Shown: positions 1-64,000 of the stretch, in pieces
How positions within the stretch are numbered: position 1 is the first letter of the stretch
Layout of the letters: each line of letters starts with the position of its first letter
Assembly: GCA_945875435.1 (NCBI GenBank)
Contig: CAMCKH010000002.1
Location: forward strand, 1-64,000
DNA length: 64,000 nt
Origin: an uncultured Erysipelotrichaceae bacterium
Lineage (GTDB): Bacteria > Bacillota_I > Bacilli_A > Erysipelotrichales > Erysipelotrichaceae
Reading direction: 5' to 3'
Position numbers and translations under genes: made by a program
Notes under the pieces: generated by a model
Told to the model about the DNA's origin: nothing
Seen by the model: the letters and a program-made list of their open reading frames with translations, nothing else
Database searches by the model: none

Positions 1-8
1 ATGTCAAT

Positions 9-311
9 TCATCCCATGACTAAAGTCACGGGTGTTCTTGACATAACCAAATAAATACAAATTTTATTAGAATAATCTGCATTAATCAAAATATCACTTT
101 CAGAAGCATATTTATTAATAATCATTCTATAATTATTATCCGCATAAATTGCTTTAAAGTTTTTAAAATTATAATTATACCAAGCATCTTCTCTGCCTTT
201 TTCTGTTTTATTTTCAAAAAAAACAGTAACATCAAAATAATTAGCTAACATATTAAATAATTCAACTTTATAAGGTGATGGTATATTAGTTATCCAAAAA
301 ATCTTGATCAT
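9..311 (-). CDS. N-terminal fragment of a GT4-like glycosyltransferase, probably broken
   Basis: The start IFWITNIPSPYKVELFNML is typical of the N-terminal Rossmann half of family-4 glycosyltransferases that transfer sugars to cell-surface polymers; such enzymes are usually about 350 residues. Here the frame meets TGA after only 100 residues. In the same frame the codons after TGA remain open (Ile-Asp) to the window edge. A TGG to TGA change is therefore plausible, since UGA is a stop in this genome. It lies 24 bases after tpx on the same strand and has no good Shine-Dalgarno sequence. I infer a truncated or decaying gene. The part beyond the window is needed to tell a nonsense mutation from a short remnant. 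Confidence 0.5.
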   Translation of the reverse strand: MIKIFWITNIPSPYKVELFNMLANYFDVTVFFENKTEKGREDAWYNYNFKNFKAIYADNNYRMIINKYASESDILINADYSNKICIYLVMSRTPVTLVMG

Positions 312-335
312 TTCAGACTAATTTTAAACTATTAA

Positions 336-845
336 CTATATATTTTCAATTAATTTTAAAACTTCATCAAAATTAACTTCTGTTTTAATTTGTGGGTTTA
401 TTTTAAAGTATCTGATTACATTATTTGCATCAATAACCAATATAGCTCTAGCAAGTAATCTTTTTTCTTTAATTAAAAGACCATATTTTAAACCAAAATC
501 AGTATCGTAATGGTCAGAAACGGTAATTAAATTTTCAATCCCTTCACCTGCACAAAATCTTTTTAAAGCAAAAGGTAAATCACAACTAATAGTAATTATT
601 TCTACATTTTTAATTTTACTAGCTTCTTGATTAAATCTTTTAGTTTGTAAAGCACAAATTCCAGTATCAACCGAAGGAACTACGCTTATAACTTTAATTT
701 TTCCATCATATTCACTTAAATGAAAATCACTTAAATCATTTTTTAAAACTCTAAAATTAGGTGCATAATCTCCTACATTTAAAACATTTCCAAGTAAAGT
801 TACTTTTTCTTCACCAAATTCTACAACATCTTTTCTTTCTATCAT
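336..845 (-). CDS. tpx: Thiol peroxidase (atypical 2-Cys peroxiredoxin, Tpx)
   Basis: Cytosolic peroxiredoxin that reduces hydroperoxides using thioredoxin. The 169-residue length fits Tpx. The sequence VPSVDTGICALQTKRFN carries the peroxidatic Cys with its preceding Thr; the family form is PSVDTPVC. RFCAGEGIEN carries the resolving Cys. The ATG overlaps the stop of the upstream ABC-F gene in an ATGA arrangement, so the two are likely translationally coupled. The Pro-Val normally found before the active Cys is Gly-Ile here, a small deviation. Function is secure from the paired cysteines and the family signature. Confidence 0.92.
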   Translation of the reverse strand: MIERKDVVEFGEEKVTLLGNVLNVGDYAPNFRVLKNDLSDFHLSEYDGKIKVISVVPSVDTGICALQTKRFNQEASKIKNVEIITISCDLPFALKRFCAGEGIENLITVSDHYDTDFGLKYGLLIKEKRLLARAILVIDANNVIRYFKINPQIKTEVNFDEVLKLIENI

Positions 846-2386
846 AAATTACTCCATTCTCTAGCATCCCAAATTTCATCAACTATATCTTTATAAAAAT
901 CTGGTTCGTGGCTAACTAACAAAATTGTACCATTAAATTTAATAAGTGCATCTTTTAATGATTCTTTTGCTAAAAAATCTAAATGGTTTGTAGGCTCATC
1001 TAAAATTAAAATATTATGTTTTTGATTCATTAATTTACAAAATCTTAATTTAGCCTCTTCTCCTCCGGATAAAGTTGTAACTTTGCTTTCAATATGTTTA
1101 CTAATTAAACCACATTGTGCTAAAGCTGCTCTTATTTGTGCTTGATTAAAATAAGGATAGTACTTCCACATATAATCAATACAAGTTAAATCTTCTCGCT
1201 TAACTTCTTGTTCATAATATCCAATATTGACATTTTCTCCCAATTCAACTTTTCCAGAAATGGCTGGAATAATTCCGATAAGAGATTTTAAAAGCGTTGA
1301 TTTTCCTATGCCGTTAGCACCTATCAGTGCTATTTTTTTACCTCTTTCAAGTATTAAATTTATTTTCTGAGAAAGAGGTTTTTCGTAACCTATAACCAAA
1401 TCTTTGGCTTCAAAAATCAATTTTGAAGGAACTCTATCTTCTAAAAAATTAAAAACAGGTTTAATTTTGGGAGCTTCTAGTTCAATTAGTTCCATTGAAT
1501 CTAATTTCTTTTGTCTAGAGCTAGCCATATTTCTGGTAGCTACTCTAGCTTTATTTCTAGCAACAAAATCTTTTAATTCAGCAATTTCTTGTTGTTGTTT
1601 TTTGTATGCTGCTTCAATCTGATTTTTTTGCATTTCATAAACAGCTAAAAAGTTATCATAATTACCAACATATCGTTCTATTTTTTTATTATTGACATTA
1701 TAAACAATATTAATTACATCATTTAAAAAAGGAATATCATGCGAAATTAATACAAAAGCATTTTCATAATTTAACAGATAATTTTTAAGCCAACTAATAT
1801 GTTCTTCATCAAGATAATTCGTAGGCTCATCCAGTAATAAGATATCAGGTTTTTCTAAAAGCAATTTTGCAAGCAAAACCTTAGTTCTTTGACCCCCACT
1901 ACATTCTGACAATAATTTTTCAATATTAAAGTCTAAAATTCCTAAAGATGAGGCTACTTCTTGAATTTTACTATCTATTAAATAAAAATTTCTAATTTCT
2001 AATTCACTTTGAAGCTCACCCATTTCCTCCAATAAAATATCCATATCGTTATTAGGGTCGCTAATCTCTTCATATATTTGATTAAGTCTTATCTCTTTAT
2101 CTAACAAATCTTGAAAAGCCGTTTTTAAAAATTCATATATAGTTAAACTTTGATCAACTGAGGCGTGTTGATCTAAATAACCAATTCTAACTTTTTTTGA
2201 CCACTCAACCTTACCATCTTCCACATCTAATTTTCCAGTTATCAACTTTAAAAAGGTAGACTTTCCTTCTCCGTTGGTTCCTACTAAACCAATGTGTTCC
2301 CCTTTTAAAATACGAAATGAAACACCATCTAAAATTTTATTTCCAGCAAAACTATGTGATAATTTTTCTACATTTAAAATACTCAT
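842..2386 (-). CDS. ABC-F family ATPase
   Basis: Soluble tandem ABC ATPase of the ABC-F class, which binds the ribosome and modulates translation or antibiotic resistance. Two complete nucleotide-binding domains are visible: Walker A GTNGEGKST and GANGIGKST, signatures CSGGQ and LSGGE, Walker B LLLDEPTN and LILDEPTN. They are joined by a charged linker rich in Lys and Glu. No membrane segments. I start at MSILNVEKLSHSF (514 residues), because the 23 upstream codons have no family resemblance and run toward the previous gene. A TAGAAT box with upstream TG lies seven bases before this ATG. It shares an ATGA overlap with tpx. Subfamily is not resolved. Confidence 0.88.
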   Translation of the reverse strand: MSILNVEKLSHSFAGNKILDGVSFRILKGEHIGLVGTNGEGKSTFLKLITGKLDVEDGKVEWSKKVRIGYLDQHASVDQSLTIYEFLKTAFQDLLDKEIRLNQIYEEISDPNNDMDILLEEMGELQSELEIRNFYLIDSKIQEVASSLGILDFNIEKLLSECSGGQRTKVLLAKLLLEKPDILLLDEPTNYLDEEHISWLKNYLLNYENAFVLISHDIPFLNDVINIVYNVNNKKIERYVGNYDNFLAVYEMQKNQIEAAYKKQQQEIAELKDFVARNKARVATRNMASSRQKKLDSMELIELEAPKIKPVFNFLEDRVPSKLIFEAKDLVIGYEKPLSQKINLILERGKKIALIGANGIGKSTLLKSLIGIIPAISGKVELGENVNIGYYEQEVKREDLTCIDYMWKYYPYFNQAQIRAALAQCGLISKHIESKVTTLSGGEEAKLRFCKLMNQKHNILILDEPTNHLDFLAKESLKDALIKFNGTILLVSHEPDFYKDIVDEIWDAREWSNL

Positions 2387-2411
2387 ATTCAATATTCTAC
2401 CATAATATTTA

Positions 2412-4145
2412 TTATTTAATTGATTGGTTATAAAGCTCTTTATACTTTCCTTCAATTAAAATTAATTCATCGTGGCTTCCGCTTTCAATAATCTTACCTT
2501 TATCTAAAACAAATATCTTATCAGCATCAAAAATTGTTGAAAGTCTATGTGCTACCACAAAAATAGTACATTTTTTTCTAATTATTTTAATAGCGTTTTG
2601 AATTACCATTTCAGTATCGCTATCAATATTTGAAGTTGCTTCATCTAATATCAGTATTTTTGGTTTTGAAATTATAGCACGTGCAAAAGAAATTAACTGT
2701 CTTTCTCCACTACTCAAATTCTTACCTTTAACCTCTATTGAATAATTAATTCCTTTGTTTTTTAAAAGAAGTTCAGCACCTAATTCAAATAAAACTTTTT
2801 CAACTTCAAAATCACTTATTTTATCATTACCCATCTTTATATTTGAAGCTATAGTCCCTTTGAAAAGATAAGGCTCTTGAAGAACTATCGCCATTCTTTT
2901 TCTTAAATTAGTGCTGTTGTAATTATGTATATCAATATTATCTATTAATATCTTTCCATAAGAAGTGGTGTAAAATTTGAATAGCAGGTTGATAATTGAG
3001 CTTTTTCCGCTTCCAGTAGCACCCACAAAACCAATCATCTCTCCACTTTTCACTTTAAAAGAAACATCTTTAAGTACAGAAATGTCTTTTTTATAAGCAA
3101 ACGTTACATCTTTAAATTCAACATCTCCATTTTCAATTAATAAATCAGAATCTATCTCTTTGATTTCTAAACTATCTAATAATTCTAAAACTCTTTTTCC
3201 ACTTGAAATTATTTTTTGAAGATCTGGTATTTTTTGAATAATCATTAAAATTGCAAAGAATAATTCTTCAATATAATTGATCATAATAAATAAAACACCT
3301 ACTTTAATATCTGTATCGTAAAAAATATAATTATAACAAACATAAGTAACAATAATTAGAACAAATATCTTTCTGATAAGATCAAAAAGACCCCAAGAAT
3401 ATAAAGATTCTTTTTTTAGAAGTGAAATATTAGAATCATACATTTCTTTATTGGCGATATTTAATTTTATTTCTTCTTCTTTTGTATGATTGTAAACTTG
3501 GATAGTTTCAATGCCACTTAAAGTTTCACTCAAGATAGAATTAACATCACTTTCTTTTTGATAAAAAATGTCATTTTCTTGATTAGTTTTTTCTACATAA
3601 ATTTTTTGCCATAAATATGTTACAGGTATCATTAAAAGCATAATTAAACCAACATACAAATTAATCTTAATTATAATAAAATAAATAGTTATAATTTTAA
3701 TAAAATTGGTAATTACTTGAGAAATTAAATTAAAATAAAATTTTTCTGATAATGTTTGGGTATTATTGACAATTATGGTCGATATTCTACCAGAAGATTT
3801 ATCATCAAAAAATGAAATTGGAACTTTATTTATTTTATCAAATAACTTATCTCTAATATTTTTCACAACTTTATTAACACTTTTTGTCATCAAATAACTA
3901 CTAAGATAAGAAAATAATTCAGAAAATAAAGCTACTGAAATAAAAATCAACATGTATCTATTAAAAAGATCATGATTAAAAAATTTTGTTTCAACATATA
4001 ATCCCAAAATATCATCAATAATTTTTTGAATTATAGTTATTGAATATTGAAAAACGAAGGTAAAAAACACAATACCTATCAAAGATATTGCGAATGGTAT
4101 TTTTACTATTTTCAATTCCTTTATAAGTCTAATTATTACTTTCAT
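2412..4145 (-). CDS. Heterodimeric ABC exporter, subunit with catalytic Walker B
   Basis: Type IV ABC exporter half: about six N-terminal membrane helices then one nucleotide-binding domain. Walker A is GATGSGKSS, Walker B ILILDEAT keeps the catalytic Glu, and the H-loop is VAHRLS. The signature is LSSGE rather than LSGGQ. Together with the partner gene (canonical signature ISGGQ, Asp replacing the catalytic Glu) this makes one consensus and one degenerate ATP site, as in LmrCD, YheHI and TM287/288. The ATG at 4145 follows AAGGTG by six bases; a GTG nine bases upstream is less likely. It overlaps the partner gene. Substrate unknown: drugs, lipids or peptides are possible. Confidence 0.88.
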   Translation of the reverse strand: MKVIIRLIKELKIVKIPFAISLIGIVFFTFVFQYSITIIQKIIDDILGLYVETKFFNHDLFNRYMLIFISVALFSELFSYLSSYLMTKSVNKVVKNIRDKLFDKINKVPISFFDDKSSGRISTIIVNNTQTLSEKFYFNLISQVITNFIKIITIYFIIIKINLYVGLIMLLMIPVTYLWQKIYVEKTNQENDIFYQKESDVNSILSETLSGIETIQVYNHTKEEEIKLNIANKEMYDSNISLLKKESLYSWGLFDLIRKIFVLIIVTYVCYNYIFYDTDIKVGVLFIMINYIEELFFAILMIIQKIPDLQKIISSGKRVLELLDSLEIKEIDSDLLIENGDVEFKDVTFAYKKDISVLKDVSFKVKSGEMIGFVGATGSGKSSIINLLFKFYTTSYGKILIDNIDIHNYNSTNLRKRMAIVLQEPYLFKGTIASNIKMGNDKISDFEVEKVLFELGAELLLKNKGINYSIEVKGKNLSSGERQLISFARAIISKPKILILDEATSNIDSDTEMVIQNAIKIIRKKCTIFVVAHRLSTIFDADKIFVLDKGKIIESGSHDELILIEGKYKELYNQSIK

Positions 4146-5859
4146 ATTTTTCACCTTTATTTTGAATTAGATGTTGTTGAAAATACCACTTCTTATTTTC
4201 TATAAGTTTGTCATGGTTTCCTTTTTCAACTATCTTTCCGTCTTCCAAAACAATTATCATATCTGAATTTTTAACCGCAGAAAGTCTATGAGAAATTATA
4301 ATATTTGTTTTGTTTTTTCTATATTTTTTTATATTTGTTAAAATTTCTTCTTCTGTTTCAACATCAAGAGCTGAAAAAGCATCATCCAATATTAAAATTT
4401 CAGAATTTTTCAAAAAACTTCTAGCGATAGATATTCTTTGTTTTTGACCTCCTGAAATATTCACACCTCTTTCTCCAACTATTGTATCTATTCCATTATC
4501 TAAATTTGATAAATCCTTAGTAAATGCAGAGTCTTCAAGAACTTTTATCATCTCTTCATCACTTGCGTTTTTTCTGGCTACTAATAAATTTTCTTTAATA
4601 CTCTTAGAAAATAAAAAGCTATCTTGAGAAACATAACTAACTAGACTATTTATATTTTGAATATCATATTTTTTGATATCTAAATCATTAATAAGAATAT
4701 CTCCTTCTCCCTGCGGGAAAAAACGAAGTAACTGTTTGATTAAGGTTGTTTTTCCACTGCCTATTTTACCAACTATCCCTAAAGTTTCTCCTTTTTTGAT
4801 AATTAAATTAATATCTTTTAAAACATATTCATCTTTATATTTGAATCTATAATTTTTTAATTCAAATTTATTAAATTCATTTATTTTTAATGTTCCAGTT
4901 TTATCTACCCCATCATTTTCATCTAATAGATTTGAAATCTTAGATATTGAAACTTTAGCACCTAGATAAGTTGATACAAATAAAGAAATTGACCACATAG
5001 GAGTTAAAAGAATAGAGGTATACAAGGTGAGCGCGACAATATCACTAAGCAATAGTCTATTATCCAACAAATCTTTAGATCCAAAAAATACTATAACAAT
5101 CATTATGGAATCAAAAATAATATTAAATAATTTAGCATAAGAAAGTTCAAAATAATTAATATAGTTCTCTTGCTTCATTAAATCTTGAGTTTTGTTTTTA
5201 AAATCTAATGAAAAATCATTATAAGAACTATACGCCCTAACAACCCTAACTCCTTCTACAATATCTAAAACTTCATCATTTAATTTCGATATAACTTCTC
5301 TTCTTTTTTCAATTATTATATCTTGTTTTTCTGAAATATAATGAAGTATTATGCCTCCGATTAAAACTAGAAAAATAGAAAAAATAGTTACTTTATAAGA
5401 TATTATCCACATATTAGCAACAACCAAGGCAAAAACAATGATAGAAAATAAAAAAGCCATTACTCCTCTACCTAAAAAATTAGCAACATTATCTATGTCG
5501 TTTGAAAATATTGTGAATATATCTCCTGGTTTAAATTTATTAAAAAATGATGATTTCATTGATAATATTTTATTAAATATTATATCTTTTATTTCCATTT
5601 TATATTTATGAGCAATTCCTAATAATTTTATGTGCCACAACGCTGATAAAATGTAAGATAGCATTGCGACTATCAAAAATAAAATAATTGAATTATTTAA
5701 ATCATTAATTTCTAACTTATTTACTTCAAGATTTTTGATGATTTGTTGGATTATTTTTGTAGGTAAAATAGCTAAAACAAATTCAATCAAAATCATTATT
5801 GATACAGCAATATAAATTAAAAAATATTTTTTAAAATGACTAATGATAAATTTATGCAT
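4129..5859 (-). CDS. Heterodimeric ABC exporter, subunit with degenerate Walker B
   Basis: Partner half-transporter, 576 residues from ATG 5859, with a six-helix membrane domain and a C-terminal ATPase domain. Walker A GKIGSGKTT, signature ISGGQ, Walker B LILDDAFSALD with Asp at the catalytic Glu position, H-loop ISHRLS. The complementary defects in the two subunits indicate an obligate heterodimer with one active ATP site. The start is chosen because TATAAT stands exactly six bases before this ATG and there is no Shine-Dalgarno sequence. A TTG fifteen bases further upstream would lie inside the promoter. Transcribed divergently from tRNA-Leu. Confidence 0.88.
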   Translation of the reverse strand: MHKFIISHFKKYFLIYIAVSIMILIEFVLAILPTKIIQQIIKNLEVNKLEINDLNNSIILFLIVAMLSYILSALWHIKLLGIAHKYKMEIKDIIFNKILSMKSSFFNKFKPGDIFTIFSNDIDNVANFLGRGVMAFLFSIIVFALVVANMWIISYKVTIFSIFLVLIGGIILHYISEKQDIIIEKRREVISKLNDEVLDIVEGVRVVRAYSSYNDFSLDFKNKTQDLMKQENYINYFELSYAKLFNIIFDSIMIVIVFFGSKDLLDNRLLLSDIVALTLYTSILLTPMWSISLFVSTYLGAKVSISKISNLLDENDGVDKTGTLKINEFNKFELKNYRFKYKDEYVLKDINLIIKKGETLGIVGKIGSGKTTLIKQLLRFFPQGEGDILINDLDIKKYDIQNINSLVSYVSQDSFLFSKSIKENLLVARKNASDEEMIKVLEDSAFTKDLSNLDNGIDTIVGERGVNISGGQKQRISIARSFLKNSEILILDDAFSALDVETEEEILTNIKKYRKNKTNIIISHRLSAVKNSDMIIVLEDGKIVEKGNHDKLIENKKWYFQQHLIQNKGEKYESNN

Positions 5860-5871
5860 AAAATAATTATA
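5860..5871 (-). promoter_or_regulatory. Leaderless promoter of ABC exporter operon (-10)
   Basis: TATAAT at 5866-5871 followed by six bases and then ATG. With a usual -10 to start-site distance the first transcribed base is the A of the start codon, so the mRNA is predicted to lack a 5' leader. No clear -35. Confidence 0.6.
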
Positions 5872-5896
5872 CAATAAAAAAAATTTATGCTATAAT
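5867..5896 (+). promoter_or_regulatory. Promoter of tRNA-Leu
   Basis: Extended -10 TGCTATAAT ending at 5896, with a weak -35 TTATAC at 5867-5872 and an 18-base spacer. It stands eight bases before the mature tRNA 5' end and overlaps the divergent exporter promoter on the other strand. Confidence 0.6.
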
Positions 5897-5904
5897 GTTT
5901 TTAC

Positions 5905-5987
5905 GCCTTGGTGGCGAAATAGGCAAACGCATACGACTCAAAATCGTACGGGAAACCTTGTGGGTTCGAGTCCCACCCAAGGCACCA
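5905..5987 (+). tRNA. tRNA-Leu (anticodon CAA)
   Basis: A class II tRNA folds from the sequence: acceptor stem GCCTTGG with CCAAGGC, anticodon stem TACGA/TCGTA around loop CTCAAAA giving anticodon CAA, a long variable arm (CGGG-AAA-CCTT), and T arm GTGGG-TTCGAGT-CCCAC. CCA is encoded. It reads UUG leucine codons. It is a lone tRNA between two minus-strand operons with its own promoter and terminator. Confidence 0.97.
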
Positions 5988-5996
5988 TTTATAAAA

Positions 5997-6020
5997 AAAT
6001 CCTTATTTTAAGGATTTTTT
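5997..6020 (+). terminator. Rho-independent terminator of tRNA-Leu
   Basis: Nine-base inverted repeat AAATCCTTA / TAAGGATTT with a three-base loop followed by a T run, starting ten bases after the tRNA CCA. Confidence 0.85.
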
Positions 6021-6188
6021 ATATTTTTAATGTTGGTTTAAAATATTTTTTTTAATTCTCTTTTTTACCATATATCTAAAAATTAAATTTAACACTTATA
6101 TTATAACTCAAATTACATGCTATCTTAAAAAAGCTACTAACGATTAAACATCTATACCATTTATCCTGCATGTCAACCGAATAAAAAT
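6021..6188. other. Intergenic stretch without recognisable feature
   Basis: AT-rich spacer between the tRNA-Leu terminator and the rpsU terminator. I see no convincing ORF, RNA fold or operator in it. Confidence 0.5.
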
Positions 6189-6213
6189 AAAAGCGAATCA
6201 ATAAGATTCGCTT
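6189..6213 (-). terminator. Terminator of rpsU
   Basis: Perfect stem AAGCGAATC / GATTCGCTT with an AATAA loop, followed on the minus strand by TTTTATTTTT. Lies 15 bases after the rpsU stop. Confidence 0.88.
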
Positions 6214-6227
6214 AATTTTATTAAAAA

Positions 6228-6407
6228 TTATTTACCTTTTCTAGCTTTTCTTGCAGCTTCAGATTTTAATTTTCTTCTGACACCTGGTTTTACATAATAT
6301 TCTCTTTTGCGAACTTCTGCAAGAGTGCCATTTCTATTAACTTGTCTTTTAAAACGACGAAGTGCATCATCTAAATTTTCATTATCTTTTACTAATACTT
6401 TTGCCAT
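6228..6407 (-). CDS. rpsU: 30S ribosomal protein S21
   Basis: A 59-residue basic protein of the small ribosomal subunit, involved in initiation. The translation begins [19 protein letters not shown] and ends in a run of Lys, Arg and Ala, as in all bS21 proteins. Full length for the family. The Shine-Dalgarno AGGTGA precedes the ATG. It forms a single-gene unit with its own promoter upstream (TAGACA, 17-base spacer, TATAAT) and a strong terminator. In many Firmicutes rpsU lies near yqeY or dnaG; here it stands alone between a tRNA and a PEPCK-like gene. Confidence 0.96.
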
Positions 6408-6433
6408 AATCTCACCTCGCTTTCGTCTAAAAA

Positions 6434-6462
6434 ATTATAATACAATTTTTTAAAAATGTCTA
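6434..6462 (-). promoter_or_regulatory. Promoter of rpsU
   Basis: TAGACA (complement of 6457-6462), 17-base spacer, TATAAT (complement of 6434-6439), then a leader of about 20 bases containing the ribosome-binding site. Confidence 0.8.
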
Positions 6463-6476
6463 TTATATATAAATTA

Positions 6477-8171
6477 TTATAATGATTTAATCTTTTCAAA
6501 CAGAATTTTACTCGACTCAATAATACCATCATCACCCTTATCTTCTAACCCAAGACAAGTATATATTTCTCCTACCAAAATATTATTTTCAAATAACTTA
6601 TTAAAAATTTCTTCAATCAACGGATCACACATTTCTTTTTCTTGCATAGGTCCAAATGGGTTCGCAAAATAAGTGGTACTCAAACCTTTCTCTTGAGTTG
6701 TTCCCAAGGCAAATCTTTTTCCTTCTACGAAAATTTGTTTAGCCTCATCTAAAGTATTCACAACTCTAATTCCTCTTTTATCACTATAATTATTAGCATA
6801 CAAGAAGATATCAACTTTATGATTTTTGATAATATTATGATAATTACTTACAGGAATTACCACTCGTGCATTATGACTTTCAGGATTAAAGAATATTGAT
6901 CTATCCATATCTCTATAAGCAGTTCCTTTATCTAAATCATCTAAACGCACAAAAGCTCCTATTTCGCTGCCCAAAGCCACAATTTCATTATCAACTATTT
7001 TAAATACACCCATATCATCAAAAATAATTTCTTGTCTGATTATCTCACCTTTCGCCACTTTGCTCATAGCTTCAATAGTTTCAGATTTTCCAGCTCCTGA
7101 ATCACCCATTAAAACAAGACCTTTTTTGCTGCCATCCTTTAAATATAAATTAATCATAGCTCCGTGAATAGGTAAATATCCTTGTTGCATTGATCTTAAA
7201 TTATGTAATGTTAAAGCCATCTTCTTTAAATAACCAAAATACTCAATAACATCTTGATAACTAACTTTGCCTACCCAAACATCATTTTGTTCATCATAAT
7301 AATAAGTAGTATCATTTTTACCATCATTATTCCCAAAAAGAACAATACAATCTGGTTTTTGATCAATGCATTCACAATCGCTCGCAAGTTCAAATAAATT
7401 AGGTAGTGCAACTACACTAGAAATATAATCTTTATGGAAATAAATAAAAGTTAATAATTTACCAACTTTACAAGGATAACACATCCATTCATCACCAGTT
7501 TTTACAAATTCATCTATTAGATTAGTATTAGTTTTGGTAAAAGTTCCCAATCTTTTATTGCTTTTAGGATGTATAATCAAAGGAGTTCTAAGCATTATTG
7601 TGTTAATAAAAGGAATGTTGTCTAATTTTTCATAACCTTTAAATATTTTCCATTTATACTCTCTAAGCAAAATACTAGCATTGGTTCCTGCTTGAAGTTG
7701 ACGATAGACCTTATTTTTACTTCCTTGAATTTTTTGTTGGATGGTTCGATAAAAATTTAAAACCATTTGGTTAAATTGAGTGTCCGCATCAATAAAATTC
7801 GCAAGTTGTAAGCCAGATTCGTTTTTAGTGTATATTAGCGAATATCTTTGTTTACTTCTCCAATAATTATATGCTAGTTCTATTATTTCATTAAAATAAA
7901 CTTTATTTTTTAAATAATAATTATCAATTTCATCTAATTCTAAAACCACCATCACTTTTAATAATTTTATTAATTGAAAATTAACTTCTTCTATATTTTT
8001 GTCATTAATCAACCAATTATATAAAGTTAAATTTTCTTCTTTAAGTTCATTTAAAAAATTTGTTAAAAATATTTTAAAACCATTTGATGATAAAAGTTCA
8101 TCGCTTGTGGTAGCATACTCCTTAGTATAATTAATTAAAACTGTATTTCTTGCTGTATAAAATGCTTCCAT
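6477..8171 (-). CDS. PEPCK/HPr-kinase superfamily P-loop ATPase
   Basis: A 564-residue soluble protein. Its first half is not recognised. The second half has the P-loop GDSGAGKSET, which matches HPr kinase more than classical PEPCK (GLSGTGKTT), followed by IIFDDMGVF, like the kinase-2 Asp motif, and by a stretch ending NARVVIPVSNY that recalls the ENTRAxYP region of ATP-dependent PEP carboxykinase. I assign the superfamily from these three motifs; the reaction is not certain. It may be a divergent gluconeogenic PEPCK, which would complement ppdK in this window, or a protein kinase. Start ATG with Shine-Dalgarno AGAGGTAA; monocistronic. Confidence 0.6.
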   Translation of the reverse strand: MEAFYTARNTVLINYTKEYATTSDELLSSNGFKIFLTNFLNELKEENLTLYNWLINDKNIEEVNFQLIKLLKVMVVLELDEIDNYYLKNKVYFNEIIELAYNYWRSKQRYSLIYTKNESGLQLANFIDADTQFNQMVLNFYRTIQQKIQGSKNKVYRQLQAGTNASILLREYKWKIFKGYEKLDNIPFINTIMLRTPLIIHPKSNKRLGTFTKTNTNLIDEFVKTGDEWMCYPCKVGKLLTFIYFHKDYISSVVALPNLFELASDCECIDQKPDCIVLFGNNDGKNDTTYYYDEQNDVWVGKVSYQDVIEYFGYLKKMALTLHNLRSMQQGYLPIHGAMINLYLKDGSKKGLVLMGDSGAGKSETIEAMSKVAKGEIIRQEIIFDDMGVFKIVDNEIVALGSEIGAFVRLDDLDKGTAYRDMDRSIFFNPESHNARVVIPVSNYHNIIKNHKVDIFLYANNYSDKRGIRVVNTLDEAKQIFVEGKRFALGTTQEKGLSTTYFANPFGPMQEKEMCDPLIEEIFNKLFENNILVGEIYTCLGLEDKGDDGIIESSKILFEKIKSL

Positions 8172-8197
8172 ATTACCTCTTTTTATATTTATATATA

Positions 8198-8203
8198 ATT
8201 ATA
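8198..8203 (-). promoter_or_regulatory. -10 box of PEPCK-like gene
   Basis: TATAAT about 27 bases upstream of the ATG, leaving room for a leader with the Shine-Dalgarno. No convincing -35 at the right spacing. Confidence 0.45.
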
Positions 8204-8245
8204 CAATAAATCAAAAATACAAGCCACTTCAATATCTTGATAAAT

Positions 8246-8273
8246 AAAAAGGTATTTTATAAAATACCTTTTT
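8246..8273 (-). terminator. Terminator after recG-rnc-polC-aminopeptidase
   Basis: Perfect palindrome of AAAAAGGTATTTT and its complement, beginning five bases after the aminopeptidase stop and ending in T-rich sequence on the minus strand. Confidence 0.8.
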
Positions 8274-8277
8274 AAAA

Positions 8278-9513
8278 TTAAATTACAAAATTTCCTGACT
8301 TAAATACTTGAACTTTTTCGCCATTTTCTTTAATTCCGATAATTTCCATATCTTCAGTTCCAAACATAAAGTCTACATGATTGATAGAAATAGAATTACC
8401 TCCTTTTTCAAGTAATTCCTCATCACTCATATTAACTCCACCTTTAATATTAGTAGGATAACATTTACCAAGAGCCATATGACAAGAAGCATTTTCATCA
8501 AATAGTGTATTAATAAATAGAATATTTAAATTAGAGATTGGTGAATTATGAGAAATTAAAGCAATTTCTCCAATATGTCTACTTCCTTCATCAGAATTTA
8601 AAAGATTATCTAAAAATTCATTACCTACTTCTGCAAATGATTCCACAACTTTTCCGTCTTTAAAAATTAATTTGAATTTGTCAATAATAGTTCCGTGATA
8701 ATCAAGCGGCTTACTGCTATAAACAACCCCATTAACATTTAAACGATTCGGCATTGTAAATACCTCTTCTGTAGGAATGTTAGGGTTAAATTCTTGTCCG
8801 TTTATTGAAGCCACTGAACTACCACCTTCCCAAATATGGTCTTTAACCAAGCCGATTTCTATATCTGTTCCAAGACTATTTTTAAAGTGCAATGATTTAA
8901 AATTATATTCATTCATTTTACTAGAATATTTTTTAATATTTTCATTGTGTTTTTTCCAGGCATCTATTGAATTTTCTTCACTAATTCTACTGGTGTAAAA
9001 AATCGCATCCCACAATTTTGAAACAGCTTCTTTTTCTTCTAAATCAGGAAATACTTTTTTAGCCCACTCAGCATTAGGATAAGCAACTATAGACCATTGA
9101 CCAATATTATTCATTGAATAATAAGCATATTTTTGCATTTCCTTACCTATACTTCCAAATACTTTAGCTAATTTTTGTGGATCAAGACCATTATATAAAC
9201 CAGGTTTTTCACTAATTACATGTAATGTACAAGCTCCTTTTTCAATAAAATATTCAATCTCTGCTTTACGATAATCTTTGACTACAGAAAGAACTTCAAC
9301 ATCTGCGTTTTGAAGCGATAACTTAGAAACTTCATCATCATTATATTTTACAATTACTTCTTCTGCACCTTTTTCATAAGCATCTTTTACTAAAATTCTT
9401 ACAAAATCATATGCTTCAACCGGTGAAGAAATCACTAATTTTTGACCTTTTTTAACATTGACACCGACATTTATTGCAACTTTTGAAAACTCTTCTAATA
9501 ATTTTCTATTCAT
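8278..9513 (-). CDS. M29-family metallo-aminopeptidase (AmpS/PepS type)
   Basis: Cytosolic aminopeptidase of the thermophilic M29 family, which trims N-terminal residues from peptides with a two-metal centre. The 411-residue length fits. The N-terminus KVAINVGVNVKKGQKLVI is the typical opening. EVFTMPNRLNVNG, the SRHIGEIALI segment, and the C-terminal HMALGKCYP and NHVDFMFGTEDM regions supply the conserved Glu, His and Asp ligands. Shine-Dalgarno AGGAGG precedes the ATG. It starts eight bases after polC, so it is the last gene of the recG-rnc-polC operon. Peptide specificity cannot be read from sequence. Confidence 0.9.
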   Translation of the reverse strand: MNRKLLEEFSKVAINVGVNVKKGQKLVISSPVEAYDFVRILVKDAYEKGAEEVIVKYNDDEVSKLSLQNADVEVLSVVKDYRKAEIEYFIEKGACTLHVISEKPGLYNGLDPQKLAKVFGSIGKEMQKYAYYSMNNIGQWSIVAYPNAEWAKKVFPDLEEKEAVSKLWDAIFYTSRISEENSIDAWKKHNENIKKYSSKMNEYNFKSLHFKNSLGTDIEIGLVKDHIWEGGSSVASINGQEFNPNIPTEEVFTMPNRLNVNGVVYSSKPLDYHGTIIDKFKLIFKDGKVVESFAEVGNEFLDNLLNSDEGSRHIGEIALISHNSPISNLNILFINTLFDENASCHMALGKCYPTNIKGGVNMSDEELLEKGGNSISINHVDFMFGTEDMEIIGIKENGEKVQVFKSGNFVI

Positions 9514-9521
9514 ATTTCCTC

Positions 9522-12500
9522 CTAAAATAAAGTTGTTTGATTTGAATCATCTAAATTTAATAAAACTCCTAATTTTTCTAACTTATCTTTTAAAGTTTTA
9601 GAAATTTGGGTTCTGCTCATCAAATCTTCTTTAGAACTAAATTCACCTTTATTTCTAGCTTCAACTATACTATCAGCAACCGCCTCTCCTAAACCATCAA
9701 CCACGGTAAATGGTGGTATTATTTCTTTAGGATTGTTAGGGTTAATTCTAAATTCTTTTGAAAGTGATAGATTCAAATCTATATTTGTCATTTTATAGCC
9801 TCTACAAGCCATTTCAAATGATATCTCTAGTGTATCATATAAATCAATTTCTTTCTTACTAATTGGATTATTTGGGTCTTTAAGTTCTTTTTTTCTATTT
9901 ATTTCTTCCATTCTATTTTTAATACCTTGTGCATCTAAAATCATAGTTTCAATTTCAAAAGCGTTGCATCTTAAACTAAAGAATGAAATGTAATAATGAA
10001 CAGGTTTATAAACCTTAAACCAAGCTACTCTAATCGCCATAATAACATAGGCGACCGCATGAGCCTTAGGGAACATATATTTTATTTTTTTACAAGATTC
10101 AATATACCAATCAGGGATATTGTGAGCTTTCATTTCTTTTTCTTGTTCTTCGCTAAGACCTTTACCTTTTCGTACACATTCCATAATATTAAAGGCATTT
10201 TTAGACTCAAGATTATGTTTAATTAAATAAGTCATAATATCATCACGACAACCTATAACCTCTTGTAACTTAATATTTTTTTGTTCAATTAGATCTTTAG
10301 CGTTATTATTCCAAACATCAGTACCATGAGAAAGCCCAGATATTTGAACTAAATCACTAAAACAATTAGGCTTAGTAAGTTCTAAAATTCCTCTAACAAA
10401 TCTAGTTCCAAATTCAGGTAAACCACAAGCACCAGTAACTTCATCATAAATATTATTGATAATACCTAAAGATTTTGATGAATTAAAAATACTCATAACT
10501 TTTTCATCATTCATTGGGATATCTTTAGGATTAATACCGCTAATATTTTCCAACAATTTCATCGCACTTGGATCTACATGTCCTAAAATATCAAACTTTA
10601 AAACATTATCGTGAATTTCGTTAAAATCAAAATGAGTAGTTTTCCATTCAGCATCCAAAGCATTTGCAGGATATTGTACAGGTGTAAAATCATAAACATC
10701 TTTATCACTAGGAATAACAATAATACCACCTGGGTGTTGTCCTGTTGTTCTTTTAACACCCTCACAAGCTACAGAAAGCTTTTCTTTCATCGCTCTTGAC
10801 ATATAAGTGATATTCATTTCATCACAATAACCTTTAACATAACCAAAGGCAGTTTTTTCAGCCACCGTACTTATTGTACCAGCTCTAAAAACATGATCTT
10901 TACCAAAAACTTCTCTAGTGAATAAATGTGCTTTTTCTTGGTACTCACTACTAAAATTCAAATCTATATCAGGAACTTTATCACCCTCAAAACCTAAGAA
11001 GGTTTCAAAAGGTATATCCTGACCATCTCCTATCATTTTTTCATTGCAAATATCACAATTTTTATCTTTTAAATTATAACCACTATAACTACTATTTGCC
11101 CATTCAACCTTTTTACAGTTAGGACAGCGATAGTGTGCTGGTAAAGGATTAACTTCTGTAATTCCCGCAAGCGTAGCGATAATACTACTACCAACACTAC
11201 CTCTAGATCCTACTAAATATCCTTCATCATTTGATTTTTTTACCAATAAATGCGATACGTAATAAACAACTCCATAACCATTAGAAATAATTGCATCTAA
11301 TTCTTTTTTGATTCTTTTATCGATAAATTCATCCCTATTTTCGCCATACAACTTAATAGCATTCGCCTCAACAATATCTGTTAATAATTTATCACTATTT
11401 TCAATATGAGGAGGGAATAAACTCTTATGCATAGGTTTAACATTTTCACAAATATCAAGTATTTTATTGGTATTTTTAACTACAATATCATCAATTAGAT
11501 CATCATCTTCTAAAAAACTAAAAGATTTTTTCATTTCTTTAGTATTTAAAAACTTTTGGTTAGGTGTTATTTGTTTTAAACGCTTTTCTTTATCATAAAT
11601 ATATAAAGGATGTCTTGCACCACCTATACCAGGGGTGTTGATATATACATCTCTAATAATTTTAGAAGATTCAGCAACATATCTAGCATCAGTTGTTGCG
11701 ACCACAATTTTATTAAATTTAATAGCGGTTTTAATTATTCTTTTAATGATATCTTTTAAAATATCAATGTTAGAAATTTTTCCACTTTCAACAAGATGTC
11801 TATAATTTTCAAGTGGTTGAATCTCGATATAATCATACATTTTAACTGCTTCTTCTAAATCATCTTGACTTTTATAAGCCGCACTTTCAAAAACCTCACC
11901 ATTATAACCACTAGAACCTAAAAGTAAATCAGCTCTATACATTTGTAAAGTCTTTCTAAATATTCTAGGTTCAGCCATATAATCAGAATCTGAATTTTTA
12001 CTATTGGCTTTACCAAAAACAGCTAATTGATCTGTATGAGAAATAGAAACTAACTTAAATAAATCTTTAAGACCTTTTTTGTTTTTAACAATTAAATTAA
12101 TATGATTTGCAAAATTCTTTACAAAAGCATCTTCGCTTTGATGGTTAGCAAGATCATTTAAAGTAACAATATTTGATTTTAATAATTCAGGCATTATTTT
12201 ATTAAAAACTTTAGCCAAAACTTCAGCATCATAGTCTGCTCTATGAGCAACTTGTTCATCATAACTAATACCTAAAAGCTTAGCCAAATTACCTAAACGA
12301 TAAGATCTTCTGTTTTTGTATAAAGACCTTGCAAGATCTAAGGTATCAATGACTGGATTTTCTAATTTTGGATAGCCTATTCTTTTAAATTCTTCATTAA
12401 CAAAGTTAAAATCAAAACTAGCATTATGAGCAACTATAACTCTATTTTTAAATATTTTTACCAAATCATCAGCCAACTCTCCAAAAGTTCTAGCTTTTTC

Positions 12501-13859
12501 AACATCGCTATTTTTAATGTTGGTGATGTTTTGGATATGTACAGGTATTTCTATTGGCGGCTTAACAAAAAAATCATACCTGTCTATTTCCATCCCGTTT
12601 TTATATATAACAGCTCCAAATTCAATTATATAATCGTAATAAGTTGAAAGACCTGTGGTTTCCAAATCAAAAATTACATATTCCAAATCTTTTAAATTAT
12701 CATCTGTAGAATTTCTAACAATATTTAAACGCTCATTAACTAAATTTAATTGAACTCCATAAAGCATTTTAAATTCTTTATCAGGATTCTTTTTTAATAA
12801 TGATTCTACTGTTTTTTGAGCTTTGGGAAAGGCTTGAACATTCATATGATCGCATAAAGCAATACCTTTATGACCCATTTTAAAAGCAGCATTTATAAAC
12901 TCAGAAACATCGCATACTCCATCCATTTCACTTCTATTTGAATGAATATCAAGTTCAACTCTTTTAATTTCTGCATCATCTAAAATATCATCAAAAACTT
13001 CTTGTTCCTCTATTTTATCACTGAATAAACAATAGTCTTTAGCATAATTATCATAACGATAAGAACCTTCAAATTTATAAGTTTTACCTTTACTAATTCC
13101 TAATAATTTTTCTTTGCTGAATCTTGAACCTTCGCTATTTTTGACAATTATTGCAGCAGATTCATCTTCGATATATAAAGTTTGAAAAAATCTACCAGTT
13201 TTCGTTTCGATATTATCAATTTTAAAAACTTTACCTATAACACTAATATCATTCATTTCATCAGTTAAATCTATCAATTTAACTGCAATAGTATTTTTTT
13301 TGTATTTTTGGTATTTTTTAACTTCTTTAACTTCATTTTCTTCTTTTTTATTTATCACTTTATAAACTACAGCTTCATCTTTAGCGACATCAAATTCACC
13401 ATCAACAAAATCTATTTCAATATCATAATTAATACCCTTTTTTTCTAATAATGTTTTTAAAAAGTTAAGTTCTAATTGAAAAATTTCATAATCATTATCA
13501 CTTTCTAATAATATTCTGCATTTATTGTTATTTATTTGAGGATACATATTAATATTAAAAAGTCTTTTATTTCCTAAATTTTTAATATAATCAACAATCT
13601 CTAAAGCAGAAAGATCAGTTTCTTTACTCGATATTTCAAGTTCTAAAAAACCGGAATTTTCTAGTATATTTTCTGTAACAAAATCATTAAATTGTTTGTA
13701 TAAATTAAATGGCAAAGTTTTTTGAATCTTTATTTTTAAAAATAATCTTTTTTCATCACGATAAAAAATTCCTTTTTCAATTTCTAAATTGTCAAAATAA
13801 GCAATTTCGGTTTGATTTAAACTATATTTTTTATAAAAATCATCAAGCAATATATTCAT
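9522..13859 (-). CDS. polC: DNA polymerase III, PolC-type alpha subunit
   Basis: Replicative DNA polymerase of low-GC Gram-positives, 1445 residues, full length. Order: N-terminal and OB domains, first PHP segment (about 301-390), inserted DEDDh proofreading exonuclease (394-555: FDLETTG, AHNASFDFNF, HRADYDAE, all catalytic acids present), second PHP segment (to about 790), polymerase palm with SRGSVGSS (885-892) and PDIDLNFS (963-970), and a zinc finger with Cys 912, 915, 935 and 938. The PHP part is degenerate: the HxH motif reads DIH, and the NVHY motif reads DARY (about 724-727), so the PHP metal site is probably dead. Preceded in frame by the rnc TGA stop. Confidence 0.97.
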   Translation of the reverse strand: MNILLDDFYKKYSLNQTEIAYFDNLEIEKGIFYRDEKRLFLKIKIQKTLPFNLYKQFNDFVTENILENSGFLELEISSKETDLSALEIVDYIKNLGNKRLFNINMYPQINNNKCRILLESDNDYEIFQLELNFLKTLLEKKGINYDIEIDFVDGEFDVAKDEAVVYKVINKKEENEVKEVKKYQKYKKNTIAVKLIDLTDEMNDISVIGKVFKIDNIETKTGRFFQTLYIEDESAAIIVKNSEGSRFSKEKLLGISKGKTYKFEGSYRYDNYAKDYCLFSDKIEEQEVFDDILDDAEIKRVELDIHSNRSEMDGVCDVSEFINAAFKMGHKGIALCDHMNVQAFPKAQKTVESLLKKNPDKEFKMLYGVQLNLVNERLNIVRNSTDDNLKDLEYVIFDLETTGLSTYYDYIIEFGAVIYKNGMEIDRYDFFVKPPIEIPVHIQNITNIKNSDVEKARTFGELADDLVKIFKNRVIVAHNASFDFNFVNEEFKRIGYPKLENPVIDTLDLARSLYKNRRSYRLGNLAKLLGISYDEQVAHRADYDAEVLAKVFNKIMPELLKSNIVTLNDLANHQSEDAFVKNFANHINLIVKNKKGLKDLFKLVSISHTDQLAVFGKANSKNSDSDYMAEPRIFRKTLQMYRADLLLGSSGYNGEVFESAAYKSQDDLEEAVKMYDYIEIQPLENYRHLVESGKISNIDILKDIIKRIIKTAIKFNKIVVATTDARYVAESSKIIRDVYINTPGIGGARHPLYIYDKEKRLKQITPNQKFLNTKEMKKSFSFLEDDDLIDDIVVKNTNKILDICENVKPMHKSLFPPHIENSDKLLTDIVEANAIKLYGENRDEFIDKRIKKELDAIISNGYGVVYYVSHLLVKKSNDEGYLVGSRGSVGSSIIATLAGITEVNPLPAHYRCPNCKKVEWANSSYSGYNLKDKNCDICNEKMIGDGQDIPFETFLGFEGDKVPDIDLNFSSEYQEKAHLFTREVFGKDHVFRAGTISTVAEKTAFGYVKGYCDEMNITYMSRAMKEKLSVACEGVKRTTGQHPGGIIVIPSDKDVYDFTPVQYPANALDAEWKTTHFDFNEIHDNVLKFDILGHVDPSAMKLLENISGINPKDIPMNDEKVMSIFNSSKSLGIINNIYDEVTGACGLPEFGTRFVRGILELTKPNCFSDLVQISGLSHGTDVWNNNAKDLIEQKNIKLQEVIGCRDDIMTYLIKHNLESKNAFNIMECVRKGKGLSEEQEKEMKAHNIPDWYIESCKKIKYMFPKAHAVAYVIMAIRVAWFKVYKPVHYYISFFSLRCNAFEIETMILDAQGIKNRMEEINRKKELKDPNNPISKKEIDLYDTLEISFEMACRGYKMTNIDLNLSLSKEFRINPNNPKEIIPPFTVVDGLGEAVADSIVEARNKGEFSSKEDLMSRTQISKTLKDKLEKLGVLLNLDDSNQTTLF

Positions 13860-13865
13860 AAAACC

Positions 13866-14543
13866 TCATTTCACTAACTTTAATAAAGCATCTTTTGCAG
13901 CTAATTTTTGTGCTTCTTTTTTACTACTAGCAATTCCTTTGCCTAATATTATACCATCTACTTTTACTGCGATTTCAAATGTAGGAGCGTTGCTTGGTCC
14001 ATAATTATTAATCAATACATACTCAATATCGCTTCTTCTATCCGCCTGAACAAATTCTTGAAGTTGGGTTTTATAATCAATAACTCCTTCTCTTTCTTTA
14101 ATTTGATCACCCATAATCTTATCTAAAAACAAAGATACTTTATCATATCCATATTCTAAATAAATAGCTCCCACAAGAGATTCAAACATATCAGCTATTA
14201 CTGAGCTTCGTTCTCTTCCTCCCATTTTTTCTTCACCAGCACCTAACTTTAAATATCTGTTAAGTTCGTATTTTTTAACATAACCAGATAGTGCTTTTTC
14301 ATTAACAAGATATGATCTTAAAGTTGTCATTTTACCTTCAGAAAGTGGTGGTTTTAAATTGTATATCTTGTTTGAAGTATAAATTTGTAAAACCGCATCT
14401 CCCATAAATTCTAATCTTTCGTTACTATTGATGCTTTCCTTATGCTCATTAACATAGGAAGAATGGGTTAATGCTTCCTCTATCAAATTGTTATAACTAA
14501 CACTTATACCTATTTCTTTTAAAAAATCATAAATAGTTTTCAT
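13866..14543 (-). CDS. rnc: Ribonuclease III
   Basis: Double-strand-specific endoribonuclease that processes rRNA and mRNA. The signature NERLEFMGDAVL contains the catalytic acids, the second acidic motif is in VIADMFESLVGAIYLE, and a C-terminal dsRNA-binding domain ends in KKEAQKLAAKDALL. I place the start at ATG 14543, where GAGGTG is well spaced; a GTG two codons upstream is part of that Shine-Dalgarno. The TGA stop is followed in frame, three codons later, by the polC ATG, so reading TGA as Trp would fuse the two enzymes. In many Firmicutes rnc lies beside smc; here it sits between recG and polC. Confidence 0.95.
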   Translation of the reverse strand: MKTIYDFLKEIGISVSYNNLIEEALTHSSYVNEHKESINSNERLEFMGDAVLQIYTSNKIYNLKPPLSEGKMTTLRSYLVNEKALSGYVKKYELNRYLKLGAGEEKMGGRERSSVIADMFESLVGAIYLEYGYDKVSLFLDKIMGDQIKEREGVIDYKTQLQEFVQADRRSDIEYVLINNYGPSNAPTFEIAVKVDGIILGKGIASSKKEAQKLAAKDALLKLVK

Positions 14544-14550
14544 ATTCACC

Positions 14551-16536
14551 TCAATTCAATATATTTTTAATAGTATTATTATTAATACTGCTCATAACTT
14601 TTTCCTTATTTATATAATCATTAAAAAATTCCTTTGCGTCCTTTTTGCAAAATTCAATAATTTTAATATCTTTATAAAAATCTACTATTTTAAATTTCGC
14701 AAAACCTGACTGACTTGTACCTAAAATATCACCAGGTCCTCTTAACTTTAAATCCTCTTCACTTATCAAGTAACCATCTAATGTTTCTTCTAATATTTTA
14801 AGTCTAGTTACATTTTCTTTATCGGTAAGCATATAAAAATACCCCTTATCACTTCCTCTAAGAACTCTTCCTCTTAATTGATGAAGCTGACTTAAACCAA
14901 ACCTTTCAGCATTATATACAACCATAGTTGTAGCATTTTCAACATTTAAACCCACTTCAATAATGGTGGTTGAAATTAAAATATCAATTTTGCGATTAAT
15001 AAAATCTTGCATCACTGTATTTATTTCATCATCTTTCATTTTTCCATGAAGATATGAAACATTATAACCCTTAAATTCTTTTGAAATTTTTAAACTTAAA
15101 CTTTCAACATATTCGGTATCATTTTTATTCTCTAAAATCGCAGCAGCCACAATGTAAATTTGTTTATGCTGCTTCAATCTATCTAAAAGTTCATTTTTAA
15201 TTTCTTCGATACCATTGCTTTGGATTATTTTGCTATCACACCCACCTCTACCTAAGGGCATAGTTTTAATAGTTGAAATATCTAAATGACCAGATAAAAT
15301 ATTAGCTAATGTTCTTGGGATAGGGGTTGCACTCATCATTAAAAAATCTAAAGAATCACTTTTATCTTTAATCATTTTTCTTTGTATAACCCCAAAGCGA
15401 TGTTGTTCATCATTGATTACTAATCCTAACTTATTATAATTAACATTATTTTGAAATACAGAATGAGTTCCTATAACTATATCAATATCACCATTTAATA
15501 TTTCTTTTTTTAACAATTCTTTTTCTTTATTTTTAAAACTTCCTAAAAACAACTTGATATTTATATTTATTTTGTTAAATATTTTTAAAAAAGTGTCGTA
15601 GTGTTGTTTTGCTAAAATCTCTGTAGGACAAAGCAAAACTCCTTGATTTCCACTTAAAAAGTTCGCATACAAAACTATCCCTGCAACTACTGTTTTACCA
15701 CTACCAACATCACCCTGAAGTAATCTGTTCATTGAATGGGGACTTTTTAAATCATTTAAAATATCATCAATGCAACTCATTTGGTCTTTTGTCAAAACAA
15801 AAGGTAATGAATTAATTAAATTTTCAACTTTATTTTGATTAAATGATTTTTGAGTTTTTTGATTTTGATTTTTCATACTTTCTAAATTTAAGTAAAAAAC
15901 AAACAACTCTTCATACTTCAAATAACGATAAGCCTCTTTTATATCTTCTGCAGAAGTTGCAAAATGCATATTCATAATAGCTTTTTTTCTACTGATCAAA
16001 TTATGTTTTTTCAAATAAATATCAGGTACTATCTCATCAATATAATTTAATCTTGATTCTATATTATCCTTATTTTTAATAAAAATTTTTCTAATTTCGT
16101 TTTGTTTAATTTCACTTTTCAAAGGATAATCCCTAACAATTCCTATAAAACTATTATTTATATTTTGAGATATACTTCTAACTATAATTTCATTAATATT
16201 ATTATATAGACCTTCTACATATATTTCTTTTTCAAGATCCAATTTTAACCAGGGTTGATTAAAAATTTTTAAAGTTAATTCTTGACAGTTTAAGCTAACT
16301 TTAAAAGTACAAATTGAATTTTTTCCTTTTTTATTTCTACCATAATAAAAAGATTTAGGTTTAGAAATGATTATTGCTTTAAAACATACTCTTTCATTCA
16401 AAATAAATTCATCATAATTTTGAAGTTTGTTGATTTGAAAACCTCTAGGATAATAACTAAAAAAATCATTAAAATTTTTAATTTCTAACTTTGTTAAAAT
16501 ATCTTTTTCTTTTAAGGTTAGCTTTAAAAAATCCAT
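14551..16536 (-). CDS. recG: ATP-dependent DNA helicase RecG
   Basis: Branch-migration helicase that remodels stalled forks and recombination intermediates. An N-terminal wedge/OB region (to about 250) is followed by two RecA-like helicase domains: Walker A GDVGSGKT, DEQH box in INDEQHRFGV, motif III MSATPIPRT, and motif VI QLHQLRGRVLRG, with the RecG tail near SEEDLKLRGPGDILG. I choose ATG 16536 (MDFLKLT, 661 residues): TATAAT lies exactly six bases upstream and the extra fifteen codons of the longer frame would overlap the promoter. First gene of the recG-rnc-polC-aminopeptidase operon, divergent from rsmG. Confidence 0.95.
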   Translation of the reverse strand: MDFLKLTLKEKDILTKLEIKNFNDFFSYYPRGFQINKLQNYDEFILNERVCFKAIIISKPKSFYYGRNKKGKNSICTFKVSLNCQELTLKIFNQPWLKLDLEKEIYVEGLYNNINEIIVRSISQNINNSFIGIVRDYPLKSEIKQNEIRKIFIKNKDNIESRLNYIDEIVPDIYLKKHNLISRKKAIMNMHFATSAEDIKEAYRYLKYEELFVFYLNLESMKNQNQKTQKSFNQNKVENLINSLPFVLTKDQMSCIDDILNDLKSPHSMNRLLQGDVGSGKTVVAGIVLYANFLSGNQGVLLCPTEILAKQHYDTFLKIFNKININIKLFLGSFKNKEKELLKKEILNGDIDIVIGTHSVFQNNVNYNKLGLVINDEQHRFGVIQRKMIKDKSDSLDFLMMSATPIPRTLANILSGHLDISTIKTMPLGRGGCDSKIIQSNGIEEIKNELLDRLKQHKQIYIVAAAILENKNDTEYVESLSLKISKEFKGYNVSYLHGKMKDDEINTVMQDFINRKIDILISTTIIEVGLNVENATTMVVYNAERFGLSQLHQLRGRVLRGSDKGYFYMLTDKENVTRLKILEETLDGYLISEEDLKLRGPGDILGTSQSGFAKFKIVDFYKDIKIIEFCKKDAKEFFNDYINKEKVMSSINNNTIKNILN

Positions 16537-16548
16537 ATAATTATTATA
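16537..16548 (-). promoter_or_regulatory. Leaderless promoter of recG operon (-10)
   Basis: TATAAT on the minus strand (16543-16548), then six bases, then ATG. No ribosome-binding sequence is possible between them. Confidence 0.6.
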
Positions 16549-16657
16549 ACTAAAAAATAAAATCTTTTCTAATTTTAACAAATAAAGCCTTATCTTTTAT
16601 TTTTAATTTTTTTATTTTTATAATTTATTTTTTATGGAATATAAATGATTTTTTTAA

Positions 16658-16669
16658 TATAATAATTGT
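16658..16669 (+). promoter_or_regulatory. Leaderless promoter of rsmG (-10)
   Basis: TATAAT at 16658-16663, six bases, then the GTG start codon of rsmG. There is no Shine-Dalgarno sequence. Confidence 0.55.
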
Positions 16670-17368
16670 GTGAACTTAAATGAATTTAAAAAAGAATTAG
16701 AAACTTACAAAATCAAAGTTAACGAATTGATGTTAGAACAATTTGATATCTATGCAAAAGAATTAATAAGTTATAACGAAAGAATTAACTTAACATCTAT
16801 CACAAATTATGAAGATATTATCGCAAAGCATTTTTTTGATTGTTTACTTCCTTTTAGTATGGTTAATTTCAAAAGCGATGATAAACTTGCGGATGTAGGT
16901 AGTGGTGCGGGTTTTCCTGGTTTAGTTTTAAAAATCGCTTTTCCCGAACTAAACATCACTTTAATTGAACCTACTTTAAAAAGATGTATTTTTTTAAAAC
17001 ATATAATTGATATTTTAAATTTAAAGAAAATAGAAATAATCAATGATAGAGTTGAAAATTTAAACAAATATAGACAAACTTTTGATTACGTAACCGCAAG
17101 AGCCGTATCTAACATAAGTGTGTTAAGTGAAATTTCCGCACCACTTTTAAAAATCAATGGAAATTTAATACTTTTGAGAGGGAAAGACGGTATTAACGAA
17201 TTAAAAGATGCACAAAATGCTTTTAAAATATTAAATTTAAGTGAAGTTATAACTAAAGAAATGAGTTATGAAAATAATCTTAGAATAAATTCAATTTATA
17301 AATTAACTAAAAAAATAGATTCAAAATACCCTAGAAATTATGGAGCAATTAAGAAAAAACCACTATGA
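16670..17368 (+). CDS. rsmG: 16S rRNA (guanine527-N7)-methyltransferase RsmG
   Basis: SAM-dependent methyltransferase that modifies G527 of 16S rRNA. Glycine-rich SAM motif VGSGAGFPGLVLKI, acidic loop IEPTLKRCIFL, and ARAVSNISVL are diagnostic of GidB/RsmG. The 232-residue length is typical. It starts with GTG, apparently without a leader. Its TGA overlaps the ATG of the following noc-like gene by four bases. The order rsmG-noc-soj-spo0J matches that near the Bacillus origin, but mnmE and mnmG do not precede it here; recG is divergent instead. Confidence 0.95.
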   Translation: MNLNEFKKELETYKIKVNELMLEQFDIYAKELISYNERINLTSITNYEDIIAKHFFDCLLPFSMVNFKSDDKLADVGSGAGFPGLVLKIAFPELNITLIEPTLKRCIFLKHIIDILNLKKIEIINDRVENLNKYRQTFDYVTARAVSNISVLSEISAPLLKINGNLILLRGKDGINELKDAQNAFKILNLSEVITKEMSYENNLRINSIYKLTKKIDSKYPRNYGAIKKKPL

Positions 17369-18105
17369 AAGAAATAAAAAAAATAAACATTAATTTAATT
17401 AAAGTTCCTAAAAAATATTATCGTAAACATAGCCAAAAAGAAATTGAAAAACTGTCTAAGCTAATTAAGAAAAATGGCTTACTACAACCAATAATTGTTA
17501 AAAGGTTAGATGATGGTTTTGAAATAATTGAAGGTAAAAAAAGGTTTTTTGCTTGCAGCCAAAATAACTTAAATGAAATTGATGTTATTATTGTTGAAAA
17601 TGATGAAGATTTTGATGATTTCAATTTAATAGAAGCTAATCAAAGTTCAGGTTTAAACCCTATAGAAGAAGCGTTGATTTACCAAAGAATAATAAATAAA
17701 GAAAACATCACTCAATCTGAACTCGCAAAAAAATTAAACCTTACCCAAGGAACCGTTGCGAATAAAATAAGATTATTAAAACTACCTGAATTTGTAAAAG
17801 ATTTAGTTGTAAATAATTTTTTAAGTGAAAGACACGCAAGAGCTTTGTTGAAGGTCAAAGATGAAGATTTAGAAAATGTATGCAATAAAATAATTGAAAA
17901 AAAATACACTGTAAAAGCTACGGAAAGTTATATTGAAAGACTTTATTCAAAAGAAATTCAGAAAGGTTATGTTGGGAATGTTTTAATAGGTATAAATACC
18001 ATTAAAGAAGCGTTTAGGCAATGTAAAAATTTAGGAATGGATTGCAACATAAATGAAGTTGAATATAAAAACGAAATAAAGTTAGTTATAAGATTTAAAA
18101 AATAG
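17365..18105 (+). CDS. noc: Noc-like ParB paralogue (nucleoid occlusion)
   Basis: ParB-family protein of 246 residues in the position of noc, between rsmG and soj. It has an N-terminal ParB domain (about 5-110), a helix-turn-helix in SELAKKLNLTQGTVANKIR (about 120-145) and a C-terminal region. In Bacillus, Noc binds DNA and membrane and keeps FtsZ off the nucleoid. The CTP-binding motifs are altered: GERRxRA reads GKKRFFA (57-63) and ENxQRxDL reads EANQSSGL (90-97), while the Spo0J in this cluster keeps both. It may therefore not work as a CTP-dependent clamp. Identity as Noc rests on synteny. Confidence 0.75.
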   Translation: MKEIKKININLIKVPKKYYRKHSQKEIEKLSKLIKKNGLLQPIIVKRLDDGFEIIEGKKRFFACSQNNLNEIDVIIVENDEDFDDFNLIEANQSSGLNPIEEALIYQRIINKENITQSELAKKLNLTQGTVANKIRLLKLPEFVKDLVVNNFLSERHARALLKVKDEDLENVCNKIIEKKYTVKATESYIERLYSKEIQKGYVGNVLIGINTIKEAFRQCKNLGMDCNINEVEYKNEIKLVIRFKK

Positions 18106-18112
18106 GAGGAAT

Positions 18113-18886
18113 ATGGGAAAAATAGTTGCGATAGCTAATCAGAAAGGGGGCGTTGGAAAAACTACCACCAGCATAAATTTAGCATCTGGATTAGCTTACT
18201 TAAATAAAAAAATACTTTTAATAGATTTAGATCCACAAGGAAATGCTACTCAAGGTCTTGGTTACACCATTAAACCTGATGATTTAACTGTTTATGACAT
18301 AATGCTTAATAATGCCTCTGTAAAAGAAGCTATAATTAAATTAAGAAGACCCCCTTTAAATTTACTGGCTACAAACATTAATCTAGCTGGTGCAGATTTA
18401 GAAATGGTTGATATTGAAAAAAGAGAAAGTATTTTAAAAAATAAACTATCAGAAATTAAAAATGATTATGATTTTATCATAATAGACTGCCCTCCTTCAC
18501 TCGGGCTTTTAAACACTAACGCTTTAACTGCTGCAGATAGTGTTATTATACCTGTTCAATGTGAATACTATGCACTGGAAGGAGTAACTCAACTTTTAAA
18601 TACCATAAAATTAGTTCAAAGGGTTTTTAATCCTAAATTAATAATTGAAGGAGTATTATTAACTATGTTTGATACCAGAACTAAATTATCAGTTGAAGTA
18701 GCCCAAGAAGTAAGAAAAGAATTTAGAGATATAACCTACACCACTCTTATCCCTAGAAATGTTCGTTTATCTGAATCTCCTTCTTTAGGACAATCAATTT
18801 TTGAATATGCTATAAATAGTGAAGGTGCAAAATCTTATATCGCCCTAGCAAAAGAATTCATAATCAGAAACAGCAAGGAGAAATAA
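18113..18886 (+). CDS. soj: ParA-family chromosome partitioning ATPase Soj
   Basis: Deviant Walker-type ATPase that works with Spo0J/ParB in origin segregation and control of replication initiation. The N-terminus IANQKGGVGKTTTSINLA is the ParA P-loop with the signature Lys, followed by LIDLDPQGNAT and FIIIDCPPSLGLLNTNAL. Full length at 257 residues. AGGAGG lies well placed before the ATG. It is followed two bases later by spo0J. Confidence 0.95.
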   Translation: MGKIVAIANQKGGVGKTTTSINLASGLAYLNKKILLIDLDPQGNATQGLGYTIKPDDLTVYDIMLNNASVKEAIIKLRRPPLNLLATNINLAGADLEMVDIEKRESILKNKLSEIKNDYDFIIIDCPPSLGLLNTNALTAADSVIIPVQCEYYALEGVTQLLNTIKLVQRVFNPKLIIEGVLLTMFDTRTKLSVEVAQEVRKEFRDITYTTLIPRNVRLSESPSLGQSIFEYAINSEGAKSYIALAKEFIIRNSKEK

Positions 18887-18887
18887 A

Positions 18888-19757
18888 ATGAGTAAAAACA
18901 AACAACGATTAGGAAAAGGTTTGAGTGCTATTTTCGGAGATAATTTTCAAGAGGTACTAAAAGATATTGAAAATGGTAATAGCACTTCAAACTCTACAAA
19001 TGAAATTAAAATTGAAGAAATTAGAAGTAATCCGTATCAACCAAGAAAAACATTTAACGAAGAAAGTTTAAAAGAACTTGCGATTTCTATCAAAGAACAC
19101 GGTGTTTTTCAGCCAATAATAGTTAGAAAAAGTGTTGTTGGTTATGAATTAATTAGTGGAGAGAGAAGAACTAGAGCTAGTAAAATCGCAGGTAAAGATA
19201 CAATACCAGCAATTATTGTAGATTTTGATGATAAGGCAATGATGGAAATTTCATTGCTAGAAAACATTCAAAGAGAAGACTTATCAATAATAGAAGAAGC
19301 TAAGGCCTATCAATCATTAATTAAAAATTTAAATTACACTCAAGAAGATTTATCTAATCGTATCGGTAAAAGTAGAACACACATCACCAATACATTAAGG
19401 TTGTTAAAATTACCTTATGAAATAATTGATATGTTAGAAAAAAATATTATTCCAGCCACTGCAGCTAGAACATTGTTATCTTTAAATGACAAAGATGAGA
19501 TGATAAAAGTTGCAGAAAAAGTAATCACAAACAACCTTAGCGTTAGAGAAATTGAAAAATTAGTAAATAATTTAAACAATCCAAAATCTCCAAAAAAAGT
19601 TAAAGAATTAGACTTAAATTTAAAATATGTAAAAGAAATTTTTGAAAATAAAATTCAAAGCAAAGTTGAAATAAACGAAAATAAAATAAGTTTCTACTTC
19701 AACAATAGCGATGATTTGAATAGAATTTTAGAAATTTTAAATATAATAGAAAAATAG
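18888..19757 (+). CDS. spo0J: Chromosome partitioning protein ParB/Spo0J
   Basis: DNA-binding CTPase that loads at parS and spreads as a sliding clamp. All ParB boxes are present: NPYQPR (48-53), GERRTRAS (91-98) and ENIQREDL (125-132), followed by a helix-turn-helix in DLSNRIGKSRTHITNTLR. Length 289. The ParB of this pair is intact, unlike the neighbouring Noc-like copy. I could not find a parS site in the window. The stop codon lies inside the terminator hairpin. Confidence 0.95.
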   Translation: MSKNKQRLGKGLSAIFGDNFQEVLKDIENGNSTSNSTNEIKIEEIRSNPYQPRKTFNEESLKELAISIKEHGVFQPIIVRKSVVGYELISGERRTRASKIAGKDTIPAIIVDFDDKAMMEISLLENIQREDLSIIEEAKAYQSLIKNLNYTQEDLSNRIGKSRTHITNTLRLLKLPYEIIDMLEKNIIPATAARTLLSLNDKDEMIKVAEKVITNNLSVREIEKLVNNLNNPKSPKKVKELDLNLKYVKEIFENKIQSKVEINENKISFYFNNSDDLNRILEILNIIEK

Positions 19758-19775
19758 CTGTTAAGCTATTTTTTT
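19750..19775. terminator. Bidirectional terminator between spo0J and small membrane gene
   Basis: Stem AAAAATAGCT / AAGCTATTTTT with a GTT loop and T runs on both strands; it serves the two converging genes and includes the spo0J stop. Confidence 0.75.
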
Positions 19776-20115
19776 AATCAAAGAAACAATAACCACAATA
19801 AATATATACTAAATATATAATATAACCTTTAAAACCGAGGGTATCTAAAATATTAATTATTTGTGGTGCTAAAATATAACCTAGTTCATAAAAAAGCAAG
19901 AATAAGACTATAAAAGAAATAACTAATTTTTTAAACCACTTTTGATTTTTATTACGATAAAAATAAGATAATGAAACTCCAAAATAGAAAAGTAATATAC
20001 ATCTTAAAATTATAATTATAAAATCATAGTTATCACTGATTACACCATCTAAAAATCTAAGCCCTATTGACATCATTAAAATTATAAACAAAGGGTAAAT
20101 ATATTTTTTAAACAT
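19774..20115 (-). CDS. Small integral membrane protein of unknown function
   Basis: About 113 residues with three or four hydrophobic segments separated by short basic loops such as RNKNQKWFKK. No family recognised. I start at ATG 20115 (MFKKYIYPL); GAGGTG inside the typA 3' end is at the right distance, and upstream ATG and GTG codons are too close to that site. It overlaps typA by eight bases, so it is probably co-translated with it. The C-terminus YCGYCFFD is rich in aromatic residues and Cys. Function not assigned. Confidence 0.6.
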   Translation of the reverse strand: MFKKYIYPLFIILMMSIGLRFLDGVISDNYDFIIIILRCILLFYFGVSLSYFYRNKNQKWFKKLVISFIVLFLLFYELGYILAPQIINILDTLGFKGYIIYLVYIYCGYCFFD

Positions 20116-21937
20116 TAACATCACCTCTTAAAGTTTTAGCATAGTTTTTTCTCTCCACAGCAGTTAAAAATTTCTTTCTAAGTCTAATTGCATCTGGTGT
20201 AACTTCAACCAATTCATCCTCTGCGATAAAATCTAACGCTTCCTCTAAACTAAGTATTTTTGCTGGAACTAATTTCATAGCCTCATCATTACCGCTAGAT
20301 CTTACTGCGGACATCGCTTTATTTTTAGTTGGATTAACTTCCATATCCATATTTTTATTAGTAACACCTATAATCATCCCTTCATAAACCTCATTTGCGG
20401 GTTCAATAAAAAGTTGACCTCTTTCTTGAATATTCCAAAGTGCATAAGTCATCGCTTTACCCTTGTCGCAAGAAATCAAAACACCATTATTTCTCAATGG
20501 TATTTCTCCAATAAATGGTTTGTAAGTTAAAAATTTTCTAACTAACACACCTTCACCTTTGGTGTCATTGATAAACTCACTACGATATCCAATAAGACCT
20601 CTTGTAGAAACAACATATATTATTTTTGTATAAGTCCCTTCATCTATAATATTGACCATATTACCTTTTCTTAAATTTAATTTGTTAATAACAGTACCAC
20701 TAAATTCATTCGGAACACTCACAACAACTTCTTCAAAAGGTTCATTAATAACACCATCAATAGTTTTAAAAATAACTTGAGGTTTACTTACTGCTACTTC
20801 AAAACCTTCTCTTCTCATATTTTCTAAAAGGATAGAAAGATGAAGCTCCCCTCTTCCAGAAACTTTAAAACAATCTGTTTTATCAGTTTCTTCAACCCTT
20901 AATCCTACATTTACTTCTAATTCTTTATCAAGTCTTTCTTTAATGTTTCTACTGGTAACATATTTTCCGCTTTTACCTTGAAACGGAGAAGAATTAACCA
21001 TAAAATTCATTGATAATGTAGGTTCTTCTATCTCGATTGAAGGAAGGGGCTCATTGGTTCCAAAATTACAAATAGTATCTCCAATATTTAAATCAGAAAT
21101 ACCACTAACTAGTACTATATCACCTGAAATAGCACTTTCAATAGAAACTCTGTTTAAACCTTGGTAATTAAATAGATTAGATATTTTATAATTTTTAAAT
21201 TTACCATCAACATTACATACACTTACCATACTATTGTTTTTTATAACACCTTTATAAACTCTTCCGATACCAATTCTACCAATATAATCATCATAAGCTA
21301 AGGCAGATATTTGCATTTTAAGATTTTCCTTTGTATAGTCTGGATAGTGATTGGTGTTTTTAATTATTGTTTCAAATAATGGTTTAATATCTTTATTTTC
21401 ATCATCTAAATTAAAGCGAACAATGCCCTCTCTTGCGATTCCGTATAATACTGTAAAATCCAATTGTTCATCATTAGCATTCAAATCAAGAAAAAGTTGA
21501 TAAACTTCATCAATAACCTCATTAACTCTAGCATCTTTTTTATCAATTTTATTAATTAAAAGTATAGGTTTTAAACCTTGGTTCAACGCTTTATTTAAAA
21601 CAAATCTTGTTTGAGGCATCGGACCTTCACTAGAATCTACCAATAATATAACAGTATCGACTGTTTTAATGATTCTTTCAACCTCACTACTAAAATCTGC
21701 GTGTCCAGGTGTATCTACAATATTAATTTTATAATCCAGATAATTAACACTACAATTTTTACTATAAATTGTGATTCCTCTTTCTTTTTCTAAATCATTA
21801 GAATCCATTACGCACTCAACGATTTCTTGGTGTTCTTTAAAAACTTTGCTTTGGGTTAAAAAAGCATCCACCAAGGTACTTTTACCAGCATCTACGTGAG
21901 CAATTACAGCTACATTAATAATTTTATTAAAATTCAT
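20108..21937 (-). CDS. typA: Translational GTPase TypA/BipA
   Basis: Ribosome-associated GTPase needed for ribosome assembly or translation under stress and cold. G1 AHVDAGKST, G2 near EKERGITI, G3 DTPGHADF, G4 NKID, then beta-barrel, EF-G-like and TypA-specific C-terminal domains (ESSGNDEAMKLVPAK is RSSGNDEAMKLVPAK here). Length 609 is typical. The family usually has HVDHGKTT in G1, so Ala replacing His is a deviation that also occurs in EF-G-like GTPases. TATAAT stands seven bases before the ATG inside the murD2 3' end, suggesting a near-leaderless internal transcript. Confidence 0.94.
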   Translation of the reverse strand: MNFNKIINVAVIAHVDAGKSTLVDAFLTQSKVFKEHQEIVECVMDSNDLEKERGITIYSKNCSVNYLDYKINIVDTPGHADFSSEVERIIKTVDTVILLVDSSEGPMPQTRFVLNKALNQGLKPILLINKIDKKDARVNEVIDEVYQLFLDLNANDEQLDFTVLYGIAREGIVRFNLDDENKDIKPLFETIIKNTNHYPDYTKENLKMQISALAYDDYIGRIGIGRVYKGVIKNNSMVSVCNVDGKFKNYKISNLFNYQGLNRVSIESAISGDIVLVSGISDLNIGDTICNFGTNEPLPSIEIEEPTLSMNFMVNSSPFQGKSGKYVTSRNIKERLDKELEVNVGLRVEETDKTDCFKVSGRGELHLSILLENMRREGFEVAVSKPQVIFKTIDGVINEPFEEVVVSVPNEFSGTVINKLNLRKGNMVNIIDEGTYTKIIYVVSTRGLIGYRSEFINDTKGEGVLVRKFLTYKPFIGEIPLRNNGVLISCDKGKAMTYALWNIQERGQLFIEPANEVYEGMIIGVTNKNMDMEVNPTKNKAMSAVRSSGNDEAMKLVPAKILSLEEALDFIAEDELVEVTPDAIRLRKKFLTAVERKNYAKTLRGDVNV

Positions 21938-21950
21938 AACTACTATTATA
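21938..21950 (-). promoter_or_regulatory. Near-leaderless promoter of typA (-10)
   Basis: TATAAT (21945-21950 on the minus strand) overlapping the murD2 stop codon, seven bases before the typA ATG. Confidence 0.45.
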
Positions 21951-23253
21951 CTACCATTTCTTCATTTAAACTAATTTTGTAAATATTTTTTTTGAAAAAA
22001 TTACCTCTGTCTGCGAAATCTTTAAAACTATCATAAGATGCACTTGCAGGCGAAAAAAGCACAATATCATTTTCTTTACTTATTTGAAAAGATAGTTTAA
22101 TAGCTTCAATTAAATCATTTACATAATAAACTTTTTTATTAACAAAATTATAACTATCATAAATTCTTTTGCCTGATCCATAAGTTAAAATGATATTTTT
22201 AAGTTCTTTATTTTTTTCAAGTTCCAAATGAAGTAAATCGTATGTGATACCTCTATCTAAACCACCTAAAATAACAGTTTTAACTTTAGCTAAAGCTTCA
22301 ATTCCTGCTAAAGTAGATTCAACACTAGTGCTAATTGAATCATTATAAAAATTAATACCATTAAATTTACCTACATATTCCAATCTATGATCTAAACTTT
22401 TAAAAGTCTTTAAATTTTCTATAAAATCATAATCGCTTAAAACAAAAATTTCTTTAATCAACGCATACACAAAAGCTATATTAATAAAATTATGTTTGCC
22501 AACTAATGAAATTGATACATCTGTAAGATCTAAACAATTATTTTTAAAATATATTACTTTATTTCTAATATCTATATCTTTGTTTAATAAATATATTGTA
22601 GATTTATCATTGATTATCTTTAAATTATCATTAATGAAAGTGTAACACTTATCATTTTGAAATCTATAAATATTTTCTTTAACACTCAAATAATTTAAAA
22701 ATGTTCCATATCTATCCAAATGCTCTTCATAACAATTTAAAAATATTGAAAATTTTGGACTTGTTTTCAAATATTGTAATTGATGGCAACTAAGTTCATA
22801 AATAATGTAAGTATCTGAATCAATCAAATCAATACTATCAAATACTGGTTTACCTATATTCCCAGCAAGTATAACATTCTTATACGTATTTTTAAGAATA
22901 TGATAAATCAATGAGGTGGTGGTGCTTTTTCCTTTAGTACCAGTAATTCCTATTGTTTGGTTTTGATAATATTTTAAAAATAATGATGTTTGACTTTCTA
23001 ATTTATCAAAATATTTAAAATCGTTTTTTAAATCAATTCCTGGAGATTTGATAATTATATCTACATCATTAAAAATATTTTTATCAGCAATAAAGATATT
23101 ATCGCTCAAAAAAGAAGTTAAATCAGCTTTATCATCAACCAAATAAATAAGGTTTGTGATGTTATGTTTTAATAAAAAGTTTAAAGTACTTTTTCCCTCT
23201 AAACCCATTCCATAAATTGCGATTGATTTATTTTTTAAATAATTTTGTAGCAT
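21946..23253 (-). CDS. murD2: UDP-N-acetylmuramoyl-L-alanine--L-glutamate ligase (MurD2-like)
   Basis: Mur-ligase-fold enzyme in the cytosolic steps of peptidoglycan synthesis: Rossmann domain with YGMGLEGKST, central ATPase domain with GITGTKGKST, and C-terminal domain with LDHRLEYVG and NDSISTSVEST. In classical MurD the last motif is NDSKATN; NDSIST is characteristic of MurD2, which adds L-Glu rather than D-Glu. The adjacent overlapping gene looks like MurL, the epimerase that acts on the MurD2 product. I start at ATG 23253 with AAGGA upstream. Classical MurD is the alternative; the L-Glu specificity is inferred from motif and partner. Confidence 0.8.
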   Translation of the reverse strand: MLQNYLKNKSIAIYGMGLEGKSTLNFLLKHNITNLIYLVDDKADLTSFLSDNIFIADKNIFNDVDIIIKSPGIDLKNDFKYFDKLESQTSLFLKYYQNQTIGITGTKGKSTTTSLIYHILKNTYKNVILAGNIGKPVFDSIDLIDSDTYIIYELSCHQLQYLKTSPKFSIFLNCYEEHLDRYGTFLNYLSVKENIYRFQNDKCYTFINDNLKIINDKSTIYLLNKDIDIRNKVIYFKNNCLDLTDVSISLVGKHNFINIAFVYALIKEIFVLSDYDFIENLKTFKSLDHRLEYVGKFNGINFYNDSISTSVESTLAGIEALAKVKTVILGGLDRGITYDLLHLELEKNKELKNIILTYGSGKRIYDSYNFVNKKVYYVNDLIEAIKLSFQISKENDIVLFSPASASYDSFKDFADRGNFFKKNIYKISLNEEMVV

Positions 23254-24532
23254 AATCAAATTCCTTTTTTAATAATCCAAAATAATAGTCTGACAAGTTT
23301 GCTTGATTTTTTATCACATAGCCATTAATAATATGGTGTTTGTTTTTATCTTTTAGATATGATTTCATTAAAAAACTATCCTGATAATCATCAGCAATAT
23401 CGTTTAAAGCCTGATTAATTTCATCATAAGTTCCAACACATTCAAAAGGCTTAACATCGCTTTTGCCATATAATTTTTCAAAATCCATCAATAAACTTTC
23501 TTTTTCTAATAAATTTTCACCAAAAATAACTATAAGTTCCTCTTTAGTCAAGAATGGTGCAAGCATTATAAAAATAAATAAGCATTTTGCACAATTATTA
23601 CACCATTTACCTTCTTTACTTTTTAAGTTACAAGATGTAAAAATGCTGTGATATTCTTTTTTTGTAGCAAAAATCTTAGCGATACTTAATTCATTTAAAG
23701 GTCTTAAAAAACTAAAATAATTCAAATCTGTATTTATTTTTGATTTAATAAAATGTCTAAAATCATTTTCAAATTCATATGACTTTGAATATTGATGATT
23801 AACATCGCTGCCTTTCACACTACTTTCATCAGCACTAGATTCGTTTGATAAAACAATATCTTTAACCCCATTAACTAAGGCGGTTAAGCTAGAGGCAAAA
23901 GCTACCATAGCACTAAATGGAGTATGTCCGTTATAAAATCCTAATTTATTATATTTAATAATTTTTTGATCTATTTTTCTTTCAATATTTATATAATTTA
24001 AGCCGCTTTTTTCAATGCAAGAAATAGCACTAGGTAATTTATTAATTAAAAATAATTCTGTTCCTATTTCTTTTTTTAATAACTCAATACTAACAACACT
24101 ATCTTTACCACCACCTACCGCTATAATCCTTCCTTCAAGTTTATATTTTTTTGATGGCAATTCTTTATTTATATCACTGCTTGTAAAATTAATATCTTCA
24201 TTAAATTTCAAATTATTTGTATAAAAAAACTCACCTAGACCTAGTCTCATTATTTTTTTAAAAAAATCAAATTCATCAACTGTAGTTTTTCTACAATCAA
24301 TATGGTAATTATCAGCAACAGTCAACTTATAAACAGATAACGATTCAATAAGTCCTAAATAAAAAATTAAATCATCAACTTCTTTAGTTAAATATTTGTT
24401 TTTATAAGGTATTTTGTAACTAGTTTGAAAATCATCTAATCCGACTATTTCAAATTCATAACAAATATTTAAAAATTTATCATCGTAACTATAACTATAA
24501 TTACGATATTTAAAATCATTGTACTTTTTCAT
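23228..24532 (-). CDS. murL: UDP-MurNAc-L-Ala-L-Glu epimerase (MurL-like)
   Basis: A 434-residue soluble protein with a PP-loop AVGGGKDSVVSIELL (residues 138-152), NGHTPFSA (201-208), LSNESSA (228-234), VNHQYSKSYEFE (244-255) and a Cys cluster WCNNCAKC (310-317). I recognise this set as that of MurL, which uses ATP to convert the terminal L-Glu of UDP-MurNAc-L-Ala-L-Glu to D-Glu, described in Xanthomonas with MurD2. The 26-base overlap with murD2 supports this strongly. If right, the cell may not need glutamate racemase for its wall. The ATG overlaps the stop of the phosphodiesterase gene (TAATG). Confidence 0.8.
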   Translation of the reverse strand: MKKYNDFKYRNYSYSYDDKFLNICYEFEIVGLDDFQTSYKIPYKNKYLTKEVDDLIFYLGLIESLSVYKLTVADNYHIDCRKTTVDEFDFFKKIMRLGLGEFFYTNNLKFNEDINFTSSDINKELPSKKYKLEGRIIAVGGGKDSVVSIELLKKEIGTELFLINKLPSAISCIEKSGLNYINIERKIDQKIIKYNKLGFYNGHTPFSAMVAFASSLTALVNGVKDIVLSNESSADESSVKGSDVNHQYSKSYEFENDFRHFIKSKINTDLNYFSFLRPLNELSIAKIFATKKEYHSIFTSCNLKSKEGKWCNNCAKCLFIFIMLAPFLTKEELIVIFGENLLEKESLLMDFEKLYGKSDVKPFECVGTYDEINQALNDIADDYQDSFLMKSYLKDKNKHHIINGYVIKNQANLSDYYFGLLKKEFDYATKLFKK

Positions 24533-24993
24533 TAAATGTCTACTCTTTTTACTTTTACATCTTCTTTTTCAATTTCAACCACTGCATAACAAGGATTGGT
24601 TAAATCTTTATTATACTTAACTGAACCAGGATTTATGAAATGGATATTATCTCTTTTAACATTAACATATCTATGAATATGGCCAAAAAACAATATATCG
24701 GCTTTTTTTTCTTTAGCAATAGGTAATAAAGTTTCAATTATTTCATCACCATATATCCATTTATGACCATGAACAATCACAATTTTTTTATTAACAACTG
24801 TAGTTTCTTCAATTAAATTAAAACTTAAATCACTATCAACATTACCTCTAACAACTAAAAAATCAGCTAATTCTTCTTTTTTCATTTCGCTATCGCCGCA
24901 ATGTATAAATAATTCAGCATCTTTGTGCACATCTTTTATTTTACTTAATACTTCTTTATTTCCGTGATTATCACTTACAACAACTATTTTCAT
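24532..24993 (-). CDS. YfcE/MJ0936-type metallophosphodiesterase
   Basis: Small calcineurin-fold phosphoesterase of 153 residues. Metal-binding motifs are in order: VSDNHG (Asp, His), HCGDSE (Asp), VRGNVD (Asn), VHGHKW (His) and FGHIHRY (GHxH). Related enzymes hydrolyse model phosphodiesters; the natural substrate is unknown. In Bacillus the relative YsnB lies directly after rdgB, and here too it is in the rdgB operon, separated by trmL and a VanY-like gene. It overlaps both neighbours by a few bases. Confidence 0.87.
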   Translation of the reverse strand: MKIVVVSDNHGNKEVLSKIKDVHKDAELFIHCGDSEMKKEELADFLVVRGNVDSDLSFNLIEETTVVNKKIVIVHGHKWIYGDEIIETLLPIAKEKKADILFFGHIHRYVNVKRDNIHFINPGSVKYNKDLTNPCYAVVEIEKEDVKVKRVDI

Positions 24994-25870
24994 CTAAAAA
25001 TACTTCCTTTAATGTTTTATTATATTTTTTTAAGTATAGGGCATTTTCCTTGCCGACATATCTATAGCTACTATCATTTCTTAAAATAAATCCATATAAA
25101 TAGCAATTATCATTAATAAATTTTTTAATCTCATCATCACTTCGATAACTTTTCAAATCAAACGCAAGACCTAATTGATATTCGCTATGACCAGGAATTA
25201 TTTCATCTGAATTTAAGTTAGAAATTTCTTCATAAGTCATAAAACCTCTGATTATACTATGATAACCACAATCTCTGCTATCAAATTTATCATCTATAAC
25301 TGCACAAAATTCTTTGAAATCATTGTAAAGAATTGTTCTTAATTTAATATCATCAGGATTATTTAAAAAATCTATAGTTGTGGTATCATTGTAAAATCTT
25401 GTAGAAATTCCGTATTGATCATCAACATAAGCTTTTAAATCATTAGGATTTTTAATTAAAAAAGTTCCATCATTTTTATTATAATAATCAAGAAGTTCAC
25501 TGTAGTAATATGAATCTAAAAATAATAAAACTTCTTCTTCATTTTTTTCTTTAACACTTTCATAAAAATTAATAACTTCAGCTTGATCTAGATAGTATAA
25601 TTTTTTTTGAAATTTTTCATATTTATCAAGATTGTAAATATTAAAATTATTATATTCTAATAACGGAATAAAATCGTTAGGGGCTATTGACCACTCAATG
25701 ATATAATTTATTTCAGATTCTGATAAATGCTTTTTAATTAATTCTTTTTTTTCTTCGCTTATTTTGTATGGATATCTTGATAAACTATCATAGCGAAAAT
25801 TCATAAAAATTAAACAAAAACAAGCAAATAAAAATATTAAAAAAATAAAAACTGAACTTTTTTTACTCAC
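24971..25870 (-). CDS. VanY-like (M15B) D,D-carboxypeptidase homologue, catalytically degenerate
   Basis: One N-terminal membrane helix (about 7-24) anchors an extracellular domain. The C-terminal third resembles VanY/M15B carboxypeptidases: IIRGFMTYEEI, PGHSEYQLGLAFD (226-238) and YGFILR with RYVG (259-273). Two key sites are missing. SEHxxGxAxD has Tyr 231 instead of the zinc-binding His, though Asp 238 remains. The EPWHFRYVG motif, which holds the catalytic Glu and last zinc His, reads NDSSYRYVG after a deletion of about 14 residues. I infer a pseudoenzyme that may still bind peptidoglycan stems. Start GTG, six bases after TATAAT. Confidence 0.75.
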   Translation of the reverse strand: MSKKSSVFIFLIFLFACFCLIFMNFRYDSLSRYPYKISEEKKELIKKHLSESEINYIIEWSIAPNDFIPLLEYNNFNIYNLDKYEKFQKKLYYLDQAEVINFYESVKEKNEEEVLLFLDSYYYSELLDYYNKNDGTFLIKNPNDLKAYVDDQYGISTRFYNDTTTIDFLNNPDDIKLRTILYNDFKEFCAVIDDKFDSRDCGYHSIIRGFMTYEEISNLNSDEIIPGHSEYQLGLAFDLKSYRSDDEIKKFINDNCYLYGFILRNDSSYRYVGKENALYLKKYNKTLKEVFLDENSCCK

Positions 25871-25882
25871 AAGAAGATTATA
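25871..25882 (-). promoter_or_regulatory. Leaderless promoter of VanY-like gene (-10)
   Basis: Extended -10 TGGTATAAT, then CTTCTT, then GTG. The six-base gap predicts transcription from the start codon. It lies in the short gap after trmL, so the genes from here downstream can be expressed without rdgB-trmL. Confidence 0.6.
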
Positions 25883-25887
25883 CCATA

Positions 25888-26394
25888 TTATATTTTTTTT
25901 AAAAACTCTTCTTTAATCACTTCAACTGTACTTAAATTAGGGAAATTTTTTTGTCGTAAAACTTCGTAAATTCCAATAGCTACACAATTAGATAGATTTA
26001 AAGAACGACTGTCTTTTTCCATAGGTATTCTGTAACAATCTTCAATATTATCTTTCAATATTTCTTTATCAATACCGCTACTTTCTTTTCCAAAAACCAA
26101 GTAAACATCTTCATAATTATTAAAATCATTAATCTCACCTAGATGTTTTAAACCATATCTTGTGAAAAAATAAAATTTTCCGGTATTTTTGGTAATAAAA
26201 TCTTGCCAGTTATCATAAATTTTATAATCTAATCTATAAAAATAATCCATTGCACTTCTTTTGATGTATTTTTCATCTAAACTAAAACCTAATGGCTTTA
26301 TTAAATGAAGTCTAACATCAAAAGCTACACAACTTCTCATAATATTCCCAGTATTTTGAGGAATTTCAGGCTCAAAAAGAACTACATTAATCAT
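25888..26394 (-). CDS. trmL: tRNA (cytidine/uridine34-2'-O)-methyltransferase TrmL
   Basis: SPOUT-fold methyltransferase that 2'-O-methylates the wobble base of tRNA-Leu isoacceptors; a tRNA-Leu(CAA) lies in this window. Motifs: PEIPQNTGNIMRSC, LVFGKESSGI and SLNLSNCVAIGIYE, which form the trefoil knot. From ATG 26394 it has 168 residues, the usual family size; the longer frame upstream is an rdgB overlap. GGTGATG in the rdgB end acts as ribosome-binding site. Overlaps rdgB by eight bases. Confidence 0.92.
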   Translation of the reverse strand: MINVVLFEPEIPQNTGNIMRSCVAFDVRLHLIKPLGFSLDEKYIKRSAMDYFYRLDYKIYDNWQDFITKNTGKFYFFTRYGLKHLGEINDFNNYEDVYLVFGKESSGIDKEILKDNIEDCYRIPMEKDSRSLNLSNCVAIGIYEVLRQKNFPNLSTVEVIKEEFLKKI

Positions 26395-26971
26395 TATCAT
26401 CACCAATATAAAAATTAATAAACTCATTAATTGCTTTACTTCTGTGAGAAATCTTATTCTTGATATCATCCCCTAGTTGACTTATTGTTTTATCATAACC
26501 ATCAGGTATAAAAATAGGATCATAACCAAAACCTAACTCACCCTCAACTTTATCAGAAATTTTTCCTAACATCTTTCCTATAAATACCTTTTCAATTTTT
26601 CCAACATAAGCTATCGAAGCTGTAAAACTGGCATTTTTATTACTAACATCTTTTAAAATATTAACAATCATTTCATTTCTTTCGTTATTTTTAAGATTTT
26701 TCAAAAACCTAGCACTGTATATTCCAGGAAAATTGTTAAAATAATCAATAATTATCCCACTATCATCAGCAATTGTTGGGATTTTAAATTTTTCATAATA
26801 ATATCTTGCTTTTATCAAAGCATTTTCAGCGAAAGTTCTTCCATCTTCCGTAACATCATCAAAACATTCTAAATCTTTTAAAGATAAAAGTTCAACTTCG
26901 ATATTCTCAAGCATTTTTTTTATTTCAAAAAATTTGTGTTCATTACTACTAGCTACTAATAATTTTTTCAT
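26387..26971 (-). CDS. rdgB: XTP/dITP diphosphatase (RdgB/HAM1 family)
   Basis: House-cleaning pyrophosphatase that removes XTP, ITP and dITP from the nucleotide pool. SSNEHKFFEIKKML, TFAENALIKARYYYE, ADDSGIIID and GFGYDPIFIP are all family motifs. The 194-residue length is complete, although the C-terminal SHRSKAI motif is present with few residues after it. First gene of an operon running through trmL, VanY-like, phosphodiesterase, murL, murD2. The ATG lies six bases after a TATTAT box with no ribosome-binding site. Confidence 0.95.
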   Translation of the reverse strand: MKKLLVASSNEHKFFEIKKMLENIEVELLSLKDLECFDDVTEDGRTFAENALIKARYYYEKFKIPTIADDSGIIIDYFNNFPGIYSARFLKNLKNNERNEMIVNILKDVSNKNASFTASIAYVGKIEKVFIGKMLGKISDKVEGELGFGYDPIFIPDGYDKTISQLGDDIKNKISHRSKAINEFINFYIGDDND

Positions 26972-26988
26972 AAGTGTATAATATAAAT
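26972..26988. promoter_or_regulatory. 17-bp bidirectional leaderless promoter
   Basis: Only 17 bases separate the ATG of rdgB (minus) from the ATG of the LicA-like gene (plus). TATAAT at 26977-26982 reads toward plus with six bases to its ATG. TATTAT, the complement of 26978-26983, reads toward minus, also with six bases to its ATG. The two -10 boxes overlap by five bases, so RNA polymerase can presumably fire only one way at a time. Confidence 0.65.
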
Positions 26989-27837
26989 ATGGATTTAAAA
27001 AAATATTTAAAAAATCTTTTTAATAAAGATATTATACTCCAAAAAACAGATTTAGGACTAACAAATTCAATTTACAAATTTAATTTTAAAAATCAAGACT
27101 ATATTTTAAGTGTTCCTAATCCTGAAATTAAAAATATTATTAGGGGTGAATATTACCACAAAATATTATCTATAACCAACCAATTAGATATAGATGTGGA
27201 AGAGTTTTTTTATGATCAAAAAACAGGTATCAGAATAACTAAATATGTTGAATCTTTAAATTTTAAAAATTATCAAGAAAATGATAAATACGAAAAAGTT
27301 ATTAAGGTTTTAAAAAAATTACACGATGAAAAAATTAAAACAGGAATAAATTTCAACATCATTGATCAATACAAACAATTTATATCTAAAATTGAAAAAC
27401 CTTTAATTAACTATCAGAAATACCAAAATATATTCAATGAACTAAAATATATTAATAATGATAAAATTCTTTGTCATAACGATTTAGTTGAAGGTAATAT
27501 TTTATTTGCGAAAAACAAAACCTATTTAATTGATTTTGAATACGCAAAAGATAACGATCCTTTATTTGATTTAATGAGTTTAATTACTGAAAATAAAATA
27601 AACGATGAAAAAATAAGAGAAATTATTTATTTACATTATTTTGGTAAAGAAATAAATTTAAAAATTCGAAAGGAACTATTGATTTACGAAAATATTCATA
27701 ACCTTTTGTGGTCTAGTTGGGCCAATATGATGTATGATGTTAAAAAAGAAAAAATATATTTAGATATTTTTAATGATAAAATAGAAATGTTGGAAAGGAG
27801 TTACTTAAAATATGAAATGGGTATTTATAATAAATAG
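26989..27837 (+). CDS. LicA-like choline/ethanolamine kinase family protein
   Basis: Aminoglycoside-phosphotransferase/choline-kinase fold, 282 residues from ATG 26989. The catalytic loop CHNDLVEGNILF (Brenner motif HxDxxxxN) and the metal-binding LIDFEYAKDND are intact. Such kinases phosphorylate choline or ethanolamine for decoration of teichoic acids or glycolipids, but other small alcohols are possible. It overlaps the following lipid kinase by 26 bases, hinting at a shared membrane-lipid or wall-polymer role. A GTG five codons upstream lies in the promoter and is rejected as start. Confidence 0.75.
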   Translation: MDLKKYLKNLFNKDIILQKTDLGLTNSIYKFNFKNQDYILSVPNPEIKNIIRGEYYHKILSITNQLDIDVEEFFYDQKTGIRITKYVESLNFKNYQENDKYEKVIKVLKKLHDEKIKTGINFNIIDQYKQFISKIEKPLINYQKYQNIFNELKYINNDKILCHNDLVEGNILFAKNKTYLIDFEYAKDNDPLFDLMSLITENKINDEKIREIIYLHYFGKEINLKIRKELLIYENIHNLLWSSWANMMYDVKKEKIYLDIFNDKIEMLERSYLKYEMGIYNK

Positions 27838-28726
27838 CATTAGTGGTCAAGGTAAAAGTTTAAGAGAAATTAATAAAATTTCAAAAATAATGGAAAATTA
27901 TAATCAAAAATTCGAAATAGTTAAAACAGAATATGCAGGACATGCAACAAAAATAGCATCTTCATACACTCAAAATGATGATGTATGTATTGTAGCTATG
28001 GGGGGTGATGGAACAATTTACGAAGTTATCAACGGAATTAATAGGAATGTTCCGATGGCAATTATCCCTACTGGAAGTGGAAATGACTTTTCAAGAATGA
28101 TTGTTAAAGAAGGGGAAGATTTTGAAATTACCTTAACCAATTTAATAGACTATAAAGAAAGTAAAGTTGATGTATGTGAGGCTATCATCGATAATGACCG
28201 AATCATTAGATTTTTAAATGGAGCTTCTATGGGGATTGATGCAGATATTAACTATGATATAGTAAAAATAATTAGAAACACTAAAATACACAAAAATATA
28301 GCATATAACCTTTCTATACTCAAACATTTAACAACACACAAAAGTAAAGAAGTTATAATCCATATGGATGATGAGGTTCGTAATATTAAATGTAATTTAA
28401 TTGCGATAATGAATGGTAAATATTATGGCAACGGTTTTATCCCTACACCCGACAGCAATTGTCAAGATGGGCTTTTGGATATCTGTTATACCAATTCACT
28501 AAACTTAATAGAGCTTATAAATGTACTTCCTAAGTATAAAAAAGGAACGCATAAAGACGAAAAGAAAATCACTATCACTAAAGCGAAAAGAATAAAAATA
28601 AGTTCTAAAACTCCATTATGTGCTCAAAGTGATGGCGAAAACTTTTTCTGTAAAGAATTGGATATTAAAATTTTAGATGAAAAACAAAGAATTTTTATAC
28701 CCAAAAACAGCACTATAATACAATAA
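27812..28726 (+). CDS. Diacylglycerol/lipid kinase (DgkB/YegS family)
   Basis: Soluble lipid kinase of the DAGK catalytic family, 304 residues. GGDGTIYEVINGI and PTGSGNDFSRM are the nucleotide-binding motifs, and the C-terminal DGLLDICY segment is typical. In Gram-positives DgkB recycles diacylglycerol left by lipoteichoic acid synthesis. AAGGAG precedes the ATG within the upstream kinase gene. A YfhO-like protein, linked to LTA glycosylation, lies about 3 kb away. Substrate is inferred, not shown. Confidence 0.88.
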   Translation: MKWVFIINSISGQGKSLREINKISKIMENYNQKFEIVKTEYAGHATKIASSYTQNDDVCIVAMGGDGTIYEVINGINRNVPMAIIPTGSGNDFSRMIVKEGEDFEITLTNLIDYKESKVDVCEAIIDNDRIIRFLNGASMGIDADINYDIVKIIRNTKIHKNIAYNLSILKHLTTHKSKEVIIHMDDEVRNIKCNLIAIMNGKYYGNGFIPTPDSNCQDGLLDICYTNSLNLIELINVLPKYKKGTHKDEKKITITKAKRIKISSKTPLCAQSDGENFFCKELDIKILDEKQRIFIPKNSTIIQ

Positions 28727-28772
28727 TTATAAAATCTTAGTGTTATTATCTTTTATACATAATTCTAGAAAT

Positions 28773-28821
28773 ACTCTTATCACTACTGTTTTCAATTAAA
28801 GTAGCTACTAAGAGTTTTTTT
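28773..28821 (+). terminator. Terminator after lipid kinase
   Basis: Stem ACTCTTA / TAAGAGT, with an inner CTACT / AGTAG pairing, followed by a long T run. Confidence 0.7.
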
Positions 28822-28829
28822 ATTTTTAT

Positions 28830-29051
28830 TTATTTAATATTAAATATCCTTTTAATCTTCAATCTATTCACAACAAAAGCAGTTAAAATAGGATTTACAA
28901 CAACTAACGATAGTATATAAATGATTGTTTTAATATCTTTAAAATCTCCAATAAAAGTTAAATAATTTTCATATAAAAACAGCTCAATTAAATAAATCGT
29001 TAAATACACCGCAACTGCTTTTAAAAAATAAATAAAAAGTTCTTTTTTCAT
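28830..29051 (-). CDS. Small two-helix membrane protein
   Basis: A 73-residue protein with two hydrophobic helices (about 8-27 and 42-64) and a basic C-terminus (VNRLKIKRIFNIK). No family recognised. ATG is preceded by TATAAT at seven bases and by no Shine-Dalgarno. It is a single gene between two plus-strand genes, so it could also be chance; amino-acid composition and topology look like a real protein. Confidence 0.5.
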   Translation of the reverse strand: MKKELFIYFLKAVAVYLTIYLIELFLYENYLTFIGDFKDIKTIIYILSLVVVNPILTAFVVNRLKIKRIFNIK

Positions 29052-29064
29052 TATCTAAATTATA
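29052..29064 (-). promoter_or_regulatory. Near-leaderless promoter of small membrane gene (-10)
   Basis: TATAAT (29059-29064 on the minus strand), seven bases, ATG. Confidence 0.4.
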
Positions 29065-29096
29065 AATTATTTTAACCAAATAATCTATTAAAATAA

Positions 29097-29112
29097 TTGT
29101 AATCGTTTACAA
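29097..29112. promoter_or_regulatory. cre-like operator (CcpA) at ppdK promoter
   Basis: TTGTAATCGTTTACAA; the complement TTGTAAACGATTACAA fits the consensus WTGNNARCGNWWWCAW at every position. It covers the -35 element of ppdK, so binding should repress. A LacI-family regulator other than CcpA could use it. Confidence 0.65.
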
Positions 29113-29134
29113 ATGATAAAAAATAAATTATAAT
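29106..29134 (+). promoter_or_regulatory. Promoter of ppdK
   Basis: TTTACA at 29106-29111, exactly 17 bases, TATAAT at 29129-29134, then a leader of about 24 bases with CGGAGG. The cre-like palindrome covers the -35. Confidence 0.8.
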
Positions 29135-29164
29135 TATTCTATCAATAATACGGAGGAAAGAATT

Positions 29165-31795
29165 ATGACTAATAAATATGTTTACCAGTTCTATGAAGGA
29201 AATGGAAAAATGAAAGATATTTTAGGTGGAAAAGGTGCTAATTTAGCTGAAATGACTCTACTTAAAATGCCTGTTCCTAGTGGTTTCACAATCACAACAA
29301 CCGCTTGTAATAGCTATTATGATAATGGTGGAGTTATTAATGATGAAATTATTAAACAAATAAATGATAATATTGATAAATTAGAAGAAATTTCACAAAA
29401 AAAATTCAATGACAAAAACAACCCTTTACTAGTATCGGTAAGAAGTGGTTCAAGAGCTAGTATGCCTGGGATGATGGATACCATTTTAAACCTTGGAATA
29501 AACGATGAGGTGGTTGAAGTTATTGCTAAAAAAACTAATAATCCTAGATTCGCTTATGATTCATATCGTAGATTTATCCAAATGTTTGCGGATGTGGTTA
29601 TGAATCTTCCTAAACATAAATTTGAACATATAATAGATGATATTAAAGCTGAAAAAGGTGTTACTTTAGATAACGAATTAGATGAAGACGACTTAAAATT
29701 AATGGTTAATAAATTTAAAGCATTTTATTTTAAAAACCTTAATCAATCATTCCCTACTGACCCTAAAAAACAATTATTACTTGCGATAGAGGCTGTATTT
29801 AAATCTTGGAATAATCCAAGAGCTATCTTTTATCGTAAAATGAATGATATTCCTAACTCTTGGGGAACTGCGGTAAATGTTCAAACGATGGTATTTGGAA
29901 ATATGGGAGATGATTGCGGAACAGGTGTGGCATTTAGTAGAAATCCAGCTACTGGAGAAAATAAATTGTTCGGTGAATTTTTAATTAATGCTCAAGGAGA
30001 AGATGTGGTTGCGGGAACTAGAACTCCTCAAAGTATTGATAAATTAGCTGACTTTATGCCTAAAGCTTATGAAGAATTTAAAAATATTGCTAAAAAATTA
30101 GAAAATCATTACAAAGATATGCAAGATATGGAATTTACTATCGAAAATGGTAAATTATATATGCTTCAAACTAGAAATGGTAAAAGAACAGCTTCTGCAG
30201 CTTTAAAAATTGCTTGCGATTTGGTAGATGAAGGATTGATAAATGTTGAAGAAGCGTTATTGATGGTTGATCCAAAACAGTTAGATGCCCTGCTCCACCC
30301 ACAATTTGATAATAATGAATTAAAAAATGCTAATATCTTAACCAAGGCTCTTGCAGCTTCTCCTGGTGCCGCAAGTGGTCAAATAGTATTTAATGCAAAC
30401 GATGCAGTAAAATGGGTAGAAAAAGGTAGAAAAGTTATTTTAGTAAGATTAGAAACATCACCTGAAGATATTGAAGGAATGAATGTAGCACAAGGTATTT
30501 TAACTGTTAGAGGAGGTATGACTTCTCACGCAGCAGTTGTTGCAAGAGGTATGGGTACTTGTTGCGTATGTGGTGCAGGAGATATTTTAATAAATGAAGA
30601 TAATAAACAATTCACAATAAACAACAAAGTATTTAAAGAGGGAGATTATATATCTTTAGATGGAACTACTGGTATTGTTTATGAAGGATTGGTAAAAACT
30701 GTTGAGGCTAGCATTTCTGGTTATTTCTCTAGATTTATGCAATGGGCAGATGAATTTAGAACTTTAAAAATTAGATGTAATGCAGATACTCCACAAGATG
30801 CAATGACATCTTTAAAATTTGGAGCTGAAGGTATTGGTCTTGTAAGAACCGAACACATGTTCTTTGAATCAAACAGAATAAAGGCGGTTAGAGAAATGAT
30901 AGTTTCAAAAACTGAAGCTCAAAGAAAAATTGCACTTTCTAAAATACTACCAATGCAAAGAAAAGATTTTGAAGAAATTTATAAAGTAATGAAAAATTTA
31001 CCTGTAACAATTAGATATCTAGATCCCCCTCTTCACGAATTTTTACCTACTTCTAGTTATGATATTTCTAGCATTGCTAATGAAATGAAAATCGATATTA
31101 ATGAATTAAAGCAAATAATTTCAAGTTTACATGAATTTAATCCAATGATGGGTCATCGCGGTTGTAGACTTGCGATCTCTTATCCAGAAATCGCAATTAT
31201 GCAAACAAAAGCAATAATTGAAGCTGCCATTAACGTTAATAAAGAATTTAATTATAATATTGAACCAGAAATAATGATTCCTTTGGTTGGGGATGTTAAT
31301 GAATTAAAATATATTAAAAAAATTATAATTGATACCGCAAACGAAATAATTAATGCAAATAATGTTAATCTCAAATATCATATCGGAACAATGATTGAAA
31401 TACCTAGAGCTGCTTTAATGGCGGATGAAATTTCAAAAGAAGCTGACTTCTTCTCTTTCGGAACTAATGATTTAACCCAAATGACTTTCGGATTTTCAAG
31501 AGATGATGCTGGAAGTTTCTTGAAAAATTATTATGATAAAAAAATTTATGAAAATGATCCTTTCGCTAGACTTGATCAAAACGGAGTTGGTGAATTAATT
31601 AAAATCGCAAGCGTTAAAGGAAGAAATAGTAAAAATAATTTAAAACTCGGTATTTGTGGTGAACACGGTGGAGATCCTTCAAGTATTAATTTCTGCCATA
31701 AAATAGGTTTAAATTATGTATCTTGTTCTCCGTATAGAGTTCCAATTGCTAGATTAGCTGCTGCACAAGCCGCAATTAAAAATAAAATTGACTAG
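29165..31795 (+). CDS. ppdK: Pyruvate, phosphate dikinase
   Basis: Interconverts pyruvate, ATP and phosphate with PEP, AMP and pyrophosphate; in fermentative Gram-positives it can work in pyrophosphate-linked glycolysis or in PEP formation. Full length at 876 residues: ATP-grasp domain with GGKGANLAEM and RSGSRASMPGMMDT, swivelling domain with catalytic His in GGMTSHAAVVARGMG, and TIM-barrel domain with GTMIEIPRAAL and the catalytic Cys in GICGEHGGDP. Strong Shine-Dalgarno GGAGG. Regulation by a cre-like operator over the -35 suggests carbon catabolite control. Confidence 0.97.
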   Translation: MTNKYVYQFYEGNGKMKDILGGKGANLAEMTLLKMPVPSGFTITTTACNSYYDNGGVINDEIIKQINDNIDKLEEISQKKFNDKNNPLLVSVRSGSRASMPGMMDTILNLGINDEVVEVIAKKTNNPRFAYDSYRRFIQMFADVVMNLPKHKFEHIIDDIKAEKGVTLDNELDEDDLKLMVNKFKAFYFKNLNQSFPTDPKKQLLLAIEAVFKSWNNPRAIFYRKMNDIPNSWGTAVNVQTMVFGNMGDDCGTGVAFSRNPATGENKLFGEFLINAQGEDVVAGTRTPQSIDKLADFMPKAYEEFKNIAKKLENHYKDMQDMEFTIENGKLYMLQTRNGKRTASAALKIACDLVDEGLINVEEALLMVDPKQLDALLHPQFDNNELKNANILTKALAASPGAASGQIVFNANDAVKWVEKGRKVILVRLETSPEDIEGMNVAQGILTVRGGMTSHAAVVARGMGTCCVCGAGDILINEDNKQFTINNKVFKEGDYISLDGTTGIVYEGLVKTVEASISGYFSRFMQWADEFRTLKIRCNADTPQDAMTSLKFGAEGIGLVRTEHMFFESNRIKAVREMIVSKTEAQRKIALSKILPMQRKDFEEIYKVMKNLPVTIRYLDPPLHEFLPTSSYDISSIANEMKIDINELKQIISSLHEFNPMMGHRGCRLAISYPEIAIMQTKAIIEAAINVNKEFNYNIEPEIMIPLVGDVNELKYIKKIIIDTANEIINANNVNLKYHIGTMIEIPRAALMADEISKEADFFSFGTNDLTQMTFGFSRDDAGSFLKNYYDKKIYENDPFARLDQNGVGELIKIASVKGRNSKNNLKLGICGEHGGDPSSINFCHKIGLNYVSCSPYRVPIARLAAAQAAIKNKID

Positions 31796-31805
31796 ATGTC
31801 AATAC

Positions 31806-31838
31806 AAAAACAACACTTCATTATGAAGTGTTGTTTTT
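31806..31838. terminator. Bidirectional terminator between ppdK and yfhO-like gene
   Basis: Perfect 15-base inverted repeat (AAAAACAACACTTCA and complement) with a three-base TTA loop and T runs on both strands; convergent genes share it. Confidence 0.88.
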
Positions 31839-34122
31839 ATTCTATGGTATGTTTTATTTTTTTAAATCCGATTTTCAATTGCAAGACAATGAATATTATT
31901 ATCGAAATTAACGAAATAATTGCCCCTAACTTAAACCCATCAGGCACAAAATACATATCAATTGAATGTTCTCCTGAAGGCACTGCAATTCCGATAAACC
32001 CACCATTAACCTTATATTTTTTAAGTACAATACGATTATCAACTTTAATGGTCCAACCATCATCATAAGGTAAACTTAAAATCATAAATGAATCTTCATT
32101 AACCGAATACTCTCCGTGCAAGTGATTATATTTATAATAAGTATTCTCTAAAAAAATTCTAGCATTACCTACAGAAGATTTAATTTCCTCTTGGTCTTTT
32201 TTATCAGCTATAACAAATTCTAATAATTTATTTGTATCTGGATTTTCTGCATACTCTTCCATAGATATAACTTTAGTATATGTGCTGCCGAAAGGAAGAT
32301 AATTTGAATTTTCATAAATATTAAATGCCCCTAAATAATCTTTATCAACTAATTTTAAATTTGGTTCAACTTTATACTGATTAGGATAAATAAAGTATTT
32401 GGTTGATAAAAAATTTTGAATACTTGTATCTTTAATATTGAATATCCAATCTGAATACTCATTAATTTCAGGATGCATTTTTTTCAAATCATTAATTGCA
32501 TAAGAATAAGTGGAATCATACGACATCAAACCTTTTAAACGATAAAATACTGACATATTATGAGAATAATTCCAATAAGCACTATGTATATCCACAGCAA
32601 CACGATAAAATTCTTCTTTATTCTGATTTAAATAATCTAAATGATTGTTTAAAGAATTTTTTTCATCTTCTAAAACAGAAGTAACTTGCTTAATAAATTT
32701 GTTACTACCACCCTCTTTGTAATCTACAGAGATAAAATAATTTAAGAAACCAAAAAATACTACCTCAAAAACTATTAATGCCATAATAAATTTTTTATAC
32801 CTGCATATTACGTAATAAGATAATACGAAAAAAGATAATGATGTTAAAATTAAGATTAATTGCCAATAATATTCTTGCAAAAGATATGACTGATAAAATA
32901 AAGAAATGAAAAAAGACGATAAACTAAAGATAAAAGCTGTAAATAAACTTATTTTTAATATTTTTTTATCTATTTGTTCTATTCCATCTAGCACATATCC
33001 TAAATGATAAAGATTAAAGAAATTAACAAACATTAACCATCTCTGTTGAGGGTCTCCAAAACCATGAACTGCAGAACTTAATATTGGTAAAAACATAATA
33101 ATTATAAACACTACATATATTTTTACATTTAGGTATTTTTTAAATATTTTTTGATTTAGCTGCGGCAACAATAAACATAGAGTTGAACCCAGCCATAAAC
33201 AAACCTCTCTGGTGCTATGTTCAAAAGTTTCAAATACATTTATTCGATAAATATATAAAAAATTTGGTGTAAACAGAGAATGTAAAAATCCCAAATAAAC
33301 ATTTAAATTTTTATAAAAAAAGATATTTTCAAAAATAAAAATTCTATCCGTATTTTTTATATACAAAAAAGTAGGTAAAAATATTATAGAAACTATACCC
33401 ATTGATAATATATAATTTAACAATAATTTTATTGTATAAAAGAATGATTGTTTAAAATCAAATTTTAAAATACTATATCGATATAAACAATATATCGCAA
33501 TAAAAATACTTGCTGTGTAAAAGAAATAGAAATTACAACACAATAAAATTGCAGCTGCTATAATAAAGATTTTTGAATTTTTATTTTTTAAAATTTTTTC
33601 TATACCTAAAAATAAAAAAGGCAATATTGAATAAAACGATAAAAATACCAATTGCCCGCTAAAAAATATAGACCAAGAATTAAAAACATAGACATAAGAT
33701 AAGATTATTTTAGTAATATTTTTAAATTCAAACTCATTTAAAAAACAATAAAAACTTATACCAGCTACAATGAATTTAATATATTGTAAAATCATATTCA
33801 TCTCAAAAAAAGGCAAAGGTATAAGTAAAGAGATGTAGCTGTAAATATCTCCAATCAAATAATATGATTTTGAAGCAAAAAAATTATTTCCTAAAAATAA
33901 GTTCCAAGAATAAAAAGGTAATTGTTTATGATGAATAAAAGCTGACATTAAAGATTTAAATTCGGTATAAAATTGAAACCATTGAGTTTTAATATCAGTT
34001 CCGTATTGTAAACTCCTAGATGTCAAAATATAAGGACTATAAAAAATTATGGTTGTTAAGCTGATTAAAGCTATAAGTATCATTATATTTTTATAGTGAT
34101 TTTTTATAAATGTATCTTTCAT
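31837..34122 (-). CDS. YfhO-family multipass membrane protein
   Basis: A 761-residue protein with about a dozen membrane helices followed by an extracellular C-terminal domain. The start (SPYILTSRSLQYGTDIKTQW), the helix pattern and the C-terminal motif LPYDDGWTIKVDN match the YfhO family, which is linked to glycosylation of lipoteichoic acid or other surface polymers. Glycosyltransferase C-type fold. Single gene with a leaderless start: extended -10 TGATATAAT ending six bases before the ATG. Substrate unknown. Confidence 0.82.
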   Translation of the reverse strand: MKDTFIKNHYKNIMILIALISLTTIIFYSPYILTSRSLQYGTDIKTQWFQFYTEFKSLMSAFIHHKQLPFYSWNLFLGNNFFASKSYYLIGDIYSYISLLIPLPFFEMNMILQYIKFIVAGISFYCFLNEFEFKNITKIILSYVYVFNSWSIFFSGQLVFLSFYSILPFLFLGIEKILKNKNSKIFIIAAAILLCCNFYFFYTASIFIAIYCLYRYSILKFDFKQSFFYTIKLLLNYILSMGIVSIIFLPTFLYIKNTDRIFIFENIFFYKNLNVYLGFLHSLFTPNFLYIYRINVFETFEHSTREVCLWLGSTLCLLLPQLNQKIFKKYLNVKIYVVFIIIMFLPILSSAVHGFGDPQQRWLMFVNFFNLYHLGYVLDGIEQIDKKILKISLFTAFIFSLSSFFISLFYQSYLLQEYYWQLILILTSLSFFVLSYYVICRYKKFIMALIVFEVVFFGFLNYFISVDYKEGGSNKFIKQVTSVLEDEKNSLNNHLDYLNQNKEEFYRVAVDIHSAYWNYSHNMSVFYRLKGLMSYDSTYSYAINDLKKMHPEINEYSDWIFNIKDTSIQNFLSTKYFIYPNQYKVEPNLKLVDKDYLGAFNIYENSNYLPFGSTYTKVISMEEYAENPDTNKLLEFVIADKKDQEEIKSSVGNARIFLENTYYKYNHLHGEYSVNEDSFMILSLPYDDGWTIKVDNRIVLKKYKVNGGFIGIAVPSGEHSIDMYFVPDGFKLGAIISLISIIIFIVLQLKIGFKKIKHTIE

Positions 34123-34134
34123 ATTTTTATTATA
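34123..34134 (-). promoter_or_regulatory. Leaderless promoter of yfhO-like gene (-10)
   Basis: TGATATAAT followed by AAAAAT and ATG. Extended -10 element; no room for a ribosome-binding site. Confidence 0.65.
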
Positions 34135-34169
34135 TCAAAAATAAATAATTTAATTATTGCTTATTTTTA

Positions 34170-35813
34170 TTAAAATTTACTATCAACAAGTTCTGATAAA
34201 CAATATCTTGAAATGTTCATACAATGATCTCCCATTCTTTCAATTGTACCAATTATATCGCAATATACAGATGAAGCCACTATAGAACTACAAGAATCAT
34301 TACTAATTCGTCTAAAATGGTTCATTCTAACTTCATATTCAGTATTATCTAATTTGTTTTCTAAAGTATTTAATTTTTCAAAATATTTTATCTCTTTATC
34401 AAAATATATTTTACTTGTATATTCAAACATTTCTTTGAATATTCCATACATCATATTTATTTCTTCTATTGCTTCATTAGAAAAATTATTCTTATCATCA
34501 AAAACCATTTCATAAAATTCAACCAGATTAATCGCAAGATCTGCAATTCTTTCATAACTTTTGATAATAGAAGATTGAAGATTATACTCAGACATATCAA
34601 TTTCTGAAAGTTGGGTTTTACTAATAACTCTTAAATTATTGGAAATAGCACCATCAGCATCATCTATTCTACTTTCTGCAGAAATAATTACCTCTTTTAG
34701 TTCTTGATTATTTTTGCTGTTATTTAAATATTTTTGTGTATTTAAAACATTTGAAATAACCATATCCTTAAATGAATAAATTTGTTTTTGAGTAAATTCT
34801 AAAGCTACATAAGGGTGTGTTTGTGCTAAATTTTCATCAATTTTCTTCACATTAAATTCAACCGTAGCATTTTCTTCAATAGGAATAAATCTCTTAGTTA
34901 TTCTTACCAATAAATCAATTAAAGGGAAAGTTATTAATACACCTATAATATTGGTGATGATATGAATAAATGAAATTTCCATCATTTTATCAAGACCAAA
35001 AACCATAGAAAAATGTAATGATATATCAATTAAAATTTTTGAAAAACTCAAAGCAATCACAATATAAAAACTTTTAATCAATGTATTTAGTAACGCAGTT
35101 CTTTTTGCACTTTTACTACCACCTAAGGCAGCTAAGGCTCCTGTAATAGTAGTTCCGATATTTGCTGCAAAAACGAAGAAAGTTGCACCTATATAACTAA
35201 TACCACCTGCTTCATATATTTTTTGAATAATACCTATTGAAACACTAGACGATTGAAGTAAAACGGTGGTAATTAAACCAATAATGAAAGCTATAAATGG
35301 ACTTTTTGATGTTAATTCGGTGAAGCTAATAAAATATTGAGTATTAACTAAGGTTACCAAAGTATCTCCCATAATTTTTAATCCATAAAAAAGAGTACCA
35401 AAACCCAAAACTATTTCTCCTAAATAAATAGTTTTCTTTTTATTAGAAAATGCAACCATCAATCCACCAATAAAAATAAAATATAAGGCAAATTTTTCAA
35501 CTTTTAAACCTATTAAAAAAGAAGTAATTGTGGTTCCTAAAGCTGCACCTATCAAAACACCTGCAGCTTGTTCTAACTTCATTAACCCTGCCCTAACAAA
35601 ACCAATCACAATCACGCTAGTGGCTGAAGAAGATTGAATAATACAGGTTACAACGGTACCTATTATAAGTCCCAAAAAAGGATTTGTTGTATATTTATCC
35701 ACTAGTTCTCTTAAACTATTTCCACAATAAGATTTTAAACCATCCCCCATATATTTCATACCAAACATAAATAGTCCAAAACCACCTAATAATAACCCTA
35801 AATTAAATTCCAT
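34170..35813 (-). CDS. Na/Pi cotransporter family protein with PhoU-like tail
   Basis: Membrane transporter of the NptA/YjbB family, 547 residues. Two inverted halves carry the repeated QSSSATS and QSSSVSI motifs with GTTIT signatures (residues about 60-95 and 185-225) that form the Na and phosphate site. The C-terminal 200 residues are a cytosolic PhoU-like helical domain (PHVALEF onward). It may import or, as YjbB, export phosphate. GAGG precedes the ATG by seven bases. Single-gene unit, divergent from the surface-protein pair. Confidence 0.9.
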   Translation of the reverse strand: MEFNLGLLLGGFGLFMFGMKYMGDGLKSYCGNSLRELVDKYTTNPFLGLIIGTVVTCIIQSSSATSVIVIGFVRAGLMKLEQAAGVLIGAALGTTITSFLIGLKVEKFALYFIFIGGLMVAFSNKKKTIYLGEIVLGFGTLFYGLKIMGDTLVTLVNTQYFISFTELTSKSPFIAFIIGLITTVLLQSSSVSIGIIQKIYEAGGISYIGATFFVFAANIGTTITGALAALGGSKSAKRTALLNTLIKSFYIVIALSFSKILIDISLHFSMVFGLDKMMEISFIHIITNIIGVLITFPLIDLLVRITKRFIPIEENATVEFNVKKIDENLAQTHPYVALEFTQKQIYSFKDMVISNVLNTQKYLNNSKNNQELKEVIISAESRIDDADGAISNNLRVISKTQLSEIDMSEYNLQSSIIKSYERIADLAINLVEFYEMVFDDKNNFSNEAIEEINMMYGIFKEMFEYTSKIYFDKEIKYFEKLNTLENKLDNTEYEVRMNHFRRISNDSCSSIVASSVYCDIIGTIERMGDHCMNISRYCLSELVDSKF

Positions 35814-35953
35814 ACCTGAACCTCTTTATCCATATTTTACTAAAAAATAAATAAAATTCAAAATTTAGGAAAAAACAAAAATGAAAGCAATAATAAAATG
35901 AAGGAAAAAGATAAAAATATCTAGTATCCTTAATATTTTTTAAAGGAGGATAA

Positions 35954-36196
35954 ATGAAAGAAAAAATAAAAAATATTAGTATATTAATGTTAATTTTAAC
36001 AATTGTTTTAACCACAGGAGCGATAACTTTCGCCAACAATAACCATACCCCTACTCCAATAGAGGATGAATATCAAATTGATGAAAAAGAAAGATTAAAA
36101 ATTTTATCAGAATTTAAAAGTATAGAAATGGAAGAATCTAATTTTGATAAAGAAATAGAAATTAAATTTATTGAAATTGGTGATTATGATGAATAA
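35954..36196 (+). CDS. Small secreted acidic protein
   Basis: An 80-residue protein with an N-terminal signal sequence: Lys-rich start, hydrophobic helix ILMLILTIVLTTGAI and a likely cleavage after TFA. The mature part, about 52 residues, is strongly acidic. No family recognised. AAAGGAGG precedes the ATG. It overlaps the following surface-protein gene by eight bases, so the two products are made together, possibly as a pair at the cell surface. Confidence 0.7.
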   Translation: MKEKIKNISILMLILTIVLTTGAITFANNNHTPTPIEDEYQIDEKERLKILSEFKSIEMEESNFDKEIEIKFIEIGDYDE

Positions 36197-38543
36197 AGTT
36201 ATTAAATTATTAATTACAAAAATAATGATATTGACGCTGTTTATAACTTGCTTTAAAGAAATAAACGCTACTATACCAGAATTTAGAAAAATAAAAGATT
36301 TTGAGCTTACTTACAGAGATTTTGAAAAACTTGGTACAGCAAAAAATTATAATGATACAACTATCCCAGCCTTTGAACTAGATCAAGAAAATTGGATAAA
36401 TTATCAAAATCAAGTAAATGATGTGAAATGGCATGATTTAATAAACGGAAACGGTACTAGTTATACTGTTAAAAACTTAAATGGAGCTAGACTTATTGAA
36501 AATAACGGTAGACCAGGTTTTTCTTTTGAGGGCGGAGTAAACTCTAGTGCAGAGCTTTGGGAATTAAATGAATCATATCAAATTGATAATAGACCAGTCG
36601 CAAGAAAATGGAAATTTACTGTCATTGAATTAAATAGAAATCATCACAATTTAGGAAGACATCCTCACCTATTCTGGTTAGATAAATCGCATATTAGATT
36701 TGTGGTTGGAAAACTTAATATAAATGTTTCTTACTATTTTTTAGACAACCTTGAAAAAGCACCAATGCGAGCAACCGTAGCTATAATGGGTTTAAGCAAA
36801 GAGGAAGAAGATACTGAATCTTTAGAGTATATCAAGGCAAAAAAAGTATTTTTAATGAATGATGGATACGAACAGCGAGGTAGAATTGGAAGAGGAATTT
36901 TTGAAAACACGATTGCTTATAGAGTGGCTAGTAATATTAGCAACAGAAATATCGATACCTTCGCTTTACCTATAGATGATGAAATTACAGGGCAAATAAT
37001 ACTTTCTAGCGTGAATGGATATTCTTCTGCTCATGTCCAATTTATTCACTTTCCTATAGGTAATGCAAATTATGTACCTCCAAACCCTATTAAATACTGG
37101 GCAACTAAAGAAAATGGTTTTACTACTAAAAAAGGAAGTATTGAAAATATTGTTGTTTCGCAAAGATTTTTACAAAAATATCATAACGCTAATAGAAAAG
37201 TTAAAAGATTTGTTATAGTTGACGATATTAGTGAAGATGTTGAGGTTTTAAACAGTAAAGTATATAAAGTAAAAAATGATGTTGTTTTAGATATAAGTGA
37301 TAAATTCACTATTGAAAAAATAAATAACGATAATAAAACCCAAATACAGGCAATTGCTAAAGAGGAATTTGTAAACAATGAAAATAATTATGATGGTGCT
37401 GATATTGTTCTTTACCATACAGTGAAAGTGATTAAAAATGTTGTAGAAGATAAAATTTTAGATGCTAAAACAGCTATTAGTTTATTTGATAACTTTACAA
37501 GTGATAATAGCGAAAATCCTACAGCCTTAATTCAACCAAACTTTTACACCTTAACCACAAGTATAGATAATGGTAGTATTGATGGCAGTGAAAATAATAT
37601 ATTGGAAGGAAGTGATCGCAGTGTAAATTTCATTTTAAACGAAGGATATAAAATAAAAAAAATATCAATCAATGGAAATGAAGTTAACAAAAGCAATCCT
37701 GTAATTTTAAATAAAATAAATGAAGATAAAAATGTAGTTGTTGAAAGTGAAAAAATAACTTTTAACATAACCACAACTATAACCAATGGCACTATTGATA
37801 AAAGTCATATCGTAAATTATGGCGATGACAGCACTATAAATTATAAAATTAAAGATGGATATAAAATTAGTAGAATTACTATAAACGATATTGAAATTCC
37901 AATCAAAGAAAAAGAAGAAAAAATAACTTTATTCAATATTAAAGAAGATAAAAACATAGTTATAGAAACTGTTCCAAAAACTTTTTCAATAAAAACTAGT
38001 ATAGATAATGGCACTATTACACCTAATGAAGATAATATTGGTTATAAAGAAGATAGAACTGTAGATTTTAAAATAAATAACGGTTATGAATTAGATAGCA
38101 TTACAATAAATAATATCCCTTATATTTCAAATATCAACACCATTAACTTAAATAGTATTGATGAGGATAAAATCATTATAGTTAAAACTAAAAAAATAAA
38201 ATATAAATTAACCAGTGAAATAGACAATGGTACTATTGATGAAGGGGGCATTTTTGATCATGGTACATCTACCACTATCAATTTTAAACCTCCTGTAAGT
38301 TATCGTATTGATAAAGTGCTGATCAACGGAAAAGAATATAACCATAAAAATGAGTTGAGTATCGAAATAGAAAATATAAAAGAAGACATTCATATTAAAG
38401 TAACTACACTACCACCATTAACTGTTAGTGAAGTAAAACCTACTTTGCCAAAAAGTGGAGAAAACAATATACTGATAAATTCTTTAGGAACTATTTTTAT
38501 CGCATTAGGAATATTGTTTATAAAAAAAATAACAGATAAATAA
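36189..38543 (+). CDS. LPXTG-like cell-wall surface protein with InlB-like repeats
   Basis: About 784 residues: signal peptide (to about 28), a unique N-terminal domain of roughly 420 residues not matched to a known family, four tandem repeats of about 73 residues, and a sorting signal LPKSGE with a hydrophobic helix and a basic tail in the last 32 residues. The repeats (TSIDNGTI, GYKI, INGxE, EDKNIVVE) resemble divergent InlB B-repeats of Gram-positive adhesins. LPKSG suggests a sortase substrate. ATG 36189 is preferred because GGTGAT is well spaced; it is coupled to the preceding small secreted protein. Likely an adhesin or surface enzyme. Confidence 0.8.
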   Translation: MNKVIKLLITKIMILTLFITCFKEINATIPEFRKIKDFELTYRDFEKLGTAKNYNDTTIPAFELDQENWINYQNQVNDVKWHDLINGNGTSYTVKNLNGARLIENNGRPGFSFEGGVNSSAELWELNESYQIDNRPVARKWKFTVIELNRNHHNLGRHPHLFWLDKSHIRFVVGKLNINVSYYFLDNLEKAPMRATVAIMGLSKEEEDTESLEYIKAKKVFLMNDGYEQRGRIGRGIFENTIAYRVASNISNRNIDTFALPIDDEITGQIILSSVNGYSSAHVQFIHFPIGNANYVPPNPIKYWATKENGFTTKKGSIENIVVSQRFLQKYHNANRKVKRFVIVDDISEDVEVLNSKVYKVKNDVVLDISDKFTIEKINNDNKTQIQAIAKEEFVNNENNYDGADIVLYHTVKVIKNVVEDKILDAKTAISLFDNFTSDNSENPTALIQPNFYTLTTSIDNGSIDGSENNILEGSDRSVNFILNEGYKIKKISINGNEVNKSNPVILNKINEDKNVVVESEKITFNITTTITNGTIDKSHIVNYGDDSTINYKIKDGYKISRITINDIEIPIKEKEEKITLFNIKEDKNIVIETVPKTFSIKTSIDNGTITPNEDNIGYKEDRTVDFKINNGYELDSITINNIPYISNINTINLNSIDEDKIIIVKTKKIKYKLTSEIDNGTIDEGGIFDHGTSTTINFKPPVSYRIDKVLINGKEYNHKNELSIEIENIKEDIHIKVTTLPPLTVSEVKPTLPKSGENNILINSLGTIFIALGILFIKKITDK
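37542..38414 (+). repeat. Four tandem protein-level repeats (about 73 residues each)
   Basis: Repeat units start near 37542, 37758, 37980 and 38199. Shared elements are S/TxIDNGxI at the start, GYxI in the middle and EDKxIxV at the end. DNA identity is low, so they are old repeats. Confidence 0.8.
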
Positions 38544-38570
38544 ATTATCTATAAATTTTATTAATAAAAA

Positions 38571-38592
38571 GCCACTAATTATATTTAGTGGC
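38571..38592. terminator. Bidirectional terminator between surface protein and ABC ATPase
   Basis: GCCACTAA / TTAGTGGC stem with T runs on both sides; it includes the last codons of the ATPase gene. Confidence 0.8.
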
Positions 38593-39244
38593 TATCTTTT
38601 TGCTTATCAACTATCTTTTTTAAATTACCATTATCCATTAAAATAATTTCATCAGCTAAAATTTCAATATCTTCTATATTATGAGATGTCAATATGATAG
38701 TAGCGTTATTATGTTCTTTATACTCCTTTATCAATTTTCTAAGTTCTTTAACCCCTTCAAAATCTATACTATTAAAAGGTTCATCTAGTAATAAAATCTT
38801 AGGCTTTTCCATTAATGCTTGAGCAATTCCTAGTCTTTGAAGCATACCTAATGAATAATTTTTCACTTTATAATCCATATCATTATATAACGAAACTTTC
38901 TTCAATGTATCAATAATATCTTTATCAGTTATTTTATTTTTTATAGAAGCTAGCTGTTTTAAATTTTCAAATCCAGTAAGATTAGGTAAAAACCCAGGAT
39001 GCTCAATAATAATACCAAGATTTAAATTAGAAAATTCTTTCCCAACTTTAACACCATCAATAATAATTTCACCTGATGTTGCTATAACTAGACCAGAAAT
39101 TAACTTAAAAAGAACACTCTTTCCACACCCGTTAGATCCTACAATCCCATATATTTTCTCTCTTTCAAAATCATAACTGAGATTATTTATGACAACTTTG
39201 TTTTTAAATTTTTTAAAAAGATTTTTTATTTCAATACATTTCAT
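38585..39244 (-). CDS. ABC transporter ATPase (BcrA-like)
   Basis: Single nucleotide-binding domain of about 219 residues. Walker A GSNGCGKS, Walker B LLLDEPFNSID, H-loop TSHN; the signature region reads YSLGMLQRL rather than LSGGQ, as in BcrA, lantibiotic-immunity and ABC-2 type exporters. I start at ATG 39244 with AGGA upstream; an earlier ATG lies in the 3' end of the permease gene. Last gene of the operon with two permeases and a secreted protein. Role: powers export of a peptide or removal of an antimicrobial. Confidence 0.85.
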   Translation of the reverse strand: MKCIEIKNLFKKFKNKVVINNLSYDFEREKIYGIVGSNGCGKSVLFKLISGLVIATSGEIIIDGVKVGKEFSNLNLGIIIEHPGFLPNLTGFENLKQLASIKNKITDKDIIDTLKKVSLYNDMDYKVKNYSLGMLQRLGIAQALMEKPKILLLDEPFNSIDFEGVKELRKLIKEYKEHNNATIILTSHNIEDIEILADEIILMDNGNLKKIVDKQKDSH

Positions 39245-39254
39245 AATTATATTC

Positions 39255-40058
39255 CTATTCATTTTGATACTGTTTACTTCCTTTAAGTAAAGATATATCT
39301 TTTATTTTAAATATTTTAAAATTTAATAAAAATAGCATTAAATCTATTAATATAAATAAAATCAATCTTGTTACAAAAGAAATATTGTGATTATTTATGG
39401 AACTAGCTAAATAAAATACAGAAAACTGTTTTAAATATTTACCAAAAAATCCTAGCGACATACCAGCCATAGTAATTAAAACTGTAGTATATATGATAAA
39501 AACTAACGATTGAGATATTTTAAATTGTGTTAAAAATAAATACATTAATGTAAATAAATAGAGTAATAATCCTTGCAGTATAATTATCTTTAAAATTTCT
39601 AATATTAAATTATTAGTTTCAAAATGTCCAGATAAATAAATTTCTGCAAATTTTATGGTTGCTAGAGAAATGTTATTTCCTATATTAAAATTTACAATAT
39701 TTGTAATAATTGAAAACAAACATATAAAAATCAGATATAAAACAAGAATTTTAATTACTTTGTTATGTTTATGCTTATAAAAATGTTTTCTACTATCAAA
39801 TCTAACAAGTAAGAAAAAAATATTTTCTTCAATCGGACTTTCAATCATTAATATAAATAACAATAAAAACGGAAAAGTGAAGTAACCAGTATAAGAATCA
39901 TTAAACATTATAATTATTAACTCTCCTAAATTAAAATTACCAAATTTATATTTAAACATCATAATTTGACTAAAATTAGCTAATATTGAACTAGCCAATA
40001 AAAAGTATATAAAGTTTATATAAAAATCTTTTTTAAATATATTAAAATTCTTCATCAT
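39255..40058 (-). CDS. ABC transporter permease-like membrane protein (second)
   Basis: About 267 residues with six or more hydrophobic helices. No strong family motif, but the position between another permease and the ATPase and the helix layout suggest an ABC-2 type permease; from memory it recalls DUF2705 (YybM) proteins. Two ATG codons (40058, 40055) are possible starts; weak AGAGAT upstream. It begins close to the end of the first permease gene and overlaps it by several bases. Together with the other permease it may form a heterodimeric channel. Confidence 0.65.
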   Translation of the reverse strand: MMKNFNIFKKDFYINFIYFLLASSILANFSQIMMFKYKFGNFNLGELIIIMFNDSYTGYFTFPFLLLFILMIESPIEENIFFLLVRFDSRKHFYKHKHNKVIKILVLYLIFICLFSIITNIVNFNIGNNISLATIKFAEIYLSGHFETNNLILEILKIIILQGLLLYLFTLMYLFLTQFKISQSLVFIIYTTVLITMAGMSLGFFGKYLKQFSVFYLASSINNHNISFVTRLILFILIDLMLFLLNFKIFKIKDISLLKGSKQYQNE

Positions 40059-40833
40059 TTTGAATATCTCTTTTAAACTTATTATATGCAATAAAATATG
40101 AAGTTGTTATAAAAAACGAAACATAAAACAACAAAAATATAAATGTATTGTCTTTTACTCTTGTAACATCAAACATAGCCATTAATTCTAATTTTGTGAT
40201 GCCTAAAAATATAGAAAACAATGAAATTATGGTTGTAATCACAAAAGGAAAAACCCAAGCTATAAATTTATTTTTTATATAATACGATAACGATAAACCT
40301 ATGCTGCTATAAACAGCAGAAATTATAGAACAATGTATTATTAGTATCAAAAGATAAAATAAAGGAGAAATATTAGCCACAAAATTATACATAGAATTTT
40401 TAGTTATATAATTATAAATATCTAAATCTATATTTTTATCAAAAAATAATATTGAAAATAACATAAATATAAACATACTAATAAAAAATACTAAAAAAGA
40501 TAATATTATGTTAATTAGGAAAGTGTATTTAAAATATTTATCATATCCAATTCTAATAATTAAATTTTTTATAATTCCACTTTTTCTATTTTCTATATGA
40601 TTAGCAGCAAAAGGTATGGTGGCTATTAAGGGAGCTAACGGTACAAGTAAAGATTTATCACCGTTATACCCTTGTAAAAATGTTGTAACATAATCGTGTT
40701 TAAAAAAATACATACTTCCTTCATCCAAAAATGAAGTTAAAGAAAAAATCATTGACAATAATATAATTGAAATAGCCAAAAAGAATTTTTTATCCTTAAT
40801 TCCGTTAAAAAGTATATTTTTACAATATTCCAA
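40042..40833 (-). CDS. ABC-2 type permease (first)
   Basis: About 263 residues, with a short cytosolic N-terminus, a helix, a large extracellular loop and five further helices: the ABC-2 layout. I choose TTG 40833 because GAGGT lies at the proper distance, and the ATG 40872 sits inside a strong hairpin. The start MEYCKNILFNGIKDKKFFL is typical of this family. It is preceded by a 15-bp hairpin that may reduce or delay its translation relative to the upstream secreted protein. Confidence 0.7.
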   Translation of the reverse strand: MEYCKNILFNGIKDKKFFLAISIILLSMIFSLTSFLDEGSMYFFKHDYVTTFLQGYNGDKSLLVPLAPLIATIPFAANHIENRKSGIIKNLIIRIGYDKYFKYTFLINIILSFLVFFISMFIFMLFSILFFDKNIDLDIYNYITKNSMYNFVANISPLFYLLILIIHCSIISAVYSSIGLSLSYYIKNKFIAWVFPFVITTIISLFSIFLGITKLELMAMFDVTRVKDNTFIFLLFYVSFFITTSYFIAYNKFKRDIQNDEEF

Positions 40834-40848
40834 AAGTACCTCACAAAT

Positions 40849-40882
40849 TATATATAGAATGGTTGGTACCATTCTATATATA
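40849..40882 (-). promoter_or_regulatory. Perfect 15-bp hairpin before permease ribosome-binding site
   Basis: TATATATAGAATGGT and its exact complement around a four-base loop, ending six bases before GAGGT of the permease. No T run follows on the minus strand, so it is not a typical terminator. It could be an mRNA processing or stabilising element between the secreted-protein cistron and the transporter. Confidence 0.65.
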
Positions 40883-40894
40883 TTATATTTTTAT

Positions 40895-41293
40895 TTATTT
40901 TTCATCAGGACTCCAAGATCCAGATGTTTGAACTTTTACATAAACTGATATCCCTGTCCAAGCACCTAGCTTTAATCTTGAACCTTCAGCATCCGACGGG
41001 CTATTATAATTCAAATATATTCTATCTCCACTATGTGCGGTGTAAGTTTTTGTCATTTTATTTTCCCCTCTATAAATAGCACAATGCATACTATAATCAC
41101 CACCGACAAAACTATTGTTATTAACTGCTCTTGTTTGAGTATTTTTGTATAACGAATCTGTTTTTACTACCCCGCCAAACCTAGGCATAATCATGTCATA
41201 ATCTGAAATTTCTCGTCCAGAAATAAAACTTGTTCCTATAATTAAAAAACAACATATAGTTATAAAACTTATTAATTTAATATTTTTTTGCAT
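40895..41293 (-). CDS. Secreted small protein of ABC-transporter operon
   Basis: A 132-residue protein with a signal sequence (hydrophobic to about residue 25) and a mature part with GGDYSMHCAIY, many Ser, Asn and Tyr, and the end SGSWSPDEK. No Gly-Gly leader and no lantibiotic ring motif, so I do not call it a bacteriocin. The order of a secreted protein, two permeases and an ATPase resembles my recollection of Bacillus yybN-yybJ (DUF2712 with DUF2705), function unknown. Shine-Dalgarno GGAGGT. It may be a toxin, a signal or a bait for the exporter. Confidence 0.65.
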   Translation of the reverse strand: MQKNIKLISFITICCFLIIGTSFISGREISDYDMIMPRFGGVVKTDSLYKNTQTRAVNNNSFVGGDYSMHCAIYRGENKMTKTYTAHSGDRIYLNYNSPSDAEGSRLKLGAWTGISVYVKVQTSGSWSPDEK

Positions 41294-41490
41294 AATTACC
41301 TCCTTAAATTTATATTAATTTGTTATAACTATAATAATAAAATCACCGTTTTTATATCTTTTAAGATTTATATTTCTTCCTTTCATAATTTAATTAATTA
41401 TTTTAAACAAATGAATTTTTATTGCTAAATTAGTCATATATTTTATATATCTATATTTTAACATATAACAAGACATATATCAATTATCAC
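41294..41490 (-). other. Leader region of secreted-protein operon
   Basis: About 200 bases of very AT-rich sequence with the promoter somewhere within; GGAGG near the gene. I see no clear -35 or riboswitch fold. Confidence 0.4.
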
Positions 41491-41495
41491 AAAAC

Positions 41496-41521
41496 AAAAA
41501 CACCAGCTAACTGGTGTTTTA
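41496..41521 (-). terminator. Terminator of rplM-rpsI
   Basis: AAAAACACCAG / CTGGTGTTTT around CTAA, followed on the minus strand by a T run. It stands 23 bases after the rpsI stop. Confidence 0.9.
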
Positions 41522-41544
41522 TTTGATATATTAAATAAATAATA

Positions 41545-41949
41545 TTAACGTTTAGAGAATTGTGGAGCTCTTCTAGCACCTTTAAGACCATATTTTTTAC
41601 GTTCTTTAGTACGAGCATCACGAGTTAAGAAACCTGCTGTTTTTAATGAGCTTCTTAATTCTGGATTAGCTTCAAGTAAAGCTCTTGAGATTGCGTGTCT
41701 CATAGCTCCAGCTTGTCCTGTAAATCCTCCACCATAAACATTAATTAATACATCATATTGTTCAAGTGTATTTGTTAATAACAACGGTGATTTAACAACC
41801 ATTCTTAATAACTCTTGTGGTAGGTAATCTTTAAGTTCTAAGCCATTTACCACAATATTACCACTACCTTGAGTTAAGTAAACTCTAGCTACTGATAATT
41901 TTCTTCTACCTGTACCTAAAAAGGTTTGTACTGATTTTTTCTTTGCCAT
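41545..41949 (-). CDS. rpsI: 30S ribosomal protein S9
   Basis: A 134-residue ribosomal protein whose C-terminal tail reaches the P-site t[15 protein letters not shown] near the start, [15 protein letters not shown] in the middle and the end [11 protein letters not shown] are the universal uS9 signature. AGGAG precedes the ATG. Cotranscribed with rplM as in nearly all bacteria, nine bases apart. Confidence 0.97.
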
Positions 41950-41958
41950 TATTTACTC

Positions 41959-42393
41959 CTAATCTATCTTTAACTCAATTGGTTTTTGAGCTTGGTGTGG
42001 ATGGGTTTCGCCTTCATACACAAATAAATGATTTCTAATTTTATCACCTAATTTATTATGAGGAATCATCCCTTTAATTGCTTTTTCTACCCATTCAACT
42101 GGATATTTACTTCTCATTTCGCCAGTAGTTCTAACTCTAAGACCTCCTGGGTATTGAGAATGGCTGTAATAATTTTTCTTGTGAACTTGATCACCGGTAA
42201 TAACTGCCTTAGCAGCATTAATAACTATTACATAATCACCACAATCTACATTTGGTGTGAATGTTGGTTTGTGTTTTCCTCTAAGAACTGTTGCGATTTG
42301 AGAAGCAAGTCTACCTAGAGTTTTATTAGAAGCATCTACCACATACCATTTTTTAGTTGCTTCTTCTTTTTTTAGCATCGTTGTTTGACGCAT
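41959..42393 (-). CDS. rplM: 50S ribosomal protein L13
   Basis: A 144-residue protein of the large subunit, an early assembly protein. WYVVDASNKTLGRLAS near the start and the VWEKAIKGMIPHNKLG region (here VEWVEKAIKGMIPHN) are diagnostic. AGAGGT before the ATG. First gene of rplM-rpsI; a small hairpin in the leader may be an autoregulatory site. Confidence 0.97.
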   Translation of the reverse strand: MRQTTMLKKEEATKKWYVVDASNKTLGRLASQIATVLRGKHKPTFTPNVDCGDYVIVINAAKAVITGDQVHKKNYYSHSQYPGGLRVRTTGEMRSKYPVEWVEKAIKGMIPHNKLGDKIRNHLFVYEGETHPHQAQKPIELKID

Positions 42394-42414
42394 TTTATTT
42401 TACCTCTTTTCTTA

Positions 42415-42433
42415 TGTAGTTTCCGGGGCTACA
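42415..42433 (-). promoter_or_regulatory. Candidate L13 leader hairpin
   Basis: TGTAG / CTACA stem with a nine-base loop CCCCGGAAA, about 20 bases upstream of rplM. Firmicutes rplM genes have autoregulatory leaders, but I cannot match this to the known consensus. Confidence 0.35.
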
Positions 42434-42491
42434 AAATAGATAAGGTCAATTAATATTTTATATAAATTTATTGCAAAAGGCAAGTATTTAA

Positions 42492-43016
42492 CTAATCTTT
42501 TGTAATATAAATTACATCTTCCCCATCTATCTCTTTTAAATGACAAATTATTTCTTCATTTTTAGCAGTTGGAATATTTTTACCTATATAATCAGGTTTA
42601 ATCGGAAGCTCTCTATGCCCTCTATCAACAAGTATAGCTAGTTGTATTTGGCTAGCTCTACCGTTTTGAATAATATACTCAATCCCTGCTCTAGCAGTTC
42701 TTCCTTTGTGTAAAACATCATCAATTAAAATAACTATTTTATCCTTAAAGTTATAATTAATATCAACATTTTCAATTCTTTTTTCTAAAATATCATCTCT
42801 GTAATTATAAACATCTATTCCTAAAGTTGCTACTAATGAATTTTCAATATTTAAAATCTCAGCCTGTATTCTTTTTGCGATGATTTCTCCTCTTCTTTTT
42901 ATACCTACAAGCACAACATCTTTAACTTTATGATTTCTTTCTAAAATTTCATGTGAAATTCTTTTAATTGATTTTTTGATACTGATTTCATCAAATAAAA
43001 TTTTTTTATTATTCAT
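42492..43016 (-). CDS. pyrR: PyrR bifunctional regulator / uracil phosphoribosyltransferase
   Basis: Phosphoribosyltransferase-fold protein of 174 residues that binds pyr mRNA in a UMP-dependent way and can make UMP from uracil. The PRPP loop VILIDDVLHKGRTARAG is diagnostic, with VLVGIKRRGEIIAKRI and LVDRGHRELPI. Unusual place: last gene of a cell-surface operon, overlapping the PASTA gene by eight bases, with no pyr genes or attenuator nearby. It may serve pyrimidine salvage. Confidence 0.92.
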   Translation of the reverse strand: MNNKKILFDEISIKKSIKRISHEILERNHKVKDVVLVGIKRRGEIIAKRIQAEILNIENSLVATLGIDVYNYRDDILEKRIENVDINYNFKDKIVILIDDVLHKGRTARAGIEYIIQNGRASQIQLAILVDRGHRELPIKPDYIGKNIPTAKNEEIICHLKEIDGEDVIYITKD

Positions 43017-44871
43017 CAGTTTCACCAATTGAAATATAAATTATAATATCACTACCTACATTATATCTTCCGCTAGCAGAATTTGCTTGACTTTCATCAA
43101 ATTGACCAGCAGGTATAGAGTTGTTTACTGATTTTCTAATATCTAACTTAAATTTATCCCCATACATTTCTTCAACTTTTTGTTTACTTTTATTAAACGC
43201 TTCAATTCTTTGTGAAAGCTCAGCAGTAGCCTCTACATTTTCAGAACCATTTATTAAAATTTTAACACCATTAACATCATAAGTTTCTTTTTTAATTCCC
43301 TTACTAACTTTAACTGTTACAGTATCATTTTCTAATAAGAAATCTTTATCCACTACTCTTTCAATAACTATTCTTTCTCTTTCTTCTGCACTTTCAATGG
43401 TTTCAATTACAACTTTGATATTAACATCTACTTTTCCATTAACATCTTTAACCTTTAAATCACAACCATTACCACAAGCATCAACAAACTCTTGCGTTAA
43501 TGCATTTATCACGCTGTCTTTGCTAGTTTTAATAACTTCTTTTTTGTACAAACTACAATTTAAAATATTATTTTCATATGTACAATTGTAGGTTTTATTT
43601 TCTTTCTCGTTATTAACATCACCAACAGTTGTCTTAATCTCTATTTTCGCATTCTTCTTATTAGCTTCATCAATTACTTTTTTAATTTCTTCTACTGTTT
43701 TATCATTAAATTGAGATGCATTATTTTCTTGTTGGAACTTCCCTAACGATACAACATATCTAAATTCTCTGCTTTGTTTTATTTCATTATCATATTTTAT
43801 AACATTACCTTTAACTACAGTATCGCTATATTCTTCCGTTACTTTGATAGTGTAATTTTTTAAATTCACTGATTTAAATGCTGATTCAACTGCATTTTTA
43901 AGTTCCTGAGCTGGTTTGTTTTTAAAATTATTCGCAAAGTTTGAAGGAGTGATATCATCTTTTCCTTTAGAAACTGTTAATTTAATATTTGTATTATTTT
44001 TAACTATCGTATTTTTTGCAACACTTTGAGCAATAACTGTTCCATTTGCTTTAATATCAAATGTATATTCATAACTAAAGTTTAAATTAGCATTTTTAAC
44101 ATCACTAGCTTTTTTACCTACAAAATCAGGGACAGTAATTCCTTTACCTTCTGATATAGTAATTGTTATAGTATCTCCTGCTTTGACCTTACTTGTTTTT
44201 GCAGGAGATTGCGAAATAACCTTCCCTTCTTCTTTAGAATTACTAAATTCTTTCTTTAAATTTAGTTTTAATTTATTGGTTTTAATCCAAGATTCAATAT
44301 TGGCAAGTGAATTATAAACCGAAAAATCAGGTACGGTAATTTCTTTGTTTTCATCTTTACCAGAAGAAATTGTAACAACTATTTTTTGATTAATTTTTAA
44401 TTTAATACTAGGGTGAATAGATAAAATTTTATCTTTTTCTATCTTTTCACTTACCGCAAACTCATAAGATACATTATTAAAATTTCTTTCTTTCAACCAT
44501 TTTTCAATTTCTTCCTTAGTCATACTTAAATAATTCGCAGGAAGATCATATTCTTTTTCACTATCGACACCTAATGAAATTTTCAATATTAAAATATTTT
44601 TGATTTCTTTGTTAGGTAAAATAGATTGTGAAATCAAAGAATCTTTTGCAACGGTATCTGAATGTTCATACTTTATAATAACCTTATCTTCTTTAAGTTT
44701 ATTAGTTTCAACCCAAGCAAGTATTTCATCTTTCTTCATAGTAGAAAAATCAAGGGTTTTAACTTTATTTGAATTAAGCATCAAGACCAACACAACACTA
44801 ACAACACAGAGCAACAAAAATGCTACCACTGATAATAAAATAATTTTTTTAGAATATTTCTTCTTTTTCAT
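43009..44871 (-). CDS. Membrane-anchored multi-PASTA protein without kinase domain
   Basis: About 620 residues: short basic cytosolic start, one membrane helix (about 10-31) and an extracellular chain of PASTA domains. At least four are clear, with units ending VVTISSG, ITITISEG or LTVSKG, and further degenerate copies follow. PASTA domains bind muropeptides or beta-lactams and normally hang on Ser/Thr kinases (PrkC/Stk) or PBPs. No kinase domain is fused or adjacent here. ATG 44871 with TAGGTG is chosen. It follows a glucosaminidase by one base, suggesting a role in wall sensing or in hydrolase placement. Confidence 0.8.
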   Translation of the reverse strand: MKKKKYSKKIILLSVVAFLLLCVVSVVLVLMLNSNKVKTLDFSTMKKDEILAWVETNKLKEDKVIIKYEHSDTVAKDSLISQSILPNKEIKNILILKISLGVDSEKEYDLPANYLSMTKEEIEKWLKERNFNNVSYEFAVSEKIEKDKILSIHPSIKLKINQKIVVTISSGKDENKEITVPDFSVYNSLANIESWIKTNKLKLNLKKEFSNSKEEGKVISQSPAKTSKVKAGDTITITISEGKGITVPDFVGKKASDVKNANLNFSYEYTFDIKANGTVIAQSVAKNTIVKNNTNIKLTVSKGKDDITPSNFANNFKNKPAQELKNAVESAFKSVNLKNYTIKVTEEYSDTVVKGNVIKYDNEIKQSREFRYVVSLGKFQQENNASQFNDKTVEEIKKVIDEANKKNAKIEIKTTVGDVNNEKENKTYNCTYENNILNCSLYKKEVIKTSKDSVINALTQEFVDACGNGCDLKVKDVNGKVDVNIKVVIETIESAEERERIVIERVVDKDFLLENDTVTVKVSKGIKKETYDVNGVKILINGSENVEATAELSQRIEAFNKSKQKVEEMYGDKFKLDIRKSVNNSIPAGQFDESQANSASGRYNVGSDIIIYISIGETDE

Positions 44872-44872
44872 T

Positions 44873-47761
44873 TTACTCACCTACTTTAAGACTAACTTTA
44901 TTAGTATACGGATTAATTATAACATTATATTTTTTTGTTTGATATTGATGTTCATTGTATGTTTTATTAAACATCGCTACATCGATTATATCCATATACT
45001 CTTTAGTACTAACTTTTATTTTTAAATCATAAACACCATCTTTTATATCACTAATATCAATTTCTTTTAAATAATTTGAATAATTAAGGTCAAATTTTGA
45101 TTTTAAAATTTTAGTTAATTCAACACTATACAATTTGGTATCAAGCTCTTTTTCGATAACTTCTCCACTTTCTCTATTCACCAGCAACAAACTATGCTTA
45201 ACATTATTATCCTGACTCATATTTGTTTGATAAATTAAAGCTATACCGTCAATATTCAAATATTGTTCATTAAAACTTAATTCATTAACATTATTGTATG
45301 ATGTTCTACGGCTAGGTTTTAAAATTTTAGTATAATCAATTTTTTCATTACTTATATTTAATTCAAATTCAAATATATTTTTTTGAATTGAATTTAATCT
45401 AATAGTTTTTTCACCGATATTTTTAATCACGTTATCATACTTATTGTGATTAGATCTAACCTCAATATCTTTCACAACATCACCATTGGTAAAACGAATA
45501 TGAATCTTATAATTGCCATTATTGTATTCTTTAAGATCAACGCTACCTCTATAACCAATATACTTATAAATATATCCATCTTTTAATTCTAGGTCATATT
45601 GATATGTTTCTAAATCTTCAATCGCAACATTTTTGCTGTATGTATTGGTTAAAACAAGTTGATGTTTAATAATATTTTTATCAACAGAGTCCATATTATT
45701 TAAGAAGGCAATTCCATCGATATTTAAAATTCCAGCATCATTTATTTCAAAATTTATTAAACTTTGTTTTGGTAAAGGTCTGTTTAAATCTTTTTTAACA
45801 ACTCTTAATTTTAAACCATCACTGTCATTAATAAATCTGTATATTAATCCGTTAAATTCTTTCAATTCAGAATTATATCCTTCTTTAATAATTTGAGTAG
45901 TATTATGTTCTGGATAATCTAAATAAGTAGTTTTAAGTTTTATATTATAGATACCACTTGGAAGATCTATTAAAGGAGTAGTGCGATTATAGTTGTATAT
46001 ATCGTTATTTTTTGTGGTATTTAAAGTATAACTGTATGTTTTATTGTTTAAATCTGTGTAAATTACTTCATGTTTAACTCTATCAGCTGCTGAATTTAAA
46101 CCTTTTAAATAAGTTGTGCCATCTATTAAAATAGAATCATTATTCCACTTAAACTGATTAGTTTTTAAAACTGTATCCCCACTTATAACTGGTTTTTCTT
46201 TCTGATAAATATATGTTAAATCATCACTCTTAATATATGCTATTGAAGTGTCAAAATTATAAGTTGTACCGAAAACAATATCTTTGTAGTAAAATACCTT
46301 TCCATTATTTATAGGATTGGTAAATTGAACTTTATAATAATTATCTATCTTAGCCAAAGGAATAACCATAAAGTTTTGTTGATAATCATCATTGTATGCA
46401 CTATTTTTATATGTTTCAGCATTATCTCTAGGTTCTTTTTTAATTGCAACATTGAATTTATTAATCATCATGAAATCGTAATTTTTATAATCTGTCAATG
46501 TTCCATCATAATTTTTAGAAGCCTTATCTAAAGCATATGCATATTTTGCAGCTTTAATAGACCAATAAGGATCACTAGCATACTTAACATTCATTCCTGA
46601 CCCCTTATTACCTATACTAGAACCAAAAAAACGCCAATCTTCCATATCTATATATGATTGCACATAGAAAGAAAACATAGTTTCAATACAATGCTCTACA
46701 CTACTATAATAACTCGCAAGATCGGTGTTTGAATCTACTGCATTCAATCCAAAAAGATTATTTCTATTCATCGCATAATTACTTAATCCAAAACCTGATT
46801 CATTTATCGCGATTCCAAATATTAAAGCCGCATTTACTCCATATTTATTTTGACTATTGATGAAAAACTGTCCGCTATTAAAAAGTTTACTACTACTTGA
46901 AATATTATTATCGCTTAAAAATTTATTATAAGTTTCAACACTGATATTAGACTTACTTCTAAGTGGAAGAAACATATAATAATTATAAGAAGTTCCTACT
47001 TTATTAGTCATTTTAACATCACTATAAAAATCATAAGAATTATTACTGTAATATTTTGTATTTTCTTTTAAAAATAATGGTGCAGGTCCAATCGCATATT
47101 TATAATGATTTGGATTCCCACCGTTTTTACCATAGCCAGGAAAATAATTAAATACTAAATCTAAATAATTTCCATTTCGTTCAACGCTAAAATAATTCAT
47201 TTTGGGTTTAAAGCTAAAAGCAGTTTCACTAACACCACCACCAATTGTAATTGTAAGATTATTTCTAAAATACTTCTCAGGAACTAAATCAGTATACTCA
47301 AGACCTAATCCACCCTCAAAACCCGAAATAACACCTCTAATCGTTCCTTCACCATTACTTACATCATATTCTGTAGTATCTAAATAAAAAATATCACGAT
47401 GTGAATCCACATATGAATTAGTATAATTTTTATTATAAGGGGTTTTCCATAAACCGATAGTTGATTTATCACTATATCTATAAGTGTATGTATAAGCTAT
47501 TCCACTATTCATTGCGATAATTTTCATAGGAGAAACTGAATTTTTATGTCTAACAACATAATCGTTATTTTCTCTCATTTTACTCTTAGCATCACTTAAA
47601 TTAGAAAAACAAGCTATTTTTCTAAAATTACCATCATCCTCAATATATGAAACTTCAAAATCTTGGCAATCTACACCGTTATAAGCATCTACTTTAAAAC
47701 TTAAAAAACTTAAAATTATAACTACGACAAAGAAATATCTCAATAATTTAATGTTTTTCAC
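44873..47761 (-). CDS. Secreted N-acetylglucosaminidase-like wall hydrolase
   Basis: A 962-residue exported protein: signal peptide (to about 26), a unique N-terminal region of about 280 residues, a glucosaminidase domain (about 300-420) with FGIAINESGFGLSNYAMNRNNLFGLNA, where Glu is the likely catalytic acid, and a long C-terminal part with several repeats of the type IDGIAFLNNMDSVD and INGTTYLKGLNSAAD. The repeats begin with the formula nIDGxxyL and probably fold as beta domains. Family GH73 is the best match. It cleaves GlcNAc-MurNAc links in peptidoglycan. Overlaps the preceding gene by 14 bases. Confidence 0.8.
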   Translation of the reverse strand: MKNIKLLRYFFVVVIILSFLSFKVDAYNGVDCQDFEVSYIEDDGNFRKIACFSNLSDAKSKMRENNDYVVRHKNSVSPMKIIAMNSGIAYTYTYRYSDKSTIGLWKTPYNKNYTNSYVDSHRDIFYLDTTEYDVSNGEGTIRGVISGFEGGLGLEYTDLVPEKYFRNNLTITIGGGVSETAFSFKPKMNYFSVERNGNYLDLVFNYFPGYGKNGGNPNHYKYAIGPAPLFLKENTKYYSNNSYDFYSDVKMTNKVGTSYNYYMFLPLRSKSNISVETYNKFLSDNNISSSSKLFNSGQFFINSQNKYGVNAALIFGIAINESGFGLSNYAMNRNNLFGLNAVDSNTDLASYYSSVEHCIETMFSFYVQSYIDMEDWRFFGSSIGNKGSGMNVKYASDPYWSIKAAKYAYALDKASKNYDGTLTDYKNYDFMMINKFNVAIKKEPRDNAETYKNSAYNDDYQQNFMVIPLAKIDNYYKVQFTNPINNGKVFYYKDIVFGTTYNFDTSIAYIKSDDLTYIYQKEKPVISGDTVLKTNQFKWNNDSILIDGTTYLKGLNSAADRVKHEVIYTDLNNKTYSYTLNTTKNNDIYNYNRTTPLIDLPSGIYNIKLKTTYLDYPEHNTTQIIKEGYNSELKEFNGLIYRFINDSDGLKLRVVKKDLNRPLPKQSLINFEINDAGILNIDGIAFLNNMDSVDKNIIKHQLVLTNTYSKNVAIEDLETYQYDLELKDGYIYKYIGYRGSVDLKEYNNGNYKIHIRFTNGDVVKDIEVRSNHNKYDNVIKNIGEKTIRLNSIQKNIFEFELNISNEKIDYTKILKPSRRTSYNNVNELSFNEQYLNIDGIALIYQTNMSQDNNVKHSLLLVNRESGEVIEKELDTKLYSVELTKILKSKFDLNYSNYLKEIDISDIKDGVYDLKIKVSTKEYMDIIDVAMFNKTYNEHQYQTKKYNVIINPYTNKVSLKVGE

Positions 47762-48683
47762 TAGCTATACCCTCCCTATTCAAATCTACATCAACTTCAA
47801 TATAATCATTATTAATATTCAATTTTAAATATAATTTCCCTTGATAAAGTATGTCTTTTCCTACTGGGTTGTATATTTCAAAAAATAACATTCCATTACT
47901 GATATTTTTACCAATTATATTATCGTATTTATCATTGCTAAAATTAGAGTCTAATGCAAATAATTCTTCATTATTTTTAGCATTAATAAATTTAGCTTTT
48001 TCAATATAAATATTTTCATTACTTAAATTAATTAAATTTATTTTCAAACCATAAATTTCTAAGGTTGAAGGAAGTGAATATTCATTTCCATTAATAAAAA
48101 ATTGTTGTCCAGTTAAATTTACTGATTTTTCAATTTCTATTTTATATTTTTCATTCACAATAATTTTTTTGTGGTTATCTTTTAATTTTTCTCCATTTTG
48201 ATAAATTTTGTTTTGATTAAATTTTAAAACAATATCCTTATACTTTAAAGTCTTTAAACTATTTTTAATCAACACAAATAATTTAACATCGTAAATATTA
48301 TCATTACTTTCTATATTAAAAACAACATTTTCCTTACCTAAAAAATATTTTTTTTCTTCAAGACCAGTAATGCTTTCGCTATAATTATCTAAAGCAATAC
48401 CTTCATTAGTAATAAAATCTTTTAAATCTAAATTAATTTTATCAGTAGATTTGATTCTTAAATCAACTATCGCAAATTTTAAATTTAATTCATCTATTTG
48501 ATACAATTCATAATCATTCAAAATAATTGAAAAATCATTTTTTAACTCAATATTATCTTCTGTTTTCTCAATCACTACTTGTTTGGTATCTTTTTTTAAA
48601 CTATTTCTATTTAAAAATAAAATAACTAAAAATAATGAAAGTAAAAATAAAACAATTAAAAATAATTTAGTATTTTTATTCAT
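47748..48683 (-). CDS. Membrane-anchored extracellular protein of unknown function
   Basis: A 311-residue protein with one N-terminal helix (about 5-24) without a lipobox Cys, then a beta-rich, Asn- and Lys-rich extracellular part. No family recognised. GGAGATG precedes the ATG. It lies between a Phd-like gene and a wall hydrolase and overlaps both, so it is probably part of the same wall function. Possibly a partner or inhibitor of the glucosaminidase; inference only. Confidence 0.6.
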   Translation of the reverse strand: MNKNTKLFLIVLFLLSLFLVILFLNRNSLKKDTKQVVIEKTEDNIELKNDFSIILNDYELYQIDELNLKFAIVDLRIKSTDKINLDLKDFITNEGIALDNYSESITGLEEKKYFLGKENVVFNIESNDNIYDVKLFVLIKNSLKTLKYKDIVLKFNQNKIYQNGEKLKDNHKKIIVNEKYKIEIEKSVNLTGQQFFINGNEYSLPSTLEIYGLKINLINLSNENIYIEKAKFINAKNNEELFALDSNFSNDKYDNIIGKNISNGMLFFEIYNPVGKDILYQGKLYLKLNINNDYIEVDVDLNREGIASEKH

Positions 48684-48903
48684 ATTTATTCATCTCCAAC
48701 TCAAACAATCTATTTTCTTTCTCGCAAAGTTCATTAAATCTTTCAACTGTCAAAAGAGCTGCCATGGGTTCATTGTTTTTTACGATAATCTTAACATCAT
48801 CATCTTTTAAATCAGAAATAATTTTAGCAGCTTTTCCTTGATTAAAAGAAGAAATGGAAACTAGACTATTCAACATCGTACTAAAAGTTATTTTTTTATC
48901 CAT
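48676..48903 (-). CDS. Phd/YefM-like antitoxin-family protein
   Basis: A 75-residue protein with SFNQGKAAKIISDLKDDDVKI and NNEPMAALLTVERFNELCEK, which fit the Phd/YefM fold: an N-terminal DNA-binding region and a helical tail. These are normally antitoxins and autorepressors. No small toxin gene lies next to it; it heads an operon of surface proteins instead and overlaps the next gene by eight bases. It may be a repressor recruited to control that operon. It has a leaderless start with a full promoter. Confidence 0.72.
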   Translation of the reverse strand: MDKKITFSTMLNSLVSISSFNQGKAAKIISDLKDDDVKIIVKNNEPMAALLTVERFNELCEKENRLFELEMNKYE

Positions 48904-48938
48904 AAATTTATTATATAAAACATAGATAAATTTGTCTA
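48904..48938 (-). promoter_or_regulatory. Leaderless promoter of Phd-like operon (-35 and -10)
   Basis: TAGACA (complement of 48933-48938), 17-base spacer, TATAAT (48910-48915), six bases, ATG. The full promoter is present, so the leaderless prediction is strongest here. The same TAGACA-17-TATAAT is used by rpsU. Confidence 0.8.
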
Positions 48939-48952
48939 TAAATTTTAAAATA

Positions 48953-48972
48953 AAAGTAGCGATAAGCTACTT
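48953..48972 (-). terminator. Terminator after mgtE pair
   Basis: AAGTAGC / GCTACTT with a five-base loop, followed on the minus strand by TTTTATTTT; it overlaps the mgtE stop. Confidence 0.75.
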
Positions 48973-50338
48973 AAATATTCAAAAAATACATTGCTAGATA
49001 AAAATATATCGATAAACTGGTGGCATCTACAATTGTAGTAATTATAGGAGCTGCCATACTTGCGGGATCAATATTTAATTGTTTAGCGATTAATGGTAAA
49101 ATTCCACCTATTACATTTGAAATAATCAAAGATATAAACAACGATAAACTCACCACAAAAGCAACTGTATAATTAACGCTATCTCCACCCAATAAAACTA
49201 TCCTAAAATAATTAGCTATAAAAATAATTATCCCAGAAAGTATACTTATTAAAAATTCCTTTTTAATAACCTTAAATAAATGTTTTTTAATAGTTAACTT
49301 TTCAGTAGATATGGCACGAATTATAGTGGCACTGGATTGACTTCCAGCATTACCAGAGGTAGACATAATAATCGGAATATTTACCGAAAGAATAATCATA
49401 GTTCCAATCTTAGCTTCATAATAATGTAAGATATATCCTATAAAAGATCCTGAAATCATCAAGAAAAGCAACCAATTAACTCTTGATTTCACCATATCCT
49501 TAATTGGTGTTTTGATATATGAATCATCAAGATTATTAATACCTGCCATTTTATGAATATCTTCAGTAGCTTCTTCCACCAAAACATCCACAATATCATC
49601 AGCAGTAATTATTCCGATTAAACAATTTTCACTATTTAAAACCGCAATAGAATCTAGGTCATTTTCTTTAATGATTTTAGCTACTTCTTCTTGATCGTTG
49701 TTGGTGTAGACAAATAATCTTCTATCGGTTATTAAACTAGAAACTTTGTCATCTTCATCTGCTAAAATAATATCTTTTAAACTAACAGCTCCTAAATAAT
49801 TTCGTTTATCATTAACTACAAAACAAGTGTCTATGGTTTCAGTTAAATTAGCTTCTTTTTTAATTTTTTTAATAACATCAATAATAATTAAATCTTGATT
49901 AAGTTCAATAAAATCAGTAGACATAATAGCTCCTGCACTAAACTCTTTATAACTTAAAAGTTTATTGATTTCATCTCTTTGGTTATTAGGGATAGATGTA
50001 AGTATCTTTTTGATAACATTCGCAGGCATTTCTTCTAAAAATTCCACAATATCATCACTAAACATATTATCCAAAATACTAGATAGTTCTTTTGAAGTTA
50101 AAACATAAATTAATTCTTCTTGAGCTTCGCTATCTATATAAGAAAATATCTCAGCACTGATATCTTTTGGTAAAATTCTAAATATTAACAGTTTTTCTTC
50201 AATATTCATAGATTCAAAAATTTCAGCTAAATCTACAATATTATTTTCCGCAAAAACATTTCTAATTTCCTTAAAATTTTTACTTTCAATGTATTCTTTA
50301 AGAATAAATTGTAGTTGTTCTGTTGAATAATTTATCAT
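48971..50338 (-). CDS. mgtE: MgtE magnesium transporter (copy 2)
   Basis: Mg2+ channel of 455 residues: N-terminal MgtE helical domain, two CBS domains (about 140-260) that sense cytosolic Mg2+, and five membrane helices. IMSTSGNAGSQSSATIIR and the pore Asp in TTIVDATSLSIYF are family motifs. It overlaps the other copy by four bases (ATGA) and GGAGGTG precedes the ATG. MgtE is normally a homodimer from one gene; two coupled copies suggest a heterodimer. Confidence 0.93.
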   Translation of the reverse strand: MINYSTEQLQFILKEYIESKNFKEIRNVFAENNIVDLAEIFESMNIEEKLLIFRILPKDISAEIFSYIDSEAQEELIYVLTSKELSSILDNMFSDDIVEFLEEMPANVIKKILTSIPNNQRDEINKLLSYKEFSAGAIMSTDFIELNQDLIIIDVIKKIKKEANLTETIDTCFVVNDKRNYLGAVSLKDIILADEDDKVSSLITDRRLFVYTNNDQEEVAKIIKENDLDSIAVLNSENCLIGIITADDIVDVLVEEATEDIHKMAGINNLDDSYIKTPIKDMVKSRVNWLLFLMISGSFIGYILHYYEAKIGTMIILSVNIPIIMSTSGNAGSQSSATIIRAISTEKLTIKKHLFKVIKKEFLISILSGIIIFIANYFRIVLLGGDSVNYTVAFVVSLSLFISLIISNVIGGILPLIAKQLNIDPASMAAPIITTIVDATSLSIYFYLAMYFLNI

Positions 50339-51675
50339 AAAACACCTCCTATCATTAGCAAAGCTAAAGCAAAATAAATAGTTAAAGAAATCGCATCACA
50401 TAAGGTACTTAAAACAGGACCACTCATACTAGTAGGATCTAATTTGAAATACTGTGCTATTAAAGGAAGTGATCCTCCTATAATATTTGCGATAATAACC
50501 ACTAAATAAATAGTAAACGAAACCAAAAGTGCAACCTCTAATCCTATACTACTCATAAAAAATATAATTCTGATTGTATTTACAACACATAGTATCAAAC
50601 CCAAAAAAAGTGAATTTAAAATTTCTTTCTTTAATATTGTAAAAAAATTTTTAAAGGTTAAATTATCAACAATTATCCCTCTAATCACCATTGAACTGGA
50701 TTGACTTCCAGCATTACCAGCAGTACTCATAAGCATTGGCATAAAGATTAATAATGAAGGTAATTTTAATGCTATATTCTGATTAGAATCAATAATCATT
50801 CCAGAAATTGTAGAAGAAATCATTAAAATTAAAAGCCAAAAAATTCTACTCTTAGTAATACTTATGATTGAAGAATCAAGGTATGATCCTTCGCTAGTTT
50901 GTAGACCACTCATCTTATGAATATCTTCAGTAATTTCAGCTTCAATAACATCAATAATATCATCTATTGTAATAATACCTAAAATATGATGATACTCATC
51001 AACAACAGGAACCAGTAAAAGATCGTATTTAGACATTACATTAGCTACTTTTTCACGATCATCATCATCATTAACATTAACAACATCTTTATACATCAAA
51101 TCTTTTAAAGGAATATTTTCTGGTGCTAAAAGTACATCCTTCATCGAAATACTACCTACTAATAAATGATTTTCATCAGTAATAAAACAAGTAGAAATAC
51201 TTTCAACATTATTCGCTTGTTTCTTAATTTTTTTTAAAGCAGAAAACGTATCATCTTCCATACTAAGTTCAATAAAATCACTGCTCATAATAGCTCCCGC
51301 AGTGTTTTCTTCATACGCCATTTGACTTCTAATTTGAATTTTACGTTTAGTAGAAACAACTTGAAATAATTTTTCTTTTATTTGTTCATCAAAATTATCA
51401 ACAAAATCTAAAATATCATCACTTTGAACATAATCAAATAATGATTTTAAATATTTTTCATCTAAATTAATGATCAATTTTTTCTTAACTTCATTATCAA
51501 AATAAGGGAAGAATTCCGAAAGTTCCGACGGAGATAAGTTATTGGATAAATGAATTAAATCTTCTAATTCAAGTGATTCAACAAATGAAACAACTTCTAG
51601 TAAATCTAGAGAATTGATGTATTCTTTAAATTTTTCATCTTTATGTCGTAAATTATTTAAAATTTCATTATTCAT
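50335..51675 (-). CDS. mgtE: MgtE magnesium transporter (copy 1)
   Basis: A 446-residue paralogue with the same domain order: N-domain, two CBS domains and a transmembrane part with LMSTAGNAGSQSSSMVIR and STLCDAISLTIYF, so the pore Asp is kept. The two copies have clearly diverged; the duplication is not recent. AGGAG precedes the ATG. The gap to aspS is too short for an M-box riboswitch. Promoter likely TATAAT at about 51696-51701. Confidence 0.93.
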   Translation of the reverse strand: MNNEILNNLRHKDEKFKEYINSLDLLEVVSFVESLELEDLIHLSNNLSPSELSEFFPYFDNEVKKKLIINLDEKYLKSLFDYVQSDDILDFVDNFDEQIKEKLFQVVSTKRKIQIRSQMAYEENTAGAIMSSDFIELSMEDDTFSALKKIKKQANNVESISTCFITDENHLLVGSISMKDVLLAPENIPLKDLMYKDVVNVNDDDDREKVANVMSKYDLLLVPVVDEYHHILGIITIDDIIDVIEAEITEDIHKMSGLQTSEGSYLDSSIISITKSRIFWLLILMISSTISGMIIDSNQNIALKLPSLLIFMPMLMSTAGNAGSQSSSMVIRGIIVDNLTFKNFFTILKKEILNSLFLGLILCVVNTIRIIFFMSSIGLEVALLVSFTIYLVVIIANIIGGSLPLIAQYFKLDPTSMSGPVLSTLCDAISLTIYFALALLMIGGVL

Positions 51676-51723
51676 ATATCTCTCCTGTCACAATAAATTA
51701 TATCACATCAAAAATAAATAAAA

Positions 51724-51743
51724 GAACCTAATTAAACAGGTTC
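51724..51743 (-). terminator. Terminator of aspS
   Basis: GAACCT / AGGTTC stem with an eight-base loop, followed on the minus strand by TTTTATTTATTTTT. Confidence 0.75.
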
Positions 51744-51759
51744 AATTATTAGTTGTATT

Positions 51760-53502
51760 TTAATTTTTATCTTTAATTGTTTTAATTCCAACATCGCTTA
51801 ATTGTCTTTCACTAACAACATTAGGTGCCTGACTCATCAAATCGTAAGCAGATAAAGTTTTTGGAAACGCCACAACATCTTTAATATTTTCAGTATTTGT
51901 AAGAATCATAATCAATCTTTCTAGACCAATACCAACCCCTCCGTGAGGTGGAGCTCCATATTCAAATGCTTCTAAGAAGAATCCAAATTTTTCTCTCGCC
52001 TCTTCTTCGCTAAGACCTAAAGCCTTAAATACTTTAGCTTGAATTTCTTGATTAGAGATTCTAATTGAACCACTCAATAGCTCGTAACCATTTAAAACCA
52101 AATCATAAGCTCTACTTAAACAATTAGCTTTATCATTTTCAAGTTTATCAACATCACTTAATTTAGGCGAAGTAAATGGATGATGTGCCGCTACATATCT
52201 TTGTTCATCTTCGCTATATTCATACATTGGGAAATCTACAATCCAAGCAAATTTATATTGATTTTCATCAATTAATTTTAATTCTTTAGCAATTTTATTT
52301 CTAACAGCACCTAAAGATACCACAGATTTTTTAAAATCATCAGCTACAAATAATACAACATCATCATTTTTAAGATTTAGTTTATTTTTCAATAAAGAAT
52401 ACTCATTATCGCTTATATTTTTAACACTTCCACTAATTTCATCTTGGATTTTTAAGTAAGCAAGATTTTTAGCACCATATATTTTAATAAATTCTTGTAA
52501 TGAATCAATATATTTTCTAGTAAACTTATCAAAATTATTCTCAATAACAATCGCATTAATTTTACCTTTATTTTCAATAACATTTTTAAAAATATTAATT
52601 TCACTTTTTTCAAAAATATCAGTTACATCATTTATTTCTAAGCCGAATCTTAAATCAGGTTTATCACTACCATACTTTTTCATACTTTCGTGATAACTTA
52701 ATTTTTCAAACTCTGGAAGATCAATACCTTTTATTTCCTTAAAAATACCCTTCATCATATTTTCAACTACTTCAAAAATATCTTTTTCTTCAATAAAACA
52801 CATCTCAATATCTATTTGGGTAAATTCTGGTTGTCTGTCTGCTCTTAAATCTTCATCTCTAAAACATCTTGCGATTTGAAAATAACGATCAATTCCTCCT
52901 ATCATCAATAATTGTTTATATATTTGCGGAGATTGAGGCAGAGCATAAAAATTTCCGTGATATATTCTTGAAGGAACAAGATAATCTCTAGCACCTTCCG
53001 GAGTTGATTTTCCTAAAATTGGAGTTTCAACTTCTATAAAATCTAATGAATGTAAATAATTTCTAACTATTGAACAAACCTTATCTCTAATTACTAATTT
53101 CTCTTTAATAGGATTTCTTCTAATATCTAAGTAGCGATATTTTAACCTGATATCTTCTAAAGCATCCGTCTCATCTTGGATTAATAAAGGTGTGGTTTTA
53201 GCAGTGTTCAAAAGTTTAAAGTCGTTAACAATAACTTCTATTTCTCCTGTTTTTAATTTTGGATTTGAAACTTCTTTTTTAACAACAACACCGCTGATTT
53301 CAATTACATATTCATTTCTAACATCTTTTATTAATTCTACATATTCTTCGTTAAAAACTAATTGAGTTATTCCATATCTATCTCTTAAATCAATAAAAAC
53401 AATACTTCCTAAATTTCTTCTTTTAGATACCCAACCAACCAAAGTTACCTGTTTACCTAAATCACTAATTCTTAACTCACCATTATTATGCGTTCTTTTC
53501 AT
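51760..53502 (-). CDS. aspS: Aspartyl-tRNA synthetase
   Basis: Class II synthetase of 580 residues. N-terminal OB anticodon-binding domain (GWVSKRRNLGSIVFIDLRD), motif 2 with FRDEDLRADRQPEFTQID, bacterial GAD insertion (about 290-400) and motif 3 GVGIGLERLIMI. Whether it is Asn-discriminating cannot be read safely. AAAGGAGAT precedes the ATG. It overlaps hisS by 17 bases, as in other Firmicutes where hisS-aspS are paired. Confidence 0.96.
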   Translation of the reverse strand: MKRTHNNGELRISDLGKQVTLVGWVSKRRNLGSIVFIDLRDRYGITQLVFNEEYVELIKDVRNEYVIEISGVVVKKEVSNPKLKTGEIEVIVNDFKLLNTAKTTPLLIQDETDALEDIRLKYRYLDIRRNPIKEKLVIRDKVCSIVRNYLHSLDFIEVETPILGKSTPEGARDYLVPSRIYHGNFYALPQSPQIYKQLLMIGGIDRYFQIARCFRDEDLRADRQPEFTQIDIEMCFIEEKDIFEVVENMMKGIFKEIKGIDLPEFEKLSYHESMKKYGSDKPDLRFGLEINDVTDIFEKSEINIFKNVIENKGKINAIVIENNFDKFTRKYIDSLQEFIKIYGAKNLAYLKIQDEISGSVKNISDNEYSLLKNKLNLKNDDVVLFVADDFKKSVVSLGAVRNKIAKELKLIDENQYKFAWIVDFPMYEYSEDEQRYVAAHHPFTSPKLSDVDKLENDKANCLSRAYDLVLNGYELLSGSIRISNQEIQAKVFKALGLSEEEAREKFGFFLEAFEYGAPPHGGVGIGLERLIMILTNTENIKDVVAFPKTLSAYDLMSQAPNVVSERQLSDVGIKTIKDKN

Positions 53503-54733
53503 AAATCTCCTTTAATTCTTCAAAATTAATTATTTTTTGTATCTGTGTTTCTATATTTTTGATGACAACTTTATTTTCTCTAATCTCATCATCACCTATT
53601 ATAACAACATTTTTAGCATTTTTTCTTTCAACACTTTTAAATTGGGCTTTTAATTTTCTATCGTAGAAATTAATATCAACTAAATAACCTTTTTCTCTAA
53701 ATAACTGACCTACTCTTAATGCGTAAGAATCATCGTTACTTAAATTTATAATGTAATAATCAAGATAATCATCACTAAGTATATTAATATTTTCAAGTTC
53801 CATTAAAATTAATATTCTTTCAAGTCCCATCGCAAATCCGATACCACTTAAAACAGGCCCCTCAAAATAAGAAACAAGCTCATCATATCTTCCTCCAGCA
53901 AATATAGTGTTTTGAGTTCCGCTACCTTCGTTAGTACTCATCACTTCAAAAACAGTATCTGTATAATAATCTAAACCTCTGACCAAATGTCTATCCACTC
54001 TATAAGGTATCTTTAAATCATCTAAATAATTTAATAATTTAATAAAATAATTTTTAGATTCATCACTTAAAAAACTATCAATACTAGGTGCATTTTTTGC
54101 GATTGCTCTATCAATTTCATTTTTAGAATCTAAAATTCTTAAAGGATTTTTATCTAATCTATTAAGTGAATCTTCGGATAATTTATCTTTATAATTCGAA
54201 AAATATTCTTTCAAAGCAACAGTATAATTTTCACGACTAACTTTATCACCTAAACTATTTATTACAACTTCAATCCCTTTAAGATCTAATTTTTTAATAA
54301 AATTATAACCTAAAGCAATAACTTCAGCATCAATCATGGGGTTTTTATCGCCAAAAACTTCTACTCCTAATTGAGTAAATTCTCTTTGTCTACCTTTTTG
54401 CGGTCTTTCACGACGATACATCTTTTCCATATAAAATAATTTATAAGGAAGTTCGTTTGCGTATAATTTATGTTCCACCAATGCCCTTACAACTCCAGCT
54501 GTTCCTTCCGGTCTTAGAGCCTTATCATCTTCCAATACAAACATTTCTTTATTAGCAATAGCACTAGTATCGTTTTCTCTTTTAAAAACTCTAATATCTT
54601 CAATAACAGGAGTTTCTATCTCTTGATAATTATATAAAAAACAGTGGTTTCTAAATTTATCTTTTAAATAATTAAATTTTTTTATTTCTTCACCAAATAA
54701 ATCATAAGTTCCTTTTATGGTTTGTACCTTCAT
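53486..54733 (-). CDS. hisS: Histidyl-tRNA synthetase
   Basis: Class II synthetase of 415 residues. KGTYDLFGEE, the motif 2 region YRRERPQKGRQREFTQ, the His-specific LVRGLDYYTDTVFE and motif 3 GIGFAMGLERILIL are present, followed by the anticodon-binding domain. Cotranscribed after relA with a gap of seven bases and AGGAGAG before the ATG. No T-box fits in that gap. Confidence 0.97.
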   Translation of the reverse strand: MKVQTIKGTYDLFGEEIKKFNYLKDKFRNHCFLYNYQEIETPVIEDIRVFKRENDTSAIANKEMFVLEDDKALRPEGTAGVVRALVEHKLYANELPYKLFYMEKMYRRERPQKGRQREFTQLGVEVFGDKNPMIDAEVIALGYNFIKKLDLKGIEVVINSLGDKVSRENYTVALKEYFSNYKDKLSEDSLNRLDKNPLRILDSKNEIDRAIAKNAPSIDSFLSDESKNYFIKLLNYLDDLKIPYRVDRHLVRGLDYYTDTVFEVMSTNEGSGTQNTIFAGGRYDELVSYFEGPVLSGIGFAMGLERILILMELENINILSDDYLDYYIINLSNDDSYALRVGQLFREKGYLVDINFYDRKLKAQFKSVERKNAKNVVIIGDDEIRENKVVIKNIETQIQKIINFEELKEIYEKNA

Positions 54734-54740
54734 AACTCTC

Positions 54741-56948
54741 CTACTTAAATACCCTTTCTATTTCAATAACACTATTAACCTTTTTTAAATTAGCTATTAA
54801 ATTTTCTAAATGCGAAATACTTTCAATCACTATTGTCATTTTGGTTAAAACTGTTAATTTTTCTCTATTTAAAATTGAACTAATGTTCAATAAAACCCCT
54901 TTGTGTTGTGAAACTACAGTTATTAAATCTGTAACCAAAAAATTTCTATCAATTGATGTAATTTTAATATTAGCTTCAAATTTAGTATTAGGTTCAATAT
55001 ATTCATCCCAATAAACATCTATCAATCTTTCTTTAGTTTCTTTAATTTTAGGACAATTTTTGCGATGAACTTTAACACCGAGACCTTTAGTTATATAACC
55101 AATTACAAGATCTCCATATATTGGACTACAACAAGATGATAAATTTATTTTTAAAGTATCAATTCCAGGAACTATAATTCCACTTTTTGAAACAACTTTT
55201 TTTCTCTTGTTTTGAGCTTTCGCAAGATTGATAGACAATTGTTCAAGATCTAAATCAGCTTTTTTAACTTTTGTGAGTTTATCAATTACAGTTATGATGT
55301 TAATATCTTTAATCGCAACTCTATAAAGAAGTTCAGTAACTCCAGATAATTGAAGATTTTTTGACAATTCTTCAAGTTTATCAACTTTCAAAAATTCATC
55401 AACATCCAAATCTCTTTTTCTAAGTTCTTCTTTAATGATGTTTTCACCATTTTTAGCATAGCTTTGTTTTAACTCTAAATCCTTTTTAGTAAGGTATGAT
55501 TTAATTCTATTCTTAGCATTATTGGTTTTACATATCTTTAACCAATCTTCGCTAGGTTTTGATTTCTTATCTATTAAAAGTTCTACAACATCACCTGTTT
55601 TTAAAACGGTGTTTAGTGGAACCAGCACTCCATTAACCTTTGACCCTACGGTTTGATGACCTATTTCAGTATGAATTCTATAAGCAAAATCAATAGGGAT
55701 TGATCCTGCAGGTAAGTCAATAACTCTACCCTTAGGAGTTAAAGCGTAAATATTAGCCTTAAAAACATCATTACTTACATAATCCATGAATGATGTTGCG
55801 TTTTCATTTTCTAAATTTTCTTCATCAAAAACAGTAAGCCATGCGAGTTCTTTTTTAATAGATTCTTGTTCTGATTTTTGATTATATTTTTTACCCTCTT
55901 TATAAGACCAATGAGCTGCGATTCCTTTTTCAGCCATTGAATCCATCTCTTCGGTTCTAATTTGAATTTCAAAAATACGACCACTATCCGCAACTATTGT
56001 GGTGTGTAAAGATTGATACATATTCATTTTAGGCATCGCAATATAATCTTTTAATCTACCAGGAATTGGTTTATAAAAAGCGTGAATATACCCCAAAATT
56101 TCATAACAATTAAGTTTAGTTTCTGTGATAATTCTAATAGCGTGAAGATCTAAAATTTCATCAAATCTCTTATGTTTAGTAGTCATTTTTTTATGAATGC
56201 TGTAAAGATGTTTTGAACGACCAAAAATTCTAAATTTAATAGATTTTTCTGTTAATAATTTTGAGATATCATCAATCATCACTTTAACCTGAGAATCTCT
56301 TTCGTTTTTCTTAATCTCTACAAGTTTTGCGATTTCTTTATACTTATCTAAATCAAGATAAAAAAATGATAAATCTTCAAGTTCATTTTTAATTGTTGCA
56401 AGACCGAGCCTATGTGCTATTGGAGCATATACATTCAATGTTTCATCAGCAATTCTTTTTTGTTTTTCAACAGGCATAAATTCTAAAGTTCGCATATTAT
56501 GTAATCTATCCAACAATTTAACTATGATTACCCTAATATCTTTAGCCATAGCCAAAAATATTTTACGATGATTTGCGGCTTGGTATTCTCTTTCATCTTT
56601 AAAATCATTCTTTAATTTACCAATTTTGGTAACTGCCTCTACTATATTGTAAATTTCTAAATCAAACTCTTTAACAAACTCTTCTTTTTCAACCTTACAA
56701 TCTTCTATCACATCATGAAGCAAAGCACTGGCGATAGTTTTAGGATTAGATTTTAATAAACAGGCTTCATATGCTACATTTAATAAATGATTGATGTAAG
56801 GTTCTCCACTATTTCTTTTTTGCGTTTTATGTTTATCTTCAACATAAAAGTATGCTTTTTCTATTAATGACAAAGCTTTTTTATCACTAATATAACTAGA
56901 TACTTCTTTGAAAAAAATTTCTTTAGTAACCGCAAATTTTTTATTCAT
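54741..56948 (-). CDS. relA: Bifunctional (p)ppGpp synthetase/hydrolase (Rel)
   Basis: Stringent-response enzyme of 735 residues. N-terminal HD hydrolase domain (HDVIED near 78-83), synthetase domain with YQSLHTTIV and an intact EIQIRT, TGS domain (about 390-450), a zinc-finger region (CCSPIYGD) and C-terminal ACT domain. Both activities look intact. In Bacillus relA is followed by dtd, which is absent here; hisS follows directly. TATAAT lies eight bases before the ATG, giving at most a leader of two bases. Confidence 0.96.
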   Translation of the reverse strand: MNKKFAVTKEIFFKEVSSYISDKKALSLIEKAYFYVEDKHKTQKRNSGEPYINHLLNVAYEACLLKSNPKTIASALLHDVIEDCKVEKEEFVKEFDLEIYNIVEAVTKIGKLKNDFKDEREYQAANHRKIFLAMAKDIRVIIVKLLDRLHNMRTLEFMPVEKQKRIADETLNVYAPIAHRLGLATIKNELEDLSFFYLDLDKYKEIAKLVEIKKNERDSQVKVMIDDISKLLTEKSIKFRIFGRSKHLYSIHKKMTTKHKRFDEILDLHAIRIITETKLNCYEILGYIHAFYKPIPGRLKDYIAMPKMNMYQSLHTTIVADSGRIFEIQIRTEEMDSMAEKGIAAHWSYKEGKKYNQKSEQESIKKELAWLTVFDEENLENENATSFMDYVSNDVFKANIYALTPKGRVIDLPAGSIPIDFAYRIHTEIGHQTVGSKVNGVLVPLNTVLKTGDVVELLIDKKSKPSEDWLKICKTNNAKNRIKSYLTKKDLELKQSYAKNGENIIKEELRKRDLDVDEFLKVDKLEELSKNLQLSGVTELLYRVAIKDINIITVIDKLTKVKKADLDLEQLSINLAKAQNKRKKVVSKSGIIVPGIDTLKINLSSCCSPIYGDLVIGYITKGLGVKVHRKNCPKIKETKERLIDVYWDEYIEPNTKFEANIKITSIDRNFLVTDLITVVSQHKGVLLNISSILNREKLTVLTKMTIVIESISHLENLIANLKKVNSVIEIERVFK

Positions 56949-56962
56949 AATAATGTATTATA
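56949..56962 (-). promoter_or_regulatory. Near-leaderless promoter of relA (-10)
   Basis: TGATATAAT (extended -10; hexamer at 56957-56962) eight bases before the ATG; predicted leader of about two bases. Confidence 0.5.
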
Positions 56963-57001
56963 TCATATATGAATATTTTTAACATCATATTAAATCAAAA
57001 T

Positions 57002-57024
57002 AAAAGGAACTATAAGTTCCTTTA
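57002..57024 (-). terminator. Terminator of gpmA
   Basis: AAAGGAACT / AGTTCCTTT with a three-base loop, T run on the minus strand; four bases after the gpmA stop. Confidence 0.85.
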
Positions 57025-57027
57025 TAA

Positions 57028-57777
57028 TTATTTAGCTTTTCCTTGATTAGCTACTGAAGACATTTTAGCAGTAATCGCTTCTTGATCACCAAGGTAATAT
57101 TTATTTACAAATTTAAAATTATCATCAAATTCATAAACTAATGGTACTCCAGTAGGGATATTAACATCAATAATATCTTTATCGCTCATATCTTCAAAAT
57201 ATTTAACAAGAGCACGAAGAGAATTACCGTGAGCAACAATAACAACTCGTTTTCCAGCTAAAATTTGTGGTTTAATTTCTTCATTGAAATATGGAACAGC
57301 TCTTTCGATAGTAGTTGCAAGAGATTCTGTCAATGGTAATACTTCCTTATTGTTTTCTGTTCTATATTGTTCTTGCAATCTAGGAGATCTAGCATCACTT
57401 TCTTCTAAAGCTGGTGGTGTGATATCAAAAGATCTACGCCAAATTTTAACTTGTTCTTCACCATATTTAGCTGCTGTTTCAGCTTTATTCATTCCTTGAA
57501 GAGCACCGTAATGACGTTCGTTTAATTTCCAAGATTTAATAACTGGAAGCCACTCTCTGTCCATACTTTCAAGCACGTGATTCAAAGTATGAATAGCTCT
57601 TTTTAAATAAGAAGTGTAACAAATATCAAAATCATATCCTTCAGCTTTTAATATTTTACCGCCTTCAATAGCTTCTTTATGTCCTTGCTCTGATAAATCA
57701 ACATCAGTCCAACCAGTAAATAGATTTAATTTATTCCATTCGCTTTCACCATGACGAATCATAACTAATTTATACAT
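57028..57777 (-). CDS. gpmA: 2,3-bisphosphoglycerate-dependent phosphoglycerate mutase
   Basis: Glycolytic enzyme that interconverts 3- and 2-phosphoglycerate. [20 protein letters not shown] carries the phosphorylated His, followed by [16 protein letters not shown] and [13 protein letters not shown] with the second His. About 249 residues, the usual size. ATG 57777 with GGGAGG is chosen. Separate unit with its own promoter (TATAAT at 57804-57809), placed between apt and relA, which are adjacent in Bacillus. Confidence 0.97.
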
Positions 57778-57803
57778 TTTATTTCCTCCCAATTTATATT
57801 TAA

Positions 57804-57809
57804 ATTATA
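57804..57809 (-). promoter_or_regulatory. -10 box of gpmA
   Basis: TGTATAAT 26 bases before the ATG with a normal leader and Shine-Dalgarno. No clear -35. Confidence 0.5.
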
Positions 57810-57814
57810 CACTA

Positions 57815-58327
57815 TTAATATTTAATTAAAGTAAAAATATCGTAATTTTTTAAAACTTCTCTACCTTTTAAATCACTAAGCTCAATTAAAAATGCACAAC
57901 CTACAACTTCACCTTGCATTTTCTCAACCAATTTAATAGTAGCATCTACCGTTCCGCCTGTCGCCAACAAGTCATCAACTATTAAAACTCGATCTCCTTT
58001 TTTAATTGAATCTTTATGCATATGTAATTCATTACTTCCGTATTCCAATTCATATTTAATAGATTCTGTTTCTCTTGGTAATTTGTTTGGTTTTCTTACC
58101 GGAACAAAACCGATTCCCAAACTGTACGCTACAGGACAACCGAAAATAAAACCTCTTGATTCAGGACCTACAATAATTGTTGCATTAACTTTTTTAGCAT
58201 ATTCAATTATTTGATTACTAGCTTCTTTAAATGCTTCCCCGTTTTGCATTAAAGGAGTAATATCTCTAAATAAAATACCTTCTTTTGGAAAATTTAATAC
58301 TTCCGCAATATAATTTTCTAATTTCAT
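57815..58327 (-). CDS. apt: Adenine phosphoribosyltransferase
   Basis: Purine-salvage enzyme that makes AMP from adenine and [12 protein letters not shown] near the start, [10 protein letters not shown] and the PRPP loop [16 protein letters not shown] are diagnostic. 170 residues, full length. ATG 58327 with AGAGGT upstream; the GTG just before it is too close. It follows recJ as in Bacillus. Confidence 0.96.
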
Positions 58328-58362
58328 CACTTTACCTCTTTCACTTAATTATAATAACACAA

Positions 58363-59841
58363 TCAGATATAATCTTTAACCATAAAAGTTATTTTTTTAT
58401 TTTTAAATGATGAATATTTAAAAGTTCCAATTAAACTTTGAATGTTTTCGTAATTAAAACATCTATTAAAATAAATAGCTTCCATTCCGTTTGATAATTT
58501 CCATTTAGAATAAATTTTTTTGATTAAAAAATGATTTTCTACCTCTATATTATTTATTTTAAATTTAACTTCATTAAAATCTGTTCCAAAAGGTTTTAAA
58601 CTTTCAATAATATCTACAATATCTGAAGTTATATCTTCCTGATTTATTTCAATATAATTTTCTACATCTTCTTTAATTAAAACCTTATTGTTTTCAATAT
58701 AATTTATTAAATCATTTAATTTTATTTTATCCATACTTAAACCTAGTGCTTTTTTATGTCCACCGATAGATTTAAAAATATCTAATGATTTAAAATATTC
58801 ATAAATATCAAAATCACCGTAACTTCTTCCACTTCCTTTTATAGTATCTTCATTATCACTTAAAACAATTACAGGTTTTTTATAGTTTTCGCTTAATTTG
58901 TTTGCTATTAAACCACACAATCCTTCTTTGATATCAGCGTTGTAAATAACTTCAATAAAATTTTTACTTTTAATTCTTTTATTTAATTTTTCAATTAATT
59001 CGCTTGTAATATGTTTTCTTTGTTTATTAATTTCTTTAATAATATCAGAATAAATCAAAAATTCATTATCATCATCATATAGAAAATATTCAACCAACTT
59101 ATTAACATTACCTATTCCCATTCTACTGATGGCATTTATTTTTGGTCCGATTTCAAAACTTATACTATCGTAATCAAAATCTTTTTCCAACAACTTATAG
59201 ATACTTGGATATTTATTTTTTTTAATTATTTCATGTCCTTTTTTAATTATTTTTCTATTGTAATTTAAAACACTCATCATATCAGAAATCATACCTATAG
59301 ATGCTAAGGCTAGATTGTATTCATCTTTAAAAAAATAGTTAGATAAAATTAAAGATAGCCCTGCTGCACTTAAATTACGGTACTTATCTTCAAGTGTGTT
59401 GCTATGAATAAAAAAATCAACATCAGGCTTTTCTTCATATTGATGATGATCGATAATAGCAATTTTAATATTATTATTCCTAGCGTATGAAATCGCATCT
59501 TTAGCTTTTACTCCGTTATCAACACAAATAACCAATTCAAAATGATTAATAGCTTTTTTTAATATTTCTACATTTAAACCATAACCTTCTTTATACCTAT
59601 CAGGAATATAGTATTTAGTAATCACATTCAATTTCTTTAACAACCTTACCAAAATAGCAGTACTTGTGATTCCATCCGCATCATAATCACCCACAACCAA
59701 CACATTACCTTTGATATTTTTAAGATAGTTACACAATGATATAAATTCTTCATTATCACTGTAATCATAATCATAACTGCTGTCGTTTAATTTAATTAAA
59801 TCTTCACTATTCAAATTATAATGCTTTAATATCGCATCCAT
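58363..59841 (-). CDS. recJ: RecJ-like single-strand DNA exonuclease (short form)
   Basis: DHH-family 5' to 3' exonuclease. Motifs: GDYDADGITS (about 53-62), CVDNG, and IDHHQYEE, where His-His is the DHH motif, then a DHHA1 region with IGGHKKALGLSM. About 492 residues, shorter than the 570-780 of typical RecJ: the C-terminal OB region is short. Gene order recJ-apt is that of Bacillus. It overlaps the mraY stop (TGATG). Confidence 0.88.
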   Translation of the reverse strand: MDAILKHYNLNSEDLIKLNDSSYDYDYSDNEEFISLCNYLKNIKGNVLVVGDYDADGITSTAILVRLLKKLNVITKYYIPDRYKEGYGLNVEILKKAINHFELVICVDNGVKAKDAISYARNNNIKIAIIDHHQYEEKPDVDFFIHSNTLEDKYRNLSAAGLSLILSNYFFKDEYNLALASIGMISDMMSVLNYNRKIIKKGHEIIKKNKYPSIYKLLEKDFDYDSISFEIGPKINAISRMGIGNVNKLVEYFLYDDDNEFLIYSDIIKEINKQRKHITSELIEKLNKRIKSKNFIEVIYNADIKEGLCGLIANKLSENYKKPVIVLSDNEDTIKGSGRSYGDFDIYEYFKSLDIFKSIGGHKKALGLSMDKIKLNDLINYIENNKVLIKEDVENYIEINQEDITSDIVDIIESLKPFGTDFNEVKFKINNIEVENHFLIKKIYSKWKLSNGMEAIYFNRCFNYENIQSLIGTFKYSSFKNKKITFMVKDYI

Positions 59842-60800
59842 CATAAATACATACCTATTAAAAATCCAATCAATGAAGTTATAAAAGTTATTTTATAAAA
59901 CATCAATACCACATTTTTTTCCTTCATTCCTTTTTTTGAAAAACTATAATGAATTGGAGTATATAAAAATATTCTTTTCTTAAATGTTTTAACCCAAAAT
60001 ATTTGAATTATTACACTAAGCATTTCCCATAAATAAGTAGCACCGATAAAAAGTAATAAAATTTCAACTTTTAAAACAACACTAATTATTACAAGCAAAG
60101 CACCTAAAGCAATAGATCCACTATCTCCCATAAATATTTTTGCTGGAAAAAAATTAAATTTTAAATAACCAATCAAAGCTGAAATAACTAAAATTATTAT
60201 TAATAAAATTTCAAATTCATTTTTTAAATACGCAATTATCCCGAAAAAAAACAAACTAATACTAACACATCCCGCACAAAGCCCATCCATTCCATCAGTA
60301 AAATTTACAGCATTTGTTTCTCCTGTAAACATAATCAAAAGAAATATCGGATATAAATAACCAAGGTTGATGTCATGATTTAAAAATGGTAATTTGATTA
60401 TAAAACTCAAATTATCTTTAAGTAGTAAAAAAATTATTACAGAGGCTATTATTTGTAAAAAAAGTTTCTTTTTCGCATTAAGACCTGTATTATCATTATG
60501 TCTAATAATTAAGTAATCATCTAAAAAACCAATTAAACCAAATAAAAAATATGTTACTAAAATTACTAAAATTTTAGGATTAAAAAGTAAATTAAATTTA
60601 AAAATCAAAATAATTAAAATAGGAATCAAGATAAAAATGACACCTCCCATAATAGGTGTCTTATCTTTTTCTTTAAAATCATTCAGTGCATATTCAGAAA
60701 CTTTTTGATTAAAACCTATTTTTTTTAAAAAAACAATATATTTAGGCATTAATAAAACTACTGCTAAAAAACTTAAAATCGCAAAAAACAAATATTCCAT
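59841..60800 (-). CDS. mraY: Phospho-N-acetylmuramoyl-pentapeptide transferase MraY
   Basis: Ten-helix membrane enzyme that makes lipid I from UDP-MurNAc-pentapeptide and undecaprenyl phosphate. 319 residues from ATG 60800 with AAGGTGA upstream. GFLDDYLI holds the Asp pair, NAVNFTDGMDGL and FMGDSGSIALGA follow. The third site, usually PIHHHxExxG, reads PIHYSFSKKG: His 284 is kept but the next two His are Tyr 285 and Ser 286. Position after pbp supports MraY, not TagO or WecA. Confidence 0.9.
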   Translation of the reverse strand: MEYLFFAILSFLAVVLLMPKYIVFLKKIGFNQKVSEYALNDFKEKDKTPIMGGVIFILIPILIILIFKFNLLFNPKILVILVTYFLFGLIGFLDDYLIIRHNDNTGLNAKKKLFLQIIASVIIFLLLKDNLSFIIKLPFLNHDINLGYLYPIFLLIMFTGETNAVNFTDGMDGLCAGCVSISLFFFGIIAYLKNEFEILLIIILVISALIGYLKFNFFPAKIFMGDSGSIALGALLVIISVVLKVEILLLFIGATYLWEMLSVIIQIFWVKTFKKRIFLYTPIHYSFSKKGMKEKNVVLMFYKITFITSLIGFLIGMYL

Positions 60801-60801
60801 C

Positions 60802-63006
60802 TCATTCACCTTCTTCACTAATGCTTTCTTCTTTTTGTTTTTCTTTATAAATATCACTAAGAACAACTTCTAGTATATCATTATTTTGAATAATAGTATC
60901 TGTTAAAATACTTTGAGACACTACTAACCCTTGACCTTTAATGACCACATTAAGATTAGTGATAGACCAAAAATCTGTAATTTCTTTTCTACTCCAATTT
61001 GAAAAATCAAGTGCCTTAATATCGTTATAACTTGTTAAAAGAAATATTTTTTCATTACTATAAAGATTATCATTAGCTTTAGGTAATTGATCAATAACGC
61101 TTTTTCCGTTACCTAAAATCACAACTTCACTATCAATTCCATTTAACTTTTCACTAATTTTATCAATTTTAGTATTAACAAGGTTAGGCATTTTGTATTC
61201 AAAAACTTCCTTAACACCCTCTTCAATTTGTTCCTTCTTATAATTAACTTCTAAAATTTTAGTAACTTTCTGTAATAAATTAGTAACTGGATGGTTGGTG
61301 TAATGAGGAGTCCAGCCAAAATGAGCTTTTGTAGCATAATAAAGCATATATTTTGGTTTATCTGCTGGAAATCCAATAATTACTGACGCGATTTCATTTT
61401 CGCTATCATAACCCCCTTCCGGTAAGGCTATTTGGCTAGTACCGGTTTTAGCAATAATATCAACACCTTCAACACTATAACCTTGACCAGTACCATATTC
61501 TGCACTAACTACTCTACCCATTAATTCTTGCAGTGTCTTAGCACTAGCTTCGCTAATCGGTTTATTCACAACGCTATGTTGGTGATTATAAACAACTTCA
61601 CCATTGCCATTAACTATTTTTTCAACAAAATAAGGTTTTATCATATCACCATTGCCAAACATTGCTGTATAGGCTTGAATTATGTGAAGCATTGTAGTAC
61701 TTATACTATGACCGAAAGTCATATTTAATTTTTCACTAGCCCATTCATAATTATGTTGACCTATTTCTTCAGCTACACCATCTGTATCTACATAATCGAA
61801 AAAACCAAATTTCTTAACATATTCATAAAAATTATCCACTCCAACATAATCAACTAAAAGTGTGCTAGTAGCAACGTTACTTGATCTTATTAAACCATCA
61901 TCAATAGGAATACTTCCCCAAGAACCTCTTAAAGCATTATCAACACAACCATAAGAATAACCATAGGTTCTAGTAGGATTGCCATTGCTATCAGAGATAT
62001 AACAAAAACTTTCTGAATTAAATTCATTATTACCATTATAAGTACCAAGATCCATAGCAGCGACATAAACTATTGACTTAAAAACTGAACCAGGTTCATA
62101 TGTGTATTGACTACCCTTATTAGTATAATCTTTTATTTCCAAAATATTATTATCAAAGCTAGGATATTGACCCCAAGCTAAAATTCTTCCAGTATCTACT
62201 TCCGCAACACTAGCCCAAACATCACTAGCTCCAAATTGTTTCACAGATTCTTCTAAAGCAATATTTAATGCTTCTTGTATGCCTTTATCTATAGTTAAAT
62301 AAAGATCATTACCATCTTTAGCTTCAACTATTTCTTTCTTCATTCCAGGCAAAATATAACCATCTTTATCTGCTTGAAAAGACTCATAACCATCTTCACC
62401 GGTAAGATATGAATTATAAGAATATTCTATCCCCATCTTTCCAATCAAATTGTTTTTTTCATTTGCCTGAGCATAACCTACAATATAAGGTGCAAAATTT
62501 GTTAAGGGATAATTTCTTTTTCTAGTACTTCTAAATTCAATTCCATTCAGTTTATATTCTTCAATTTTTTCTTTTACTTCTTTTGAAATTCCTTTTCCAT
62601 AAATTCCTAATTCTGTTTGATATACTCCCTGTTTTGAAAGTAAAGCAAAAAGTTCGCTTTCTTCAGCCTTCAAAATATCCGCAAGTATTTTTGCAGTTTT
62701 TAAAGGATCATCTACATAAGCGATTTTTTCACCATTGGAAATTCTATTTTTATCCAATATCGCAATTATATCGTAAGCTACAATATCTTGAGCTACAATT
62801 ATTCCGTTTCTATCAAGAATATTTCCTCTTTTTGCAATAATTTTGTTCTCAACCAAATTAGATTCATCTACATAGGGTTTCAAATCTGTACCACTTCTTA
62901 AATGATATTTAAAAACGGACACAAAAAGAATATTAACAGTAATGACTGTAAATATTATTAATATTGTTACGAAAATAATTTTTAAAAAATTATTTTTAAT
63001 TTTCAT
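60802..63006 (-). CDS. Division transpeptidase (PBP2B/FtsI-type) with PASTA tail
   Basis: Class B penicillin-binding protein, 734 residues, that crosslinks septal peptidoglycan. One membrane helix (about 9-31), PBP dimer domain, transpeptidase domain with active Ser 307 in EPGSVFK, SSN at 375-377 and KTGTS at 520-524, then about two C-terminal PASTA domains. Place between ftsL and mraY is that of ftsI/pbpB. It ends with an acidic tail and TGA overlapping the mraY ribosome-binding site. Confidence 0.94.
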   Translation of the reverse strand: MKIKNNFLKIIFVTILIIFTVITVNILFVSVFKYHLRSGTDLKPYVDESNLVENKIIAKRGNILDRNGIIVAQDIVAYDIIAILDKNRISNGEKIAYVDDPLKTAKILADILKAEESELFALLSKQGVYQTELGIYGKGISKEVKEKIEEYKLNGIEFRSTRKRNYPLTNFAPYIVGYAQANEKNNLIGKMGIEYSYNSYLTGEDGYESFQADKDGYILPGMKKEIVEAKDGNDLYLTIDKGIQEALNIALEESVKQFGASDVWASVAEVDTGRILAWGQYPSFDNNILEIKDYTNKGSQYTYEPGSVFKSIVYVAAMDLGTYNGNNEFNSESFCYISDSNGNPTRTYGYSYGCVDNALRGSWGSIPIDDGLIRSSNVATSTLLVDYVGVDNFYEYVKKFGFFDYVDTDGVAEEIGQHNYEWASEKLNMTFGHSISTTMLHIIQAYTAMFGNGDMIKPYFVEKIVNGNGEVVYNHQHSVVNKPISEASAKTLQELMGRVVSAEYGTGQGYSVEGVDIIAKTGTSQIALPEGGYDSENEIASVIIGFPADKPKYMLYYATKAHFGWTPHYTNHPVTNLLQKVTKILEVNYKKEQIEEGVKEVFEYKMPNLVNTKIDKISEKLNGIDSEVVILGNGKSVIDQLPKANDNLYSNEKIFLLTSYNDIKALDFSNWSRKEITDFWSITNLNVVIKGQGLVVSQSILTDTIIQNNDILEVVLSDIYKEKQKEESISEEGE

Positions 63007-63007
63007 A

Positions 63008-63298
63008 TTATCTATTTATAGAAATTACATTTTCTTGATTAATTTCCATTTTGTTAGTTTGAGCAACTTCAAAAACTCTTTCTTGAGAAACTAAATTTTG
63101 AATTTCTATTTTTAAAACTTCGTTTTCATTACTTATTTTTTTAATTTTTGTTTCACTGTTTTGAATATCTATTGTTAATTTTTGATTATAACTTCTCAAA
63201 AATAAAGATGAAGCTAATGAAGCTACTATTGAAAATCCTAATAAACCAAATATAAATTCACTTCTAACTCTTCTTCTTTTTTTAATTACCTTAGCCAT
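63008..63298 (-). CDS. ftsL: FtsL-like cell division protein
   Basis: A 96-residue bitopic protein: basic start KVIKKRRRVRSE, one membrane helix (about 15-34), then a coiled coil with heptads (SETKIKKISNENEVLKIEI). FtsL joins DivIB/DivIC to recruit and activate the septal PBP. Sequence is poorly conserved in this family, so the call rests on layout and place between rsmH and pbp. The ATG overlaps the rsmH stop. Confidence 0.85.
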   Translation of the reverse strand: MAKVIKKRRRVRSEFIFGLLGFSIVASLASSLFLRSYNQKLTIDIQNSETKIKKISNENEVLKIEIQNLVSQERVFEVAQTNKMEINQENVISINR

Positions 63299-64000
63299 TA
63301 TTTTACCCTCTTTATTCCTCTTAATTTTGCACTCTTTGCGCGTGAATTAATTTCTAACTCTTCAGTTGTAGAAATTATTATTTTTTTATTTAATAACTCA
63401 AAATCTGGTTTTATTAAATCTTGTTGTTTAATTACTATTCTTTTATCGTCTTTAACAGTTGAAAATTTTTTAAAATAATTTTTAATTAATCTATCTTCTA
63501 ATGAATGAAAGCTAATTATAGCTACTCTTCCATCTTTTTTTAAAATCGCAGGTATTTTATTTAAAAATTCTTCTAAAGAATTAAGTTCATCATTAACCTC
63601 TATTCTCAAGGATTGAAATACTTGTTTAGCAGGATGACCTTTTTCTTTCAACACTTTGTTGCTTAGACAACTTTTAATTATATCCACTAATTCAAAAGTT
63701 GTTTCAATAGGCTTTAGCTTTCTAGCCTCTATAATCTTACTGGCAATTTTATAAGAATTTTTTTCTTCTCCATACTCCTTAAAAATTCTATTTAATGAAT
63801 TTAAATCATAATTATTCACAATCTCATAAGCAGAAAGTTTTGTTTCACTATTCATTCTCATATCCAATCTGGAGTTATATCTATAAGAAAATCCTCTTTC
63901 AGCATTATCAAATTGTGGTGATGAAACTCCTAAATCTAATATGATGCCATCCACTTTTTCAATATAACTATCCATATTCTTGTAGTTATCATGAATAATA
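63298..64000 (-). CDS. rsmH: 16S rRNA (cytosine1402-N4)-methyltransferase RsmH, 5' part outside window
   Basis: First gene seen of the division/cell-wall run. Reading continues open to the last base of the window (IIHDNYKN before the first internal Met), so the start is outside. DGIILDLGVSSPQFD, RGFSYRYNSRLDMRM, HPAKQVFQSLRIEVN and SFHSLEDRLIKNYF are all family motifs; the missing part should hold the SAM-binding glycine loop. 234 codons visible of about 300. Confidence 0.95.
   Translation of the reverse strand, partial: IIHDNYKNMDSYIEKVDGIILDLGVSSPQFDNAERGFSYRYNSRLDMRMNSETKLSAYEIVNNYDLNSLNRIFKEYGEEKNSYKIASKIIEARKLKPIETTFELVDIIKSCLSNKVLKEKGHPAKQVFQSLRIEVNDELNSLEEFLNKIPAILKKDGRVAIISFHSLEDRLIKNYFKKFSTVKDDKRIVIKQQDLIKPDFELLNKKIIISTTEELEINSRAKSAKLRGIKRVK

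Follow-up and report, generated by a model that had tools for sequence, protein, structure and literature searches.

The closest described system is the MurD2–MurL pair of Xanthomonas oryzae (XOO_1320/XOO_1319), orthologues of which have been assayed in Micromonospora and Salinispora. Both reactions of the Xanthomonas enzymes are known, with ATP being converted to AMP and the epimerization running one way, from L to D (PMC8788868, PMC5808125); an earlier note on the DNA analysed here had attributed the pathway to Xanthomonas. The 2021 review places the pair in Gammaproteobacteria, Alphaproteobacteria and rare actinobacteria and describes the route as confined to relatively few genera (PMC8788868). 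The 2018 review gives Gamma- and Alphaproteobacteria and actinobacteria, and adds that orthologues of low similarity occur in cyanobacteria, in a plant-pathogenic fungus and in an amoeba (PMC5808125). In the open literature searched (reviews only), the available portions do not name Bacillota or Bacteroidota as hosts of the pair (PMC8788868, PMC5808125).

We examined a window of 64,000 nucleotides (GC content 25–27%) from the 1.17-Mb, 96% complete genome of an uncultured Erysipelotrichaceae bacterium (G000). The two genes were confirmed on the minus strand, with murL at 23228–24532 (434 aa) and murD2 at 21946–23253 (435 aa), and the 26-nt overlap between them agrees with the earlier report of a PP-loop gene overlapping a Mur ligase. 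They lie in a tightly packed minus-strand series with the order rdgB, trmL, VanY-like carboxypeptidase, yfcE, murL, murD2, typA. As in X. oryzae, a MurD-like ligase is adjacent to MurL, the equivalents of E197 and R358 (D182 and K348 in E. coli MurD) are Glu and Arg, and there is no MurI or D-amino-acid aminotransferase. Unlike the X. oryzae pair, the window pair is found in a 1.17-Mb genome of very low GC content, in a clade that the literature searched does not list, and it adjoins the VanY-like, yfcE and typA genes. We infer that the window proteins carry out the same reactions as the Xanthomonas enzymes. MurD2 would attach L-Glu to the cell-wall nucleotide precursor and MurL would then epimerize the attached L-Glu to D-Glu on the precursor, an order of events that had been proposed beforehand and is supported by the family match, the specificity residues and the absence of MurI.

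The motifs previously noticed in the PP-loop gene are all present in the 434-residue protein: VGGGKDS at residues 139–145, NHQYSK at 245–250 and WCNNCAKC at 310–317. Its assignment to MurL was upheld by profile searches, in which NF041275 was the best of all families (283.9 bits, E = 1.7e-84, residues 46–381 aligned to positions 51–395 of the 447 in the model) and the next, NAD synthase, reached 17.5 bits. NF041275 represents UDP-N-acetyl-alpha-D-muramoyl-L-alanyl-L-glutamate epimerase. Its name refers to Xanthomonadales, and its curated equivalog cut-off of 700 bits is one that the window protein misses, so that by this measure it is no NF041275 equivalog. This shortfall (284 bits against 700), together with an identity of ∼35% to a Lysobacterales MurL, could raise doubt over the identity of the protein; against this stand the lack of another D-Glu source in G000, the tight linkage to murD2 and the 61 positions that are invariant in an alignment of 16 MurL homologues. 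These homologues came from the window clade, Clostridia- and Lachnospiraceae-named MAGs, Bacteroidales, Saprospiraceae, Lentimicrobium and Lysobacterales, and the invariant residues include GGGKDS, SNExSA, NHQYSKS, SCN, WCxxCxKC and KPFEC. In the window protein the corresponding segments are the GGGKDS PP-loop, SNESSA, NHQYSKS, SCN...WCxxCxKC and KPFEC. A MurL from a Lysobacterales MAG, encoded next to a MurD2, likewise scores under 700 (460.5 bits), and the cut-off therefore seems to mark the Xanthomonadales subgroup rather than the enzyme.

The GGGKDS loop of MurL resembles the SGGxDS loop of the PP-loop ATP pyrophosphatases (NAD synthase, QueC, MnmA/NcsA and argininosuccinate synthase), several of which gave weak profile matches and which have ATP-to-AMP chemistry in common with MurL. 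Their substrates and reactions differ from those of MurL, and there is no confident match in sequence or fold. For the window protein, Pfam gave nothing above threshold (DUF6395 and QueC were weak hits) and a PDB sequence search returned no match up to E = 1; PMC8788868 records that the MurL authors reported no known conserved domain. An AlphaFold model of the window MurL was confident (pLDDT 89.3, pTM 0.89) and places a strand before GGGKDS and a helix after it, as in PP-loop enzymes. A Foldseek search of the PDB with this model gave a best hit of E = 0.023 among generic Rossmann-like folds, with no confident solved relative. A PP-loop fold, with the loop as the putative adenylation site, is suggested by the motif and by the way strands and helices follow one another around it in the model. 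If right, this would explain the turnover of ATP to AMP by MurL.

The adjacent ligase matches the MurD model TIGR01087 at 294 bits (E = 2.2e-87), over the cut-off of 211.95. Its C-terminal motif reads YNDSISTS rather than the NDSKATN of canonical MurD, as had been noticed, and its identification as a MurD2 is strengthened beyond that motif by changes at the specificity sites. Aligned to E. coli MurD and given its numbering, the ligase has E182, I319 and R348, with Glu in place of D182 (EEHLDRY) and Arg in place of K348 (GGLDRG). According to work reviewed in PMC8788868, E197 and R358 of Xanthomonas MurD2, equivalent to D182 and K348, decide for L-Glu; a double reversion of the two switches the enzyme to D-Glu, and a K319T change allows E. 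coli MurD to accept L-Glu. Among 22 MurL-linked MurD2s, E182 was found in 20, I319 in 21 (Leu in the other) and R348 in all, whereas K319 was found in none; the full E/I/R combination occurs in 19. Two have D182, one from a Lachnospiraceae-named MAG and the other from genome G327. By contrast, D/K/K is seen in E. coli MurD and in every one of the 28 canonical MurDs that were taken from genomes of relatives. The canonical MurDs score 330–407 bits against TIGR01087, compared to 275–304 bits for the MurL-linked MurD2s. In a phylogenetic tree the MurD2s stand apart from the canonical MurDs (98% SH-aLRT), with the window ligase among the MurL-linked MurD2s. Given this separation, murD of the window genome looks to have been replaced rather than edited in place.

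The same residues bear on a different explanation, in which the ligase would be a normal MurD that adds D-Glu and has drifted at these positions, D-Glu would be salvaged from the walls of neighbours and the PP-loop protein would have another function. Reduced genomes often salvage, and Streptococcus mutans MurD has Arg at the K348 position yet uses D-Glu physiologically, according to PMC8788868, so that Arg alone is not diagnostic. In the MurL-linked ligases, however, all three positions have changed together and track MurL across phyla, the PP-loop protein is a strong match to MurL, and MurL and MurI are mutually exclusive in the surveys described below. We therefore consider this explanation very improbable.

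The canonical route shares the Mur-ligase family with the window ligase, but it draws on free D-Glu from MurI and uses a MurD with D182, K319 and K348. No MurI was detected in G000 by profile searches with PF01177 and TIGR00067, in keeping with the suggestion that free D-Glu may not be needed. There was also no PF01063 (class-IV) aminotransferase, and so no D-amino-acid transaminase, and the genome has a single MurD. The search for a second canonical murD together with murI had been set beforehand as one of the refuting checks, and it found neither. MurC, MurE, MurF, MraY, a PBP, Ddl and one Ala_racemase_N protein are all encoded, from which a wall containing D-Glu would be expected. At 96% completeness, MurI could be missing by chance from one assembly, but hardly from the 14 considered next.

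To compare the occurrence of MurL and MurI, we surveyed 98 genomes from the family and order to which the window genome belongs, with that genome included, and a further 392 sampled from the phylum. In the first set, MurI is absent from all seven genomes with MurL and present in 85 of the 91 MurL-negative ones (Fisher p = 1.2e-7, in which independence is overstated because the genomes are related). The 392-genome sample gave 13 strong MurL matches, in the family of the window genome (f1) and in a second family, f11. Six further matches in this sample were rejected as noise (E about 1e-4, internal stops). Taking both surveys together, all 14 MurL-positive genomes, G000 among them, lack MurI, and in all 14 murD2 lies directly downstream of murL in the same order. 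The profile E-values and this constant adjacency argue that the murL–murD2 pairing is not due to chance.

On this evidence, it is very likely that G000 makes the D-Glu of its wall by the MurD2–MurL route, its only visible source of D-Glu. This reading follows from the MurL family match without a rival, the E/I/R residues and the adjacency of the genes, and equally from the absence of MurI, PF01063 and a second MurD, the other pathway enzymes that the genome encodes and the exclusion between MurL and MurI. To chemistry that was already established, the analysis adds a new clade, a residue signature, the exclusion of MurI and relatives with MurD2 without MurL, the novelty of the distribution being relative to the literature searched. 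The families f1 and f11 and the proteobacteria are separate lines, and MurL was also found in Bacteroidota MAGs. At one such locus, from a Bacteroidales MAG (L004, murL at 2278–3642), the 8.5-kb locus holds no murD2, in contrast to every other MurL locus that extends past murL. A route that replaces MurI in a low-GC clade and is also present in Bacteroidota MAGs would be a wider alternative than has been described, which weakens the appeal of MurD2–MurL as a narrow-spectrum drug target. A missing murI thus does not mean D-Glu auxotrophy, and MurD positions 182, 319 and 348 offer a simple sequence test for the D-Glu route of a genome.

Six genomes of the 98-genome set have neither MurI nor MurL, and each was checked individually. 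Two members of family f1, G016 and G055 (98–99% complete), have no match to MurD, MurI, MurL or PF01063, and probably lack a wall although their family is a walled one. Two others, G013 and G090, are 68% and 92% complete and have a canonical D/K/K MurD; MurI is therefore probably just missing from these assemblies. The remaining two encode a MurD2-type MurD, with E/I/R in G031 (locus L061, 11173–9881, and also L028) and D/I/R in G075 (L062, 9435–8248). Profile searches found no MurL in either, the best in G031 being a 13-bit fragment. G031 is a complete, single 1.5-Mb contig with the order secDF–HAD–murD2–recJ, whereas its congener G383 (L100) has secDF–HAD–murL–murD2–recJ; murL is cleanly absent from G031 between HAD and murD2, with no trace, and the HAD gene is frameshifted. 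G334, of the same genus as G031 (g32), also has neither MurL nor MurI. The link between MurD2 and MurL can therefore be broken, as G031 and G075 show. We tentatively suggest, with the odds against it, that G031, G075 and probably G334 rely on an L-Glu-type MurD2 in the absence of both MurL and MurI, and that they either draw on an epimerase or a source of D-Glu that has yet to be described or build a wall that has L-Glu at position 2. The same sequence test thus exposes relatives that have neither known source of D-Glu. In a separate observation, G006 (family f1, a single 3.9-Mb contig) has MurI and no MurD at E ≤ 1e-60, its best Mur ligase match being 6.0e-25.

Around the pair, all on the minus strand, a YfcE-type metallophosphoesterase gene (24532–24993; TIGR00040, E = 8.1e-25) belongs to the same gene run as murL, its TAA stop overlapping the murL ATG in the sequence TAATG. 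The best start of murD2 is the ATG at 23253, which has AAAGGA 8 nt upstream; the ORF finder had placed the start at a TTG at 23259. Downstream, 8 nt separate the murD2 stop from the start of typA/bipA, which encodes a translational GTPase (20108–21937; TIGR01394, E = 2.6e-253). A promoter scan of the murL–murD2 region gave no more matches than in shuffled sequences, and a terminator scan of the same region found none. The window also carries mraY (59841–60866, minus strand; TIGR00445, E = 4.6e-68), indicating that the wall pathway is present, and a class B penicillin-binding protein of the PBP2X/SpoVD type (60802–63006, minus strand; NF038271, E = 8.3e-101). This type of PBP and the low GC content suggest an organism of Gram-positive type (Bacillota-like). 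Here mraY is followed directly by recJ; several relatives have murL–murD2 between the mraY/secDF region and recJ.

The VanY/LdcB-like D-Ala carboxypeptidase (24971–25870, minus strand) is a weak match to NF000473 (E = 1.2e-6). A homologue lies directly before murL in the relatives G010 and G049 (loci L055 and L060), and a functional link to wall trimming is possible. Elsewhere in the window, at 16670–19757, is a ParA/ParB set in which a Soj-like ParA has a ParB-like protein on either side (17365–18105, 18113–18886 and 18888–19757). It adjoins a possible rsmG at 16670–17368 and, judged by eye, has the make-up of a typical origin-proximal set.
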